A stretch of 48,194 bases of DNA, taken from NCBI GenBank assembly GCA_037442505.1, contig JBBIPZ010000014.1, positions 1-48,194 of the forward strand. The letters run 5' to 3'. Both the position numbers and the translations under genes were made by a program. Below the pieces are notes generated by a model. It made no database searches. It was given only the letters and a program-made list of their open reading frames with translations, and was not told the origin of the DNA. Source of the stretch: JBBIPZ01 sp037442505 [NCBI: Deltaproteobacteria bacterium] (GTDB lineage: Bacteria; CALINM01). Below are positions 1 to 48,194 of the stretch, piece after piece (the stretch's first letter is position 1; every line of letters starts with the position of its first letter).

Positions 1-56
1 TCCGTGAAGGTGGTAGAACGATAGGTGCAGGTGTTGTTACAGAAGTAATTGAGTAA
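1..56 (+). CDS. tuf: Elongation factor Tu, C-terminal end (partial)
   Basis: Only the last 17 codons and the TAA stop are present, read in frame from base 3. The peptide [17 protein letters not shown] is the conserved C-terminus of EF-Tu, the GTPase that delivers aminoacyl-tRNA to the ribosome. A tuf gene directly before rpsJ is the classical str-to-S10 junction. The rpsJ start codon lies 22 bases beyond the stop, so the two are probably co-transcribed. Confidence 0.93.
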
Positions 57-78
57 AACAAAAAGAGGCGGAAAAGTT

Positions 79-390
79 ATGAATAGTCAGAAAATTAGAA
101 TAAAATTGAAAGCCTTTGATTATAAACTTTTAGACCAGTCTGTTGGCGAAATAGTTGATACGGCTAAAAAGACCGGTGCTAAAGTTGTGGGACCAATTCC
201 ACTGCCCACCAAGGTAAGTAGATTTACGGTTTTAAGGTCTCCGCATGTTGATAAAAAATCAAGGGAGCAGTTTGAAACACGAGTGCATATGAGGTTGATG
301 GATATAATTCATCCGACACAGCAGACAATTGACGCTTTAATGAAGTTAGAGTTGTCAGCTGGTGTGGATGTAGAAGTTAAATTAAGCTAA
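79..390 (+). CDS. rpsJ: 30S ribosomal protein S10
   Basis: A 103-residue protein of the usual S10 length, beginning [16 protein letters not shown]10 sits in the 30S head and in other bacteria also pairs with NusB in antitermination. The ATG at 79 is chosen because a purine-rich AGGCGGAA site lies just before it. The TTG at 49 in the same frame would add ten non-family residues and overlap the end of tuf. It is the first gene of the S10 cluster, 12 bases before rplC. Confidence 0.96.
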
Positions 391-402
391 GAGGAATAGA
401 CG

Positions 403-1038
403 ATGAAGGGCATTCTTGGTAAAAAAGTTGGAATGACGCAAATTTTTACAGAAACTGGTGAGCTTGTTCCAGTAACGGTCGTAGAAGCAACACCATCTTA
501 CGTTGTTCAGAAAAAAACTGTTGAGAAAGATGGTTATTCAGCATTGCAGTTAGGTTTTATCGAGAAAAAAATCAATAAAGTTAACAAACCGTTACAAGGA
601 CACTTTAAAAAGGCATCTGATAAAGCTTTTTATTATTTAAGAGAGATTGCCTTTGACGATGCTGATAAGTACCATGTTGGACAGGAGATAAAGCTCACAG
701 ATGTTTTTTCTGAAGGCGAATTTATCGATGTTACTGGTACATCTAAAGGTAAAGGCTTTCAGGGTGTAATGAAGAGGCACAACTTCAAAGGTGGACGTGC
801 TACACATGGCTCTATGTTTCATAGGGCACCGGGTTCAGCTGGTTCAAGTGCCTATCCTTCAAGGGTCTGGAAAGGTAAAAGATATCCTGGCCATATGGGA
901 AATGAGAGAGTAACAGTGCAAAATCTTAAAATTGAAAAGATTATTGAAGACAAAAACCTTATATTGATAAAAGGTGCTATACCGGGTGGAGTAAATTCAC
1001 TTGTTATCATTAAAAATGCGAAAAAGAAAAGTGCCTAA
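403..1038 (+). CDS. rplC: 50S ribosomal protein L3
   Basis: A 211-residue L3, an early assembly protein near the peptidyl transferase centre. The N-terminus MKGILGKKVGMTQIF, the long-loop element HRAPGSAGSS and the PGHMGNERVTVQ segment are diagnostic. Start ATG with GAGGAAT upstream. It lies second in the S10 cluster, between rpsJ and rplD, at full family length with no disruption. Confidence 0.97.
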   Translation: MKGILGKKVGMTQIFTETGELVPVTVVEATPSYVVQKKTVEKDGYSALQLGFIEKKINKVNKPLQGHFKKASDKAFYYLREIAFDDADKYHVGQEIKLTDVFSEGEFIDVTGTSKGKGFQGVMKRHNFKGGRATHGSMFHRAPGSAGSSAYPSRVWKGKRYPGHMGNERVTVQNLKIEKIIEDKNLILIKGAIPGGVNSLVIIKNAKKKSA

Positions 1039-1055
1039 TTTTAAGGAGATGTAAA

Positions 1056-1682
1056 ATGGCGAAGTTGCCTTTATATGATCAAAGTTTTAATGTTGTTGGC
1101 GATATAGAAGTGAATGATGATATTTTCTTTGGACCACTCAAGGATTATCTTATCCACGATGTTGTAAAGATGCAGCTTGCTAACAAGAGACAGGGCACAG
1201 CATCTACAAAACTGAGAGGGGAAGTTTCTGGTGGTGGAAGAAAACCATGGAAACAGAAAGGTACCGGACGCGCAAGGGTGGGCTCAATACGTTCACCATT
1301 ATGGAGAAAGGGTGCGATTTTATTTGGTCCAAAACCTCGTGATTACGGCTATTCTTTGCCGAAGAAGGTTAAAAAGGCAGCTATGAAATCTGCTTTAAGC
1401 TTAAAAGTCTCTGAAAATAAATTATTTATTCTGGACAATCTTACATTGCCTGAGATTAAGACAAAAAATTTGTTTAATGTGATTAAAAATAATTTTCATC
1501 TGGATAAAACTATAATTGTTCTGCCTGAAAAGGATAACGTCATTGAGCTCTCAGCCAGAAATATACCAGATGTAAAAGTAGTTAGAGCTGACAGTTTAAA
1601 TGTTTATGATATTATAAAATTTGAGAACCTTATGGTTTTAAAAAGTGCCATTGAAAAAATAGAAGGGGCATTAAGTATATGA
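1056..1682 (+). CDS. rplD: 50S ribosomal protein L4
   Basis: A 208-residue L4. The extended loop that reaches the exit tunnel is visible as SGGGRKPWKQKGTGRARVGS (about residues 50-75). AAGGAG precedes the ATG. The 3' end overlaps rplW by 4 bases, implying translational coupling. In enterobacteria L4 represses its own operon through the S10 leader; that leader would lie before tuf or rpsJ and is not in view here. Confidence 0.96.
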   Translation: MAKLPLYDQSFNVVGDIEVNDDIFFGPLKDYLIHDVVKMQLANKRQGTASTKLRGEVSGGGRKPWKQKGTGRARVGSIRSPLWRKGAILFGPKPRDYGYSLPKKVKKAAMKSALSLKVSENKLFILDNLTLPEIKTKNLFNVIKNNFHLDKTIIVLPEKDNVIELSARNIPDVKVVRADSLNVYDIIKFENLMVLKSAIEKIEGALSI

Positions 1683-1966
1683 AGACTATATATGATGTAA
1701 TTAAAAGACCTATCATTACAGAAAAAACTACTAATTTGAAAGAAAACCAGACAACTGTAGTTTTTGAAGTGGCTAAACAAGCTACGAAAAACGAAATTAA
1801 AGATGCAGTTGAGAAGCTTTTTAAAGTTAAAGTCGTTGATGTGAAAACCGCAATTTTGCCTGGTAAGTGGAAACGTATTGGTAGAAGTTTTGGCAGAACC
1901 TCTTCTTGGAAAAAGGCTTATGTTACCCTCAAAGAGGGCGAGAAGATGGATTTTATAGAGAGCTAA
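1679..1966 (+). CDS. rplW: 50S ribosomal protein L23
   Basis: A 95-residue L23, the tunnel-exit protein that docks trigger factor and SRP. The N-terminal IYDVIKRPIITEKTT motif and the arginine-rich loop around GKWKRIGRSFGRTSSWKKA are family hallmarks. The ATG overlaps the rplD stop (ATGA arrangement), so it is probably translated by reinitiation. Normal length. Confidence 0.96.
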   Translation: MKTIYDVIKRPIITEKTTNLKENQTTVVFEVAKQATKNEIKDAVEKLFKVKVVDVKTAILPGKWKRIGRSFGRTSSWKKAYVTLKEGEKMDFIES

Positions 1967-1978
1967 GGGGTATAGTGT

Positions 1979-2800
1979 ATGGGAATTAAAACGTATAAAC
2001 CTACTTCACCTGGTAGGAGATTTGTTACAGGTTTTACTTTTGAAGAGATTACAAAAAAGTCTCCAGAGAAATCCCTTGTTGTTAGTATCAAAAGACCTGT
2101 TGGCCGTAACAATCAGGGTGTTGTAACTTCATGGCAAAAGGGCGGAGGACACAAAAGGCTTTATCGTCTTGTTGATTTTAAAAGAGATAAATTTGGTGTC
2201 CCTGGAATCGTTAATGCCATTGAATATGATCCAAATAGAACAGCAAGAATTGCGCTTATTCACTACAAGGATGGCGAAAAGAGATATATAATTGCTCCAG
2301 TTGGATTGAAGGTTGGCGACGAAATTATGTCTGGACCAGATGCTGAAGTTAAGCCAGGCAATGCGTTGCCACTTAAGAATATACCCGTAGGTACAATGGT
2401 ATATAACATCGAGTTCAAGCCTGGAAAGGGTGGACAGATTGCAAGAAGTGCAGGTACTTTTGTTCAGGTTATGGGAAAAGAAGTTGACTATGCCTTACTT
2501 AAGATGCCATCAGGTGAATTAAGAAAGGTTAATATCAACTGCATGGCAACTGTTGGGCAGGTCGGCAATTTAGAACATGAAAATATATCAATCGGTAAAG
2601 CTGGGCGTTCAAGATGGCTGGGTAAGAGACCCCATGTTAGAGGCGTAGCGATGAACCCGATTGATCATCCACTTGGTGGAGGTGAAGGTAAGTCATCTGG
2701 TGGAAGACATCCTTGTTCTCCTTGGGGACAGTTAGCTAAAGGACTCAAGACACGCACCAATAAGCGTTCGGATTCAATGATCGTAAAAAGAAGAAAATAA
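1979..2800 (+). CDS. rplB: 50S ribosomal protein L2
   Basis: A 273-residue L2, the most conserved large-subunit protein, needed for subunit association and the peptidyl transferase centre. The catalytic-centre loop [14 protein letters not shown] is present with its conserved histidine, followed by the basic C-terminus [17 protein letters not shown]. The start is 12 bases after rplW with AAGGGG upstream. Confidence 0.98.
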
Positions 2801-2813
2801 GTGAGGTTTTAAA

Positions 2814-3098
2814 ATGGCACGTTCGAGTAAAAAAGGTCCCTTTGTAGATGGGCATCTTCTTAAAAAGGTAGAGACAGCTATCTCTACTGGCGATAAGAAG
2901 GTGATAAAGACATGGTCAAGAAGATCAACGATTTTGCCAGAGTTTGTTGGTTTTACTTTTGCTGTTCATAATGGGAAAAAGTTTATACCCGTGTATGTCA
3001 CTGAGAATATGGTTGGGCATAAGTTAGGCGAGTTTGCCCCTACAAGAACTTTTCATGGTCACGCAGGTGATAAAAAGGCAAAGGTATCAGGTAAATAG
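2814..3098 (+). CDS. rpsS: 30S ribosomal protein S19
   Basis: A 94-residue S19 of the 30S head. [19 protein letters not shown], the [14 protein letters not shown] motif and [12 protein letters not shown] are canonical. Positioned as usual between rplB and rplV. GTGAGG-type Shine-Dalgarno before the ATG. Confidence 0.97.
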
Positions 3099-3108
3099 GG
3101 GGATATAG

Positions 3109-3441
3109 ATGGAGATAAAAGCAAAAGCAAAATACGTTAAAGTTTCACCCAAAAAAGCCAAACTTATTGCAGACCTTATAAGAGGCAAGAATGTAAACGA
3201 TGCTTTACAGATACTTACCTATACGCCACGTAATGGCGCGAAACTTTTTCTTAAGGTTTTAAAGTCTGCGATAGCAAATGCAGAGCAGAAAAAAGTGATC
3301 GACCTTGACACACTTTATGTGAAGGGTGCTTTTGCGGACAAATCTTTTATGTTAAAGCGTGTGATGCCAAAGGCGATGGGTAGAGCAGATATGTTTAAAA
3401 AGAAATATAGCCACTTAACAGTGGTATTAGACGAAAGATAA
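3109..3441 (+). CDS. rplV: 50S ribosomal protein L22
   Basis: A 110-residue L22 that binds several 23S domains and lines the exit tunnel with its beta hairpin, seen near residues 83-98 ([17 protein letters not shown]). The N-terminus includes [20 protein letters not shown], the common L22 signature. Ends ten bases before the UUG start of rpsC. Confidence 0.97.
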
Positions 3442-3451
3442 GGAGGCTACT

Positions 3452-4102
3452 TTGGGACAAAAAGTTAATCCAATAGGTTTAAGGTTAGGGATAAATAAAA
3501 CATGGTCTTCCCGCTGGTATTCAAAGAAGGATTATGTTAAGTTTCTTCATGAAGACCTTAAGATAAAAAAGTTTTTGAAAAAACAGTTAGGACATGCTGG
3601 GGTTGCAGATATTATCGTTGAGCGTTCTCCTGAGAAAGTTAAGGTTATTATACACACTGCGCGTCCTGGAATTATCATAGGCAAGAAAGGCAGTGAACTC
3701 GAAAACATCAAGAAAGAGCTTGCTAAATTTACTAAAAGTGAAGTCTTTGTTCAGGTGGAAGAGATTAGAAGACCAGAGCTAAATGCTGTATTGGTGGCAG
3801 AGAATGTTGCCCTTCAGTTAGAACGAAGAATTGCTTTCAGGCGTGCTATGAAAAAGGCTGTTACCGCTGCTATGCGTTTAGGTGGCAAAGGAATAAAAAT
3901 CTCCTGCGCAGGCAGATTGGCAGGTGCTGAAATTGCTCGTACAGAATGGTATAGAGAAGGCAGAGTGCCTCTTCAAACCTTGAGAGCTGACATTGATTTT
4001 GGCACAGCGATTGCGCGCACAAAGTATGGTGTAATTGGAATAAAAGTCTGGATTTTTAAAGGCGAAGTTGGTCAGTATGCTGACTTTAAAAGTTTCGAAT
4101 AA
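3452..4102 (+). CDS. rpsC: 30S ribosomal protein S3
   Basis: A 216-residue S3, which forms part of the mRNA entry channel. The KH domain GXXG loop is visible in [18 protein letters not shown] and the C-terminal domain in [20 protein letters not shown]. Translation starts at TTG, supported by a strong AGGAGG at 3441 and the canonical N-terminus [13 protein letters not shown]. No in-frame ATG would preserve that N-terminus. Confidence 0.96.
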
Positions 4103-4125
4103 CATAAATTAAAGAGGGAATTGGC

Positions 4126-4539
4126 ATGTTAGCACCTAAAAAAGTAAAACATAGGAAACAACAAAAAGGCAGACTTCGTGGTAAAGCAACAAGAGGCACT
4201 ACAGTTGCTTTTGGTAATTATGGACTTCAAGCGTTAGAGGCAGGTTTTATTACTACAAGACAAATTGAAGCAGCAAGAATTGCTATTTCTCGTTTTATTA
4301 AAAAAGGCGGTAAGATGTGGATCAGGATATTCCCGGATAAGCCTATAACATCAAAGCCCGCTGAAACAAGAATGGGAAAAGGTAAAGGTGCTCCAGTTGA
4401 TTGGGTGTGTCCTGTTAAACCCGGCAGAATATTATACGAGGTGGAAGGTCTAAGCTTAGAAGCTGCAAAGGAAGCTTTTAGGCTGGCCGCAAATAAGCTG
4501 CCGATAAAGGCAAGGTTTGTTGAGAGAGAGGTCGAATAG
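4126..4539 (+). CDS. rplP: 50S ribosomal protein L16
   Basis: A 137-residue L16, which helps position A-site tRNA. Starts [16 protein letters not shown] and contains the [19 protein letters not shown] stretch and the RMGKGKGAP motif near the A site. GAGGGAA upstream. The stop is one base before the rpmC ATG, indicating coupling. Confidence 0.97.
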
Positions 4540-4540
4540 T

Positions 4541-4729
4541 ATGAAATACGAAGAGATAAAATCACTTAGCTTAAATGAGCTTAAGGAAAAAGTGAATGAA
4601 TTGAGAGAGGAAATTTTCAGACTGAGATGGCAGAAAAGTATGAAACAGCTTGAAAACTCTGCACGTATTAAGAACGTTCGCAAAGATCTTGCGAGGGTTC
4701 TAACGTTACTTAACGAAAAAACTAAGTAG
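4541..4729 (+). CDS. rpmC: 50S ribosomal protein L29
   Basis: A 62-residue L29, a two-helix protein at the tunnel exit beside L23. [21 protein letters not shown] followed by a second basic helix is typical. The ATG at 4541 is preferred over the upstream TTG at 4517, because it follows a GAGAGGT site in the end of rplP and gives the family length. Confidence 0.93.
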
Positions 4730-4740
4730 GGGAAGGTATC

Positions 4741-5010
4741 ATGGTTAAAAAGAAACAGGCAAAAACAATGGTTGGAACAGTGGTGAGTAACAAGATGGAT
4801 AAAACCGTGGTTGTATCAGTGGAAAGAATGATTCTTCACCCTGTTTATCATAAATACGTTAAAATGAGAAGAAAATATAAAGCGCATGATGAGAACAATG
4901 AGTGTGGTATTGGTGATAGGGTGCTGGTAATTCAGTCAAAACCAATTAGCAAAGAAAAAAGATGGCGTGTAAAAAAGATTATCGAAAAGATGCAAACACT
5001 TGAAAGTTAA
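4741..5010 (+). CDS. rpsQ: 30S ribosomal protein S17
   Basis: An 89-residue S17, an OB-fold primary 16S binder. [21 protein letters not shown] and the [21 protein letters not shown] segment are diagnostic. Start ATG after GGGGAAGG. Eleven bases after rpmC. Confidence 0.96.
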
Positions 5011-5031
5011 CAAAAAGATAAGGAGTCTTCT

Positions 5032-5400
5032 ATGATACAGATGCAAACAAATTTGGAAGTAGCTGATAATTCCGGTGCGAAAAAGGTTCAATGTATTAAA
5101 GTCGTTGGTAGTACACATAGACGCTATGCATCAGTTGGTGACCTTATCATGGTTTCTGTTAAGGAAGCAATTCCAGAAGGTAAAGTCAAAAAGGGTGATG
5201 TATTGAAAGCTGTAGTGGTGAGGACAAGTAAAGCAGTAAAAAGGGTTGATGGCTCTTATATCCGCTTTGATGACAATGCTGCGGTGCTCTTAAACAACCA
5301 GTTAGAGCCTGTTGGAACAAGAATATTTGGACCGGTAGCGAGAGAGTTAAGGGCAAGAAGATTTATGAAAATTATATCCCTCGCACCAGAAGTTTTATAG
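5032..5400 (+). CDS. rplN: 50S ribosomal protein L14
   Basis: A 122-residue L14, at the subunit interface. [20 protein letters not shown] and the C-terminal [22 protein letters not shown] are canonical. AAGGAG precedes the ATG. First gene of the classical spc set after rpsQ. Confidence 0.97.
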
Positions 5401-5409
5401 GAGTTGGCA

Positions 5410-5724
5410 ATGAATACATATTTAAAGAAAAATGATAATGTGATAGTGCTTACAGGCAAAGATAAAGGTAAGAGCGGTAAGATATTGAAAATATTTAAAG
5501 ATGAAGGAAGGGTTTTGGTTGAAAAGATTAATTTGGTAAAAAAACATTCCAGACCTACTCAGGCAAATCCTCAGGGTGGTATTATAGAGAAGGAATTGCC
5601 CATAGCAATATCTAATGTAGCACTGTTTTGTAAGAAATGTGAAAAAGGTGTTAGAGTTGGTAAAAAATTGCTCGAAGATGGCTCAAAAGTGAGATATTGT
5701 AAAAAGTGTGGCGAAATTTTATAA
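5410..5724 (+). CDS. rplX: 50S ribosomal protein L24, zinc-ribbon form
   Basis: A 104-residue L24, an assembly initiator with an N-terminal KOW fold ([16 protein letters not shown]). The C-terminal third carries two Cys-X2-Cys pairs (C74/C77 and C97/C100), the C+ version expected to bind zinc. The ATG at 5410 follows TAGGAG with a 6-base spacer. The TTG six bases upstream touches that site and is rejected. Confidence 0.95.
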
Positions 5725-5734
5725 GAGGTGAAAT

Positions 5735-6274
5735 ATGTCAAGATTGGTTGATTTATACAAAAATGAGATTAAAGATAAGTTGATGAAAGAGCTTGGATTA
5801 AAAAATGTGATGCAGGTACCAAAGCTTGAGAAAATAGTAATAAACATGGGACTTGGTGAAGCTACTTCAAATATAAAGTTAATAGATAAAGGTGTCGAAG
5901 AGATTTCTCTAATCACTGGTCAAAAGCCTGTCGTTACAAAAGCAAAAAAAGCGATTTCTAACTTTAAACTCAGGAAGAGCTTACCGATTGGAGTGATGGT
6001 AACGCTAAGAAGGGACAAAATGTATGAGTTTCTTGAAAGGTTTTTGGCTGTTACACTTCCTCGAGTTAGAGATTTTAAAGGCATTTCTGCAAAAGCCTTT
6101 GATGGAAGAGGAAACTACACTATAGGTATAAGGGAACAGTTGATTTTCCCAGAAATAGATTATGACAAGGTTGAAAAAGTAAAAGGAATGAACATTACCT
6201 TTGTCACATCTGCAAAAAATGATAAGGAAGCCCGTGCTCTATTAACGGCGTTAGGCTTTCCTTTTAGAGATTAA
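5735..6274 (+). CDS. rplE: 50S ribosomal protein L5
   Basis: A 179-residue L5, a 5S rRNA-binding protein that contacts P-site t[38 protein letters not shown] and the [10 protein letters not shown] motif identify it. AGAGGTG before the ATG. Normal length and spacing. Confidence 0.97.
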
Positions 6275-6286
6275 GGAGGGGTATAA

Positions 6287-6472
6287 GTGGCAAAAACATG
6301 TATGATGGTAAAGGCTGCTCGCAAGCCAAAATTTAAAGTAAGAGCATATAATCGTTGCCCTTTGTGTGGTAGAGCCAAAGCTTTCTTGAGAAAGTTCAGT
6401 ATGTGTCGTCTCTGTTTCAGAGACCTCGCATCACGCGGTGAGTTACCCGGTGTTATAAAAGCAAGCTGGTAA
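6287..6472 (+). CDS. rpsN: 30S ribosomal protein S14, short zinc-binding type
   Basis: A 61-residue S14 of the short type Z, with the zinc ribbon Cys-X2-Cys near residues 24-27 (CPLC) and 40-43 (CRLC). Translation starts at GTG 6287, set by the AAGGAGGGG immediately upstream and the N-terminus [16 protein letters not shown]. No second, cysteine-free S14 is in the window. Confidence 0.96.
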
Positions 6473-6484
6473 GAGGAGAAAATT

Positions 6485-6874
6485 ATGGATGTTATTGCAA
6501 ATATGTTGACAATTATCAGAAATGGGTGTATGGCTAAGAAAGAAGAAGTGCTTGTGCCTCATTCCAAGGAGAAAGAAAAAATACTCTCAATTATGAAAGA
6601 AGAGGGGTTTATAAAAGGCTACGAAACTGTCTCATCAGGTAGCAGGATATATCTAAAAATCAAACTTGGTTATGATAATAGAAAAAGACCTGTAGTTACC
6701 AAATTAGAAAGGGTTAGTAAGCCTGGTAGAAGAATATATGTTTCCCATAGCGACATAGTGCCTGTTAAGAGGGGACTTGGTATTGCTATACTTAGTACCT
6801 CAAAAGGTGTCATGACCGATAAAGAAGCTATCAAAAATAATATCGGTGGTGAAGTAATCTGTAAAATCTGGTAA
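6485..6874 (+). CDS. rpsH: 30S ribosomal protein S8
   Basis: A 129-residue S8, a primary 16S binder and in enterobacteria the repressor of the spc operon. DVIANMLTIIRNG at the N-terminus and the C-terminal STSKGVMTDKEAIKNNIGGE are family signatures. AGAGGAG before the ATG. Confidence 0.97.
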   Translation: MDVIANMLTIIRNGCMAKKEEVLVPHSKEKEKILSIMKEEGFIKGYETVSSGSRIYLKIKLGYDNRKRPVVTKLERVSKPGRRIYVSHSDIVPVKRGLGIAILSTSKGVMTDKEAIKNNIGGEVICKIW

Positions 6875-6885
6875 GGAGTGTTGGA

Positions 6886-7428
6886 ATGTCAAGAATAGGT
6901 AGAAAGCCAATAATAGTGCCTAAGGGCGTTACTGTTAAAGTAGAGGATGGGGTTGTAAGAGTAGAAGGATCAAAAGGTAAATTGTCCCATCCAATTATGC
7001 CAAATATCAGAATTGAGCAAGAAGGGGATACTATATACGTTAAGCGTAACAACGATGATAAGAAAACAGTTGCTTTTCACGGTTTGATGAGGGCAAAATT
7101 AGCTAACATGATAACCGGTGTATCAGTTGGTTTTACTAAAGAACTTGAGTTAGTAGGCGTCGGTTATAGGGCTGATGTTCAGGGTAAAACGCTCAACTTT
7201 ACTCTTGGCTATTCCCACCCTGTTAAGTTCGAGTTACCGGCAGAGGTGAATGTAACCGTTGATAAGCAGACAAAGATAATTTTAACATCTGCAGACAAAG
7301 AAATTTTGGGTCAGACTGCTGTTAATATTGTTTCGTTAAGAAAGCCTGATGCTTACAAGGGCAAAGGTGTAAGATACGCTGGACAGATAATAAAACTAAA
7401 ACCAGGCAAAACTGCTGCTAAGAAATAA
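6886..7428 (+). CDS. rplF: 50S ribosomal protein L6
   Basis: A 180-residue L6 with two related alpha/beta domains. MSRIGRKPIIVPKGVTV begins the first and VGVGYRADVQGKTLNFTLGY opens the second. The C-terminal RKPDAYKGKGVRYAGQ near the sarcin-ricin loop contact is intact. AAGGAG upstream of the ATG. Confidence 0.97.
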   Translation: MSRIGRKPIIVPKGVTVKVEDGVVRVEGSKGKLSHPIMPNIRIEQEGDTIYVKRNNDDKKTVAFHGLMRAKLANMITGVSVGFTKELELVGVGYRADVQGKTLNFTLGYSHPVKFELPAEVNVTVDKQTKIILTSADKEILGQTAVNIVSLRKPDAYKGKGVRYAGQIIKLKPGKTAAKK

Positions 7429-7447
7429 AAAATAAGGGGAAATTAAG

Positions 7448-7813
7448 ATGCTTGCTACACAAAAGTTACCTGCAAGAATAAAAAGAAAATTAAGAATTAG
7501 AAAAAAAATCTCTGGCACATCTGAAAGACCAAGGCTATGTATTTACAAAAGTTTAAAGCATATTTATGTGCAGATTATAGATGATGAGAAACAGCATACC
7601 CTTTGTGCTGCATCTACGGTCAGCAAAGAACTTAAAAATTCTCTCAAAAGTACCAAGTCGAAAGAGTCTGCAGTAGCTGTTGGCAAACTTATAGCCGAAA
7701 AGGCTCTAAAAGCTGGTATCACAAAGGTTGTATTTGACAGAAATGGTTACAAATATCATGGTAGAGTTAAACTACTTGCTGATGCAGCAAGAGAAGCAGG
7801 TTTAAATTTTTAA
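7448..7813 (+). CDS. rplR: 50S ribosomal protein L18
   Basis: A 121-residue L18, which carries 5S rRNA to the central protuberance. [19 protein letters not shown] and the C-terminal [26 protein letters not shown] segment are canonical. AGGGGA precedes the ATG, and the stop is nine bases before rpsE with AAGGAGGG in the gap. Confidence 0.96.
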
Positions 7814-7822
7814 GGAGGGCAA

Positions 7823-8338
7823 ATGGCAGACGATTTAGAAGTACGGGAAGTTGAACTCATAGATAAACTTATTGCTATCAACAGAGTGGCAAAAGTTGTG
7901 AAGGGTGGAAGGCGTTTTAGGTTTAGCGCACTTGTTGTTGTTGGTGATGGGCAAGGCACAATTGGCTATGGTCTTGGAAAGGCAAAAGAAGTTCCTGAGG
8001 CTATCAGGAAGGCTGTTGATAAGGCGAAACGCTCTATAATCAAGGTTAACGTTATGGAGGGAACCGTTCCTCATGAAATAATTGGAGAGATGGGAGCAAC
8101 GAAGGTATTGCTTATGCCAGCTTCTCCCGGTACGGGCGTTATTGCAGGATCTACCGTAAGGGCTGTTGTTGAGGCTGCAGGGATACATAACGTTTTGACT
8201 AAGATAATTGGTTCGCCTAATCCTCACAATGTTGTTAAAGCAACGATTAAAGCACTCGCTAATTTAGTTGTACCTTCCGAAGCTGCACAGCGTAGGGGTG
8301 TTGAAGTAAAAGGATACGAACTTTATAAGACTGCTTAA
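7823..8338 (+). CDS. rpsE: 30S ribosomal protein S5
   Basis: A 171-residue S5, part of the mRNA entry channel and of decoding fidelity. The double-stranded-RNA-like fold is seen in [18 protein letters not shown] and [18 protein letters not shown]. Strong AAGGAGGG before the ATG at 7823. Co-directional with rplR and rpmD at short spacing. Confidence 0.97.
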
Positions 8339-8349
8339 AGAGGTTTAAA

Positions 8350-8538
8350 ATGAAGAAGATAAAGGTAACGTTAAAGAGAAGTGTTATAGGATGTAACAAA
8401 AAACAAAGAGAAGTTGTTAAAGGATTGGGCTTAAAAAAATTAAACGACTGTGTAGTTGTGCCGGATACACCAGATTTTAGAGGCATGATTAACAAAGTTT
8501 CTCACCTTCTTGATGTTAAAGATGTTTTGGAGGCTTAA
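8350..8538 (+). CDS. rpmD: 50S ribosomal protein L30
   Basis: A 62-residue L30, a small two-helix, three-strand protein. KVTLKRSVIGCNKKQREVVKGLGL matches the bacterial family, which some lineages lack. Its stop abuts the rplO ATG without a gap. AAGAGG before the ATG. Confidence 0.94.
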   Translation: MKKIKVTLKRSVIGCNKKQREVVKGLGLKKLNDCVVVPDTPDFRGMINKVSHLLDVKDVLEA

Positions 8539-8985
8539 ATGAAATTAAATATGTTAGCACCAGCATTTGGTTCAACTAAAAAAAATAAAAGGGTTGGAAG
8601 AGGTCCCGGGTCAGGACATGGTAAAACTTCCTGTAGAGGTGGAAAAGGTCAGACCGCAAGGTCTGGCGGATCTATCCCGCCTCATTTTGAAGGTGGACAG
8701 ATGCCACTTGTTAGAAGGATTCCAAAAAGAGGTTTCAGAAACGCACCCTTTAAGAAAGAATATGAAATTGTTAATGTTGATGTACTAAATATGTTCGAGC
8801 CAGAAACTGAAGTTACACCAGAACTTTTAATACAATTTAACATAATTAAAGGTGATAAGGATGGTGTTAAGGTTCTGGGTGAAGGTGAATTAACTGTCAA
8901 ATTGACGGTTAAGGCTCATAAATTTAGCAAATCTGCAGAAGAAAAAATAGTGAAGTTAGGTGGCAAAGCGGAGGTCTTGGCTTGA
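8539..8985 (+). CDS. rplO: 50S ribosomal protein L15
   Basis: A 148-residue L15, an assembly protein with a long glycine-rich extended N-terminus ([20 protein letters not shown]) and a globular C-terminal half. GGAGG lies within the end of rpmD. The stop TGA overlaps the TTG start of secY (TTGA), so secY is probably coupled to it. Confidence 0.96.
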
Positions 8986-10307
8986 TTAACAAATTTCAAA
9001 ACATTCCTAAAGTACCCGATCTTAATAAAAGATTGCTTTTTACCCTTTTAATGTTGGTCGTTTATCGTATTGGGGTACATATACCAACACCGGGTATTGA
9101 TGCAGACGCACTTTCAGAATTTTTTAAGATGGCGAGGGGCACTGTCTTTGGCTTCTTCAATATGTTTAGTGGTGGAGCTCTTGAAAGATTTTCTATATTT
9201 GCTTTGGGAATAATGCCTTATATATCTTCATCAATTATCATGCAGCTGTTGACTGTCGTTTCTCCAACACTTGCAAGATTACAAAAAGAAGGTGAGTTAG
9301 GTAGAAAGAAGATAAGCCAATATACGCGATATGGTACTGTTATCATAAGTTTTGTTCAGGGCTTTGGTATTGCCTATGGACTTGAACACACAACAGGCCC
9401 TTTAGGACAAAGTGTTGTCATATCTGGAGGCATAGGTTTTAGAGTGATGACAGCTTTAACTTTAACTGCCGGAACTGCATTTATAATGTGGTTGGGCGAG
9501 CAGATGACAGAAAGAGGAATTGGTAACGGTATCTCGATGATAATCTTTGCTGGAATAGTTGCAAGAATGCCCTCTGCATTAGGAAATACATTTAATTTAA
9601 TTAGAACAGGTGAGTTAAACTTATTTTTGCTGATATTCGTAATTGTTTTAATGTTCGTAGTAATAGCAGCGATTATTTTTATGGAAACTGCCCAGAGAAA
9701 GATACCAATTCATTATCCTCAAAGGGTTGTTGGTAATAAAATTTATGGCAACCAGTCAACACACTTGCCTTTGAAAGTTAATTCAGCTGGTGTTATTCCA
9801 CCTATTTTTGCCTCTTCAATACTTATGTTTCCTGCAACGGTGGCAAGTTTTGTCCCCAAGACTGTGCTTGAAAAGACACCTTTTTTAAATGCGATACTTA
9901 ACAGTATGGGACCAGGTAACGTTCTTTACAATGTTTTGTTTGTTACTTTAATCATATTTTTCGCATACTTTTATACAGCAATCGTTTTTAATCCAACTGA
10001 AGTTTCGGAGAACTTGAAAAAATATGGGGGATACATCCCCGGTGTAAGACCCGGGCCAAAAACAGCAGAATTTATTGATAAAGTATTATCCCGTATTACA
10101 CTTGGTGGTGCGATATATGTTGCTTTTGTTTGTGTTTTACCTAACATATTAGTATCAAAATTTAATGTTCCTTTCTACTTTGGGGGAACTGCCCTCTTGA
10201 TTGTTGTGGGTGTTGGACTTGATACGCTTGCACAAATAGAAACCTTTTTGTTAGCAAGAAGCTACGAGGGTTTCACTAGGAAGGGCAGGATAAGAGGAAG
10301 GAGATAA
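8982..10307 (+). CDS. secY: Sec translocon channel subunit SecY
   Basis: A 441-residue SecY, the inner-membrane protein-conducting channel. Ten hydrophobic segments are readable. Conserved stretches include the plug-proximal [32 protein letters not shown] and the cytoplasmic [17 protein letters not shown]. The start is TTG at 8982, overlapping the rplO stop and preceded by GGAGGT at about 8970. No ATG would keep the expected amphipathic N-terminus. Confidence 0.97.
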
Positions 10308-10319
10308 AAGGGGGAAATT

Positions 10320-10970
10320 ATGAGGCTGATTTTCTTAGGACCTCCTGGTGCCGGTAAAGGTACACAGGCTAAAATGCTGATTGATAAGTACCAGATTCCA
10401 CAGATTTCTACTGGAGATATACTTAGAGCTGCTGTAAAAGAAGGAACTCCAATGGGATTAAAGGCTAAGGAATTTATGGAAGCTGGCAAACTGGTCACCG
10501 ATGAAATAGTAATCGGAATAATGCAGGATCGACTTAAACAGAGCGATTGTAAAAATGGTTTTATTTTAGATGGTTTTCCAAGGACGGTTGCACAGGCAGA
10601 AGCTTTGGATGCTATGTTGAGTGACTTAAAGATGCCGCTTGATAAAGTTCTTGCGCTTACAGTTCCAGATGAAGAGCTTTTGAAAAGATTGACGGGCAGA
10701 AGGACTTGCAAAAGCTGTGGGCAGATGTATCATATTGTATTTGACCCACCAAAAAAGGAAGGGATTTGCGATAAATGTAGTGGCGAGTTATACCAGAGGG
10801 CTGATGATAATGAAGAAACAATAAAAAACAGGCTTTCTGTTTATCATTCTCAGACTTCGCCGCTACTTAATTACTACGCTAAGAAAGGTCTACTAAGTGG
10901 GATAGATGGTACATCTTCTCCGGAGGAAATTTTTAGCAAGATTTTAAAGGTTTTAGAGGGCATTAAATAG
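10320..10970 (+). CDS. adk: Adenylate kinase with zinc lid
   Basis: A 216-residue long-form adenylate kinase, interconverting ATP + AMP and 2 ADP. The P-loop is [10 protein letters not shown] (residues 8-17) and the AMP-binding DGFPRT motif is intact. The LID holds four cysteines (C130, C133, C150, C153), the zinc-binding arrangement often found in Gram-positives and thermophiles. GGGGGAA before the ATG. Sits between secY and map as in many genomes. Confidence 0.97.
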
Positions 10971-10971
10971 A

Positions 10972-11727
10972 TTGGTTGAGTTAAAAAGCGATAGTGAGAT
11001 AGAAAAACTCGCTGTTTTGGGCAAGATAACAGCGATGATAGTTAGAAAGTTGGCAGATTTTGTAAAGGCTGGCATCTCGACAAAGGACGTTGATGATTAT
11101 GCCAATGAGCTATGCAGACATTACAATGTAAAGCCAGCATTTAAAGGTTATAGAGGGTATCCGGCAAGTATATGCATTTCGGTTAATGATGAGGTTGTTC
11201 ACGGCATACCTAAGGCAGACAGAATTATAAGAGAGGGTGATATAGTTAGTCTGGATTTTGGTACGTATATGGATGGCTTTTACTCGGATATGGCGGTGAC
11301 GGTGCCTGTGGAGACAGTAACAGAAACAAATAAAAGCTTGATTAAGGCGACAAAAGAGGCTCTTTATAAAGGGATAGAAAAGGCAGTCGTTGGCAACAGG
11401 TTGCAAGATATATCGTATGCGATACAGAAGCATGTTGAGAAAAATGGTTTTTCTGTGGTGCGTGCTTTTGTAGGGCATGGTATAGGGCGTTCACTTCATG
11501 AGGACCCTCAGGTGCCTAACTTTGGCAATCCTGGTTGCGGGATAAAGCTTAAGGCTGGAATGGTTTTGGCGATTGAGCCAATGGTTAATGCTGGCAGCTA
11601 TGATGTAAAGATTAAAGAAGATGGGTGGACTGCGGTGACTGCTGATGGCAAGATGTCTGCTCATTTTGAACATACAGTTGCTATAACAAATAATGGACCC
11701 CGTATTTTAACGGATGTTGAGGAATAA
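10972..11727 (+). CDS. map: Type I methionine aminopeptidase
   Basis: A 251-residue methionine aminopeptidase that removes initiator Met. All five metal ligands are visible (D95, D106, H169, E202, E233), plus H77 of the active site. It starts at TTG 10972 one base after the adk stop, with AGAGGG eleven bases upstream. Its N-terminus [19 protein letters not shown] aligns with the family. infA follows after one base. Confidence 0.95.
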
Positions 11728-11728
11728 T

Positions 11729-11947
11729 ATGGCAAAAGAAGATGCAATAGAAGTAGAAGGCACTGTTATAGAAACACTGCCCAATGCAATGTTCAGGGTA
11801 GAACTTGATAATGGCCATAAGATTCTAGCCCATGTTTCTGGCAAGATGAGGATGCATTTTATCAGGATCCTGCCGGGTGATAAAGTAACTATTGAATTGT
11901 CACCTTATGACCTTACTAGAGGAAGAATTATTTACAGAGCCAAGTAA
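11729..11947 (+). CDS. infA: Translation initiation factor IF-1
   Basis: A 72-residue IF-1, a single S1-type OB fold that blocks the A site during initiation. [22 protein letters not shown] and the C-terminal [16 protein letters not shown] are canonical. The ATG at 11729 is set by GAGGAAT across the end of map. An in-frame TTG at 11714 would add five residues and is rejected. Confidence 0.96.
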
Positions 11948-11960
11948 ATTGTGATACAAT
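11931..11960 (+). promoter_or_regulatory. Possible internal promoter before rpmJ
   Basis: TTTACA (11931-11936), an 18-base spacer and TACAAT (11955-11960) with an extended TGA before the -10 box lie at the infA/rpmJ junction. The 44-base infA-rpmJ gap is among the largest in the cluster. This is a motif match only; a second transcript for rpmJ-rpsM-rpsK-rpsD-rpoA-rplQ is inferred. Confidence 0.3.
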
Positions 11961-11991
11961 AAAAAACTAAATCAATTTTGGGAGTAACAAG

Positions 11992-12105
11992 ATGAAAGTT
12001 AGACCCTCAGTAAAAAAAATTTGTGACAAATGCAAAGTTATCAAAAGAAAAGGTGTTATCAGGATTATTTGTGATAATCCAAAACATAAACAGAGGCAAG
12101 GATAA
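11992..12105 (+). CDS. rpmJ: 50S ribosomal protein L36, zinc-binding type
   Basis: A 37-residue gene read directly from the sequence. [19 protein letters not shown] followed by [11 protein letters not shown] has the zinc-ribbon set C11, C14, C27, H32 of C+ L36, the smallest 50S protein. GGGAG precedes the ATG at 11992. Lies at its usual place between infA and rpsM. Confidence 0.95.
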
Positions 12106-12117
12106 AGGAGGCGTGTT

Positions 12118-12486
12118 GTGGCAAGAATTGCAGGCGTAGATTTACCTAAGAATAAGCGCATTGAGATTGCTCTTACATACATTTATGGTATTGGTAGAGT
12201 AACTGCTCAAAAGATACTAAACGAGGCTAATGTTAACTGGGATATCAGAACAAAGGATCTTGATGACGATCAGATTGCAAGAATAAGAGAGATTATTGAT
12301 AAAAACTATAAGGTTGAAGGTGACTTAAGAAGGGAAGTTGCATTAAATATCAAGCGTTTGATGGAAATAGGTTGCTATCGTGGCTTAAGACATAAGTTAG
12401 GCTTGCCTGTTCGTGGACAGAGAACACATACAAACTCAAGAACACGTAAAGGTCCGAGAAAACCCATCGGTGGTAGAAAGAAGTAG
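12118..12486 (+). CDS. rpsM: 30S ribosomal protein S13
   Basis: A 122-residue S13, forming head bridges to the 50S and contacting P-site t[27 protein letters not shown] and the basic C-terminal tail [19 protein letters not shown] are canonical. Starts at GTG 12118 with AAGGAGG upstream. First of the alpha-operon set. Confidence 0.96.
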
Positions 12487-12499
12487 GAGGATAAAATAA

Positions 12500-12886
12500 A
12501 TGGCAAAACAGAAGGCTCGTAAAAAGAAAGAGAAGAGAAATGTTCCAAATGGCATATTTCATGTAAAAACTACCTTTAACAACACTATCGTTACTGTTAC
12601 AGACTTGGATGGTAACGTTTTAGTGTGGGCAAGCTCAGGAAGTGTAGGGTTTAAAGGTTCGAGAAAAGGGACTCCTTATGCTGCACAGGTAGCGACTGAA
12701 AATGTTGCCAAAAAGGCTCAAGAAATAGGCATGAAAAATATCACTGTTCAGGTAAAAGGTCCAGGTGGCGGTAGAGAGTCATCTTTACGTGTGTTACAGA
12801 CATTAGGTTTTAAAATTACAGCAATAAAAGATGTGACGCCTATACCACATAACGGTTGTAGGCCACCAAAAAGAAGAAGAGTTTAA
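12500..12886 (+). CDS. rpsK: 30S ribosomal protein S11
   Basis: A 128-residue S11 of the platform near the mRNA exit. [22 protein letters not shown], the [12 protein letters not shown] loop and the [18 protein letters not shown] tail identify it. AGGAGG before the ATG. Confidence 0.97.
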
Positions 12887-12901
12887 CTAAGGAGGTTTAA
12901 G

Positions 12902-13528
12902 TTGGCGAGATATATAGGATCCAGTTGTAGATTGTGTAGGAGAGAAAATGCGAAGTTGTTTATCAAAGGCGATAAATGTTTTACAGATAAGTGTGCCTTT
13001 GAGAAGAGAAACTATCCTCCTGGACAGCATGGTCAAAACAAATCAAAAATTTCTAACTACGGGCTGCAGCTAAGAGAAAAGCAAAAAGTTAAGAGAATAT
13101 ATGGTGTACTCGAAACTCAGTTTAGTCTTTATTACAAGAAGGCAGACAGAATGAAGGGGATTGTCGGTGAAAACTTGCTGTCACTGCTTGAAAGAAGGTT
13201 AGACAATGTCGTGTATCGTTTAGGTTTTGCTGCTTCAAGAAGTCAGGCAAGACAGCTGGTAAGACATAACCACTTTTTAGTTAATGGTAAAAAGGTGAAT
13301 ATTCCATCTTTTCTTGTTAAACCTAACGATATTATACAGATATCCGAAAAGAGTAAAGAATCTCCTTTAATCAAAGAAACAGTTGAAGCAATAGTAAGAA
13401 AGTCTATTCCTTCTTGGTTGGAGGTTGATGTCGAAAATATGAGAGGTCATGTGAGGTCGCTTCCTTTGAGAAGTGATATTGAGTACCCAATACAGGAGCA
13501 GTTAATAATAGAACTGTACTCCAAGTAA
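12902..13528 (+). CDS. rpsD: 30S ribosomal protein S4, zinc-binding type
   Basis: A 208-residue S4, a 16S assembly nucleator. The N-terminal zinc motif has C9, C12, C26 and C31 (C+ form). The S4 RNA-binding domain follows at about residues 97-160 ([25 protein letters not shown]). Starts at TTG 12902 with AAGGAGG upstream. In other bacteria S4 represses the alpha operon. Confidence 0.96.
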
Positions 13529-13549
13529 TGCCAATCGGAGGATGCTTTT

Positions 13550-14578
13550 ATGTATAAAGTTTGGAAAGACCTCATCAAACCCCGCAGGGTTGATGTTGAT
13601 AAATCTACTTACAGTAATACTTATGGTAAGTTTAGAATAGAGCCGCTTGAAAAGGGCTTTGGAACTACAATTGGAAACTCGCTGCGCAGAATTATGCTTT
13701 CTTCTCTTTATGGTGCTGCAATCTCTGTCGTAAAGATAGAAGGCGTTGCACATGAGTTTTCATCAATACCAGGTGTAAAAGAAGATGTGATTGATATCAT
13801 AATGAATCTCAAAGAAGTTCGATTCAAGGCTTCATCAGAGTTTAGAAATGAATGGGCTAAGATTAATGTAACAGGGCCAGGAGAAGTTAGGGCGAAAGAC
13901 ATTGTTTTTGCAGATGATTCACAGATATCTGTTTTAAATCCCGACCACCTGATCGCAAGTTTAGACAAGAAAACCAATTTTAATGCTGAGCTTTTGGTTA
14001 GGTTAGACAGGGGATGGGTGCCAGCTGAAAGAAATAGAATGGAAGATATGGAAATAGGCTATATACCAATAGATGCCATCTTTTCTCCAATCAAAAAAGT
14101 TACCTTTGATGTTACTAACACAAGGGTAGGGCAGATGACAGACTACGATAGATTGACAATGGAAGTCTGGACAGATGGAAGTATGGATCCAGAAGATGCA
14201 CTTGGCATTGCTGCAAAGATTCTTAAAGAACATCTTGATATATTCATTCATTTTGACGAAGAGCAAGAAGAGGAGCCAAAAGAAATTATAACGCCATCAG
14301 AGGCACAGATTAACGAAAATATTTTCAAAAGTGTTGATGAATTAGAATTGCCAGTAAGGGCATCTAATTGCTTGAGAAATGCAGATATACAATGGATTGG
14401 TGAGTTAGTTCAGAAAACAGAAGCAGAAATGCTTACTTACAAAAATTTTGGGCGCAAATCTCTAAATGATATAAAAGGTGTCTTGGCGGAAATGGGCTTA
14501 TCCCTGGGGATGAAGATACCAAACTGGCAGGAACTGTTTAATAAACATTTAGAAGAAAGTAAAAAAACACAGGAGTAA
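13550..14578 (+). CDS. rpoA: RNA polymerase alpha subunit
   Basis: A 342-residue alpha subunit. The N-terminal dimerisation domain includes GFGTTIGNSLRRIMLSSL, and the C-terminal domain (about residues 255-325) includes LPVRASNCL with the arginine equivalent to E. coli R265, which binds UP elements. An acidic linker (EEQEEEPKE) separates them. GGAGG before the ATG. Confidence 0.97.
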   Translation: MYKVWKDLIKPRRVDVDKSTYSNTYGKFRIEPLEKGFGTTIGNSLRRIMLSSLYGAAISVVKIEGVAHEFSSIPGVKEDVIDIIMNLKEVRFKASSEFRNEWAKINVTGPGEVRAKDIVFADDSQISVLNPDHLIASLDKKTNFNAELLVRLDRGWVPAERNRMEDMEIGYIPIDAIFSPIKKVTFDVTNTRVGQMTDYDRLTMEVWTDGSMDPEDALGIAAKILKEHLDIFIHFDEEQEEEPKEIITPSEAQINENIFKSVDELELPVRASNCLRNADIQWIGELVQKTEAEMLTYKNFGRKSLNDIKGVLAEMGLSLGMKIPNWQELFNKHLEESKKTQE

Positions 14579-14581
14579 ACT

Positions 14582-14962
14582 ATGAGACATAGATGTGAAA
14601 ATATTAGGTTGGGAAGGACTACTGCGCACAGAGAATCTGTAATTAAAAATCTTGTTTTGTCACTAATTAAACATGGCAGGATAGAAACCACAGTGACAAA
14701 AGCAAAAGTGGCAAAACGTTACGCTGAAAAGATGGTGACGTTAGGCAAAAAAGGCGAGCTTAATTCAAGAAGGCTTGCTTTTGCGTTTTTGAGAGACGAC
14801 GAGGCGTTAAAAAAGCTTTTTAGTGAAATTGCCCCCCGGTTTAACAATAGAAAGGGTGGATACACAAGGATTATAAAGTTGGGAACAAGGTTAGGAGATG
14901 CAGCGCCAGTCGCTTTATTAGAATGGGTTGATTACGAACTCCCAGAAAAACAGGAAAAATAG
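14582..14962 (+). CDS. rplQ: 50S ribosomal protein L17
   Basis: A 126-residue L17, the last gene of the supercluster. MRHRCENIRLGRTTAHRESVIKNL is the usual N-terminus, with a conserved core and a short bacterial-type C-terminal end LEWVDYELPEKQEK. It starts three bases after the rpoA stop, with the Shine-Dalgarno inside rpoA (AGGAG). A strong terminator follows at 14991. Confidence 0.96.
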   Translation: MRHRCENIRLGRTTAHRESVIKNLVLSLIKHGRIETTVTKAKVAKRYAEKMVTLGKKGELNSRRLAFAFLRDDEALKKLFSEIAPRFNNRKGGYTRIIKLGTRLGDAAPVALLEWVDYELPEKQEK

Positions 14963-14990
14963 TTTATCATCTGTAAATTTAGCATAAAAA

Positions 14991-15036
14991 CAAAAGAGGC
15001 ATTACTGTTAATTTCAGTAATGCCTCTTTTGTTTTT
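14991..15036. terminator. Bidirectional intrinsic terminator
   Basis: A perfect 17-bp inverted repeat (14991-15007 and 15015-15031) with a 7-base loop, followed by a T tract on the + strand (15031-15036). The A-rich sequence before it gives a T tract on the - strand. It ends the ribosomal cluster and the converging glutamate-synthase-like pseudogene, whose shifted reading frame runs into the hairpin. Confidence 0.9.
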
Positions 15037-16697
15037 GGTCGTGATTGAAACTACACTTATAGCTTTTTAATATTTTCTTTACACTCTCGTCTAATGCATC
15101 TGTGATAAATGGAATTACAGTCTCTTTTGCAGTCTCTCTATTTGCAGCAAAAAGGTCGTCTCTCGATATTTCTTTAAGAGAAAACTTTCTAACGCCAGCA
15201 AGTAACTGTTGTAAGCCAGCAGAAAGCTTATCCATAAGTGTCCAGATTGCAATTGCTCCATAAGGAATGTTTTTCATCTCTTTTTTGCAAACCCTTCTTT
15301 TCCATATCATAATAGGATGCAAAAATTTCTTCAGCCTTTGAACCTATTGCTGTAACTGATGCAGGTAATTTATCCCAGTTACCATTAACGGCTACTTTCC
15401 TTTCTGGTTAAAGACACCCTCGATGTTTGAACCGAGAAATCCAGGAATAATAGGCGCTCTTCCCATACATACAAGTTTTGTGAATGGTGCACCTAAAGCA
15501 ATCGCTTTGAATATATGGTCTTCTCTTGCAAATCCTCCAGCAAATGACATGTCGACAACGTCTTTACCCTGAGTAGCAAGAATTGATGCGTATTCATAAG
15601 CTTTAGAGTGTAACAATAAAGAAGGAACACCCCATGTTTCCATCATATTCCATGGGCTCATACCTGTTCCACCGCTGGAACCATTTATTGTTAATAGGTC
15701 AAGCTCTGCTTTAGAAGCAAACTTTATTGCCATTGCAAGTGCTTCTATACCGTAAGAACATGTTTTTAAGGTTATCCTTTTGTAACCTAATTTACGAAGT
15801 CTTTTTACCTCTTTAAAGGAAGCTTCCTGAACATCCTTAACATCACCAAGATTTGTATATCCGAGCCAGCTATGTCTTATAAAGATCTTATCGCTTTTTG
15901 CTTAAAAGCCTCCAGTACTTCTGGTAACGTTAGCTCATGATCTGCTACATATCCCCTTTTCTTTAAGAAAAGGGGATAAAACAGGCCGGTTACCTGAATC
16001 TCTCCACCGATATCTTTTGCACCCTGTCCCCATTTAAGTTCTATGATTACTTTATCACCATATTTATCAATGACATACTCTGCAACACCATTCTTAGTAT
16101 CTTCTACGTTCATCTGAACGATTATTGCACCATACCCATCAAAATATTTTAAATAGGTTTCAATTCTTCTATCAAGTTCAGGCGATTTTTTACCCTTCCA
16201 TTTTCTATAACAGTCTGCTTGTCAACACCCACAACGTTTTCTCCTACAACTATTGGAAATCCAACAAGTGCAGCGCCAACTGCAAATGACTCCCAGTATC
16301 TTGCAGCCACAAATGTAAAGCCAAGAGCACCCGTCGTCACCGGAACCCTTGATTTTATTTTTATTTTCTTTCCAAATGATGTTTCGATGCTGACGTTAGG
16401 AAATATGAAATCATCTGGCGAGTTAGAGAACCCCTTAGGGACACCGTATGCACCATAGTTGTATCCCTGAATTCTTAATGCATTGTAATTCACACCAATA
16501 GCAGTGTTATTTCCGCTTCCAGCAGTAACATAACCAAAATCACGAGGATAAAGAAGTTTTCTGACAACAAGACTTGATAGCCACGTTCTACACTTGCCTT
16601 GACAATCTGCCCTGCAGAGTGTACACAAACCGGATTCAGCGGGATTCCCACGATTTGTTGTGCCCAAAACATCATTAGATTTAGACCATTGAACCAT
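15014..16697 (-). pseudogene. Glutamate-synthase-like (FMN domain) gene, multiply frameshifted
   Basis: Read on the - strand from ATG 16697 (AAGGAGG nine bases upstream), the pieces join into one protein of the FMN-binding glutamate synthase-related family. A cysteine cluster (CTLCRADCQGKC) comes first, then SRVPVTTGALGFTF, then INGSSGGTGMSPWNMM, a glycine-rich flavin/substrate loop. The frame is lost at an A6 run (16186-16191, one base short), near 15881-15883 (one short), near 15396-15398 (one short) and at an A6 run at 15281-15286 (one extra, or an extra G nearby). A fifth one-base loss at 15064-15068 would explain why the last segment reads into the terminator instead of stopping at 15057. 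I saw no in-frame nonsense substitutions in the restored frame, so decay looks recent, unless the assembly is wrong here. Intact relatives would use 2-oxoglutarate and an ammonia donor; this copy should be non-functional. Confidence 0.85.
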
Positions 16698-16738
16698 AAA
16701 AATGTGCCTCCTTTTTTTTAGTTTTTTTAACATTAAAA

Positions 16739-16768
16739 AAGCATAATAAAATCAATAATTTTATGCTT
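16739..16768 (-). terminator. Hairpin with T tract in the leader of the pseudogene (possible attenuator)
   Basis: On the - strand an 11-bp stem with one bulge (AAGCATAAAAT pairing with ATTTTATTATGCTT) is followed directly by six T residues (16735-16740), then by the AAGGAGG and ATG of the glutamate-synthase-like pseudogene. No gene upstream on this strand needs terminating, so it resembles a leader attenuator. A TTGACA box at 16795-16800 (- strand) may belong to the promoter, but no convincing -10 fits. Confidence 0.35.
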
Positions 16769-16891
16769 AAGTGTTATTCAAAAAAAATTTTTTATGTCAA
16801 AAATGAGTTTAAACGCTTTGTTTTGTTTAAAAAATAGGCATTTAAAGGTTATGTAAAAAAACTTTTTCTAAGAAAAATTTTTTAAAAGCTC

Positions 16892-16919
16892 TTGACAAAA
16901 AAAATAGCAAAGTTATATT
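16892..16919 (+). promoter_or_regulatory. Promoter of the tetraheme cytochrome gene
   Basis: TTGACA (16892-16897), 16-base spacer, TATATT (16914-16919). The predicted start site falls about six bases before the ATG at 16932 and there is no Shine-Dalgarno sequence, so the leader would be extremely short. Confidence 0.55.
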
Positions 16920-16931
16920 TACGAATATAAA

Positions 16932-17597
16932 ATGTTATTAAGATTTTCTGCTTTTTTAATATTTTGGTTATTTTTTCTTTTCGAAACATCGATTCCTGGA
17001 GATATAAGAAATTCAAAACATAACCTTGCAAAATGGTCATCAAATGTTTATAAATCCGAAAACTATTCTGAAATCTGTATTTTTTGTCATACTCCGCACG
17101 AAAGTATAAATAGATGGCCTCTCTGGAACAGAATTTATGACTATGATAGTCTTCAAAAAACTTATAGTTCAAAAGGTGTAGTTTCAACCACTCCAATTGA
17201 TGAGCATACAAAGTTATGCTATTCATGTCATCAAGAGGTAGGAACAACAGTGTCGCTTAAGACAGCTTCTTTGAAAAGGCCTTCTATTTATGCAGGAAGA
17301 CAGCAGCCAACCTTCAATTTTAATAAATTGCCCCAAACAAAAATGTTTTTTGGAGAGGGAGGAAAAGACCATCCAGTAGGACTAAATTATGTTCAATTTT
17401 ACAACTCTGGCAAGTTTCGTCTTAAACCTAAGGCAGTGGTAGAATCAAAACTTGGTTTAGATGTTTTTAAAGACGACCAGTTTGTCTGCACTTCCTGTCA
17501 TAGTTCTGCAGGTGTTCACGGTGGAACAACGGGTATGTTAAGAGCCACCATGAAAAGCTCTGTACTTTGCGATGGCTGTCACGATATATCACCATAA
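16932..17597 (+). CDS. Exported tetraheme c-type cytochrome
   Basis: A 221-residue protein with an N-terminal hydrophobic export signal (about residues 1-20) and four CXXCH heme sites: C49-H53, C96-H100, C186-H190 and C213-H217. The second and third are separated by about 85 residues, so the hemes form two loose pairs, as in doubled-CXXCH proteins. It should act in the periplasm in electron transfer. No quinol oxidase, terminal reductase or heme-maturation gene is adjacent, so its partner is unknown. The ATG is chosen because it gives the only signal peptide. It has no visible Shine-Dalgarno and stands alone between a - strand pseudogene and a convergent LUD gene. Confidence 0.85.
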   Translation: MLLRFSAFLIFWLFFLFETSIPGDIRNSKHNLAKWSSNVYKSENYSEICIFCHTPHESINRWPLWNRIYDYDSLQKTYSSKGVVSTTPIDEHTKLCYSCHQEVGTTVSLKTASLKRPSIYAGRQQPTFNFNKLPQTKMFFGEGGKDHPVGLNYVQFYNSGKFRLKPKAVVESKLGLDVFKDDQFVCTSCHSSAGVHGGTTGMLRATMKSSVLCDGCHDISP

Positions 17598-17626
17598 ATT
17601 AACCATATAACCAACATTCTTTGTAG

Positions 17627-17659
17627 TATCAAAAGAACAACAGTTCTTATTTGTTGATA
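17627..17659. terminator. Weak hairpin between convergent genes
   Basis: AAGAAC/GTTCTT with a 4-base loop is nested inside TATCAA/TTGATA in the 82-base gap between the cytochrome and LUD genes. It could end both transcripts, but it lacks a clear T tract. Confidence 0.3.
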
Positions 17660-17679
17660 TTGCCAAATAAATATACTTG

Positions 17680-18333
17680 CTAAAATCCAAGATCTTCGTT
17701 TATTAGTATTACTTCAAAATCAGTAAGTCTTGGTTTTCTCTCAATGATTGTGATAATTCTACAAATCCTGTCAGGAGAGTTACAGTCGGCACAAAAACCC
17801 GTTTCAGCACAAGGAGTCTTAAAACTCAATCTTTTAGCGTTGGGTGGAGAAGCCCAATCTTTTACCCTTTTGATTGCCTGGTTAACATCACCTTCTACAA
17901 TTTTATTTCTGCCAGCGATGATAACTACCTTTTTAGGTCCAAAAAGCATACTGCCAACTCTATTACCGGCTGCATCAATATTAATGAGCTTGCCGTCAAT
18001 AGTAATAGCATTTGTGCTGCTAAAATATATATCTGAAAGAATAGCTTTACGCATTATATTTAGCTTATCTTGAGAATTTAATCCTGGTATGTTATGGTTT
18101 AAAACCTCCTTTCCTGAATTTTTAAAAAAATCCTGTAATTCCAGCTCAGCAATAGTCATAGAACCACCTATTCCAATTAAATTTGCTGTCTTGCCCAGCT
18201 CGCCAATATAAACAATAGCTTCGTTTCTATTTTTGAAGTATTGTGCAGTAAAGCCATTTTTCCTGAGAGACTCGATTGTTGCTAAACACTTTCTTTCATA
18301 CTTCCAGAAATTAAGTTCACCTACTAAGTTCAT
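17680..18333 (-). CDS. LUD-domain protein (lactate utilization LutC/YkgG-like family)
   Basis: A 217-residue protein of the LUD family (also called DUF1121 or DUF162). The nucleotide-binding-like segment LIGIGGSMTIAEL lies near residues 50-65, and a C-terminal cysteine cluster CAETGFCADCNSPDRIC sits at about residues 175-192. Relatives with LutA and LutB form an L-lactate dehydrogenase complex, but those partners are absent here, so this is a stand-alone member whose substrate I cannot name. ATG 18333 with GGGGG upstream. The gene begins just beside the remnant efflux-gene 3' end, so its upstream region may have been rearranged. Confidence 0.75.
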   Translation of the reverse strand: MNLVGELNFWKYERKCLATIESLRKNGFTAQYFKNRNEAIVYIGELGKTANLIGIGGSMTIAELELQDFFKNSGKEVLNHNIPGLNSQDKLNIMRKAILSDIYFSSTNAITIDGKLINIDAAGNRVGSMLFGPKKVVIIAGRNKIVEGDVNQAIKRVKDWASPPNAKRLSFKTPCAETGFCADCNSPDRICRIITIIERKPRLTDFEVILINEDLGF

Positions 18334-18440
18334 ATAAAACCCCCGGTTAATTTAAATTTCCTACACTAAGGACGGCAATAAGCCTTATTTTACTTATTAT
18401 ATCAAGTAGGGTTGATTTTACAACTCTTTGTTTGATAAGT
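18334..18440. repeat. Direct repeat copy 1 flanking the liv operon
   Basis: Copy 1 of the 3'-end repeat shared with 23438-23544, in the same orientation. It bounds the ABC-importer segment on the left. Confidence 0.75.
18347..18440 (-). pseudogene. Remnant of an outer-membrane efflux gene 3' end
   Basis: On the - strand this stretch encodes about the last 31 codons of an OprM-type protein, ending QRVVKSTLLDIISKIR then LIAVLSVGNLN and TAA. The intact gene ending at 23451 has QRVVKSTLLDIISKIR then LFAVLGGGNLN. The DNA similarity runs over roughly 18334-18440 versus 23438-23544, with about four of five bases identical by eye. Upstream sequence of the old gene is gone, replaced by the liv operon leader. 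Confidence 0.8.
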
Positions 18441-18512
18441 AAAAAAAAGATTATTTGGCATTGATCAATTTACTAAGTTATCAAGTTTTTATTTCTTATA
18501 ACAAGGCAAAAA

Positions 18513-18536
18513 TAGCATAGTTAAATATTTATGCTA
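18513..18536. promoter_or_regulatory. Inverted repeat upstream of livK-like gene
   Basis: TAGCATA (18513-18519) and TATGCTA (18530-18536) form a 7-bp dyad with a 10-base centre, roughly 80 bases upstream of the predicted -35 box. It could be a regulator site; no known operator is recognised. The rest of 18441-18612 is AT-rich and shows nothing else. Confidence 0.25.
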
Positions 18537-18614
18537 CGACTTTACTTTTTAAATTTAGAAATTTGTGAATAAAAAGCATTTTTAAAACATTGTTGCAAAA
18601 TATCTTATAAACAA

Positions 18615-18643
18615 TTGACTGAGATTCATTATTGAGTTAGAAT
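18615..18643 (+). promoter_or_regulatory. Promoter of the liv-type operon
   Basis: TTGACT (18615-18620), 17-base spacer, TAGAAT (18638-18643). A start site near 18650 leaves a roughly 24-base leader with AGGAGG before the ATG at 18674. Confidence 0.6.
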
Positions 18644-18673
18644 TTTTTATATTAAAACAAAAGGAGGCTTGTT

Positions 18674-19873
18674 ATGAAAAAAATGCAGTTTTTGTTAATC
18701 TTTGTTTTATTTTCACTATTTTCAACTAATGTTTATTCCTCGAATGTTATAAAAGTTGGAATTGTAGATACTTATTCTGGTCCTGCTACAACTTTTACAC
18801 AGGATGTTCTTGATGGCTTTAAATTAGCTCTCGAGAAAATTAATACAAAGGGTGTATTAGGCAAAAAGATTGAATTTATAACCAGAGACGATAAATTTAA
18901 ACCAGATATTGCTCTTTCAATGGCTAAAGAGCTGGTTTTAAAAGAAAACGTCGATATTCTTATGGGAACTATTAGCAGTGCCAGTGCTCTGGCAATCTCT
19001 GATTTTTGTAAAAAAGAAAAAATACCATTTTTTGTTACTTTCGCAAAAAGTGATAAGATAACTGGTGCCAAAGGGCATCGTTATGTATTCAATATGAATG
19101 AAAATACGGAAATGGCAGGGCGTGCGGCAGCCACAATACTTTCAAAAAAGCCTTATACCAAATATTGGATTGCTGGTGATGATTATGAATATGGTCATGC
19201 AATCGCAAATAGCGTCTTTAATCATCTAAAGGAATTAAATCCAAAGGTTAAAAAGGTTGGTGAATCGTGGTGGAAAGTAGGGGAGACGGACTTTACTCCT
19301 TATATTACTCAAATTCTTACGGCAAAACCAGATTTTATCATTGTTGCTACAGGTGGTGCGGGTATGGTAAATTTTCAGAAAGCAGCCAAATCAACAGGAT
19401 TAAATAAGAAAATCCCCTTCTATCAGCATACAGGTATTGAGTTGTCTACCTTGATGCCTCAGGGACAAAATGCACCTGAAGGGGTTTATGGAACCGCTAA
19501 CTATCTTTTTTACTATCCAGTAACAAAGGAAAATTTGAACTTTGCAGAAGAGTTTAAAAAGAAATACAACCGCTATCCCAAAAGTGGAGCTCTCTATGGG
19601 TACTTAACGGCTCAGTTTATAGCTAAAGCCTTTGAAAAAGCAGGCAAAATTGATAAGGGAAAGTTTATTGATGCTATGGAAGGTTTGAAAATATCCAGTC
19701 CTGTTGGTGAAGTGGAAGTAAGGGCATGTGACCACCAGATTATGTTGCCTATATTCTTTGGTGTAACTAAGAAAGCTTCAAAATATGATTTTCTTATAGC
19801 AGGCAATATAGTATCAATCCCGCCTAAGGACTATATGCCCAAGTGTGAAGAAGTATCAAAGACAAGGGAGTAA
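18674..19873 (+). CDS. livK: ABC importer periplasmic binding protein, branched-chain amino acid type
   Basis: A 399-residue type I periplasmic binding protein (Leu/Ile/Val-binding family). A signal peptide covers about residues 1-23 with no lipobox, so it should be a soluble periplasmic protein. The domain begins IKVGIVDTYSGPATTF, and the conserved LVLKENVDILMGTISSASALA segment follows. It is the first gene of a five-gene importer operon with the usual K-H-M-G-F order, six bases before the permease gene. Substrates of this family include branched-chain amino acids, amides and urea, and the sequence does not decide between them. Confidence 0.88.
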   Translation: MKKMQFLLIFVLFSLFSTNVYSSNVIKVGIVDTYSGPATTFTQDVLDGFKLALEKINTKGVLGKKIEFITRDDKFKPDIALSMAKELVLKENVDILMGTISSASALAISDFCKKEKIPFFVTFAKSDKITGAKGHRYVFNMNENTEMAGRAAATILSKKPYTKYWIAGDDYEYGHAIANSVFNHLKELNPKVKKVGESWWKVGETDFTPYITQILTAKPDFIIVATGGAGMVNFQKAAKSTGLNKKIPFYQHTGIELSTLMPQGQNAPEGVYGTANYLFYYPVTKENLNFAEEFKKKYNRYPKSGALYGYLTAQFIAKAFEKAGKIDKGKFIDAMEGLKISSPVGEVEVRACDHQIMLPIFFGVTKKASKYDFLIAGNIVSIPPKDYMPKCEEVSKTRE

Positions 19874-19879
19874 GTTTTT

Positions 19880-20761
19880 GTGCTTTTTTCAACTGATTTA
19901 TTATCGCAGCTACTTGTGGGATTGAGTAGAACAACTATTCTTTTTATTGTTGCCTCTGGAATGAGTCTAATTCTTGGTGTTTTGAGAATTCCCAATGTCG
20001 CCCATGGTTCACTTTATATGTTAGGTGCCTTTCTCTCATACACTATAAGCAATATTTTTGGGGATAATCCCTATTCATTCTGGCTCTCAATTATACTTGC
20101 ACCGCTTGTTGTTGCCATTTTTGGTTTTTTGCTTGAAAGAGGATTTTTTAGCTATCTCTATGATAGGGAACATTTAATGCTTATTTTATTGACCTTTGGT
20201 TTTGCGCTTATAATTGGTGATTTTGTAAAAATTTTTTGGGGAGTGGAGTATAAATCAATTTCCACTCCTCAGTTTTTACAGGGGAGTGCAGAAATCTATG
20301 GGTTGCCGATTCCTTACTATAATCTGTTTTTACTTGCAGTGGGTCCTGTTATTGCAATTTTTTTGTGGCTTTTTATTAACAAAACCAAGTTTGGTAAAAT
20401 AGCACGGGCTGCAGCTGTTGATAGAGAGATGGTAAATGCTGTTGGTATTAATGTAAGTTTAGTATTTGCTGGAACTTTTGTTATAGGTTGTTTTCTTGCT
20501 GGGCTCGGCGGGGCACTAATAGCACCAATTGTAAATATATCACTGGGAATGGACCATTCGCTGATAATGGAAGTTTTTTTGATTGTTATTATAGGTGGTT
20601 TAGGTAATATCTGGGGAACATTGCTGGGTGCTTTGATTTTCGGAATCACTCAGTCCATAGGAATTTTTATCTGGCCTCAATTCGGGATTATTTTCCCCTA
20701 TCTTGCTGTTGTAATTGTACTTATTTTTAGACCAAAAGGGCTTTTAGAATCCACGTGGTAG
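19880..20761 (+). CDS. livH: ABC importer permease, LivH family
   Basis: A 293-residue inner-membrane permease with about eight hydrophobic segments. GLSRTTILFIVASGMSLILG at the N-terminus and the GGLGNIWGTLLGALIFG segment near the C-terminus, which contacts the ATPases, are typical of LivH. Starts at GTG 19880, with AGGGAG overlapping the livK end. Pairs with LivM as a heterodimeric channel. Confidence 0.9.
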   Translation: MLFSTDLLSQLLVGLSRTTILFIVASGMSLILGVLRIPNVAHGSLYMLGAFLSYTISNIFGDNPYSFWLSIILAPLVVAIFGFLLERGFFSYLYDREHLMLILLTFGFALIIGDFVKIFWGVEYKSISTPQFLQGSAEIYGLPIPYYNLFLLAVGPVIAIFLWLFINKTKFGKIARAAAVDREMVNAVGINVSLVFAGTFVIGCFLAGLGGALIAPIVNISLGMDHSLIMEVFLIVIIGGLGNIWGTLLGALIFGITQSIGIFIWPQFGIIFPYLAVVIVLIFRPKGLLESTW

Positions 20762-20768
20762 GGGTAAA

Positions 20769-21692
20769 GTGAAAAAGATACTGTTTTTAGTTTTCTGTCT
20801 TATTTTATTTCTATTGCCATTTTTTTTGTCTCGTTTTTACATCTATCTTGCCTCAATTATTCTAATGACTGGTTTACTGACAACGAGCTTAAATTTAGGA
20901 ATTGGTTATGGTGGTATATACCAGTTTCATCATGCCCTTTTTTATGGTTTAGGTGCTTATTCTACAGCACTGATGATTACAAAAGGTAATATGCCTTATA
21001 TTATAAGTTTTTTATCGGCACCAATAGTTTCCGCTTTAGCAAGCTTTATAATTGGAATTATTTGCATAAGATTGACAAAGCTTTATTTTGGAATGTTACA
21101 GATATCCCTTGGATCATTAATCTGGGTTGTTGTATATAGATGGTACTCATTTACAGGAGGAGATGATGGTATACATGGTATTACCATGCCAGATTTAATT
21201 TCATCAACAAAAGGAGCCTATTATTTTACTTTATTAATAGTTGGAGTTTGTTTGTTTATTATAAGAAAAATAATTAATTCACCCTTTGGGAAAACTTTGC
21301 AGGCTATAAGAGATAATCCTATGCGTTCTTTATCCATAGGAATTGATATAAATATGCACAGACTTGTCGCTATTGTAATAGCCGGACTTTTTGGTGGAAT
21401 TGCAGGGATGTTGTTTGTAGTTGTGGATAATTCAGTATTTCCTGATATGATGTTCTGGACCTTTTCTCTTGAAATACTTATAATGTGTCTGCTTGGTGGG
21501 ATGTATACGTTCTGGGGACCTTTTGTTGGCGCCGCTATAATTGTACTTTTCAGGACCTTTATAAGCGGTTATACCCAGTACTGGTCATTATTGCTTGGAG
21601 TTATTCTAACACTTGTAATTATTTTCTTACCTGAAGGAGTGTTTGGTTTTATTGTAAAGGTAATGATTAGAAGGGATAGAATTAATGCTTAA
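20769..21692 (+). CDS. livM: ABC importer permease, LivM family
   Basis: A 307-residue permease with about nine hydrophobic segments. SLNLGIGYGGIYQFHHALFY is the LivM signature region and LGGMYTFWGPFVGAAI the coupling-loop equivalent. It starts at GTG 20769, seven bases after livH, and its last eight bases overlap livG, so the two are coupled. Confidence 0.9.
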   Translation: MKKILFLVFCLILFLLPFFLSRFYIYLASIILMTGLLTTSLNLGIGYGGIYQFHHALFYGLGAYSTALMITKGNMPYIISFLSAPIVSALASFIIGIICIRLTKLYFGMLQISLGSLIWVVVYRWYSFTGGDDGIHGITMPDLISSTKGAYYFTLLIVGVCLFIIRKIINSPFGKTLQAIRDNPMRSLSIGIDINMHRLVAIVIAGLFGGIAGMLFVVVDNSVFPDMMFWTFSLEILIMCLLGGMYTFWGPFVGAAIIVLFRTFISGYTQYWSLLLGVILTLVIIFLPEGVFGFIVKVMIRRDRINA

Positions 21693-22422
21693 GGTTCAAA
21701 ATATATGTAAAGAATTCTGTGGTAGTAAGGTATTGGTTGGAGCTAATTTAGAAGTTAAAAAAGGCGAAATAGTGGCTGTAATTGGTCCAAATGGTGCTGG
21801 AAAGACGACACTTTTTAATATCATAACGGGGCATATAAAACCAACTTCAGGTAAAGTGATTTTCGATGGAAGTGATATCACTGGATTGACGCCTGACAGG
21901 ATTTGTAAAAAAGGGATAACAAGATCCTTCCAGATAGTCAATATTTTCCCAAGATTGACTGTTTTTGAAAATGTCCAGATAGCAGTATTTTCAAAAAAAA
22001 ATAAGTGTTTTAGTTTTTTTCAAGATGCGAAAGATATGTATAAAGATGAGGTTGAAGAACTCATTTCAAAAGTGGGGCTTTTAGAAAAGAAAGATATTGA
22101 AAGTGATTTGTTATCTCACGGTGATCAGAAAGTCCTTGAGATTGCGATAGCCCTGAGTGGAGATCCCAAGCTTCTTATACTTGATGAACCAACAGCTGGT
22201 ATGGCAAAGGGCGAAACAGAAAGGTGTATAAATTTAATTAAAAAATTGTCAAAAGAGTCAGGAATAACAATATTGTTTTGTGAGCATGATATGAAACTCG
22301 TTTTTGATATAGCTGATACAATTATGGTGCTTGTAAGAGGTAAGACAATCATTCAGGGTAGTGTTGAAGAAGTAAGATGTAATCAAGAAGTTCAGAAAGC
22401 TTACTTAGGAGATATCTGTTAA
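21685..22422 (+). CDS. livG: ABC importer ATPase, LivG family
   Basis: A 245-residue ATPase. Walker A is GPNGAGKT (residues 34-41), the signature is LSHGDQ and Walker B is LLILDEPTAG, followed by the switch histidine in FCEHDMKLVF. Its ATG lies inside the livM end and its stop shares one base with the livF ATG. Confidence 0.92.
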   Translation: MLKVQNICKEFCGSKVLVGANLEVKKGEIVAVIGPNGAGKTTLFNIITGHIKPTSGKVIFDGSDITGLTPDRICKKGITRSFQIVNIFPRLTVFENVQIAVFSKKNKCFSFFQDAKDMYKDEVEELISKVGLLEKKDIESDLLSHGDQKVLEIAIALSGDPKLLILDEPTAGMAKGETERCINLIKKLSKESGITILFCEHDMKLVFDIADTIMVLVRGKTIIQGSVEEVRCNQEVQKAYLGDIC

Positions 22423-23111
22423 TGCTGGTGGTAGAAAATATCAATACTTTTTACGGTAAGAGCCATATCCTTTTCGATGTTTCTCTGAATATGAAAAAGG
22501 GAGAAGTAGTTGGTTTACTTGGTAGAAATGGAGCAGGAAAAAGTACAACAATGAAAAGCATAAACGGATTGTTGTCACCAAAAACTGGCAGGATTATATT
22601 TGAAGGTTTTGAAATTAACAATTTAAAGCCATATAAAATTGTTAGAATGGGAATATGCTATGTTCCGGATGATAAACGAATCTTTGGAGACCTTACAGTT
22701 GATGATAACTTAGAAATCGTTTACAAAAGGCAAGGTTACTGGACAAAGGAACGTGTATATGAATTATTCCCCCAACTAAAGGAAATAAACACAAGACGTG
22801 CAGGTCTATTGAGTGGTGGTGAAAAGGCGATGCTTGCCATTGGAAGAGCACTAATGAGTAATCCTAAACTAATGCTTCTCGATGAGCCTACGGAAGGCCT
22901 TGCGCCATTGATAGTAAAAGCACTGGAACAACAGATTTTGAAATTAAAAGAATCTGGGATAAGTATTCTTTTAGCTGAACAAAATTTAGCTTCAGCATTA
23001 CATATTGTTGATAGAGCGTACGTTATTGATAATGGTCGGATTTGCTATGAGGGTACAATCAAAGAATTAGAATGTAACGAAGAAGTAAAAAAAGAGCATT
23101 TGATGGTTTAA
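22422..23111 (+). CDS. livF: ABC importer ATPase, LivF family
   Basis: A 229-residue ATPase partner of LivG. Walker A is GRNGAGKS (residues 34-41), the signature LSGGEKAML, Walker B LMLLDEPTEG, and LLAEQN marks the LivF type H-loop region, where Gln replaces His. Last gene of the operon. The only nearby terminator candidate is a weak hairpin at about 23170-23193. Confidence 0.92.
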   Translation: MLVVENINTFYGKSHILFDVSLNMKKGEVVGLLGRNGAGKSTTMKSINGLLSPKTGRIIFEGFEINNLKPYKIVRMGICYVPDDKRIFGDLTVDDNLEIVYKRQGYWTKERVYELFPQLKEINTRRAGLLSGGEKAMLAIGRALMSNPKLMLLDEPTEGLAPLIVKALEQQILKLKESGISILLAEQNLASALHIVDRAYVIDNGRICYEGTIKELECNEEVKKEHLMV

Positions 23112-23450
23112 AGTTCAAAATTTATAGTTTGTGCCAGCATCAAGTCTATGTTTGGGATGTCATTGATAAATTAAGTGTAATACTTTACTTAATTAAGACT
23201 TTTAACTTCCAATCGGTTTGCTAATCACTTATATCGCATATCCTCTGTAATAGCAACACTAAATTATTATTGCTGAATACGGAGTCATGTATCTTTAGTC
23301 ATAATTGTTCAGCAAATATTTGATGATAAACTTGTCTGTCATCTTAGCACATCATGTTTTGAATAGACTGTTATACCGATATCAAATATTTGTTAAACAA
23401 ATGTGACTCAATAACGTGCAAAGGTTCTATGTTTATAATAAAACCTCAGG
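23112..23450. other. Intergenic region with two copies of a 10-bp palindrome
   Basis: No gene seen. It holds an imperfect ATTAAGT/ACTTAAT hairpin at about 23170-23193 and two identical palindromes CAAATATTTG at 23313-23322 and 23383-23392, 70 bases apart. The right end (from 23438) is the second copy of the direct repeat that also occurs at 18334-18440. Confidence 0.5.
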
Positions 23451-23544
23451 TTAATTTAAATTTCCTCCACCAAGGACAGCAAAGAGTCTTATTTTGCTGA
23501 TTATATCAAGAAGTGTTGATTTTACAACTCGCTGTCTTGACAGG
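23438..23544. repeat. Direct repeat copy 2 flanking the liv operon
   Basis: Copy 2 of the repeat, comprising the 3' end of the intact outer-membrane efflux gene. Same orientation as the copy at 18334-18440, so the two bracket about 5.1 kb containing the complete importer operon. Confidence 0.75.
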
Positions 23545-24848
23545 TAAAGAGAGCGTTGAGCATCAAGAACACTTAGGTAGCTGTCCAGTCCCTTTTGATA
23601 CCTTAAATTTGCAAGTTTGTAAACTTCTGAAAGGCTGTTTAGATACCTTTTTGATGCTTCAATTTCTTCTGAAATCGTTGAACGTATAGCTAATACGTCT
23701 GTCACTTCTTTAAATGCGGTCTGAATAACCTTTTCATAATTTGCAATGGCTATTTCTTTATCGACTTTAGCCACTTCATAGGCAGCAACTATTCGTGCAT
23801 CAAAAATAGGAATGCTAATCTGAGGCATAAAGTTAAATACGCCGGAACCAGCGTCAAAAAGCCCTGATAGTTCATTGCTTGCGGTACCAATAGTTGTTGT
23901 TAACGTAATGCGAGGAAAGAAGGCTGCTCTCGCAGCATTGATGTTTGCATACACCTTTTTTAATTTGTGTTCTGCTGCAATAATATCAGGTCTTTGAAGT
24001 AGCACGTCAGATTTTGTTTCTATTGCTATATCTTCAGGATGATTAATGTCAGATAAGTCTTTGGGAAGCAAAGTTTCAATGATGACCTGCCCAGCAAGCA
24101 GTGTTAAAGCGTTTACATCTTTTGAAACCTGTTGTGTAAGTGAGATAATATCCAGTTTTGCAGCTTCTAACTGTGATTGCGCCCTTTGTAAATCTAATTC
24201 AGTGGAGAGGCCAGCGTTGTAACGTTTTTTTATCATGTTATATATTTCTTGCTGCATTTCTAATGTTTCTTTAGCAATTTTTAGTAATTCTCTGTCTGCT
24301 GCAAGGATGTAATAAGCTTCTGAAATGCTATTTATTAGCAGTATTTGTGCACTTTTCTTTGCTTCTTCTGTGGTTAAAAACTCTTCAAAAGCGGCGTCCT
24401 TTAAGCTACTAACCCTTCCAAAAAAGTCTATTTCCCATGAGGTGATACCTACATTTAAACTGTATTTGTCAGTAGTTGTTGCCTTACCAGTTCTTGAAAA
24501 GTCCGCTGCCTCTCTGTTTTTGCTAAAAGCACCTGATGCTCCAACTGCTGGATATAGCTCTGCCTTTTGTATGCCGTAAAGAGCTCGTGTCCTTTCGACA
24601 TTCAATGCCGCAAGTTTTAAGTCTCTATTGTTTTTTAATGCAATTTTAATGATTTGTTTTAACTTTTCATCGGTAATAAACTCCTGCCATTTTATCTGAT
24701 TTGCTTTTGGCAGGGGGGCATCATTGTTTATCGTTTTTGTATTCCATTCTGCCGGTATAGGTGGAACTGGTTTTTTGTAGGTTTCAGATAAAACTCCACA
24801 ACTACTAATAAACATTGCCAGTATTAAAAGGCTTAAAGCTTTAATCAT
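23451..24848 (-). CDS. oprM: Outer-membrane efflux lipoprotein, OprM/NodT family
   Basis: A 465-residue TolC-like channel with a lipobox ending at Cys17 (FISSC), so it is lipid-anchored. Two outer-membrane-efflux repeats are readable, the first around TLEMQQEIYNMIKKRYNAGL and the second around YLNSLSEVYKLANLRYQKGL, with GL-S/D-LD turns. It is the third component of the RND pump, overlapping the pump gene by eight bases. Its 3' 100 bp is duplicated at 18334-18440. The symbol denotes family, not proven orthology. Confidence 0.9.
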   Translation of the reverse strand: MIKALSLLILAMFISSCGVLSETYKKPVPPIPAEWNTKTINNDAPLPKANQIKWQEFITDEKLKQIIKIALKNNRDLKLAALNVERTRALYGIQKAELYPAVGASGAFSKNREAADFSRTGKATTTDKYSLNVGITSWEIDFFGRVSSLKDAAFEEFLTTEEAKKSAQILLINSISEAYYILAADRELLKIAKETLEMQQEIYNMIKKRYNAGLSTELDLQRAQSQLEAAKLDIISLTQQVSKDVNALTLLAGQVIIETLLPKDLSDINHPEDIAIETKSDVLLQRPDIIAAEHKLKKVYANINAARAAFFPRITLTTTIGTASNELSGLFDAGSGVFNFMPQISIPIFDARIVAAYEVAKVDKEIAIANYEKVIQTAFKEVTDVLAIRSTISEEIEASKRYLNSLSEVYKLANLRYQKGLDSYLSVLDAQRSLYLSRQRVVKSTLLDIISKIRLFAVLGGGNLN

Positions 24849-27800
24849 AAGCTTGATGCTCCTTTTTTTTCATCTTTTTGCTGAAAATTTGAGAAACAAT
24901 AACGAAGAATAAAGGAATAAATATTAAATCGATAAATGTTGCTGACATCATCCCACCCGTTACAGCAGTTCCGATAGAGTTCATAGCGCCTGCACCAGCT
25001 CCTTTTGTAAGTGCTAAGGGCAGAGTTCCAAAAAAGAATGCAAGGGATGTCATTATAACGGGACGAAATCTTATTTTAACAGCAGCAAGTGTTGCTTCTA
25101 TTAAACTCAAACCATTCTTCATCTGGCCTTTTATGAACTGGATAATCAGTATGGCGTTTTTTGTTGACAAACCAAGTGTGGTTAAAAAGCCAATCTGGAA
25201 ATAGACATCGTTATGAAGACCGCGCAGTGAGGTTGCGAGAAGAGCACCAAATACACCGAGAGGCAGCATTAAAAGGTTTACAAAAGGTATTGTCCAGCTT
25301 TCATATAGAGCTGCAACACACAGAAAGATAACAAGAATAGAGAAGAAATATAATAAAGGTCCCTGTTTTGTTGACATCTTTTCCTGATAGGAAATACCGG
25401 CCCAATCATATCCTGTACCCTGTGGTAGCTTCGAAGCAAGTTCTTCCATAGCCTTCATTGCTTCACCGGAGCTGACTCCAGGAGCAGGTTCACCCCAGAT
25501 ATTCATTGAAGGAAATCCGTTAAATCTTTCCAGTCTTGGTGAACCATACGTCCAGTGTGCCTGCGCAAAAGAGGAAAAGGGGACCATTTTTCCAACATTA
25601 TTCCTTACGTAAATCTTTTCGAGGTCGTCAGGAAGCATTCTGAAGGGAGCATCAAACTGAACATATACCTTTTTAACCCTTCCTGACTGGATGAAGTTAT
25701 TAACATAGGCACTTCCAAAGGCAGCAGAGAAGGCATAATTTATGTTATTGATAGAAAGCCCTAAAACCCCTGCTTTGTCCCAGTCCACATCTATCTTATA
25801 TTGAGGAACATCATCTAAACCGTTGGGTCTTACGTTCATTAATCTTTTATCCTGCATAGCCATTCCAAGTAGCTGATTTCTTGCATTTAATAGAGCCTTA
25901 TGGCCTAATCCGCCTCTATCTAAAAGTTGAAAATCTATACCTCTTGCGTTTCCAAGCTCAAGTACTGCAGGTGGTGGAAAGACAAAAACCATTGCTGTTT
26001 TGATTTTACTGAAAGCCATCATCGCCCTTTGTGCTACAGCCTGAGCTTTTAATTCTCGCTTATTTCTTAGGTTCCAGTTTTTCATCTTTATAAAAACAAG
26101 ACCATTATTTTGAGCCCTGCCGGAATAGCCAATTCCGGGAATTATCATACACGATTCAATGGCATCTTTTTCTTGTTCTAAAAAATATTTTTGTACCTCT
26201 TCTGCAACCATTTTTGTCTGTTCCAGTGTAGCGCCTGTTGGAGTTCTTATCTGCGCAAGAAGAATACCCTGGTCCTCATCTGGCAAAAAGGCTGTGGGAA
26301 GTCTTAAAAACAATACCCCTACAATAGCAACAATGCCAAGATAAACAAATATATATCTGAATTTCTTTGAAATAGAGTGCCCGACAACGCCTATATATTT
26401 TCCCCTTACCCAGTAAAATATTCTGTCAAACATTCTAAAAAAAGGTCTTAAGAAAAATATCGAACTTTCTGAGGGCTGGTGTCCCTTTGGTACAGGTTTT
26501 AATAGTGATGCGCACAAAACAGGAGTAAGTATCAATGCAACCACAACAGATAAAAGCATTGCTGAAATTATGGTTATAGAAAACTGACGATAGATAATTC
26601 CAGTCGATCCAGGGAAAAAAGCCATTGGTCCAAATACGGATGACAGAACAAGTCCTATGCCAATTAAGGCACTTGTAATCTGATCCATTGATTTTGCGGT
26701 TGCTTCTTTTGGAGATAGCCCTTCTTCTGCCATGATTCTTTCAACATTTTCAACAACCACAATAGCATCATCAACAAGTAGACCTATAGCAAGTACCATT
26801 GCAAACATCGTAAGCATGTTGATGGAATAACCAAAAAAACCGAGTATCGCAAATGTGCCCAGTAATACAACTGGAACGGCAATCGTTGGAATAAGTGTAG
26901 CTCTGATATTACCCATAAAAAGGTACATCACAAGAAAGACAAGTAATACAGCCTCAAAGAGTGTCTTTACAACTTCATAAATGGCAACTCTTACAAAGGG
27001 TGTGGTGTCGTATGGATAAACTATCTTCATCCCCTTTGGAAAGTATCTGCTCATCTCTTTTAACTTATTCTTAACAGCGTCTGCAGTCTCAAGTGCGTTT
27101 GCTCCTGGTGCAAGTCTTATTGCCATTGCTGCTGAAGGTTTGCCATTATAATACGCTATGATGTCATAAAATTCTGTTCCCAATTCTGTTCTTCCAACAT
27201 CTTTTATACGCAGGCTTGAGCCATCGGGATTTATTCTTATCGGGATATTTGCAAATTCTTCAGGAGTTTTTAAAAGATTCTGGAGTATAATAGAGACATT
27301 TAACCTTTGTCCTGGAACTGCAGGGGCACCACCAAACTGTCCTGCAGAAACCTCAACATTGTAAGATTTTAGAGCAATTATCACATCTTCGATGGTTAGA
27401 TTATAAGCAGTGAGTTTGTCAGGATTTAACCATACCCTCATAGCATATTGAGAACCAAAATTCTGCACTTCTCCGACGCCGGGAACTCTTGCGAGCACTT
27501 TTTCAAGATTTGACTGTGCATAGTCTCGTAAGTCACTCCCATCCATGCTTCCATCTTCGGATATCAAGCCAATTATCATAAGGTAGTTTCTTGTAGATTT
27601 ATTTACACTAACTCCAGCCTTTTGAACTGCTTCAGGAAGACTTGCCAACGCTAACTGGAGTTTGTTTTGCACCTTTGCCCATGCAATATTTGGATCTGTG
27701 CCAGGTTTGAATGTCAGTTCAACCCTTGATATACCTGCAGAATCACTGGTTCCTGAAAGATATAACATATCATCAAGTCCGGTCATCTTCTGCTCAATTA

Positions 27801-27993
27801 TCTGGGTTACACTGTTTTCAACTGTTTCAGCAGAGGCTCCGGGGTAATAAGCTTCTACAGCGATGGAAGGCGGAGCGATTGGTGGATATTGTGCAATAGG
27901 TAAATTATATATAGCAAGAATGCCAAGCACCATAATGCTTATCGCAATTACCCATGCAAAAACAGGTCTTTCAAGAAAAAAACGCGACAGCAT
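24841..27993 (-). CDS. acrB: RND multidrug efflux pump, HAE1 (AcrB/MexB) family
   Basis: A 1050-residue inner-membrane proton-driven exporter, the same length class as AcrB. It begins MLSRFFLERPVFAWV. The proton-relay aspartate pair lies in IGLLVDDAIVVVENV (about D408/D409) and the second-half lysine in GLSTKNAILIIQF. Large periplasmic loops follow TM1 and TM7 as in the family. Two adjacent ATGs exist (27996 and 27993); AGGAGG six bases before the second favours 27993. It overlaps the adaptor gene by its stop codon. Substrates probably include amphiphilic toxic compounds. Confidence 0.93.
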   Translation of the reverse strand: MLSRFFLERPVFAWVIAISIMVLGILAIYNLPIAQYPPIAPPSIAVEAYYPGASAETVENSVTQIIEQKMTGLDDMLYLSGTSDSAGISRVELTFKPGTDPNIAWAKVQNKLQLALASLPEAVQKAGVSVNKSTRNYLMIIGLISEDGSMDGSDLRDYAQSNLEKVLARVPGVGEVQNFGSQYAMRVWLNPDKLTAYNLTIEDVIIALKSYNVEVSAGQFGGAPAVPGQRLNVSIILQNLLKTPEEFANIPIRINPDGSSLRIKDVGRTELGTEFYDIIAYYNGKPSAAMAIRLAPGANALETADAVKNKLKEMSRYFPKGMKIVYPYDTTPFVRVAIYEVVKTLFEAVLLVFLVMYLFMGNIRATLIPTIAVPVVLLGTFAILGFFGYSINMLTMFAMVLAIGLLVDDAIVVVENVERIMAEEGLSPKEATAKSMDQITSALIGIGLVLSSVFGPMAFFPGSTGIIYRQFSITIISAMLLSVVVALILTPVLCASLLKPVPKGHQPSESSIFFLRPFFRMFDRIFYWVRGKYIGVVGHSISKKFRYIFVYLGIVAIVGVLFLRLPTAFLPDEDQGILLAQIRTPTGATLEQTKMVAEEVQKYFLEQEKDAIESCMIIPGIGYSGRAQNNGLVFIKMKNWNLRNKRELKAQAVAQRAMMAFSKIKTAMVFVFPPPAVLELGNARGIDFQLLDRGGLGHKALLNARNQLLGMAMQDKRLMNVRPNGLDDVPQYKIDVDWDKAGVLGLSINNINYAFSAAFGSAYVNNFIQSGRVKKVYVQFDAPFRMLPDDLEKIYVRNNVGKMVPFSSFAQAHWTYGSPRLERFNGFPSMNIWGEPAPGVSSGEAMKAMEELASKLPQGTGYDWAGISYQEKMSTKQGPLLYFFSILVIFLCVAALYESWTIPFVNLLMLPLGVFGALLATSLRGLHNDVYFQIGFLTTLGLSTKNAILIIQFIKGQMKNGLSLIEATLAAVKIRFRPVIMTSLAFFFGTLPLALTKGAGAGAMNSIGTAVTGGMMSATFIDLIFIPLFFVIVSQIFSKKMKKKEHQAYD

Positions 27994-29144
27994 CATTTGC
28001 CTCCTGAAACTTCAACAAGCTTTACAGGCATATCAGGTTTAATCTTTTGCAGACCTTCCACAATAACCTTGTCACCTGTTTTTAATCCCGAATATATTAA
28101 CCATTTATTACCTACAGACCTTTCAATGATGATTAATCTTTGTTCAACCTTGTTTTCCTGATTGACAGTGAAAACCGTTGCCTGACTTTTCGGTGTATAA
28201 ACGACTGCTTGCTGTGGAACAAGTATGGCTTTCGGATTAATCCCTTCAACAACTTTGGCCCTTACAAACATATTAGGCAGCAGTAAGTGTTTTGGATTTG
28301 GAAACACAAGTCTTAATGTTACAGAGCCTGTTGAAGGATCGACAGAAATATCTCTGAACTCAAGTGTTCCAGTAAAAGGATAAATAGTACCATCGTCTAA
28401 AATTAGAGAAACCTTTCTTGTTAAGGTGTCAGATTTTGAAATTTTGTCTTTTTCTAATCTCTTTCTTAAAGCCATAAGTTCATTTGTTGATTGAGTAACA
28501 TCCACATATACGGGGTCAATTTTTTGTATAACTGCAAGAGGTGCAGATTGGTTAGCGGTTACAAGGGCTCCAACAGTAACAAAGGACTTGCCAATTCTGC
28601 CGGAAATAGGGGCTTTAACCTTTGTATAGCTTAAATTTATTTCAGCAGTCTTAACAGTCGCTTTCCAGTATTCAATATCTGCTTCTACCTGTTTTAATGC
28701 TGCATGTACATCGTCAAAATCCTGCTGACTAACAGCTTTTGTAGGTAATAGCTCCTTATATCTTTCCAATCTTTGTCTGATTGAGGGCAAATTTGCTTCC
28801 GCACGATTAAGCGAAGCCTTTGCATTAAGATAGGTTGCTTCATAAATAGAAGGGTCGATCTGGTAAAGAATGTCGCCTTCTTTAACATCGCTTCCTTCAA
28901 CAAAAAAGCGTTTTTTAATAACACCACTTACCTGTGGTCTTACTTCAGCAATCAGGTAGGAAGAAACTCTACCTGGTAATTCGGTTGTTAACGTTACTGG
29001 TTCAGGTTTAATCGATATTACAGATACTTCTGGTATCATTGGAGGGGGTGGTGTTTTTGCTTTGTTATCACATGAAGTTAAGATAGGTGTTACAAAAAAA
29101 AGTAAGACTGTTAAGTGGATATTTTTCCAAAAAAATCTAAACAT
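27993..29144 (-). CDS. acrA: RND periplasmic adaptor lipoprotein (AcrA/MexA family)
   Basis: A 383-residue membrane-fusion protein. The lipobox ILTSC puts the anchoring cysteine at residue 25. The biotinyl-lipoyl half-motifs (AEVRPQVSGVIKKRFFVEGS and KVKAPISGRIGKSFVTVG) flank an alpha-helical hairpin, followed by the beta-barrel domain. ATG 29144 is chosen because GGAGGAAGGT precedes it. The in-frame ATG at 29156 has no such site and contains that purine run inside its codons. Second gene of the tetR-led operon. Confidence 0.92.
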   Translation of the reverse strand: MFRFFWKNIHLTVLLFFVTPILTSCDNKAKTPPPPMIPEVSVISIKPEPVTLTTELPGRVSSYLIAEVRPQVSGVIKKRFFVEGSDVKEGDILYQIDPSIYEATYLNAKASLNRAEANLPSIRQRLERYKELLPTKAVSQQDFDDVHAALKQVEADIEYWKATVKTAEINLSYTKVKAPISGRIGKSFVTVGALVTANQSAPLAVIQKIDPVYVDVTQSTNELMALRKRLEKDKISKSDTLTRKVSLILDDGTIYPFTGTLEFRDISVDPSTGSVTLRLVFPNPKHLLLPNMFVRAKVVEGINPKAILVPQQAVVYTPKSQATVFTVNQENKVEQRLIIIERSVGNKWLIYSGLKTGDKVIVEGLQKIKPDMPVKLVEVSGGK

Positions 29145-29171
29145 ACCTTCCTCCATAAGGAATTATTAAAC

Positions 29172-29798
29172 TTACTTTAATAAATTTTTGAAAAATATAT
29201 TCAAAATTGCATCAGGGTTATCTGGGTAGGGATGCTTTTCCGGCGCCTCCAGTTCGAGAAACAAAAAAGAAGTTGTGATGCTGTGAAGAGAGACTGCAAG
29301 ATAGTAAGGATCTGCAATATTTTCGAAGACACCTTTTTCCAATCCCATTTCAAAAACATTCTTTAAATTTTCAATATTTTCGTCCTGCAATTTTTTTATC
29401 TCTTCTGAAAGCTTGGCCCTGCAAGTGAAACTGATGCCAGTAACTTCAGCAAAAAAAAGCTTGATAGCCTTAGAGTGATTTTTAAAGACTTGTGCTTTAG
29501 TTCTTACGTAATTTCTCAATTTCTCCACTTCGCTAATTTCTTTTGCGAGCAAAACTTCTTTAATAGAACGATTAAAAATCAAGGCAATGTCAAGCATTAT
29601 GCTTCTATAAAGGTCTTCTTTACTTTTGAAAAATTTGTATAAAGTTCCGATAGCAAACTCAGCCTTTTGAGCAATCTCATGCATAGATACGTTATGAAAA
29701 CCACGTTCACAGAAAAGTCCAAGAGCAGTTTGTAAAATATCTTTTCGATGCTGCAATTTTTCGCGTTCTCTACGTGATAGTTGTTGTTTACTTTTCAT
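29172..29798 (-). CDS. TetR-family repressor of the efflux operon
   Basis: A 208-residue TetR protein. The N-terminal helix-turn-helix covers about residues 15-62 and includes ALGLFCERGFHNVSMHEIAQ and IGTLYKFFKSKEDLY; the C-terminal ligand domain is divergent, as usual. It is the first gene of the efflux operon, 27 bases before the adaptor. ATG 29798 is preferred over GTG 29807 because GAGG lies eight bases before the ATG but directly touches the GTG. Probably autoregulatory through the palindrome at 29800-29837. Confidence 0.88.
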   Translation of the reverse strand: MKSKQQLSRREREKLQHRKDILQTALGLFCERGFHNVSMHEIAQKAEFAIGTLYKFFKSKEDLYRSIMLDIALIFNRSIKEVLLAKEISEVEKLRNYVRTKAQVFKNHSKAIKLFFAEVTGISFTCRAKLSEEIKKLQDENIENLKNVFEMGLEKGVFENIADPYYLAVSLHSITTSFLFLELEAPEKHPYPDNPDAILNIFFKNLLK

Positions 29799-29799
29799 C

Positions 29800-29837
29800 T
29801 GTGACACCTCATTTCAAAAAATGAATGATTCGTCACA
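29800..29837. promoter_or_regulatory. Nested palindromic operator of the efflux operon
   Basis: Outer arms TGTGAC (29800-29805) and GTCACA (29832-29837) are a perfect 6-bp inverted repeat. Inside lies TCATTT/AAATGA, also a perfect 6-bp repeat on a different centre. The outer arm touches the -10 box and the site covers the predicted transcription start, so bound repressor would block initiation. Assignment to the adjacent TetR protein is inferred from position. Confidence 0.6.
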
Positions 29838-29866
29838 TTATATAAGTTTACCCCAACCTTTGTCAA
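29837..29866 (-). promoter_or_regulatory. Promoter of the tetR-acrA-acrB-oprM operon
   Basis: On the - strand TTGACA (29861-29866), an 18-base spacer and TATAAT (29837-29842): two perfect consensus hexamers. A start near 29830 falls in the operator. Confidence 0.75.
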
Positions 29867-29977
29867 AAAAACTTTTAGAACAAACCATATAGGTATTGTC
29901 ATGTTTATCGGGTTTCGGATTTATTTGATTTTATGGAGGATAAAACTATGATTTTTACGAGGGGTAAAAGTCTCAAA

Positions 29978-30730
29978 TTATCTAAAATTCTGGTAGATTA
30001 ATTTTATTGCGAGAGAAAAAACCACAATGATAAATAGTGGCTTAATAACCTTAACACCTTTTACAAGTACAACCCTTGCACCAAATCTTGCTCCGATAAC
30101 CTGACCGAATCCCATCACTATCCCATAAGATAAGATAACATTACCTCCAATGATGAAGAAAATGAGTGATGCTAAATTGCTTGTAAAATTCATTACTTTT
30201 GTATATGCCGTAGCCTTAGTAAAGTTATACCCAAGTATGACAAGAAAAAGAATTGCCCAAAAAGAGCCCGTTCCTGGTCCAAAAAATCCGTCATAAAAAC
30301 CTATCAAACTGCCAAATATAATATAAAAAATATTTTCTTTCATTTGCGGTCTTATATCTTCTAAACCCAATTTTGGTGTGAAGATTGTATAAATAGCAAT
30401 TGCAACAAGCAAAAAAGGAATAATTTTACCCAGAAAATCAGAATTTATACGCTGAACGATTATTGTCCCTGCAGATGCCCCAACAAAAGTCCACAAAATG
30501 CCCCACAAACATTCTTTAATTGCGACCTTTTTAGCAAAAATAAAATTTAAAGTAGCACTACCTGAACCAAATGTGGCTTGAAGTTTATTTGTTCCAAGAG
30601 CAAGGTGTGGAGGCAAACCCAAACTTAAAAACGCGGGGACTGTAATCAATCCACCGCCACCAGCAATAGTATCCACAAACCCAGCAACAAAGCCAACGAA
30701 AAACAAGATTATCCAGATATAAAACGACAT
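29978..30730 (-). CDS. TSUP-family membrane permease (TauE/SafE, DUF81)
   Basis: A 250-residue protein with about eight hydrophobic segments. The two internal repeats carry the family motifs FVDTIAGGGGLITVP near residue 20 and GFYDGFFGPGTGSFW near residue 145. Members export or import sulfite, sulfoacetate or other small organic anions; the substrate here cannot be told. ATG 30730 is chosen over the TTG at 30769 because a good promoter (-10 at 30741-30746) leaves almost no leader. There is no Shine-Dalgarno, and the gene stands alone. Confidence 0.85.
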   Translation of the reverse strand: MSFYIWIILFFVGFVAGFVDTIAGGGGLITVPAFLSLGLPPHLALGTNKLQATFGSGSATLNFIFAKKVAIKECLWGILWTFVGASAGTIIVQRINSDFLGKIIPFLLVAIAIYTIFTPKLGLEDIRPQMKENIFYIIFGSLIGFYDGFFGPGTGSFWAILFLVILGYNFTKATAYTKVMNFTSNLASLIFFIIGGNVILSYGIVMGFGQVIGARFGARVVLVKGVKVIKPLFIIVVFSLAIKLIYQNFR

Positions 30731-30740
30731 AAGTTTTAAA

Positions 30741-30769
30741 ATATTAAACGAACAAATGATATTGTGCAA
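30741..30769 (-). promoter_or_regulatory. Promoter of the TSUP permease gene
   Basis: On the - strand TTGCAC (30764-30769), a 17-base spacer and TAATAT (30741-30746). The -10 box ends ten bases before the ATG, predicting a leader of only a few bases. Confidence 0.5.
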
Positions 30770-30857
30770 TAATTATTTCTAAAAATGGCAGAGAAATTAT
30801 TAAGACGAAAGGGCACTCTTTTGCTGTGTTCATTACCAAAAATGACGGTTAGAAAAT

Positions 30858-30928
30858 TGTCATTCTGAGCTAAGCAAAGAATCTTACATTTTAGATTCTT
30901 TATTCGCATCAGCTTCTTCAGGATGACA
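30858..30928. repeat. Dispersed imperfect palindrome, family A (TCATTCTGAG type)
   Basis: TGTCAT...ATGACA arms (30858-30863, 30923-30928) enclose AGAATCT (30878-30884) and AGATTCT (30893-30899). The pattern TCATTCTGAG...AAGAATCT is a widespread short intergenic repeat in bacteria. It fills the otherwise empty 30770-31067 gap. Degenerate relatives lie at 33888-33931 and 45531-45544. Confidence 0.6.
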
Positions 30929-31067
30929 GAAAAAAGCTTGTAATTCTGAACGAATCAAATGGAAGAAAGCATACAATTAGCTTCCTCAAAATTAGAGTTA
31001 TAGGGAAAATGAATATTCGATAGATTGCACTTATAAAATGTTGAGAGTAAAAAATTTTTAAGGAAAG

Positions 31068-31140
31068 TGGGCCATCAAGGATTCGAACCTTGGACCAACT
31101 GATTAAGAGTCAGCTGCTCTACCAACTGAGCTAATGGCCC
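31068..31140 (-). tRNA. tRNA-Lys (CUU)
   Basis: The 73-base - strand cloverleaf has acceptor GGGCCAT/ATGGCCC, D arm GCTC/GAGC, anticodon stem GCTGA/TCAGT with loop CTCTTAA (anticodon CUU, reads AAG) and T arm CAAGG-TTCGAAT-CCTTG. CCA is not encoded. It follows tRNA-His on the same strand with a 28-base spacer, so the two are probably one transcript. Confidence 0.96.
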
Positions 31141-31168
31141 TCACTATTTATCTGTCAAGCCTTCAAGG

Positions 31169-31243
31169 GGTGAGCGATGGGACTCGAACCCACGACCCCA
31201 AGGGCCACAACCTTGTGCTCTAACCGACTGAGCTACGCTCACC
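31169..31243 (-). tRNA. tRNA-His (GUG)
   Basis: The 75-base - strand cloverleaf includes the extra 5' G (G-1) paired with C73, an identity feature of tRNA-His. Anticodon stem CAAGG/CCTTG with loop TTGTGGC gives anticodon GUG. T loop TTCGAGT. CCA is not encoded. Confidence 0.96.
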
Positions 31244-31255
31244 ATTGAGACTATA

Positions 31256-31284
31256 ATTTTATTAACTTTTGTCCAATAGGTCAA
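31256..31284 (-). promoter_or_regulatory. Promoter of the tRNA-His/tRNA-Lys unit
   Basis: On the - strand TTGACC (31279-31284), a 17-base spacer and TAAAAT (31256-31261), 12 bases before the tRNA-His 5' end. It lies in the same gap as the + strand promoter of the PAP2 gene. Confidence 0.55.
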
Positions 31285-31313
31285 GCTTTTTTATACTTTT
31301 TGGTGTTAAAACG

Positions 31314-31322
31314 TGTTATAAT
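31314..31322 (+). promoter_or_regulatory. Extended -10 promoter of the PAP2 gene
   Basis: TGTTATAAT is a perfect extended -10 (TGN-TATAAT). No good -35 is seen, as is common for this class. It ends eight bases before the ATG at 31331, so the mRNA would be leaderless or nearly so. Confidence 0.5.
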
Positions 31323-31330
31323 CTCACATT

Positions 31331-32107
31331 ATGTCAATAACAATGAGAAAAATTTTTATTTCTATTTTATTTATATCTTTTTTGCTTATTCCGATGATTA
31401 TACATGCAGAGCTGACAGGAGAGGAGTATAAGCTGCTTTGGAGTGATGTTAAAAACTTTAATATTGATAATCAAAAATATTCCTTGTTAGCTGGTAGCGG
31501 TATTGCTTTAGGTGCTTTTATAATTGATCAAGATGTTAAAAACAAATCCTATAGCTGGAAAGGTGGCATAAACGAAGTTGTAGCAGACTTTGGGAACACC
31601 ATTGGCAACCCCATTGTTGATTTTTCGCTTGCCGCTATCTTTTATGCTTCGGCTAAAAAAAACTCTACTTTTGAGGCTGCTTCTTTAACTGCTATGGAAT
31701 CTGTTTTTTTGTCCACTGCTATTACTGAAACAATAGCTTATAGTTTGGGAAGGAAAAGACCTGATCAAAATACAACTTCAACTTCCTTTGAGCCGTTTTC
31801 TGGAAGCTCTTCTTTTCCTTCTGGACATTCCACAGCTGCTATGGCGTTCTTTTCAAGTTATGCGATGTATTATGGGGCTCCATATTCTTATCTGTTTTAT
31901 TCTATGTTTGCTGCAACAGCCTTTGGAAGAATATATGAGCACAAACATTATCTATCCGATACTATTATGGGTGGAACAATTGGATATGTAACAACCGCTT
32001 ATTTATATGAAAGACATAAAGAGCTTAAAAACAATACATACGTTCCATTAATGTTTACAGATGGTAAGCGTTTGTTTTTTGGCTTTCAAAGAAAATTTGA
32101 AATTTAA
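31331..32107 (+). CDS. Exported PAP2-family phosphatase
   Basis: A 258-residue protein with a signal peptide (about residues 1-26, ending IIHA). PAP2 motifs 2 and 3 are intact: SFPSGHS and GRIYEHKHYLSD with the catalytic histidines. Motif 1 (normally K-X6-RP) reads AYSLGRKRP, so the phosphate-binding lysine position is alanine. Family members dephosphorylate lipid phosphates such as undecaprenyl diphosphate or lipid A. ychF follows 14 bases later with its own AGGAGG-like site. Confidence 0.82.
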   Translation: MSITMRKIFISILFISFLLIPMIIHAELTGEEYKLLWSDVKNFNIDNQKYSLLAGSGIALGAFIIDQDVKNKSYSWKGGINEVVADFGNTIGNPIVDFSLAAIFYASAKKNSTFEAASLTAMESVFLSTAITETIAYSLGRKRPDQNTTSTSFEPFSGSSSFPSGHSTAAMAFFSSYAMYYGAPYSYLFYSMFAATAFGRIYEHKHYLSDTIMGGTIGYVTTAYLYERHKELKNNTYVPLMFTDGKRLFFGFQRKFEI

Positions 32108-32121
32108 ATCTGGAGGTAGTT

Positions 32122-33195
32122 TTGAAAGTAGCTTTATCAGGTTTTGAAAAAACAGGAAAGACTATGCTTTTTAATGCACTGTCAGGGCAAGACATAGAGA
32201 TTACACCTGCACCAACAGGTGAAAATGTAGTACATGAAGGCGTTGCAACTGTTTTGGATGAGAGGATTACCCAATTAAGCAAGATGTTTAATCCTAAAAA
32301 AACCACTTATGCAACAGTGGAATATTCTGATTTGCCCGGACTTTCAAAGTCTGACACAAAAAGAAATCAAAAGATTTTAGATTTGATTAGAGAAGTGGAT
32401 TTGATTATTCATATTGTTAGGGCTTTTGATGATGATGCTACTATCCATCCCTTTGGTGATATTAATATCGAGAGGGATATTCGAAATTTCGAATCAGAAA
32501 TAATTTTGTCAGACCATCTGTTTGTCGAAAAACGTATAGAAAGAATGGAGCAAAACATAAAAAGAGGGCTTAAAGAAAATCTGACTTTATTTGAACTTTT
32601 CAAAAAAATGAAAGATTTGCTTGAAGAAGAAAAGCCTTTGAGAAGCCTTGAATTTACCGAGGATGAAAAGAAGCTGCTTTTACCATACAAATTTTTATCT
32701 ACAAAGCCTATTTTACATGTTGTAAATCATAATGAAAATGTTAGTAAGGAGTTGTTATCTATTGTGAAAAATTTAAAAAATGTGATGCAAGATACTTCAA
32801 TTATTTCTTTATGCGCAAAGGTAGAAAAAGAAATCAGCGAACTTCCTGTGGAAGAGAGAGGAGATTTCCTAAAAGAGTTGGGGATAGAAGAAGCTGCTTT
32901 TGAAAAGCTTGTCAAAGAATCATACAGGCTGCTTGGTTACATTTCCTTTTTTACCGTTGGAGAGGACGAAGTTAGGGCATGGACGATAAAAAGGGGAATG
33001 AACGCAAAAGAGGCGGGCGGGAGGATTCATTCGGACATTGAAAAAGGGTTTATTCGTGCAGAAGTGGTTTCATACAAAGACTTTATTGAGTCAGGAGATT
33101 TTAAAAAGGTTAAAGATAAAGGTTTGCTGCGTTTAGAAGGCAAAACTTACATCGTGAATGATGGAGATATTATGAACTTTAGGTTCAATGTTTAA
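32122..33195 (+). CDS. ychF: Redox-regulated ATPase YchF/OLA1-like GTP-binding protein
   Basis: A 357-residue protein of the Obg-related YchF family. The P-loop is GFEKTGKT (residues 7-14), the altered G4 motif is NHNE, and the C-terminal TGS/DUF933 domain holds FFTVGEDEVRAWTIKRGMNAKEAGGRIH. YchF binds ribosomes and prefers ATP. TTG start at 32122 with TGGAGGT upstream. Its stop abuts the coaE stop on the other strand (33195/33196), with no room for a separate terminator. Confidence 0.92.
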   Translation: MKVALSGFEKTGKTMLFNALSGQDIEITPAPTGENVVHEGVATVLDERITQLSKMFNPKKTTYATVEYSDLPGLSKSDTKRNQKILDLIREVDLIIHIVRAFDDDATIHPFGDINIERDIRNFESEIILSDHLFVEKRIERMEQNIKRGLKENLTLFELFKKMKDLLEEEKPLRSLEFTEDEKKLLLPYKFLSTKPILHVVNHNENVSKELLSIVKNLKNVMQDTSIISLCAKVEKEISELPVEERGDFLKELGIEEAAFEKLVKESYRLLGYISFFTVGEDEVRAWTIKRGMNAKEAGGRIHSDIEKGFIRAEVVSYKDFIESGDFKKVKDKGLLRLEGKTYIVNDGDIMNFRFNV

Positions 33196-33804
33196 TTAAC
33201 CTTTTGTTGATTTTGAAGATATCCTGTTAATAATTTCAGCAAGTTCTATTTTTAGTTCTTCTAAGTTTTTACGAGTGTCTATTACAAAGTGACTTTTTCT
33301 AACTTTTTCTTCGAGAGGAAGTTGATTTTTTAGCCTTTTTGAAAACTCTTCAAAGGTCATGCGATCTCTTATACACACCCTTTCAAATAAAGTTTTTTCA
33401 TCAGCATATGCAGTAATTATAAAATCTACTTCTTTGTCCATTCCAGCTTCGAAAAGAAGGGGAATATCAAGGGCTACAATATTTATGTTTTTACGTTCCA
33501 GTTCATTTATTATTTTGTTTCTTTCTGCTTTTACGGCAGGATGAATAATGTTTTCGAGAAGTTTTCGTTTTTTAGGGTTAGAAAAAACAATCTCTGCTAA
33601 TTTTTTCCTGTCAAGTTCGCCATCAGCATTTAAGATTTCATTGCCAAAAGTTTCAATGATTTTTTTGAATACGGTTGTACCTTTTTTTGTAAGATTTCTA
33701 CTAATTTCATCTGCGTCAATAACGGGAATTTTTAACCCTTTTAAAATATTGGCGATTGTAGTCTTGCCGCTGCCTATAACTCCAGTAATCCCAATTTTTA
33801 TCAT
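33196..33804 (-). CDS. coaE: Dephospho-CoA kinase
   Basis: A 202-residue CoaE, the last step of CoA biosynthesis (ATP-dependent 3'-phosphorylation of dephospho-CoA). The P-loop is GVIGSGKTT (residues 8-16), VIDADEISR is the substrate-binding motif, and DIPLLFEAGM and RDRMTFEEF (lid) follow. No Shine-Dalgarno precedes the ATG, and the promoter -10 box is ten bases upstream. Another CoA-pathway gene, coaBC, lies about 7 kb away on the same strand. Confidence 0.93.
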   Translation of the reverse strand: MIKIGITGVIGSGKTTIANILKGLKIPVIDADEISRNLTKKGTTVFKKIIETFGNEILNADGELDRKKLAEIVFSNPKKRKLLENIIHPAVKAERNKIINELERKNINIVALDIPLLFEAGMDKEVDFIITAYADEKTLFERVCIRDRMTFEEFSKRLKNQLPLEEKVRKSHFVIDTRKNLEELKIELAEIINRISSKSTKG

Positions 33805-33814
33805 AGTAACAACA

Positions 33815-33843
33815 AAGATACCAGAACTTGGTTAAGTAATCAA
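33815..33843 (-). promoter_or_regulatory. Promoter of coaE
   Basis: On the - strand TTGATT (33838-33843), a 17-base spacer ending in TGG, then TATCTT (33815-33820), i.e. an extended -10. It ends ten bases before the ATG. Confidence 0.5.
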
Positions 33844-33887
33844 AGTAAAAAATTGTAAGTAAATGTGGATAGTCATTTTTTTAGCAG

Positions 33888-33931
33888 AATAGATTCTTCA
33901 GTCGTTTGCTCTTTAAGAATAACAGTAAGGA
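33888..33931. repeat. Degenerate dispersed repeat, family A
   Basis: AGATTCTTC...TTTGCTC...AAGAATAACAG resembles the right half of the 30858-30928 element in the same orientation, with several changes. Part of the 33844-34059 non-coding gap. Confidence 0.4.
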
Positions 33932-33976
33932 CTGCAATTCTTCGGTCACTTGTGTTCCACAAAAATAACTATATAC

Positions 33977-34008
33977 TCCTAAATCCTCCACCTTTACAAA
34001 AAGGAGAA
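33977..34008. repeat. Degenerate dispersed repeat, family B (CCCCTTTG type)
   Basis: A CTCCxxCTTT...AAAGGAG imperfect palindrome after CTAAATC, a decayed relative of the stronger elements at 45446-45535 and 48161-48194. Apart from this, the family A relic and the two promoters, nothing is seen in 33805-34124. Confidence 0.35.
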
Positions 34009-34059
34009 AACATTGAAAATAGATATTTTTAAACACTTCAAAAATTCAGAGCTCTGTTC

Positions 34060-34087
34060 TTGCTATATTTAATTTTTGTGCTTAAAT
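34060..34087 (+). promoter_or_regulatory. Possible promoter of the Usp-Nudix-Usp group
   Basis: TTGCTA (34060-34065), a 16-base spacer and TTAAAT (34082-34087) preceded by TGC (extended -10). A start near 34094 leaves about 30 bases of leader with AAGGGGG before the ATG. Confidence 0.35.
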
Positions 34088-34124
34088 TTAGTTGAGAAGT
34101 TTAATAAAATAAAAGGGGGATAAT

Positions 34125-35000
34125 ATGTTAACTAAAGTTCTGATAGCGACTGATTTATCTGAAGCTTCATTTAGTCTGATAGATTGCCTTAAAGAACTTA
34201 AGCATCTGGGCGTTCAATCAGTAGTATTGCAACATGTTATAGAGCTAAAATATGCTTTGTCTGTCCCTCAAAAACTCGTTGATGAATCACTGAACATTCT
34301 CGCTAAACAGGCTGAAATGCTTGCGGAAAACGGCTTGACTGTTCACACCGATTTAAAACAAGGTATCCCTCATGTAGAAATTTTAAAATCTGCAAAAGAT
34401 AATAATGTCTCTTCAGTAATAGTCGGCTCGCATGGTAAAAGTATCGCAAGCGAGATAATATTGGGTAGCGTTACATCTCAATTGATAGAAGAAGCCGAAA
34501 TCCCTATTCTTGTTGTGAGGATGTCGCTTTTTGATTCAACTTCGAAGGCAAGAAGCTGTGCTGTCAAGATTGCTCATCTTTTTAAAAATGTACTTTTTCC
34601 TACAGATTTTTCAGAAGAAAATAAGGCAGCTTTAGACTTTTTGGTGTATATGAAACCGCATATCGAGAAAATAAACATTATTCATGTGCAGGAGCCCATT
34701 ATACTTGAACAGCCAATAGAATTTGACTTGCAAGAGTTAGATGCTATAGACTTAAAGCGTTTAGAAGACTTTTGCGGGTTGTTCAAAGATGCTGCAAAGA
34801 TAACATGTGAGGTACTGCATGGTTTACCAAACATCGAGATTGTTGATTATGCAAAGTCTCATCGTTTTACAGTAATAATCATGGGAACGCGGGGGTTAGG
34901 GGCAGGTAAAAGATTTTTTCTGGGTAGCAATACTCGTTATGTAATCAGACATTCTGATTTGCCTGTTTTTATTATACCATCAAAGAGGAGAGATAAATGA
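34125..35000 (+). CDS. Tandem universal stress protein (two Usp domains)
   Basis: A 291-residue cytoplasmic protein made of two UspA folds. Each carries the ATP-binding pattern G-X2-G-X9-[18 protein letters not shown] in the first and [15 protein letters not shown] in the second (after about residue 152, starting [15 protein letters not shown]). AAGGGGG lies seven bases before the ATG. It overlaps the Nudix gene by four bases. Likely stress-responsive; no partner or ligand can be assigned from the sequence. Confidence 0.88.
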
Positions 35001-35434
35001 AATGTCAAAGTTGTGGTGCAGAAGTTATACCGAAGAACCCATTTTTAACAGTTGATATAATTTTTGAAATAGACAATGGAGTTTTGCTAATTGAACGAAA
35101 AAACGAACCACATGGCTGGGCACTCCCGGGTGGCTTTGTTGATTATGGAGAAACCGTTGAAAATGCCGCAAAAAGAGAGGCAAAAGAAGAAACAAACCTG
35201 GATGCAGTAAATTTGCACCTATTTGGAGTGTATTCTGATCCTGATCGTGACCCGCGCTTTCATACTGTTTCTGTTGTCTTTCTTGCAACCGCAAGAGGCG
35301 AATATGGGATTGTTGCTGGAGACGATGCGGTAAATGCAAAAATTTTTACTGAAGAGGAACTCCCCGATAATATCGTTTTTGACCATAAGAAGATTTTGAA
35401 AGATTACTTTAGATGGAAGAAATCCTGGATATAA
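34997..35434 (+). CDS. Nudix hydrolase, ADP-ribose pyrophosphatase-like
   Basis: A 145-residue Nudix protein. The Nudix box lies at residues 46-68 and follows GX5EX7REUXEEXGU except that the late glycine is asparagine (REAKEETNL). A short [10 protein letters not shown] lead resembles the remnant of a zinc finger. Substrate is unknown; nucleoside diphosphate sugars or NADH-type compounds are usual. Sandwiched between two Usp genes (4-base overlap upstream, 13-base gap downstream), suggesting a joint stress or nucleotide-sanitising role. Confidence 0.85.
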
Positions 35435-35447
35435 AAGAGGTGCGACA

Positions 35448-35939
35448 ATGGAAAAGTTTTTGTTAGCTCTTGATAACTCTTCATACCTTGATAGGGTGTT
35501 AGAATATGTTTCAAGACAGCTTAAGGGCAGAAAAGATGTTCAGGTAGTTATATTGCATATACAACAATCTTGTATCACAGTAGATGATATATTACAGGAG
35601 GATTTTGACAGAGACATCTTGATACAGAAGATTGAAGAATTAAAAAGAAACAGAAAGTTGTGTAAAGAAGGCAGGGAAAAGATAGCAAATACAGTAATTG
35701 AAAAGGCAACAAAAATATTAACTGAAAACGGTTTGAATGAAGAGCAGATAATTTTTGACGTTGTGGAAGAGTCGGGTGATTACGCTTATATGATTATAGA
35801 CAAGGCAAAGGAACACGGTTGTAAAACTATCGCTTTAGGCAAAAAGGGAGATAGTATCATTAGCGAATACCTTATAGGAAGTACTGCAGAGAAGGTGTCT
35901 CGTTTTTCAAAAGGTGTTACGATATGGCTGGTTGATTAG
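35448..35939 (+). CDS. Single-domain universal stress protein
   Basis: A 163-residue Usp-fold protein beginning MEKFLLALDNSSYLDRVLEYV. The ATP-site pattern GKKGDSIISEYLIGS is present near residues 139-153. A charged helical insertion (about residues 50-85, rich in Lys/Glu) follows the first strands. AAGAGGTG before the ATG. Third gene of the Usp-Nudix-Usp run, 53 bases before the activase gene. Confidence 0.8.
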   Translation: MEKFLLALDNSSYLDRVLEYVSRQLKGRKDVQVVILHIQQSCITVDDILQEDFDRDILIQKIEELKRNRKLCKEGREKIANTVIEKATKILTENGLNEEQIIFDVVEESGDYAYMIIDKAKEHGCKTIALGKKGDSIISEYLIGSTAEKVSRFSKGVTIWLVD

Positions 35940-35951
35940 TTGTATTAGCAC

Positions 35952-35979
35952 TTTACAATTTGTAAATATCTGTTAGAAT
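35952..35979 (+). promoter_or_regulatory. Promoter of the activase fusion gene
   Basis: TTTACA (35952-35957), a 16-base spacer and TAGAAT (35974-35979) with an upstream TG (extended -10). It ends 13 bases before the ATG, leaving about seven leader bases and no Shine-Dalgarno. Confidence 0.45.
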
Positions 35980-35992
35980 TATAAAATTAGAC

Positions 35993-38900
35993 ATGGAACA
36001 TATAGGCGTAGACATCGGTTCATCCTACCTTACTGTTGTAAAAACAGAAAGTAATAAAACTGAAGTTATACTCTATAAACCGCACAAAGGCAATTTTACC
36101 GAAATTTTAAACTCTTTAGATTTGTCGAGAAATAACGTTGTCTATACGGGAATCAACTCTTATAAATTAGGTGGTTATCACCCCTTTTTTTCATTAATTA
36201 GATATTCAAAATTATTTAGTGGCGTTCGTCATATAATTTATGTAGGGGCAAGTAGCTTTTTTATCATTAATCTTGATGAAACTGGTAACTATGTCAACCA
36301 TTTTTCTAATACAACTTGCGCTTCAGGAACTGGTTCGTTTCTCGATTTACAGGCTCGTAGGCTTGGCTATACCGCAGAAGAGCTTGGAGAGAATGCTCTT
36401 AAGGCAAAGGTTAGTCCATCTATCTCAACTCGTTGTTCTGTCTTTGCAAAAACAGACCTTATACATCTCCAACAGGAAGGCTATACCAGACAAGAGATAG
36501 CTTCAGGATTATGTAAAAGTATATCCGAAAATCTACTTGATGCCCTTTTAAAAGGCTCTAAGCCAGTGGGTAATGTGTTGTTAACTGGGGGAGTTTTCCA
36601 GAATAAGGCATTTTTAAAGGCTTTTAAAAGTAGGGTTGGTGATGTTGTAACTTTTTGTGATGAGCCTCATTTAGCTCTTGCAATAGGGGCATCTTTAATT
36701 GACAGAAAGGATGTTGTTAAAGGTTCGTCTTTTGATGCGTTTTTAGAGGACGAAAAGCACACACTAAGAACAGAGACTATTCCCAATAAGACAGACAATT
36801 ATCCTGATTTTTCTGCTTTTGTATATCACATAGATGAAAAACAAAACGAAACAACTATTTATGAAAATGATTTGCTAAAATCTGCAAAAAATCAGGTTTT
36901 ACCTGTATACATGGGAATAGATATCGGTTCTACCAGTACAAAAATCTGCCTGATTGATGATAATTGTAATGTTTTACTTTCAATTTACAGGAAGACATCA
37001 TCAGACCCAATTGGTGCATGCAAACTTGTTTTTGAAGCTCTAAGAGAAGTTGAGAAAGAATATCAATTAACGTTTCAGTTTAAAGGTGTTGCTACAACTG
37101 GCTCTGGCAGAAAGATGATAAAACAGGTTATTTCTGCTGATGATGCAATTAACGAGATTACAGCCCACGCTATTGCTGCTGCTTTTATTGACAAAGATGT
37201 TGATACTATTATCGAAATAGGTGGTCAGGACGCAAAATTTACTAAGCTTAGAAATAAAATTGTAACTTATTCTGTAATGAATTATGTATGTGCTGCAGGT
37301 ACAGGTTCATTTATAGAAGAACAGGCAGAAAAACTTGGTATTGGAATTAACGATTTTGCTAATGTTACTGTAAATAGAACACCGCCACCAACATCTGATA
37401 GATGCACTGTTTTTATGGAAAAGGATATAGAGCTGCTTATAGCTGCTGGAGTGCCTAAAGAAGATATAGCTGCTGCAGTATTGGTGTCGGTAAGGGATAA
37501 TTACCTTAATAAAGTTGTTGGTAATGTGCCGATGGGCAACAGGATTTATTTTCAGGGGGCAACAGCAAGAAACAGGTCACTTGTTGCTGTTTTTGAGCAA
37601 AGACTTAAGCAACCTATATATGTTTCTCCATACTGTCATATTACAGGTGCCTTAGGTTGTGCATTGCATATTAGAGAAAAAAATATAGTAAAATCTACTT
37701 TTTGTGGCATTTCTTTCTTCGAGAAAGAGACAGAAATAAAAAAGGAAGAATGTAATTTATGTGTGAACAAGTGTGCACTTTCTATTATAACAACAGAAAA
37801 TGATAAAGTTGCGTGGGGTATGAAGTGTGGCAGGGACTACAATGATGCAGCTCCTAAAAAGCATATCAGAAACAGCTTTATTGCTGCAAGGGAGAACGAG
37901 ATTGTAAGAAATAATAACTATACTAAAGGAAAAATCTACCTGCCCGACTTTCTTGCAAATTCTGAAAAGTTTGATTTTCTACATACACTCCTTTCTGAAA
38001 TAGGTATAGAGCCAGTAATTGTTAAACCGCACAAAAATGATTACGAAGAAGGGAGAAAACTGATTTTACAGGAGATATGTGCGCCGTGTGTTATTAAGTT
38101 TGGTGCTATTGCAAAATTGAAGGATATTCCGATTTTTTCACCACATTTTCTAAAAAATATAGTGCCAGAAGGATTGTCAGAGTGTCACCTCTGTCCATTG
38201 ACGCAGGCTATGCCGTCTGTATTAAAAACCCTTTTTTCTGAAAAAATCTTTATAACTCCTAAGATTTTTGAACATCTTCCTTATGATAGACAAGCTTTAG
38301 AGATATATAACTGCCTTAAACAGCATTACGATATTAATCTTGACGATGTGACAGCGGCTGTTTCAAAGAGTTTTGAATTAAAAGAATCGTTCAAGCAAAG
38401 AAGGTACCAGCTTGGCAAGCAGTTTATAGAAAATTTGAAAAAAGATGATATTGCTACTATTGTTATTGGGAGACCTTATATACTTTACAATAGTTATCTC
38501 AATCATCGATTGATTGATACTTTAGAAGATTACAATGTGAAGGCTATACCTGTTGATTATCTTGAAGTTAACTACGAGTTCTTACAAAGGCGTTTTCCCC
38601 ATATTTACTGGAATTATGGACAGGTTATACTGTCAACACTAAAAACTATTTCTGAAAAAAACAATCTTTTTCCAATAATATTCACCTGTTTCTCGTGTGG
38701 TCCCGACTCGTTTATTTTGAATTACTTTTACAAAGAAATGGAAGCTCTTAAAAAGCCTTTTTTAGCATTGCAACTTGACGGACACAGTGCGGCTACTGGA
38801 TATTTAACACGCATAGAAGCTGCTATTGACAGCTTTAAGAACTATCTTTCTACAGATACCAGGGGAAAACTTAGTAACAAGGTTTATAGTGTTCCTGCGG

Positions 38901-40069
38901 GGAAAATTAATGGCAGGAAGATTTTGATACCACCTATGGATATAGAGGGGGCGTATCTTGTAGCATCTTCTTTCAAAAGGATGGGATTGGATGCAGAGGT
39001 GCTTAATGAATCAAGTCTGTCATTTAAAGAAGGGCTAAAACATTCTTTGGGGCATGAATGTTCGCCATTTCATTCTACGCTTGGTGCTGTAATTCAAAGG
39101 TTAAAAAATAACGGCAAAGAACAAGTTACCTTTTTTATGCCTACAGGAACAGGCCCATGCAGGTTTGGTCAATATTCAGTTTTACAAGATGTTGTGCTGA
39201 AAGAGCTAAATTATAAAACTGACATCGTTGCTCCCAGTGGAGAAAACGCTTATAGTGGATTACCTTTAAGGTTGAGAATGGTATTTTTTGACACGATAAT
39301 AATCAACGACATACTGAGAAAAATCGTTTTAATTACAAGACCATATGAAGTTAATAAAGGGGAGACTGATGAGGTTTACGAGGATGTTTTGTTAAAGTTG
39401 TCAGATGCACTTAAAGAAAAAAGAGATTATATCGAGATGTTTAAAGATGCAATTAAAAGATTCAAAAACATAAAGACAGAGAAGGTTAAAAAACCTAAAA
39501 TTGGTATAGTTGGCGAGATATATGTTAGAAATAACGCATTCCTTAACGACCAGTTAATAAAGACGCTTGAGCTATTAGGTGCTGAGGCTTCTATTTCATC
39601 ATTTTCGGAATGGTTTTTTTATACACTATTTTCAGAAAGAATGAAAAAAAGACTCAAATTAGATAGAGATGCTGGTGTATTTGACAATCTTCGTTTATTC
39701 ATTAAAAACAACTACTACAATTGGCGAGAGCATTACCTTTACAAATTTGCCAAGCCCTTTTTCCCAATTTTTGAGCCAAGGATAGAAGATGTTATGGAGA
39801 AAGGGTCCCAGTATCTACCAATGGAGTTTCAAGGTGAAGCTATTCTTACTGTTGGTAGGGCTATTATATTTTTTGAACAGGAAGGAGTAGATGCAATAGT
39901 GAACGCATCACCAACATTTTGTATGCCGGGAACGTTATCGAGCTATCTATTAAAGGCATTAGAAAAAAGATATAAAAAACCAGCAATTAATCTATTTTAC
40001 GACAAGACAGGAAAGCCCAATATGGAACTTGTTCCATATTTAGAGTTGATAAAGACGAAAAGTGTATAA
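35993..40069 (+). CDS. Giant double-ATPase activase fused to a DUF2229/HgdB-like region
   Basis: A 1358-residue cytoplasmic protein of the 2-hydroxyacyl-CoA dehydratase activase (BadF/BadG/HgdC) superfamily. ASKHA ATPase domain 1 (about 1-235) has GVDIGSSYLTV and the cluster cysteines C109 (CASGTGSF) and C148. Domain 2 (about 305-560) has GIDIGSTSTK, EIGGQDAKF, C433 (CAAGTGSF) and C471. A Cys patch follows (C587, C590, C594, C612), then a DUF2229-type region from about 645 with QEICAPC, ECHLCP, CFSCGPDS and HECSPFH. The C-terminal part resembles the HgdB-like electron-acceptor component. By family, domains 1 and 2 would hold a [4Fe-4S] at a dimer-like interface and use ATP to inject low-potential electrons. 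No dehydratase alpha/beta genes are nearby, so the substrate is unknown. ATG 35993, no Shine-Dalgarno. Confidence 0.88.
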   Translation: MEHIGVDIGSSYLTVVKTESNKTEVILYKPHKGNFTEILNSLDLSRNNVVYTGINSYKLGGYHPFFSLIRYSKLFSGVRHIIYVGASSFFIINLDETGNYVNHFSNTTCASGTGSFLDLQARRLGYTAEELGENALKAKVSPSISTRCSVFAKTDLIHLQQEGYTRQEIASGLCKSISENLLDALLKGSKPVGNVLLTGGVFQNKAFLKAFKSRVGDVVTFCDEPHLALAIGASLIDRKDVVKGSSFDAFLEDEKHTLRTETIPNKTDNYPDFSAFVYHIDEKQNETTIYENDLLKSAKNQVLPVYMGIDIGSTSTKICLIDDNCNVLLSIYRKTSSDPIGACKLVFEALREVEKEYQLTFQFKGVATTGSGRKMIKQVISADDAINEITAHAIAAAFIDKDVDTIIEIGGQDAKFTKLRNKIVTYSVMNYVCAAGTGSFIEEQAEKLGIGINDFANVTVNRTPPPTSDRCTVFMEKDIELLIAAGVPKEDIAAAVLVSVRDNYLNKVVGNVPMGNRIYFQGATARNRSLVAVFEQRLKQPIYVSPYCHITGALGCALHIREKNIVKSTFCGISFFEKETEIKKEECNLCVNKCALSIITTENDKVAWGMKCGRDYNDAAPKKHIRNSFIAARENEIVRNNNYTKGKIYLPDFLANSEKFDFLHTLLSEIGIEPVIVKPHKNDYEEGRKLILQEICAPCVIKFGAIAKLKDIPIFSPHFLKNIVPEGLSECHLCPLTQAMPSVLKTLFSEKIFITPKIFEHLPYDRQALEIYNCLKQHYDINLDDVTAAVSKSFELKESFKQRRYQLGKQFIENLKKDDIATIVIGRPYILYNSYLNHRLIDTLEDYNVKAIPVDYLEVNYEFLQRRFPHIYWNYGQVILSTLKTISEKNNLFPIIFTCFSCGPDSFILNYFYKEMEALKKPFLALQLDGHSAATGYLTRIEAAIDSFKNYLSTDTRGKLSNKVYSVPAGKINGRKILIPPMDIEGAYLVASSFKRMGLDAEVLNESSLSFKEGLKHSLGHECSPFHSTLGAVIQRLKNNGKEQVTFFMPTGTGPCRFGQYSVLQDVVLKELNYKTDIVAPSGENAYSGLPLRLRMVFFDTIIINDILRKIVLITRPYEVNKGETDEVYEDVLLKLSDALKEKRDYIEMFKDAIKRFKNIKTEKVKKPKIGIVGEIYVRNNAFLNDQLIKTLELLGAEASISSFSEWFFYTLFSERMKKRLKLDRDAGVFDNLRLFIKNNYYNWREHYLYKFAKPFFPIFEPRIEDVMEKGSQYLPMEFQGEAILTVGRAIIFFEQEGVDAIVNASPTFCMPGTLSSYLLKALEKRYKKPAINLFYDKTGKPNMELVPYLELIKTKSV

Positions 40070-40139
40070 AAAATAAGCCTTCTATTGCATTTTGTAATAT
40101 TTTGTGTTTCAATTAAAAAAAAGTTATTCTGGAGGAATG

Positions 40140-40691
40140 ATGAGTTTTTTTATATTTATTCTGGCGTTATTAGTTTTTCTGGTGGTTTTAATAGTTTTTT
40201 ATTACAACAAGTTTGTAAAATTGAAAAATCAAGCTGATGAGTCTTTAAGTGGTATTGATGTTCAACTTAAACGTAGATACGATTTGATACCAAACATAGT
40301 TGAAACAGTAAAAGGTTACGCATCTCACGAGAAAGAAACCCTTCAAAAGGTTATAGAAGCGAGAAATTTTGCACAAAATGCCAGAGGCTTAGCAGAAAAA
40401 GCCTCTGCAGAAAACATGCTTACAGGTGCACTAAAAAGTTTATTTGCTATCGCTGAAAGTTATCCTGATTTAAAGGCTAACCAGAACTTTCTTGATCTTC
40501 AAAAAACACTCACAGAGATAGAAGATAACCTGCAGTTAGCACGCAGGTATTATAATGCGGTAGTGCGCGATTACAATATACTTTGTGAAGCCTTCCCTTC
40601 AGTTATTATCGCAAATGTTTTTGGTTTTTCTAAGAGAGAGTTTTTTGAGATAGAAGCAAGAGAGAGAGAAAACGTCAAAGTTAGTTTTTAG
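40140..40691 (+). CDS. lemA: LemA-family protein
   Basis: A 183-residue protein with an N-terminal membrane helix (about residues 1-24) and a long helical bundle. ADESLSGIDVQLKRRYDLIPNIVETVKGYA and RRYYNAVVRDYN are the LemA signatures. GGAGG precedes two adjacent ATGs (40137, 40140); spacing favours the second, so the in-frame extension back to 40104 is rejected. No YgcG/TPM or M48 protease partner is adjacent. Its 3' end overlaps convergent coaBC by 11 bases. Confidence 0.88.
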   Translation: MSFFIFILALLVFLVVLIVFYYNKFVKLKNQADESLSGIDVQLKRRYDLIPNIVETVKGYASHEKETLQKVIEARNFAQNARGLAEKASAENMLTGALKSLFAIAESYPDLKANQNFLDLQKTLTEIEDNLQLARRYYNAVVRDYNILCEAFPSVIIANVFGFSKREFFEIEARERENVKVSF

Positions 40692-41877
40692 AAAGAAAAT
40701 TATCTATAATATAATCGAGTATCGCCTTTGCCACATCTTCCTTTTTCATTAATTCTAAAGGCGTTACCCCCTTTTTAGACAGAATCGTAACTTTGTTTGT
40801 ATCGCTACCAAAGCCACTTCCTTCTTCGGTAACTTTATTTGCTACGATCATATCCAGTTTTTTGGTAACAAGTTTTTTATGGGCATTTTTTAACAAATGC
40901 TGTGTTTCTGCAGCAAAACCAACTACTACCGCATTCTTTTTTCTATTTTGTGAGACGAATTTTAGTATATCAGGGTTTTTATCCAATTTTAACTCAAGTG
41001 TTTCTTTATCTTTCTTTATTTTTTGTGCTGACCTGTTAATAGGTTTATAATCACATACAGCAGCAGCCATAATATGTATATCTGCATCAAGGTGTGATTT
41101 ACAAGCATCTAACATTTCTTTAGCAGACTTTACCTTTATTAGCTCAACACCATATAAAGACTTCAAACTAACAGGTCCAGATATAAGTGTGACTTTAGCG
41201 CCCATATTTTTAGCAACTTTTGCAAGGGCATATCCCATCTTTCCCGAAGAGTAGTTAGAGATAAATCTGACAGGATCGAGCTCTTCAATGGTTGGACCAG
41301 CTGTAATCACAATATTTTTGCCTTGTAATGTCTTTTCAAAAAATTGTGCCTTTATCTCTTCAAAAATATCTTCTACATCCGGCAATCTGCCTGAGCCATA
41401 AACGCCACAAGCAAGCAAACCTTCGGCTGGCTGCATGATAGAATATATTTTTTCCAATTTTTTTACATTTTCTTGAACAAAAGGATGTTTCCACATATTT
41501 GTGTTCATCGAAGGCACAATAAGCATTCTGGCATTAGAGGCAAGTACAGTTGTAGTTAGTAGGTCGTCTGCAATACCAGAAGCTATCTTCCCTAAGAAAT
41601 TTGCGGTTGCCGGGACAATGACGATTAAATCTGCCCTATCTGCAAGGGATATATGTCCTATCTTTGATTCCTGGATCAAGGTAAAAAGATCTATATAAAC
41701 AGGGTTGTTTGTAAGCGTTTGTATTGTAAGGGGTGTTATAAACTCAGTAGCATTTTTAGTCATTATCACATCAATGGTAAAACCATCTTTTTTCAAAAGC
41801 CTTATTAAATCGCATACTTTATATGCTGCAATTCCACCTGTTATGCCAATGAGGATGTGTTTTTGAGTATTACTCAT
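40681..41877 (-). CDS. coaBC: Bifunctional phosphopantothenoylcysteine decarboxylase/synthetase
   Basis: A 398-residue CoaBC (Dfp), catalysing two consecutive CoA steps. The N-terminal FMN decarboxylase has GITGGIAAYK, the catalytic-histidine region KIGHISLADRADL, PSMNTNMW and the active-site cysteine in GLLACGVYGSGR. The synthetase half starts at KNIVITAGPTIEELDPVRFI with the dimer motif NYSSGKMG and the lysine-rich ANKV loop. ATG 41877 overlaps the preceding small gene by eight bases. Confidence 0.94.
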   Translation of the reverse strand: MSNTQKHILIGITGGIAAYKVCDLIRLLKKDGFTIDVIMTKNATEFITPLTIQTLTNNPVYIDLFTLIQESKIGHISLADRADLIVIVPATANFLGKIASGIADDLLTTTVLASNARMLIVPSMNTNMWKHPFVQENVKKLEKIYSIMQPAEGLLACGVYGSGRLPDVEDIFEEIKAQFFEKTLQGKNIVITAGPTIEELDPVRFISNYSSGKMGYALAKVAKNMGAKVTLISGPVSLKSLYGVELIKVKSAKEMLDACKSHLDADIHIMAAAVCDYKPINRSAQKIKKDKETLELKLDKNPDILKFVSQNRKKNAVVVGFAAETQHLLKNAHKKLVTKKLDMIVANKVTEEGSGFGSDTNKVTILSKKGVTPLELMKKEDVAKAILDYIIDNFLSKN

Positions 41878-42139
41878 CAATTTCTACCCTTTTATAAATT
41901 AATACTTCGTAATTCATAACATCTACAACAAACTTCACTCTGTCAAGTTGAATCTCACATATTGCAGGCATATCAGAATGTTCTTTCATCTGCTTTTCAA
42001 CTATTTTATTTTCCTGAATCCAGTCGAGCATCTGCCTAACCTCAGTAAGTTCTAAATCAAGGTTAGTTATGAGATTGTAAAAAATATTGTTATGAAGTAT
42101 TGGATATATTTCTAACTCTAAATCATCTTTTTTTGTCAC
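41870..42139 (-). CDS. Small conserved-looking protein of unknown function
   Basis: An 89-residue soluble, acidic protein, not recognised. It has no membrane segment, signal peptide or cysteine cluster; a helix-rich middle (LELTEVRQMLDWIQENKIVEKQ) is followed by two strand-like segments. GTG 42139 is chosen because AGGG lies nine bases before it; the upstream GTG at 42148 touches that site. It sits between pcm and coaBC with an eight-base overlap into coaBC, in the place where many bacteria have rpoZ, but it lacks the omega N-terminal signature. Confidence 0.6.
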   Translation of the reverse strand: MTKKDDLELEIYPILHNNIFYNLITNLDLELTEVRQMLDWIQENKIVEKQMKEHSDMPAICEIQLDRVKFVVDVMNYEVLIYKRVEIDE

Positions 42140-42154
42140 GATAATCACCCTTCG

Positions 42155-42799
42155 TTATTCTGTCTTCCACCCATATGCTCCCACTAACTTAACGAATCTG
42201 ACGCCTGTCTGAGAAGATTTAATAAATTTTTCGCCTCTTTTTTCTATTACTACAAGGTCCTGAGAAAAAAGATCACCAACTGGGATAACCATTCTACCAC
42301 CATCTTTAAGTTGTTCCAGTAGAGGCTTAGGGATATCTGGCGCAGCAGCGGTAACAATAATAACATCAAAGGGTGCAAAATCTTTCCATCCAAAGGTGCC
42401 GTCGCCAACCTTTATCATTATGTTATGATAACCAAGCTTATCAAGTATCTCGCGAGCGTTTTTTGCAAGAGTAGGGATTCTCTCTACAGAATACACATTC
42501 GAGACAATTTCTGCAAGAACAGCACTCTGATAACCGCTGCCAGTGCCAATCTCCAGTACCTTATAGTTTTCTTTAAGTTGTAATAACTCAGTCATCAACG
42601 CCACAATATAAGGCTGTGATATAGTCTGACCTTCTCTTATCGGTAAAGGATAATCGTCGTAAGCCCTATGCCTTAATCCCTCTTCAACAAAGAGGTGGCG
42701 AGGCACAGCTCTCATCGCTTTAATAACAAGAGGATCGTGTATCCCCCTGTTGATAATCTGGTTTTGAACCATCTTTTCACGGGCAGCTGTGTAGTCCAT
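42155..42799 (-). CDS. pcm: Protein-L-isoaspartate O-methyltransferase
   Basis: A 214-residue repair methyltransferase that uses SAM to methylate isoaspartyl residues. The SAM site is [15 protein letters not shown], and the family-specific [13 protein letters not shown] and [15 protein letters not shown] motifs are present. ATG 42799 lies seven bases after a TATAAT box and has no Shine-Dalgarno. The start at 42835 would put the whole promoter inside the gene and is rejected. Divergent from glgP. Confidence 0.92.
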
Positions 42800-42806
42800 C
42801 ACAATC

Positions 42807-42835
42807 ATTATACATTTATAATCAGCAATATTCAA
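42807..42835 (-). promoter_or_regulatory. Promoter of pcm
   Basis: On the - strand TTGAAT (42830-42835), a 17-base spacer and TATAAT (42807-42812), ending seven bases before the ATG at 42799. The expected transcription start coincides with or lies one or two bases before the start codon. Confidence 0.65.
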
Positions 42836-42842
42836 AAAAAAC

Positions 42843-42870
42843 TTGAAATTGGCGCTAAAATCTATAAAAA
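42843..42870 (+). promoter_or_regulatory. Promoter of glgP
   Basis: TTGAAA (42843-42848), a 16-base spacer and TAAAAA (42865-42870). The -35 box is seven bases from the -35 box of the divergent pcm promoter, so the two polymerases would compete. The ATG at 42879 is eight bases past the -10 box. Confidence 0.45.
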
Positions 42871-42878
42871 TGTTTGCT

Positions 42879-44597
42879 ATGGATATTTCGAATTTGATAA
42901 AGAATCATAGACCGCATATTGCTTATTTTTCTATGGAGATAGGCTTGACTCCTGAAATACCCACATATAGTGGTGGTTTAGGTATCCTTGCTGGAGATAC
43001 AATTAAATCTGCAGCCGATCTAAAACTGCCTTTAATTGGTGTAACATTGTTAACAAAAAAGGGATATTTTGAACAGGTGATAGATGATGATGGCAATCAA
43101 ATCGAAAAAGAGTCTAACTTCAATCCAGAAGATTACATGCAAAAGCTTGATATTACTACTTTTGTTAATATAGAGGGCAGAAAGGTTTATGTTACTGCGT
43201 GGCTTTACAGAGTAAAATGCCCAACAGGTAGCGAAGTTCAGGTATTATTTCTTGACACTGATATTGAACTCAATAACGATGAGGATAGAAAAATAAGTCA
43301 ATATCTTTATGGTGGAGATTCTCGCTATAGATTCAAGCAAGAAGTGGTTTTGGGCATTGGTGGAATAAGAATATTAAAAGAAATAGGGATTGAATTTCGC
43401 AGATACCATATGAATGAGGGGCATTCTGCACTTTTAACGCTGGAGTTGTTAAACGACTTTAAAAGAAGTGTTGAGGAAGTGTGGGACGAAAATCTTGTTT
43501 GGGATGCAGAGGCTGTTAAAGAAAAGTGTGTATTTACAACACACACACCTGTAGCTGCGGGGCATGACAAATTTGAATACGAATTAGTGTCTGATATCCT
43601 TAGAGGAGATTACATCCCCATCGATGTTATAAAACGGTTTGGTGGTAAAGATAACTTAAATATGACTTTACTTGCACTCAATCTTAGTGAGTTTGTCAAT
43701 GGCGTTGCCAAAAAACATGGAGAAGTGTCGAGAAAGTTATTCCCCGGTTATGAAATTAATGCAATTACAAATGGTGTACACTCTTTTACATGGGTTTGCA
43801 AACCCATTGCGTATCTTTACGACAAATACGTTCCTGGTTGGGCTAACGAGCCAGAACTGTTTGTAAGGGCAGAAAATATACCGGATGAAGAACTTTTTAA
43901 CGCTCATCAGACTGCAAAAAAAGAGTTGTTTGATTATATTAAGGAAACAACAGGAGAAGAGTTTGATATTAATGTCCTTACTATAGGCTTTGCCAGAAGG
44001 GCTACTGCGTATAAAAGACCCGATCTGCTTTTTTATGATATCGAAAGATTTTTAAAAATTACTGCGGGTAAAGTACAATTTGTTTATGGTGGCAAGGCAC
44101 ATCCTAAAGACTATCCCGGAAAAGAAATTATAAAAAAGATTATTACCTTAAGCAAACAGCTGAAAGATAAAGTTAAGATTGTTTATTTGCAAAACTATAA
44201 TATGAATGTGGCAAAAAAAATTGTTGCAGGTGTTGATGTATGGCTAAATACACCACAAAGACCTTTAGAAGCTTCAGGAACAAGTGGTATGAAGGCAGCT
44301 CATAATGCTGTTATTAACTTTAGTGTGCTTGATGGTTGGTGGATTGAAGGATATATAGAAGGGGTAACCGGCTGGTCTATAGGTTCATTGCCAAAAGATG
44401 AAAAATTGGATGAAGATACAAGCCCATCGGATGCAGAAGATTTATACACGAAACTGGAGAATGAGATAATTCCAACATATTACAATAACCGTCCTCGCTG
44501 GATTTTTATGATGAAAAGTTCAGTTGGCAAGATTGCCTACTATTTCAATACACACAGAATGATGAGAAGATACGTCACCGAAGCCTTCATTTGTTAA
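42879..44597 (+). CDS. glgP: Alpha-glucan phosphorylase, short (GT35) form
   Basis: A 572-residue phosphorylase of the short form, releasing glucose-1-phosphate from glycogen or maltodextrin. [23 protein letters not shown] and [10 protein letters not shown] are family motifs, and the pyridoxal-phosphate lysine is about K472 in [13 protein letters not shown]. The usual regulatory N-terminal extension of about 800-residue phosphorylases is absent. ATG 42879 (MDISNLIKN) is preferred to the in-frame starts at 42843 and 42870, which lie in the promoter. The 3' end overlaps convergent surE by four bases. Confidence 0.92.
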
Positions 44598-45343
44598 GAT
44601 AACGTGATATCAAATGTGTTTTTTAGGCTTTCCATAGCGGAATAATTTGTAAGATCAAGATGTATAGGCGTGATAGACACATATCCCTCACTCACAGCTT
44701 CCATATCACTGTTACCTAACTTTTCGTAACTCATTTCTTCACCACCTAACCAATAATATTTTTTCCCACGCGGATCTGTTTTTTCAATAATATTATCACT
44801 GTAGCGCTTTTTCCCCATTCTTGTTATCTTTAAACCTTTTAATTCTGGATAGCTAACATTGGGAACGTTGACATTTAACAGTGTGTCATAAGGAAGCCCG
44901 GTTTTAAGAATTGTTTTCACAAGTTTTACGGCAAGTTTTGCAGGAGTTTCGAAAATAAAATCTTCTCTTGCAGCAAGAGAAATTGCGATAGACGGGAAAC
45001 CAAGCAAAAGCCCTTCCATTGCGGCAGAAACAGTGCCAGAATATGTAATGTCCTCAGCCATGTTTGCACCTTTATTGATACCCGAAACAATCAGCTCAAT
45101 CTGATTTTTAAAAAAGCCATTGACAGCTAAATTGATACAGTCCGTAGGCGTACCATCCACGCTAAATCTAAAATCATCTACCTTTTCAACGCGTAAAGGC
45201 CTGTATAAAGTCAGGGCTCTGCTGATAGCACTTCTTTCTCTATCGGGAGCAACGACTACAACATTATAGTGTTTCTTAAGTTCCTCATACAGTTTGATAA
45301 TGCCTTCGGATTGAATTCCATCATCGTTTGTGATTAAAATCAT
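44594..45343 (-). CDS. surE: 5'/3'-nucleotidase SurE
   Basis: A 249-residue metal-dependent survival-protein nucleotidase acting on nucleoside monophosphates. The metal site starts ILITNDDGI (D8/D9); SGINKGANM and YSGTVSAAMEG are family motifs. ATG 45343 gives the canonical MILITNDDG N-terminus and lies six bases after TATAAT, without a Shine-Dalgarno. The longer frame from 45409 would cover the promoter. surE and pcm are neighbours in many bacteria; here glgP separates them. Confidence 0.94.
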   Translation of the reverse strand: MILITNDDGIQSEGIIKLYEELKKHYNVVVVAPDRERSAISRALTLYRPLRVEKVDDFRFSVDGTPTDCINLAVNGFFKNQIELIVSGINKGANMAEDITYSGTVSAAMEGLLLGFPSIAISLAAREDFIFETPAKLAVKLVKTILKTGLPYDTLLNVNVPNVSYPELKGLKITRMGKKRYSDNIIEKTDPRGKKYYWLGGEEMSYEKLGNSDMEAVSEGYVSITPIHLDLTNYSAMESLKNTFDITLS

Positions 45344-45349
45344 GACAAT

Positions 45350-45378
45350 ATTATATGAAAAAAAGGATACTATTTCAA
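45350..45378 (-). promoter_or_regulatory. Promoter of surE
   Basis: On the - strand TTGAAA (45373-45378), a 17-base spacer and TATAAT (45350-45355), six bases before the ATG. This is the clearest leaderless arrangement in the window. Confidence 0.7.
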
Positions 45379-45445
45379 TTTCAATGTGACATTCTATGAT
45401 TATCGTCATTTATGATTATAATTACGAAATGTCTCAAATCTGTCC

Positions 45446-45535
45446 TAACCCCTCTTTGCCAAAGAGGGGAATAATGAAAATGTGAGATTTCATAATGTTT
45501 TCACATTTGCTAAAGGGGGGCTAAGGGGATTTGTC
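45446..45535. repeat. Composite dispersed repeat, family B (CCCCTCTTTG hairpins)
   Basis: A 9-bp stem CCCCTCTTT/AAAGAGGGG (45449-45457, 45461-45469) is followed by an AAATGTGA/TCACATTT dyad (about 45478-45507) and an inverted GCTAAAGGGGGGCTAAGGGG arm. It looks like two divergent copies in opposite orientation. No gene in 45379-45574. Confidence 0.55.
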
Positions 45536-45544
45536 ATTCTGAGG
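45531..45544. repeat. Partial dispersed repeat, family A
   Basis: TTGTCATTCTGAGG matches the first arm of the element at 30858-30928. Only one arm remains. Confidence 0.35.
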
Positions 45545-45574
45545 AAATTGGTATATTATCAAAAGAAAAAAAGC

Positions 45575-45603
45575 TTGACAAAAAAATACAGTTTTGATTA
45601 AAT
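45575..45603 (+). promoter_or_regulatory. Promoter of the barrel/CbiMN unit
   Basis: TTGACA (45575-45580), a 17-base spacer and TTAAAT (45598-45603). The predicted start near 45610 is the first base of the leader hairpin. Confidence 0.6.
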
Positions 45604-45609
45604 AACATT

Positions 45610-45668
45610 AAGCCACGAAGGCTTGTTCACAGGTTCGGAAATCTGTGATGGGCGTTGTGGCTTTTTTT
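45610..45668 (+). terminator. Leader terminator ahead of the barrel gene
   Basis: A 7-bp closing stem (45610-45616 with 45657-45663), an internal hairpin and T residues at 45662-45668 would stop transcription before the Shine-Dalgarno. It is one of the two states of the leader RNA. Confidence 0.6.
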
Positions 45669-45712
45669 ATGCCCGCCCACAACAAAATCACAAATTAAAA
45701 AGGAGTGACGTT
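45610..45712 (+). ncRNA. Structured leader RNA with alternative hairpins (candidate riboswitch/attenuator)
   Basis: The roughly 103-base leader can fold in competing ways. AAGCCAC (45610-45616) pairs with GTGGCTT (45657-45663), directly followed by a U tract, forming a terminator that encloses an 8-bp hairpin (TCACAGGT/ATCTGTGA, 45627-45634 and 45641-45648). Alternatively AAGCC pairs with GGCTT (45620-45624), and GTTGTGG (45654-45660) pairs with CCACAAC (45677-45683), which would dismantle the terminator. I could not match it to the cobalamin, NiCo, fluoride, GEMM, TPP, glycine or guanidine classes. Function is inferred from the fold and from the metal-importer gene downstream. Confidence 0.6.
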
Positions 45713-46465
45713 ATGAAGAAAGTTTTGGTTGTACTAATTTTGTCTTTGCTGATTTTTAGTAAGTCTTATGCAGCACATCCTTTGATAACAGATGATACGG
45801 GGACTCAAGGCACAGGCAAATTTCAATTAGAACTAAATAGTGAATATGGTATTGACAAAGAGGATGGAGTTACTACTAAAACATTTGAATTTGCACCTAC
45901 TCTTAGTTATGGATTAACAGACGATATTGATATTGTGATAGGTGTGCCTTATCAGCACATAAAGGTTGAAGACACCTTTACAACGAAAGAAAGCGGAATA
46001 TCTGACTCCTCCATTGAAGTTAAATGGCGTTTTTTCGACAAAGATGGGTTAAGTTTAGCTTTGAAGCCTGGTGTTTCGATACCCACAGGTGATGAAAACA
46101 AGGGATTAGGGTCTGGAAAAGTTGGCTATTCTGCATACTTAATATTAACTAAAGAGCTTAAGCCGTTAAATCTTCACATTAATTTCGGGTATATTAGAAA
46201 CGAAAACGAGTTTGATGAGAGAAAGAATATATATCATGCTTCCATAGCAGGCGAATACGAAGCGACGGAAAAATTGAAAATTGTTGCAAATATTGGATCT
46301 GAGACAAATCCCGATAAGACTGACAATACGTCCCCTTCATTTGTTTTAGCAGGGGTAATCTATTCGGTAACAGAAAATATAAGCATTGATGCTGGCTATA
46401 AATTTGGATTAAACACGCCAGAAGTTGACAATACTTATTTAGTTGGAATTGCATTAAAATTTTAA
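45713..46465 (+). CDS. Exported beta-barrel protein (phenol-degradation MetA-like/transporter family)
   Basis: A 250-residue protein with a signal peptide (residues 1-20, cleavage after SYA) and a mature N-terminus AHPLITDDTGTQGTGKFQLE. Alternating strands and a C-terminal aromatic residue (LKF) indicate an outer-membrane barrel of the Phenol_MetA_deg type. ATG 45713 follows AAGGAG; the open frame back to 45623 runs through the leader terminator and is rejected. It lies 18 bases before the CbiM fusion, so an outer-membrane entry role for nickel or cobalt is plausible but unproven. Confidence 0.78.
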   Translation: MKKVLVVLILSLLIFSKSYAAHPLITDDTGTQGTGKFQLELNSEYGIDKEDGVTTKTFEFAPTLSYGLTDDIDIVIGVPYQHIKVEDTFTTKESGISDSSIEVKWRFFDKDGLSLALKPGVSIPTGDENKGLGSGKVGYSAYLILTKELKPLNLHINFGYIRNENEFDERKNIYHASIAGEYEATEKLKIVANIGSETNPDKTDNTSPSFVLAGVIYSVTENISIDAGYKFGLNTPEVDNTYLVGIALKF

Positions 46466-46483
46466 GTTTAAGAGGAGGTTTTT

Positions 46484-47530
46484 ATGCACATGGCTGATGC
46501 TTTGCTTTCTCCGCAAGTTGGAGTAACTTTTTGGGCTGCTTCGATAGGTGGTATTGCATATAGTGTTAAGAAACTCAAAAAAAATATGGATGAAAAGATG
46601 ATCCCGTTGATGGGAGTAATGGGAGCATTTGTTTTTGCTGCCCAGATGATTAATTTTACTATACCAGCTACAGGTTCGAGTGGACACCTTGGAGGAGGTC
46701 TATTACTATCAGCAATTTTAGGCCCTTATGCAGCCTTTATAGTGATGGCATCTGTTTTGACTATTCAGGCATTATTTTTTGCGGATGGAGGATTACTTGC
46801 TTTAGGATGTAACATATGGAATTTAGGATTTTACACCTGTTTTATTGCGTATCCTTTTATTTTTAAACCACTTGTAAATTTAGAAAGCGGGAAAAAGCTT
46901 TTTATTGCCTCTGTTTTTGCTGCTGTTATAGGGTTACAGTTGGGCGCTTTTTCTGTTGTTCTTCAGACATTGTTGTCAGGGAAGACTGAACTGCCTTTTG
47001 CTACGTTTGTTATGTTAATGCAGCCTATTCATTTAGCGATTGGGTTTGTTGAAGGAATAGTTACAGCTGCTGTTTTAAAATTTGTTATGTCTGCGCGTCC
47101 TGAGATTTTATATGGTTCAATTAATCAAAAACCTTTACCAGAAAATCTTTCATACAAAAAACTGATTATAGGTTTATTGTTAACTACGATTTTGACTGGT
47201 GGTGCCTTAAGCTGGTTTGCTTCTTCAAATCCAGATGGTCTTGAATGGTCGATAGAAAAGGTTTACGGTAAACCAGAACTTCCCGAGCACGAGACTGGCA
47301 TCGTCTCAGTCTTAAAAAGTATACAGGAAAAAATCGCCTTTTTACCTGACTATTCATTCAAAAAATCAGAAAAACCTGATGCAGAAAATGTTGCGAAAGA
47401 ACAAGAAGAAAGCTGGCCTGCTATTGATACGGGTACTTCTTTTTCAGGAGTTTTAGGCTCTTTAATAGTCATTATCTTAACTATTGGCACATCATTTTTA
47501 ATCAAAGCTTTTAAGAAAAAAAACGCATAA
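46484..47530 (+). CDS. cbiM: CbiM-CbiN (NikM-NikN) fusion, cobalt/nickel ECF importer substrate component
   Basis: A 348-residue membrane protein. The N-terminal MHMADALLSP has the conserved Met-His metal-binding start. About six to seven hydrophobic segments of CbiM/NikM follow (about residues 1-205), including SSGHLGGGLLLSAILGP and LQPIHLAIGFVEG-like segments. The second part (about 222-348) has two membrane helices and the PDGLEWS signature of the PDGLE domain, a CbiN-like partner. AGGAGG lies seven bases before the ATG. The CbiQ transmembrane and CbiO ATPase genes expected next are absent; a terminator follows. Ni2+ versus Co2+ cannot be decided. Confidence 0.88.
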   Translation: MHMADALLSPQVGVTFWAASIGGIAYSVKKLKKNMDEKMIPLMGVMGAFVFAAQMINFTIPATGSSGHLGGGLLLSAILGPYAAFIVMASVLTIQALFFADGGLLALGCNIWNLGFYTCFIAYPFIFKPLVNLESGKKLFIASVFAAVIGLQLGAFSVVLQTLLSGKTELPFATFVMLMQPIHLAIGFVEGIVTAAVLKFVMSARPEILYGSINQKPLPENLSYKKLIIGLLLTTILTGGALSWFASSNPDGLEWSIEKVYGKPELPEHETGIVSVLKSIQEKIAFLPDYSFKKSEKPDAENVAKEQEESWPAIDTGTSFSGVLGSLIVIILTIGTSFLIKAFKKKNA

Positions 47531-47542
47531 TAACAAACACCT

Positions 47543-47577
47543 TAAAGGCAGATTTTTTAAATCTGCCTTTATCTTTT
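47543..47577 (+). terminator. Intrinsic terminator after the CbiMN gene
   Basis: AAAGGCAGATTT (47544-47555) pairs perfectly with AAATCTGCCTTT (47559-47570) over a 3-base loop, followed by ATCTTTT. It closes the barrel/CbiMN unit, so no cbiQ or cbiO can be co-transcribed. Confidence 0.8.
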
Positions 47578-47606
47578 GACAAAAATCAATCAAATGTTGC
47601 TATAAT
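47576..47606 (+). promoter_or_regulatory. Promoter of the cupin gene
   Basis: TTGACA (47576-47581), a 19-base spacer and TATAAT (47601-47606) with an upstream TGC (extended -10). A second TATAAT lies at 47613-47618. The start is followed by AAGGAG before the ATG. Confidence 0.5.
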
Positions 47607-47639
47607 TCTTAGTATAATGTAAGAAAAAAGGAGACGCAC

Positions 47640-47963
47640 ATGGCAGACACACCATTAGGTAAAGCTGTAATTTTAGACAGTTTTATTAATTATCAAGAAG
47701 CGTCAGTAGTTAGTCGTGAACTTTTAAGAAAAGATAAGGGCACAATAACACTTTTTGCATTTGACCAGGGACAGGGTTTAAGCGAACATACTGCGCCTTT
47801 TGATGCAACGGTATATATCATTGATGGCGAAGCAGAAATAACTATATCAGGTAGTGTTCACACAGTAAAGGAGGGAGAGCTTATTATAATGCCTGCCAAT
47901 CAGCCGCATTCATTATTTGCGAGAAAACCTTTCAAGATGTTGTTAATAATGATTAGATCCTGA
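47640..47963 (+). CDS. Small single-domain cupin protein
   Basis: A 107-residue cupin_2 barrel. Motif 1 is partly visible as GLSEHTAPFDATVYIIDGEAEI (one histidine and the late glycine) and motif 2 as PANQPHSLFA with a histidine, enough for a metal site with two or three ligands. AAGGAG precedes the ATG. Monocistronic with its own promoter. Such small cupins are often annotated only as cupin domain proteins, and no substrate can be assigned. Confidence 0.8.
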   Translation: MADTPLGKAVILDSFINYQEASVVSRELLRKDKGTITLFAFDQGQGLSEHTAPFDATVYIIDGEAEITISGSVHTVKEGELIIMPANQPHSLFARKPFKMLLIMIRS

Positions 47964-48071
47964 ATGTGGGAAAACATAAATAAAGTTGCATTTATTTGCT
48001 TATCTGGTATAACCAAAAAACATGGTAAAAACTATTTGAACCTTTTAATAACTTCAAACTCAAAAAATTTA

Positions 48072-48194
48072 TTATTTTTCTCTATTAATTGACACTGTTT
48101 TTATGGCTTTAGCCAGATTTTCTTCTTTCATTCTCCTGGTTATATTTCCAGTTATCTTTGTTTCCCCCTTTGAAAAAGGGGGGAGCCAAAAAGG
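48072..48194 (-). other. Possible C-terminal end of a gene entering from the right edge
   Basis: A - strand frame open to the window edge reads TKITGNITRRMKEENLAKAI and ends TVSINREK, then TAA at 48072. Composition is protein-like, but the first part overlaps the dispersed repeat at 48161-48194, so it may be a relic. No family recognised. Between 47964 and 48071 only a weak AAATAAA/TTTATTT hairpin (about 47977-47996) is seen. Confidence 0.25.
48161..48194. repeat. Dispersed repeat, family B
   Basis: CCCCCTTT/AAAGGGGG with a 3-4 base loop and flanking AGCCAAAAAGG, similar to the elements at 45446-45535. It may continue beyond the window. Confidence 0.5.

Follow-up and report, generated by a model that had tools for sequence, protein, structure and literature searches.

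The window, by which we mean the whole 48,194-nt stretch of a deltaproteobacterial contig (JBBIPZ010000014.1) that was analyzed, carries near its end a leader followed by two genes, whose features are collected in Table 1. No CbiQ or CbiO gene neighbors the CbiM-PDGLE gene in the part of the window from 46484 to 48194, where a terminator and a cupin gene come next, so the remaining parts of the transporter are probably encoded elsewhere. Two similar imperfect palindromes with C-rich and G-rich arms, CCCCTCTTTGCCAAAGAGGGG and a relative, are found at 45449-45469 and 48164-48183, and are possibly copies of a dispersed repeat.

Table 1. Features of the leader and its transcription unit in the window, and, in the last row, diverged DUF3842 genes of other genomes
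Feature	Position	Strand	Basis or remarks
Promoter-like sequence TTGACA-17-TTAAAT	45575..45603	+	Consensus match only; TTGACA 45575-45580, TTAAAT 45598-45603
5' hairpin H, AAGCC-ACGAA-GGCTT (proposed antiterminator and recognition site)	45610..45624	+	Stem 45610-45614/45620-45624, loop 45615-45619
Intrinsic terminator T	45610..45668	+	Outer stem 45610-45618/45655-45663; inner hairpin 45628-45635/45640-45647; U tract 45662-45668
CCACAAC, putative downstream antiterminator arm of the earlier note	45677..45683	+	Pairing possible in the window and a few relatives; not conserved
AAGGAG, likely ribosome-binding site	45700..45705	+	Read in the sequence
Outer-membrane barrel protein, Phenol_MetA_deg family (PF13557), candidate metal channel	45713..46465	+	Pfam 6.8e-21
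CbiM/NikM fused to a PDGLE (CbiN/NikN-type) domain	46484..47530	+	Pfam 4.4e-61 and 6.4e-30
Hairpin with T-rich tail, which would end the unit	47543..47571	+	13-pair stem
Diverged DUF3842 genes behind nikR	G358:C6:119031-119679; G363:C1:657923-658569		Also in G327, G335, G396, G399, G402 and G405

An earlier note on this DNA had described an attenuator-like leader before a metal-import unit. We found that the segment 45608-45669 (62 nt) folds as a single long imperfect hairpin with a U tract at -27.4 kcal/mol (z -6.28; none of 200 shuffles was as stable), and the PF13557 barrel and CbiM-PDGLE genes downstream bear out the rest of that description. The stem AAGCCAC/GTGGCTT (45610-45616 with 45657-45663), followed by the T run at 45662-45668, is present and is larger than had been claimed; the strands GGCTT (45620-45624), GTTGTGG (45654-45660) and CCACAAC (45677-45683), which were to form the alternative pairings, also lie where the note had put them. 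When the leader is folded over its full 107 nt, the structure of lowest energy has H and lacks T (-31.1 kcal/mol, z -2.47). Within the segment, T is predicted at -27.4 kcal/mol versus -15.4 kcal/mol for H plus the inner hairpin, and folding of successive prefixes gives H, then H with the inner hairpin, and from about nucleotide 52 on T. The 9-mer pattern CCANGAAGG occurs twice in the window versus 1.07 times expected, which is not above chance; the evidence for the leader rests on the fold and on its relatives.

The note had also proposed a promoter that sets the 5' end of the RNA at the first base of the stem. The sequence TTGACA-17-TTAAAT agrees with the consensus at 10 of 12 letters by our count by eye, and it is absent from the computed promoter list of the window because its second hexamer lacks an A at position 2. 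Across the family described below, a promoter placing the 5' end at the stem was found in 7 of 106 members versus 2.06 +- 1.44 in shuffles, a weak enrichment, and a fixed promoter position relative to the hairpin is accordingly weakly supported.

Relatives of CbiM provided 80 loci (L001-L080), of which 19 also contain a match to the barrel (E <= 0.01); a search of viral contigs for CbiM relatives found none. The upstream regions share a recurring CCACGAAGG that opens a hairpin closing with TTCGTGG and a T run. On both strands of 862 kb this motif occurs 33 times, versus about 6.6 expected at equal base frequencies, and it is missing in several loci that have, as judged by eye from the DNA, a nikR-like gene immediately upstream (L006, L009, L014, L053). 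Counting the window, 27 of 81 loci have the leader at most 2.3 kb upstream of cbiM, so the fold recurs in related genomes, as the proposal of the earlier note requires; this count takes the loci of the pattern search, omits L009, whose match falls within the coding sequence of the barrel, and adds L020 and L042, which a geometry scan supplied. The leader-bearing loci belong to Nitrospirae, Deltaproteobacteria/Desulfobacteraceae and Bacillota, including Desulfoscipio and Moorella. The geometry scan, run with an RNGRA loop over L001-L080, gave 24 places, 18 of which lie at most 2.3 kb upstream of cbiM in 17 loci, and it misses other loci that the pattern search detects; reversed sequence gave 4 places and six shuffles gave 1-4. 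When any loop was allowed, ACGAA appeared 12 times upstream of cbiM and every other loop at most once.

A search model of the leader, R2, matched 42 of 149, 49 of 148 and 26 of 100 genomes in the phyla of G005, G013 and G009, which we take, with the titles of L012, L022 and L029 as a guide, to be Bacillota, Desulfobacterota and Nitrospirota. The leader thus belongs to a conserved RNA family of several bacterial phyla. At least 10 tandem pairs of matches, chosen by eye from the match lists and then measured, were seen, nine of them spaced 3-16 nt, as expected of attenuators in series. Variants occur as well: at L001:5120-5230 and L004:48-160 the 5' motif is kept and the terminator is absent, and a predicted hairpin in L001 covers the ribosome-binding site, so that a translational version of the leader may exist. 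At L020:3720-3790, in Moorella sulfitireducens, two successive 5' hairpins with ATGGA loops precede one terminator, a layout resembling the dual hairpins of ANTAR targets.

We built alignments of 25, 42 and 107 sequences (A1, A2 and A3), the last holding 107 of 118 non-duplicate leaders; the eleven omitted (L078, L112:9115, L145, L146, L148, L149, L188, L193, L196, L203, L223) are near-copies, weak or very short, and several of the short ones look real. In all three alignments one 5' strand has two possible partners, forming either H or T. In A3 the T helix (columns 7-16 with 69-78) is paired in 95.0% of 1,070 cells, two-sided changes affect 6 pairs and 91 cells, and none of 500 shuffles scored as high on any of five measures. 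The H helix (columns 7-11 with 17-21) is paired in 89.9% of 535 cells, with 73 cells changed on both sides; two of the five measures do not exceed shuffles, because only three H pairs vary. Both helices are specific to their register, since sliding the strands reduces pairing to 30-49% for T and 10-54% for H. Because R2 modeled T and not H, T is favored by the selection of matches, while the covariation of H was not fitted. The covariation sought by the earlier note is present in both helices, one of which, H, is the AAGCC/GGCTT pairing of that note. The second pairing proposed there, GTTGTGG with CCACAAC, can form in the window (z -1.28) and is not conserved: over the 107 sequences the mean z is -0.26, with 7 of 107 below -2 and a slight overall tendency (t -2.4).

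Because a pattern resembling CCACGAAGG served to choose the first seeds, the CC/GG pairs are invariant in A1-A3 partly by construction. The diverged copies L042, L251 and L236 have CT/AG in place of the inner CC/GG of H, as does L255, which has in addition a G-U pair further out. The loop of H reads ACGAA in 64 and ATGAA in 32 of the 107 sequences (together 96 of 107) and fits R-N-G-R-A in all 107. Its G14, A15 and A16 are kept in 10 of 10, 9 of 9 and 12 of 12 sequences in which the partner in the terminator is unpaired, which shows a conservation of the loop that does not depend on its pairing in the terminator. About 15 nt make up the conserved core, and the second, inner hairpin is variable.

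These properties bear on two readings that need no RNA switch. An ordinary terminator or dispersed palindromic repeat might stand before the barrel gene by chance: the CCACGAAGG...CCTTCGTGG palindromes resemble intergenic repeats, and a few R2 matches (G001:C33, G001:C95, G014:C85) look like ordinary terminators. The distribution of matches contradicts this explanation, with 1-5 in 111 of 117 leader genomes (some of them antisense matches of palindromic copies) and, at the best-scoring places, a next gene that is mostly one of metal uptake; so do the conserved, asymmetric loop and the covariation of H. The background of R2 is also low, with a match in only 2 of 116 genomes that have NikR and no DUF3842, and in 0 of 6 other genomes at a threshold of 0.01. 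We consider a chance terminator or repeat very improbable. A DNA operator for a repressor would account for the near-palindrome AAGCC-ACGAA-GGCTT, which in the window lies near the point where transcription is expected to begin, but the conserved center is not palindromic, the paired changes involve a strand about 45 nt away followed by a T run, copies occur in tandem, and the position relative to the promoter is hardly fixed. Of all the explanations weighed here, it is the one to which we give the least credence.

The genes behind the leader indicate what it controls. R2 matches precede genes for CbiM/NikM, NikA-type proteins, NiCoT, TonB/ExbB, TonB-dependent receptors, barrels, DUF3842 and FmdE. 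At the best-scoring places we assigned Pfam families to 72 first genes, which come from 80 loci after dropping 3 without a recognized element and 5 without an open reading frame; three of these places were already known from L010, L059 and L121, and a few are weak matches. Among the 25 of 34 families listed, the tallies by family were CbiM 12, OprB 10, TonB-receptor plug 8, PF13557 4, TonB_C 4, SBP_bac_5, DUF4198, DUF3842, FmdE and ExbB 3 each, CobN 2, and NicO, FecCD and Peripla_BP_2 1 each. Metal-uptake families thus make up most of the first genes. Targets that are not specific to nickel are present too, namely OprB porins, a CobN-type chelatase and binding proteins of the Fe-siderophore type. 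On the strength of the leader, importers, porins and TonB systems whose substrate is unassigned, the barrel of the window among them, are probably nickel/cobalt genes. In L206-L209, L211, L212 and L216 porin-like proteins, candidate outer-membrane nickel channels, lie behind the leader.

The Desulfoscipio geothermicus genome (G005) has 16 R2 matches at 15 places, one of them antisense, and 11 places lie on a single contig. By reading translations, we named its targets as CbiM, a TroA/ZnuA-like binding protein, an ABC ATPase, a NikA-like binding protein, DUF3842, FmdE-type proteins and methyltransferases. The 11 clustered copies (L111, L112 and L113, 86-134 kb of the contig) are accompanied by genes for NikA-like proteins, FmdE-type proteins, ABC transporters and SAM methyltransferases, and the cluster may be an island devoted to a metallophore or to nickel handling.

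A further comparison is with the nickel repressor NikR, for which we counted 18 of 149 genomes in Bacillota, 65 of 148 in Desulfobacterota and 44 of 100 in Nitrospirota. Leader and NikR occur together in 0, 4 and 0 genomes of these phyla, versus 5.1, 21.5 and 11.4 expected, or in 4 of 397 genomes overall versus 38 expected. Fisher tests give 0.0036, 1.5e-10 and 1.3e-8, values that overstate independence and are not strict probabilities because genomes within a phylum are related; the exclusion nevertheless recurs in three phyla. In G172 and G182, which are among the four shared genomes, the leader match is single and weak and DUF3842 is absent; these matches may be false. Sites of NikR type were found upstream of cbiM in 4 of 27 leader loci versus 26 of 54 other loci, and the operator GTGTTAC-N13/14-GTAACAC had no match near 45.6 kb of the window with up to 3 mismatches allowed. 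The best reading is that several bacterial groups use the leader family in place of NikR. A 2009 survey reported NikR from less than half of the organisms that have NikABCDE, which was taken to suggest NikR-independent regulation (PMC2667541).

The protein family DUF3842 follows the leader closely. We obtained the result for Desulfobacterota first and predicted the co-occurrence for the other two phyla ahead of searching them. DUF3842 is present in 39 of 42 (Bacillota), 44 of 49 (Desulfobacterota) and 24 of 26 (Nitrospirota) leader genomes, a total of 107 of 117 in which the call for one Nitrospirota genome, G372, rests on a fragment. The corresponding counts for genomes without an R2 leader are 35 of 107, 11 of 99 and 9 of 74, or 55 of 280. 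In six loci (L002, L003, L113, L132, L143, L195) the leader stands directly before DUF3842 itself, as expected of an autoregulated factor, and a diverged leader does so in L251 and L236. About 11 Nitrospirota DUF3842 loci that we read have no leader upstream of DUF3842. Among seven DUF3842 loci from genomes without an R2 leader, L245, L251 and L255 have a leader-like hairpin ahead of DUF3842 and L243, L248, L252 and L254 have none.

Only 11 of 127 NikR genomes contain DUF3842. Eight of these are Nitrospirota, in which nikR is followed, after about 30 bp and in the same orientation, by a diverged DUF3842 (129-141 bits; Table 1), suggesting a nikR-DUF3842 operon in the NikR-bearing members of that phylum. 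The main form of DUF3842 travels with the leader. Taken together, the diverged form after nikR and the co-occurrence with the leader place DUF3842 in nickel homeostasis in both settings, and the former also fits a general nickel-handling role. An alignment of 33 DUF3842 sequences contains an invariant DGQGGGIG motif, an invariance that is partly by construction because the sequences were chosen with a looser glycine-rich motif. The predicted model has high confidence (pLDDT 94.6) and is Rossmann-like; fold searches returned common Rossmann-type matches with no RNA-binding domain seen among them, and a sequence search of the PDB found no relative. A predicted fold of this kind neither supports nor excludes RNA binding by DUF3842.

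These observations were obtained by computation: the family, its two covarying helices with the geometry of a switch, its target genes, the exclusion of NikR and the co-occurrence with DUF3842. With them in hand we hold it very probable that the leader is an attenuator of nickel/cobalt import. As an overall explanation we favor, with slightly more confidence than doubt, a nickel-responsive attenuator used instead of NikR and probably worked by DUF3842 through H. As the RNA emerges, the small 5' hairpin, with the form N-A-G-C-C / A-N-G-A-A loop / G-G-C-U-N, would fold first. Its 5' strand and loop would double as one arm of T, the other arm of which follows about 40 nt further on, so that H and T could not form together. 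With both arms transcribed, T would be the more stable and the import genes would be off; the predicted preference for T at that point fits a default-off switch that needs a holder. Because H contains the 5' arm of T, whatever holds H would cause read-through. Under nickel shortage a factor, for which DUF3842 is the likeliest candidate, would bind and hold H and RNA polymerase would read through; in nickel excess the factor would let go of H and transcription would terminate. That direction of response is suggested by the gene content: as the genes import metal, the simplest logic has the factor on H at low nickel and released at high nickel. The regulon and the exclusion of NikR point to nickel as the signal, and cobalt is possible too. 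The step given to DUF3842, which would make it an RNA-binding factor, is tentative, and we stop somewhat short of an even chance for it. Several findings weigh against the explanation as a whole: the lowest-energy fold of the full window leader with H, the DUF3842 genes of genomes without an R2 leader and of those with nikR beside them, the leader genomes in which DUF3842 was not detected, the absence of an RNA-binding domain from its fold matches, the targets that are not specific to nickel, and the loci L001 and L004 with no terminator.

The earlier note had favored a compact metal- or cofactor-sensing RNA. In such a direct riboswitch, H and the inner hairpin would bind Ni2+ or Co2+ and shift the balance of H and T, and DUF3842 would be just a member of the regulon or a nickel-handling protein. 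A compact RNA with a conserved loop, kept across phyla before metal importers, speaks for this explanation, and the diverged DUF3842 beside nikR suggests a role apart from the leader RNA. Against it, a conserved core of some 15 nt is small for an aptamer and the second hairpin is variable, and the presence of DUF3842 in so many leader genomes and so few NikR genomes is left unexplained. We regard direct sensing as unlikely, and since DUF3842 accompanies the leader so closely, a protein factor is no less likely than a sensing RNA. Another RNA-binding protein might hold H in the same attenuator, with DUF3842 acting upstream or in parallel. The 10 of 117 leader genomes without a detectable DUF3842 and the lack of an RNA-binding signature among its fold matches speak for this; the very strong co-occurrence and the DUF3842 genes directly behind leaders speak against it, and we think it less likely again than direct sensing.

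If the attenuator worked by DUF3842 is correct, it would be a form of RNA-level control of nickel uptake of a kind for which we found no report, either of the leader RNA or of DUF3842, in the open-access PMC literature. The family is in any case a concrete candidate for NikR-independent nickel control in sulfate reducers, Firmicutes of the Desulfoscipio/Moorella type and Nitrospirota, and DUF3842, a small protein, gains its first functional hypothesis. A broader and more speculative possibility, which we rate a little below the DUF3842 step itself, is that the leader represents a cross-phylum attenuator class replacing NikR, with DUF3842 the founder of a new family of Rossmann-like antitermination proteins that bind RNA and respond to metal; in some genomes DUF3842 would also regulate its own gene.

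We compared the leader with known classes of RNA and regulator. Rfam 15 reported no family at threshold over the window leader or the other leaders scanned, so the Rfam search called for in the earlier note leaves the leader outside the known families; the best permissive match over 45540-45740 was atoC (19 bits, E 0.36), and other Rfam classes were rejected. The cobalamin riboswitch is the classical leader of cbiM-type genes. Its model (RF00174) spans 189 positions and has no match in the window, in agreement with the note's view that the leader is not of this class. RF00174 likewise had no gathering-score match at the leader of the 22 leader-bearing loci among 29 scanned, a set to which the leader-bearing L019, L052, L070 and L078 do not belong, though it detects copies elsewhere in L012 and L041. 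In these two loci the riboswitch is separate from the leader, so cobalamin control exists beside the leader system.

The NiCo (czcD) riboswitch is, as here, a metal-linked leader RNA. In the available part of a 2022 review of metal-regulatory RNAs it is the only nickel-linked riboswitch named, and it is described upstream of putative cation efflux genes (PMC9294342). Whereas it controls efflux, the window unit is an importer and import families dominate the 72 first genes; the class had no gathering-score match in the window and none among the permissive matches over 45540-45740. NikR controls nikMNQO-type and other nickel importers (PMC545781, PMC2667541) and occurs in the same phyla as the leader; it is a DNA-binding repressor, whereas the leader would be an RNA device.

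In its proposed way of working the leader resembles two kinds of protein-bound antiterminator, whose defining sequence features it lacks. In ANTAR systems (EutV/NasR/AmiR) a small protein-bound hairpin loop overlaps an arm of the terminator, and the overlap of hairpin and terminator arm is present here. ANTAR targets have two hairpins with hexanucleotide loops carrying A at position 1 and G at position 4 (PMC3369931), whereas the leader has a single pentaloop with G at position 3. The RAT of the BglG/SacY type is, as here, a single hairpin that overlaps and excludes a terminator. It is 29-30 nt long (PMC3369931), whereas H is about 15 nt long and its whole loop lies inside the terminator arm. 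The leader nevertheless has, by computation, what defines an attenuator in general: mutually exclusive hairpins in the leader of a gene, one of them an intrinsic terminator.
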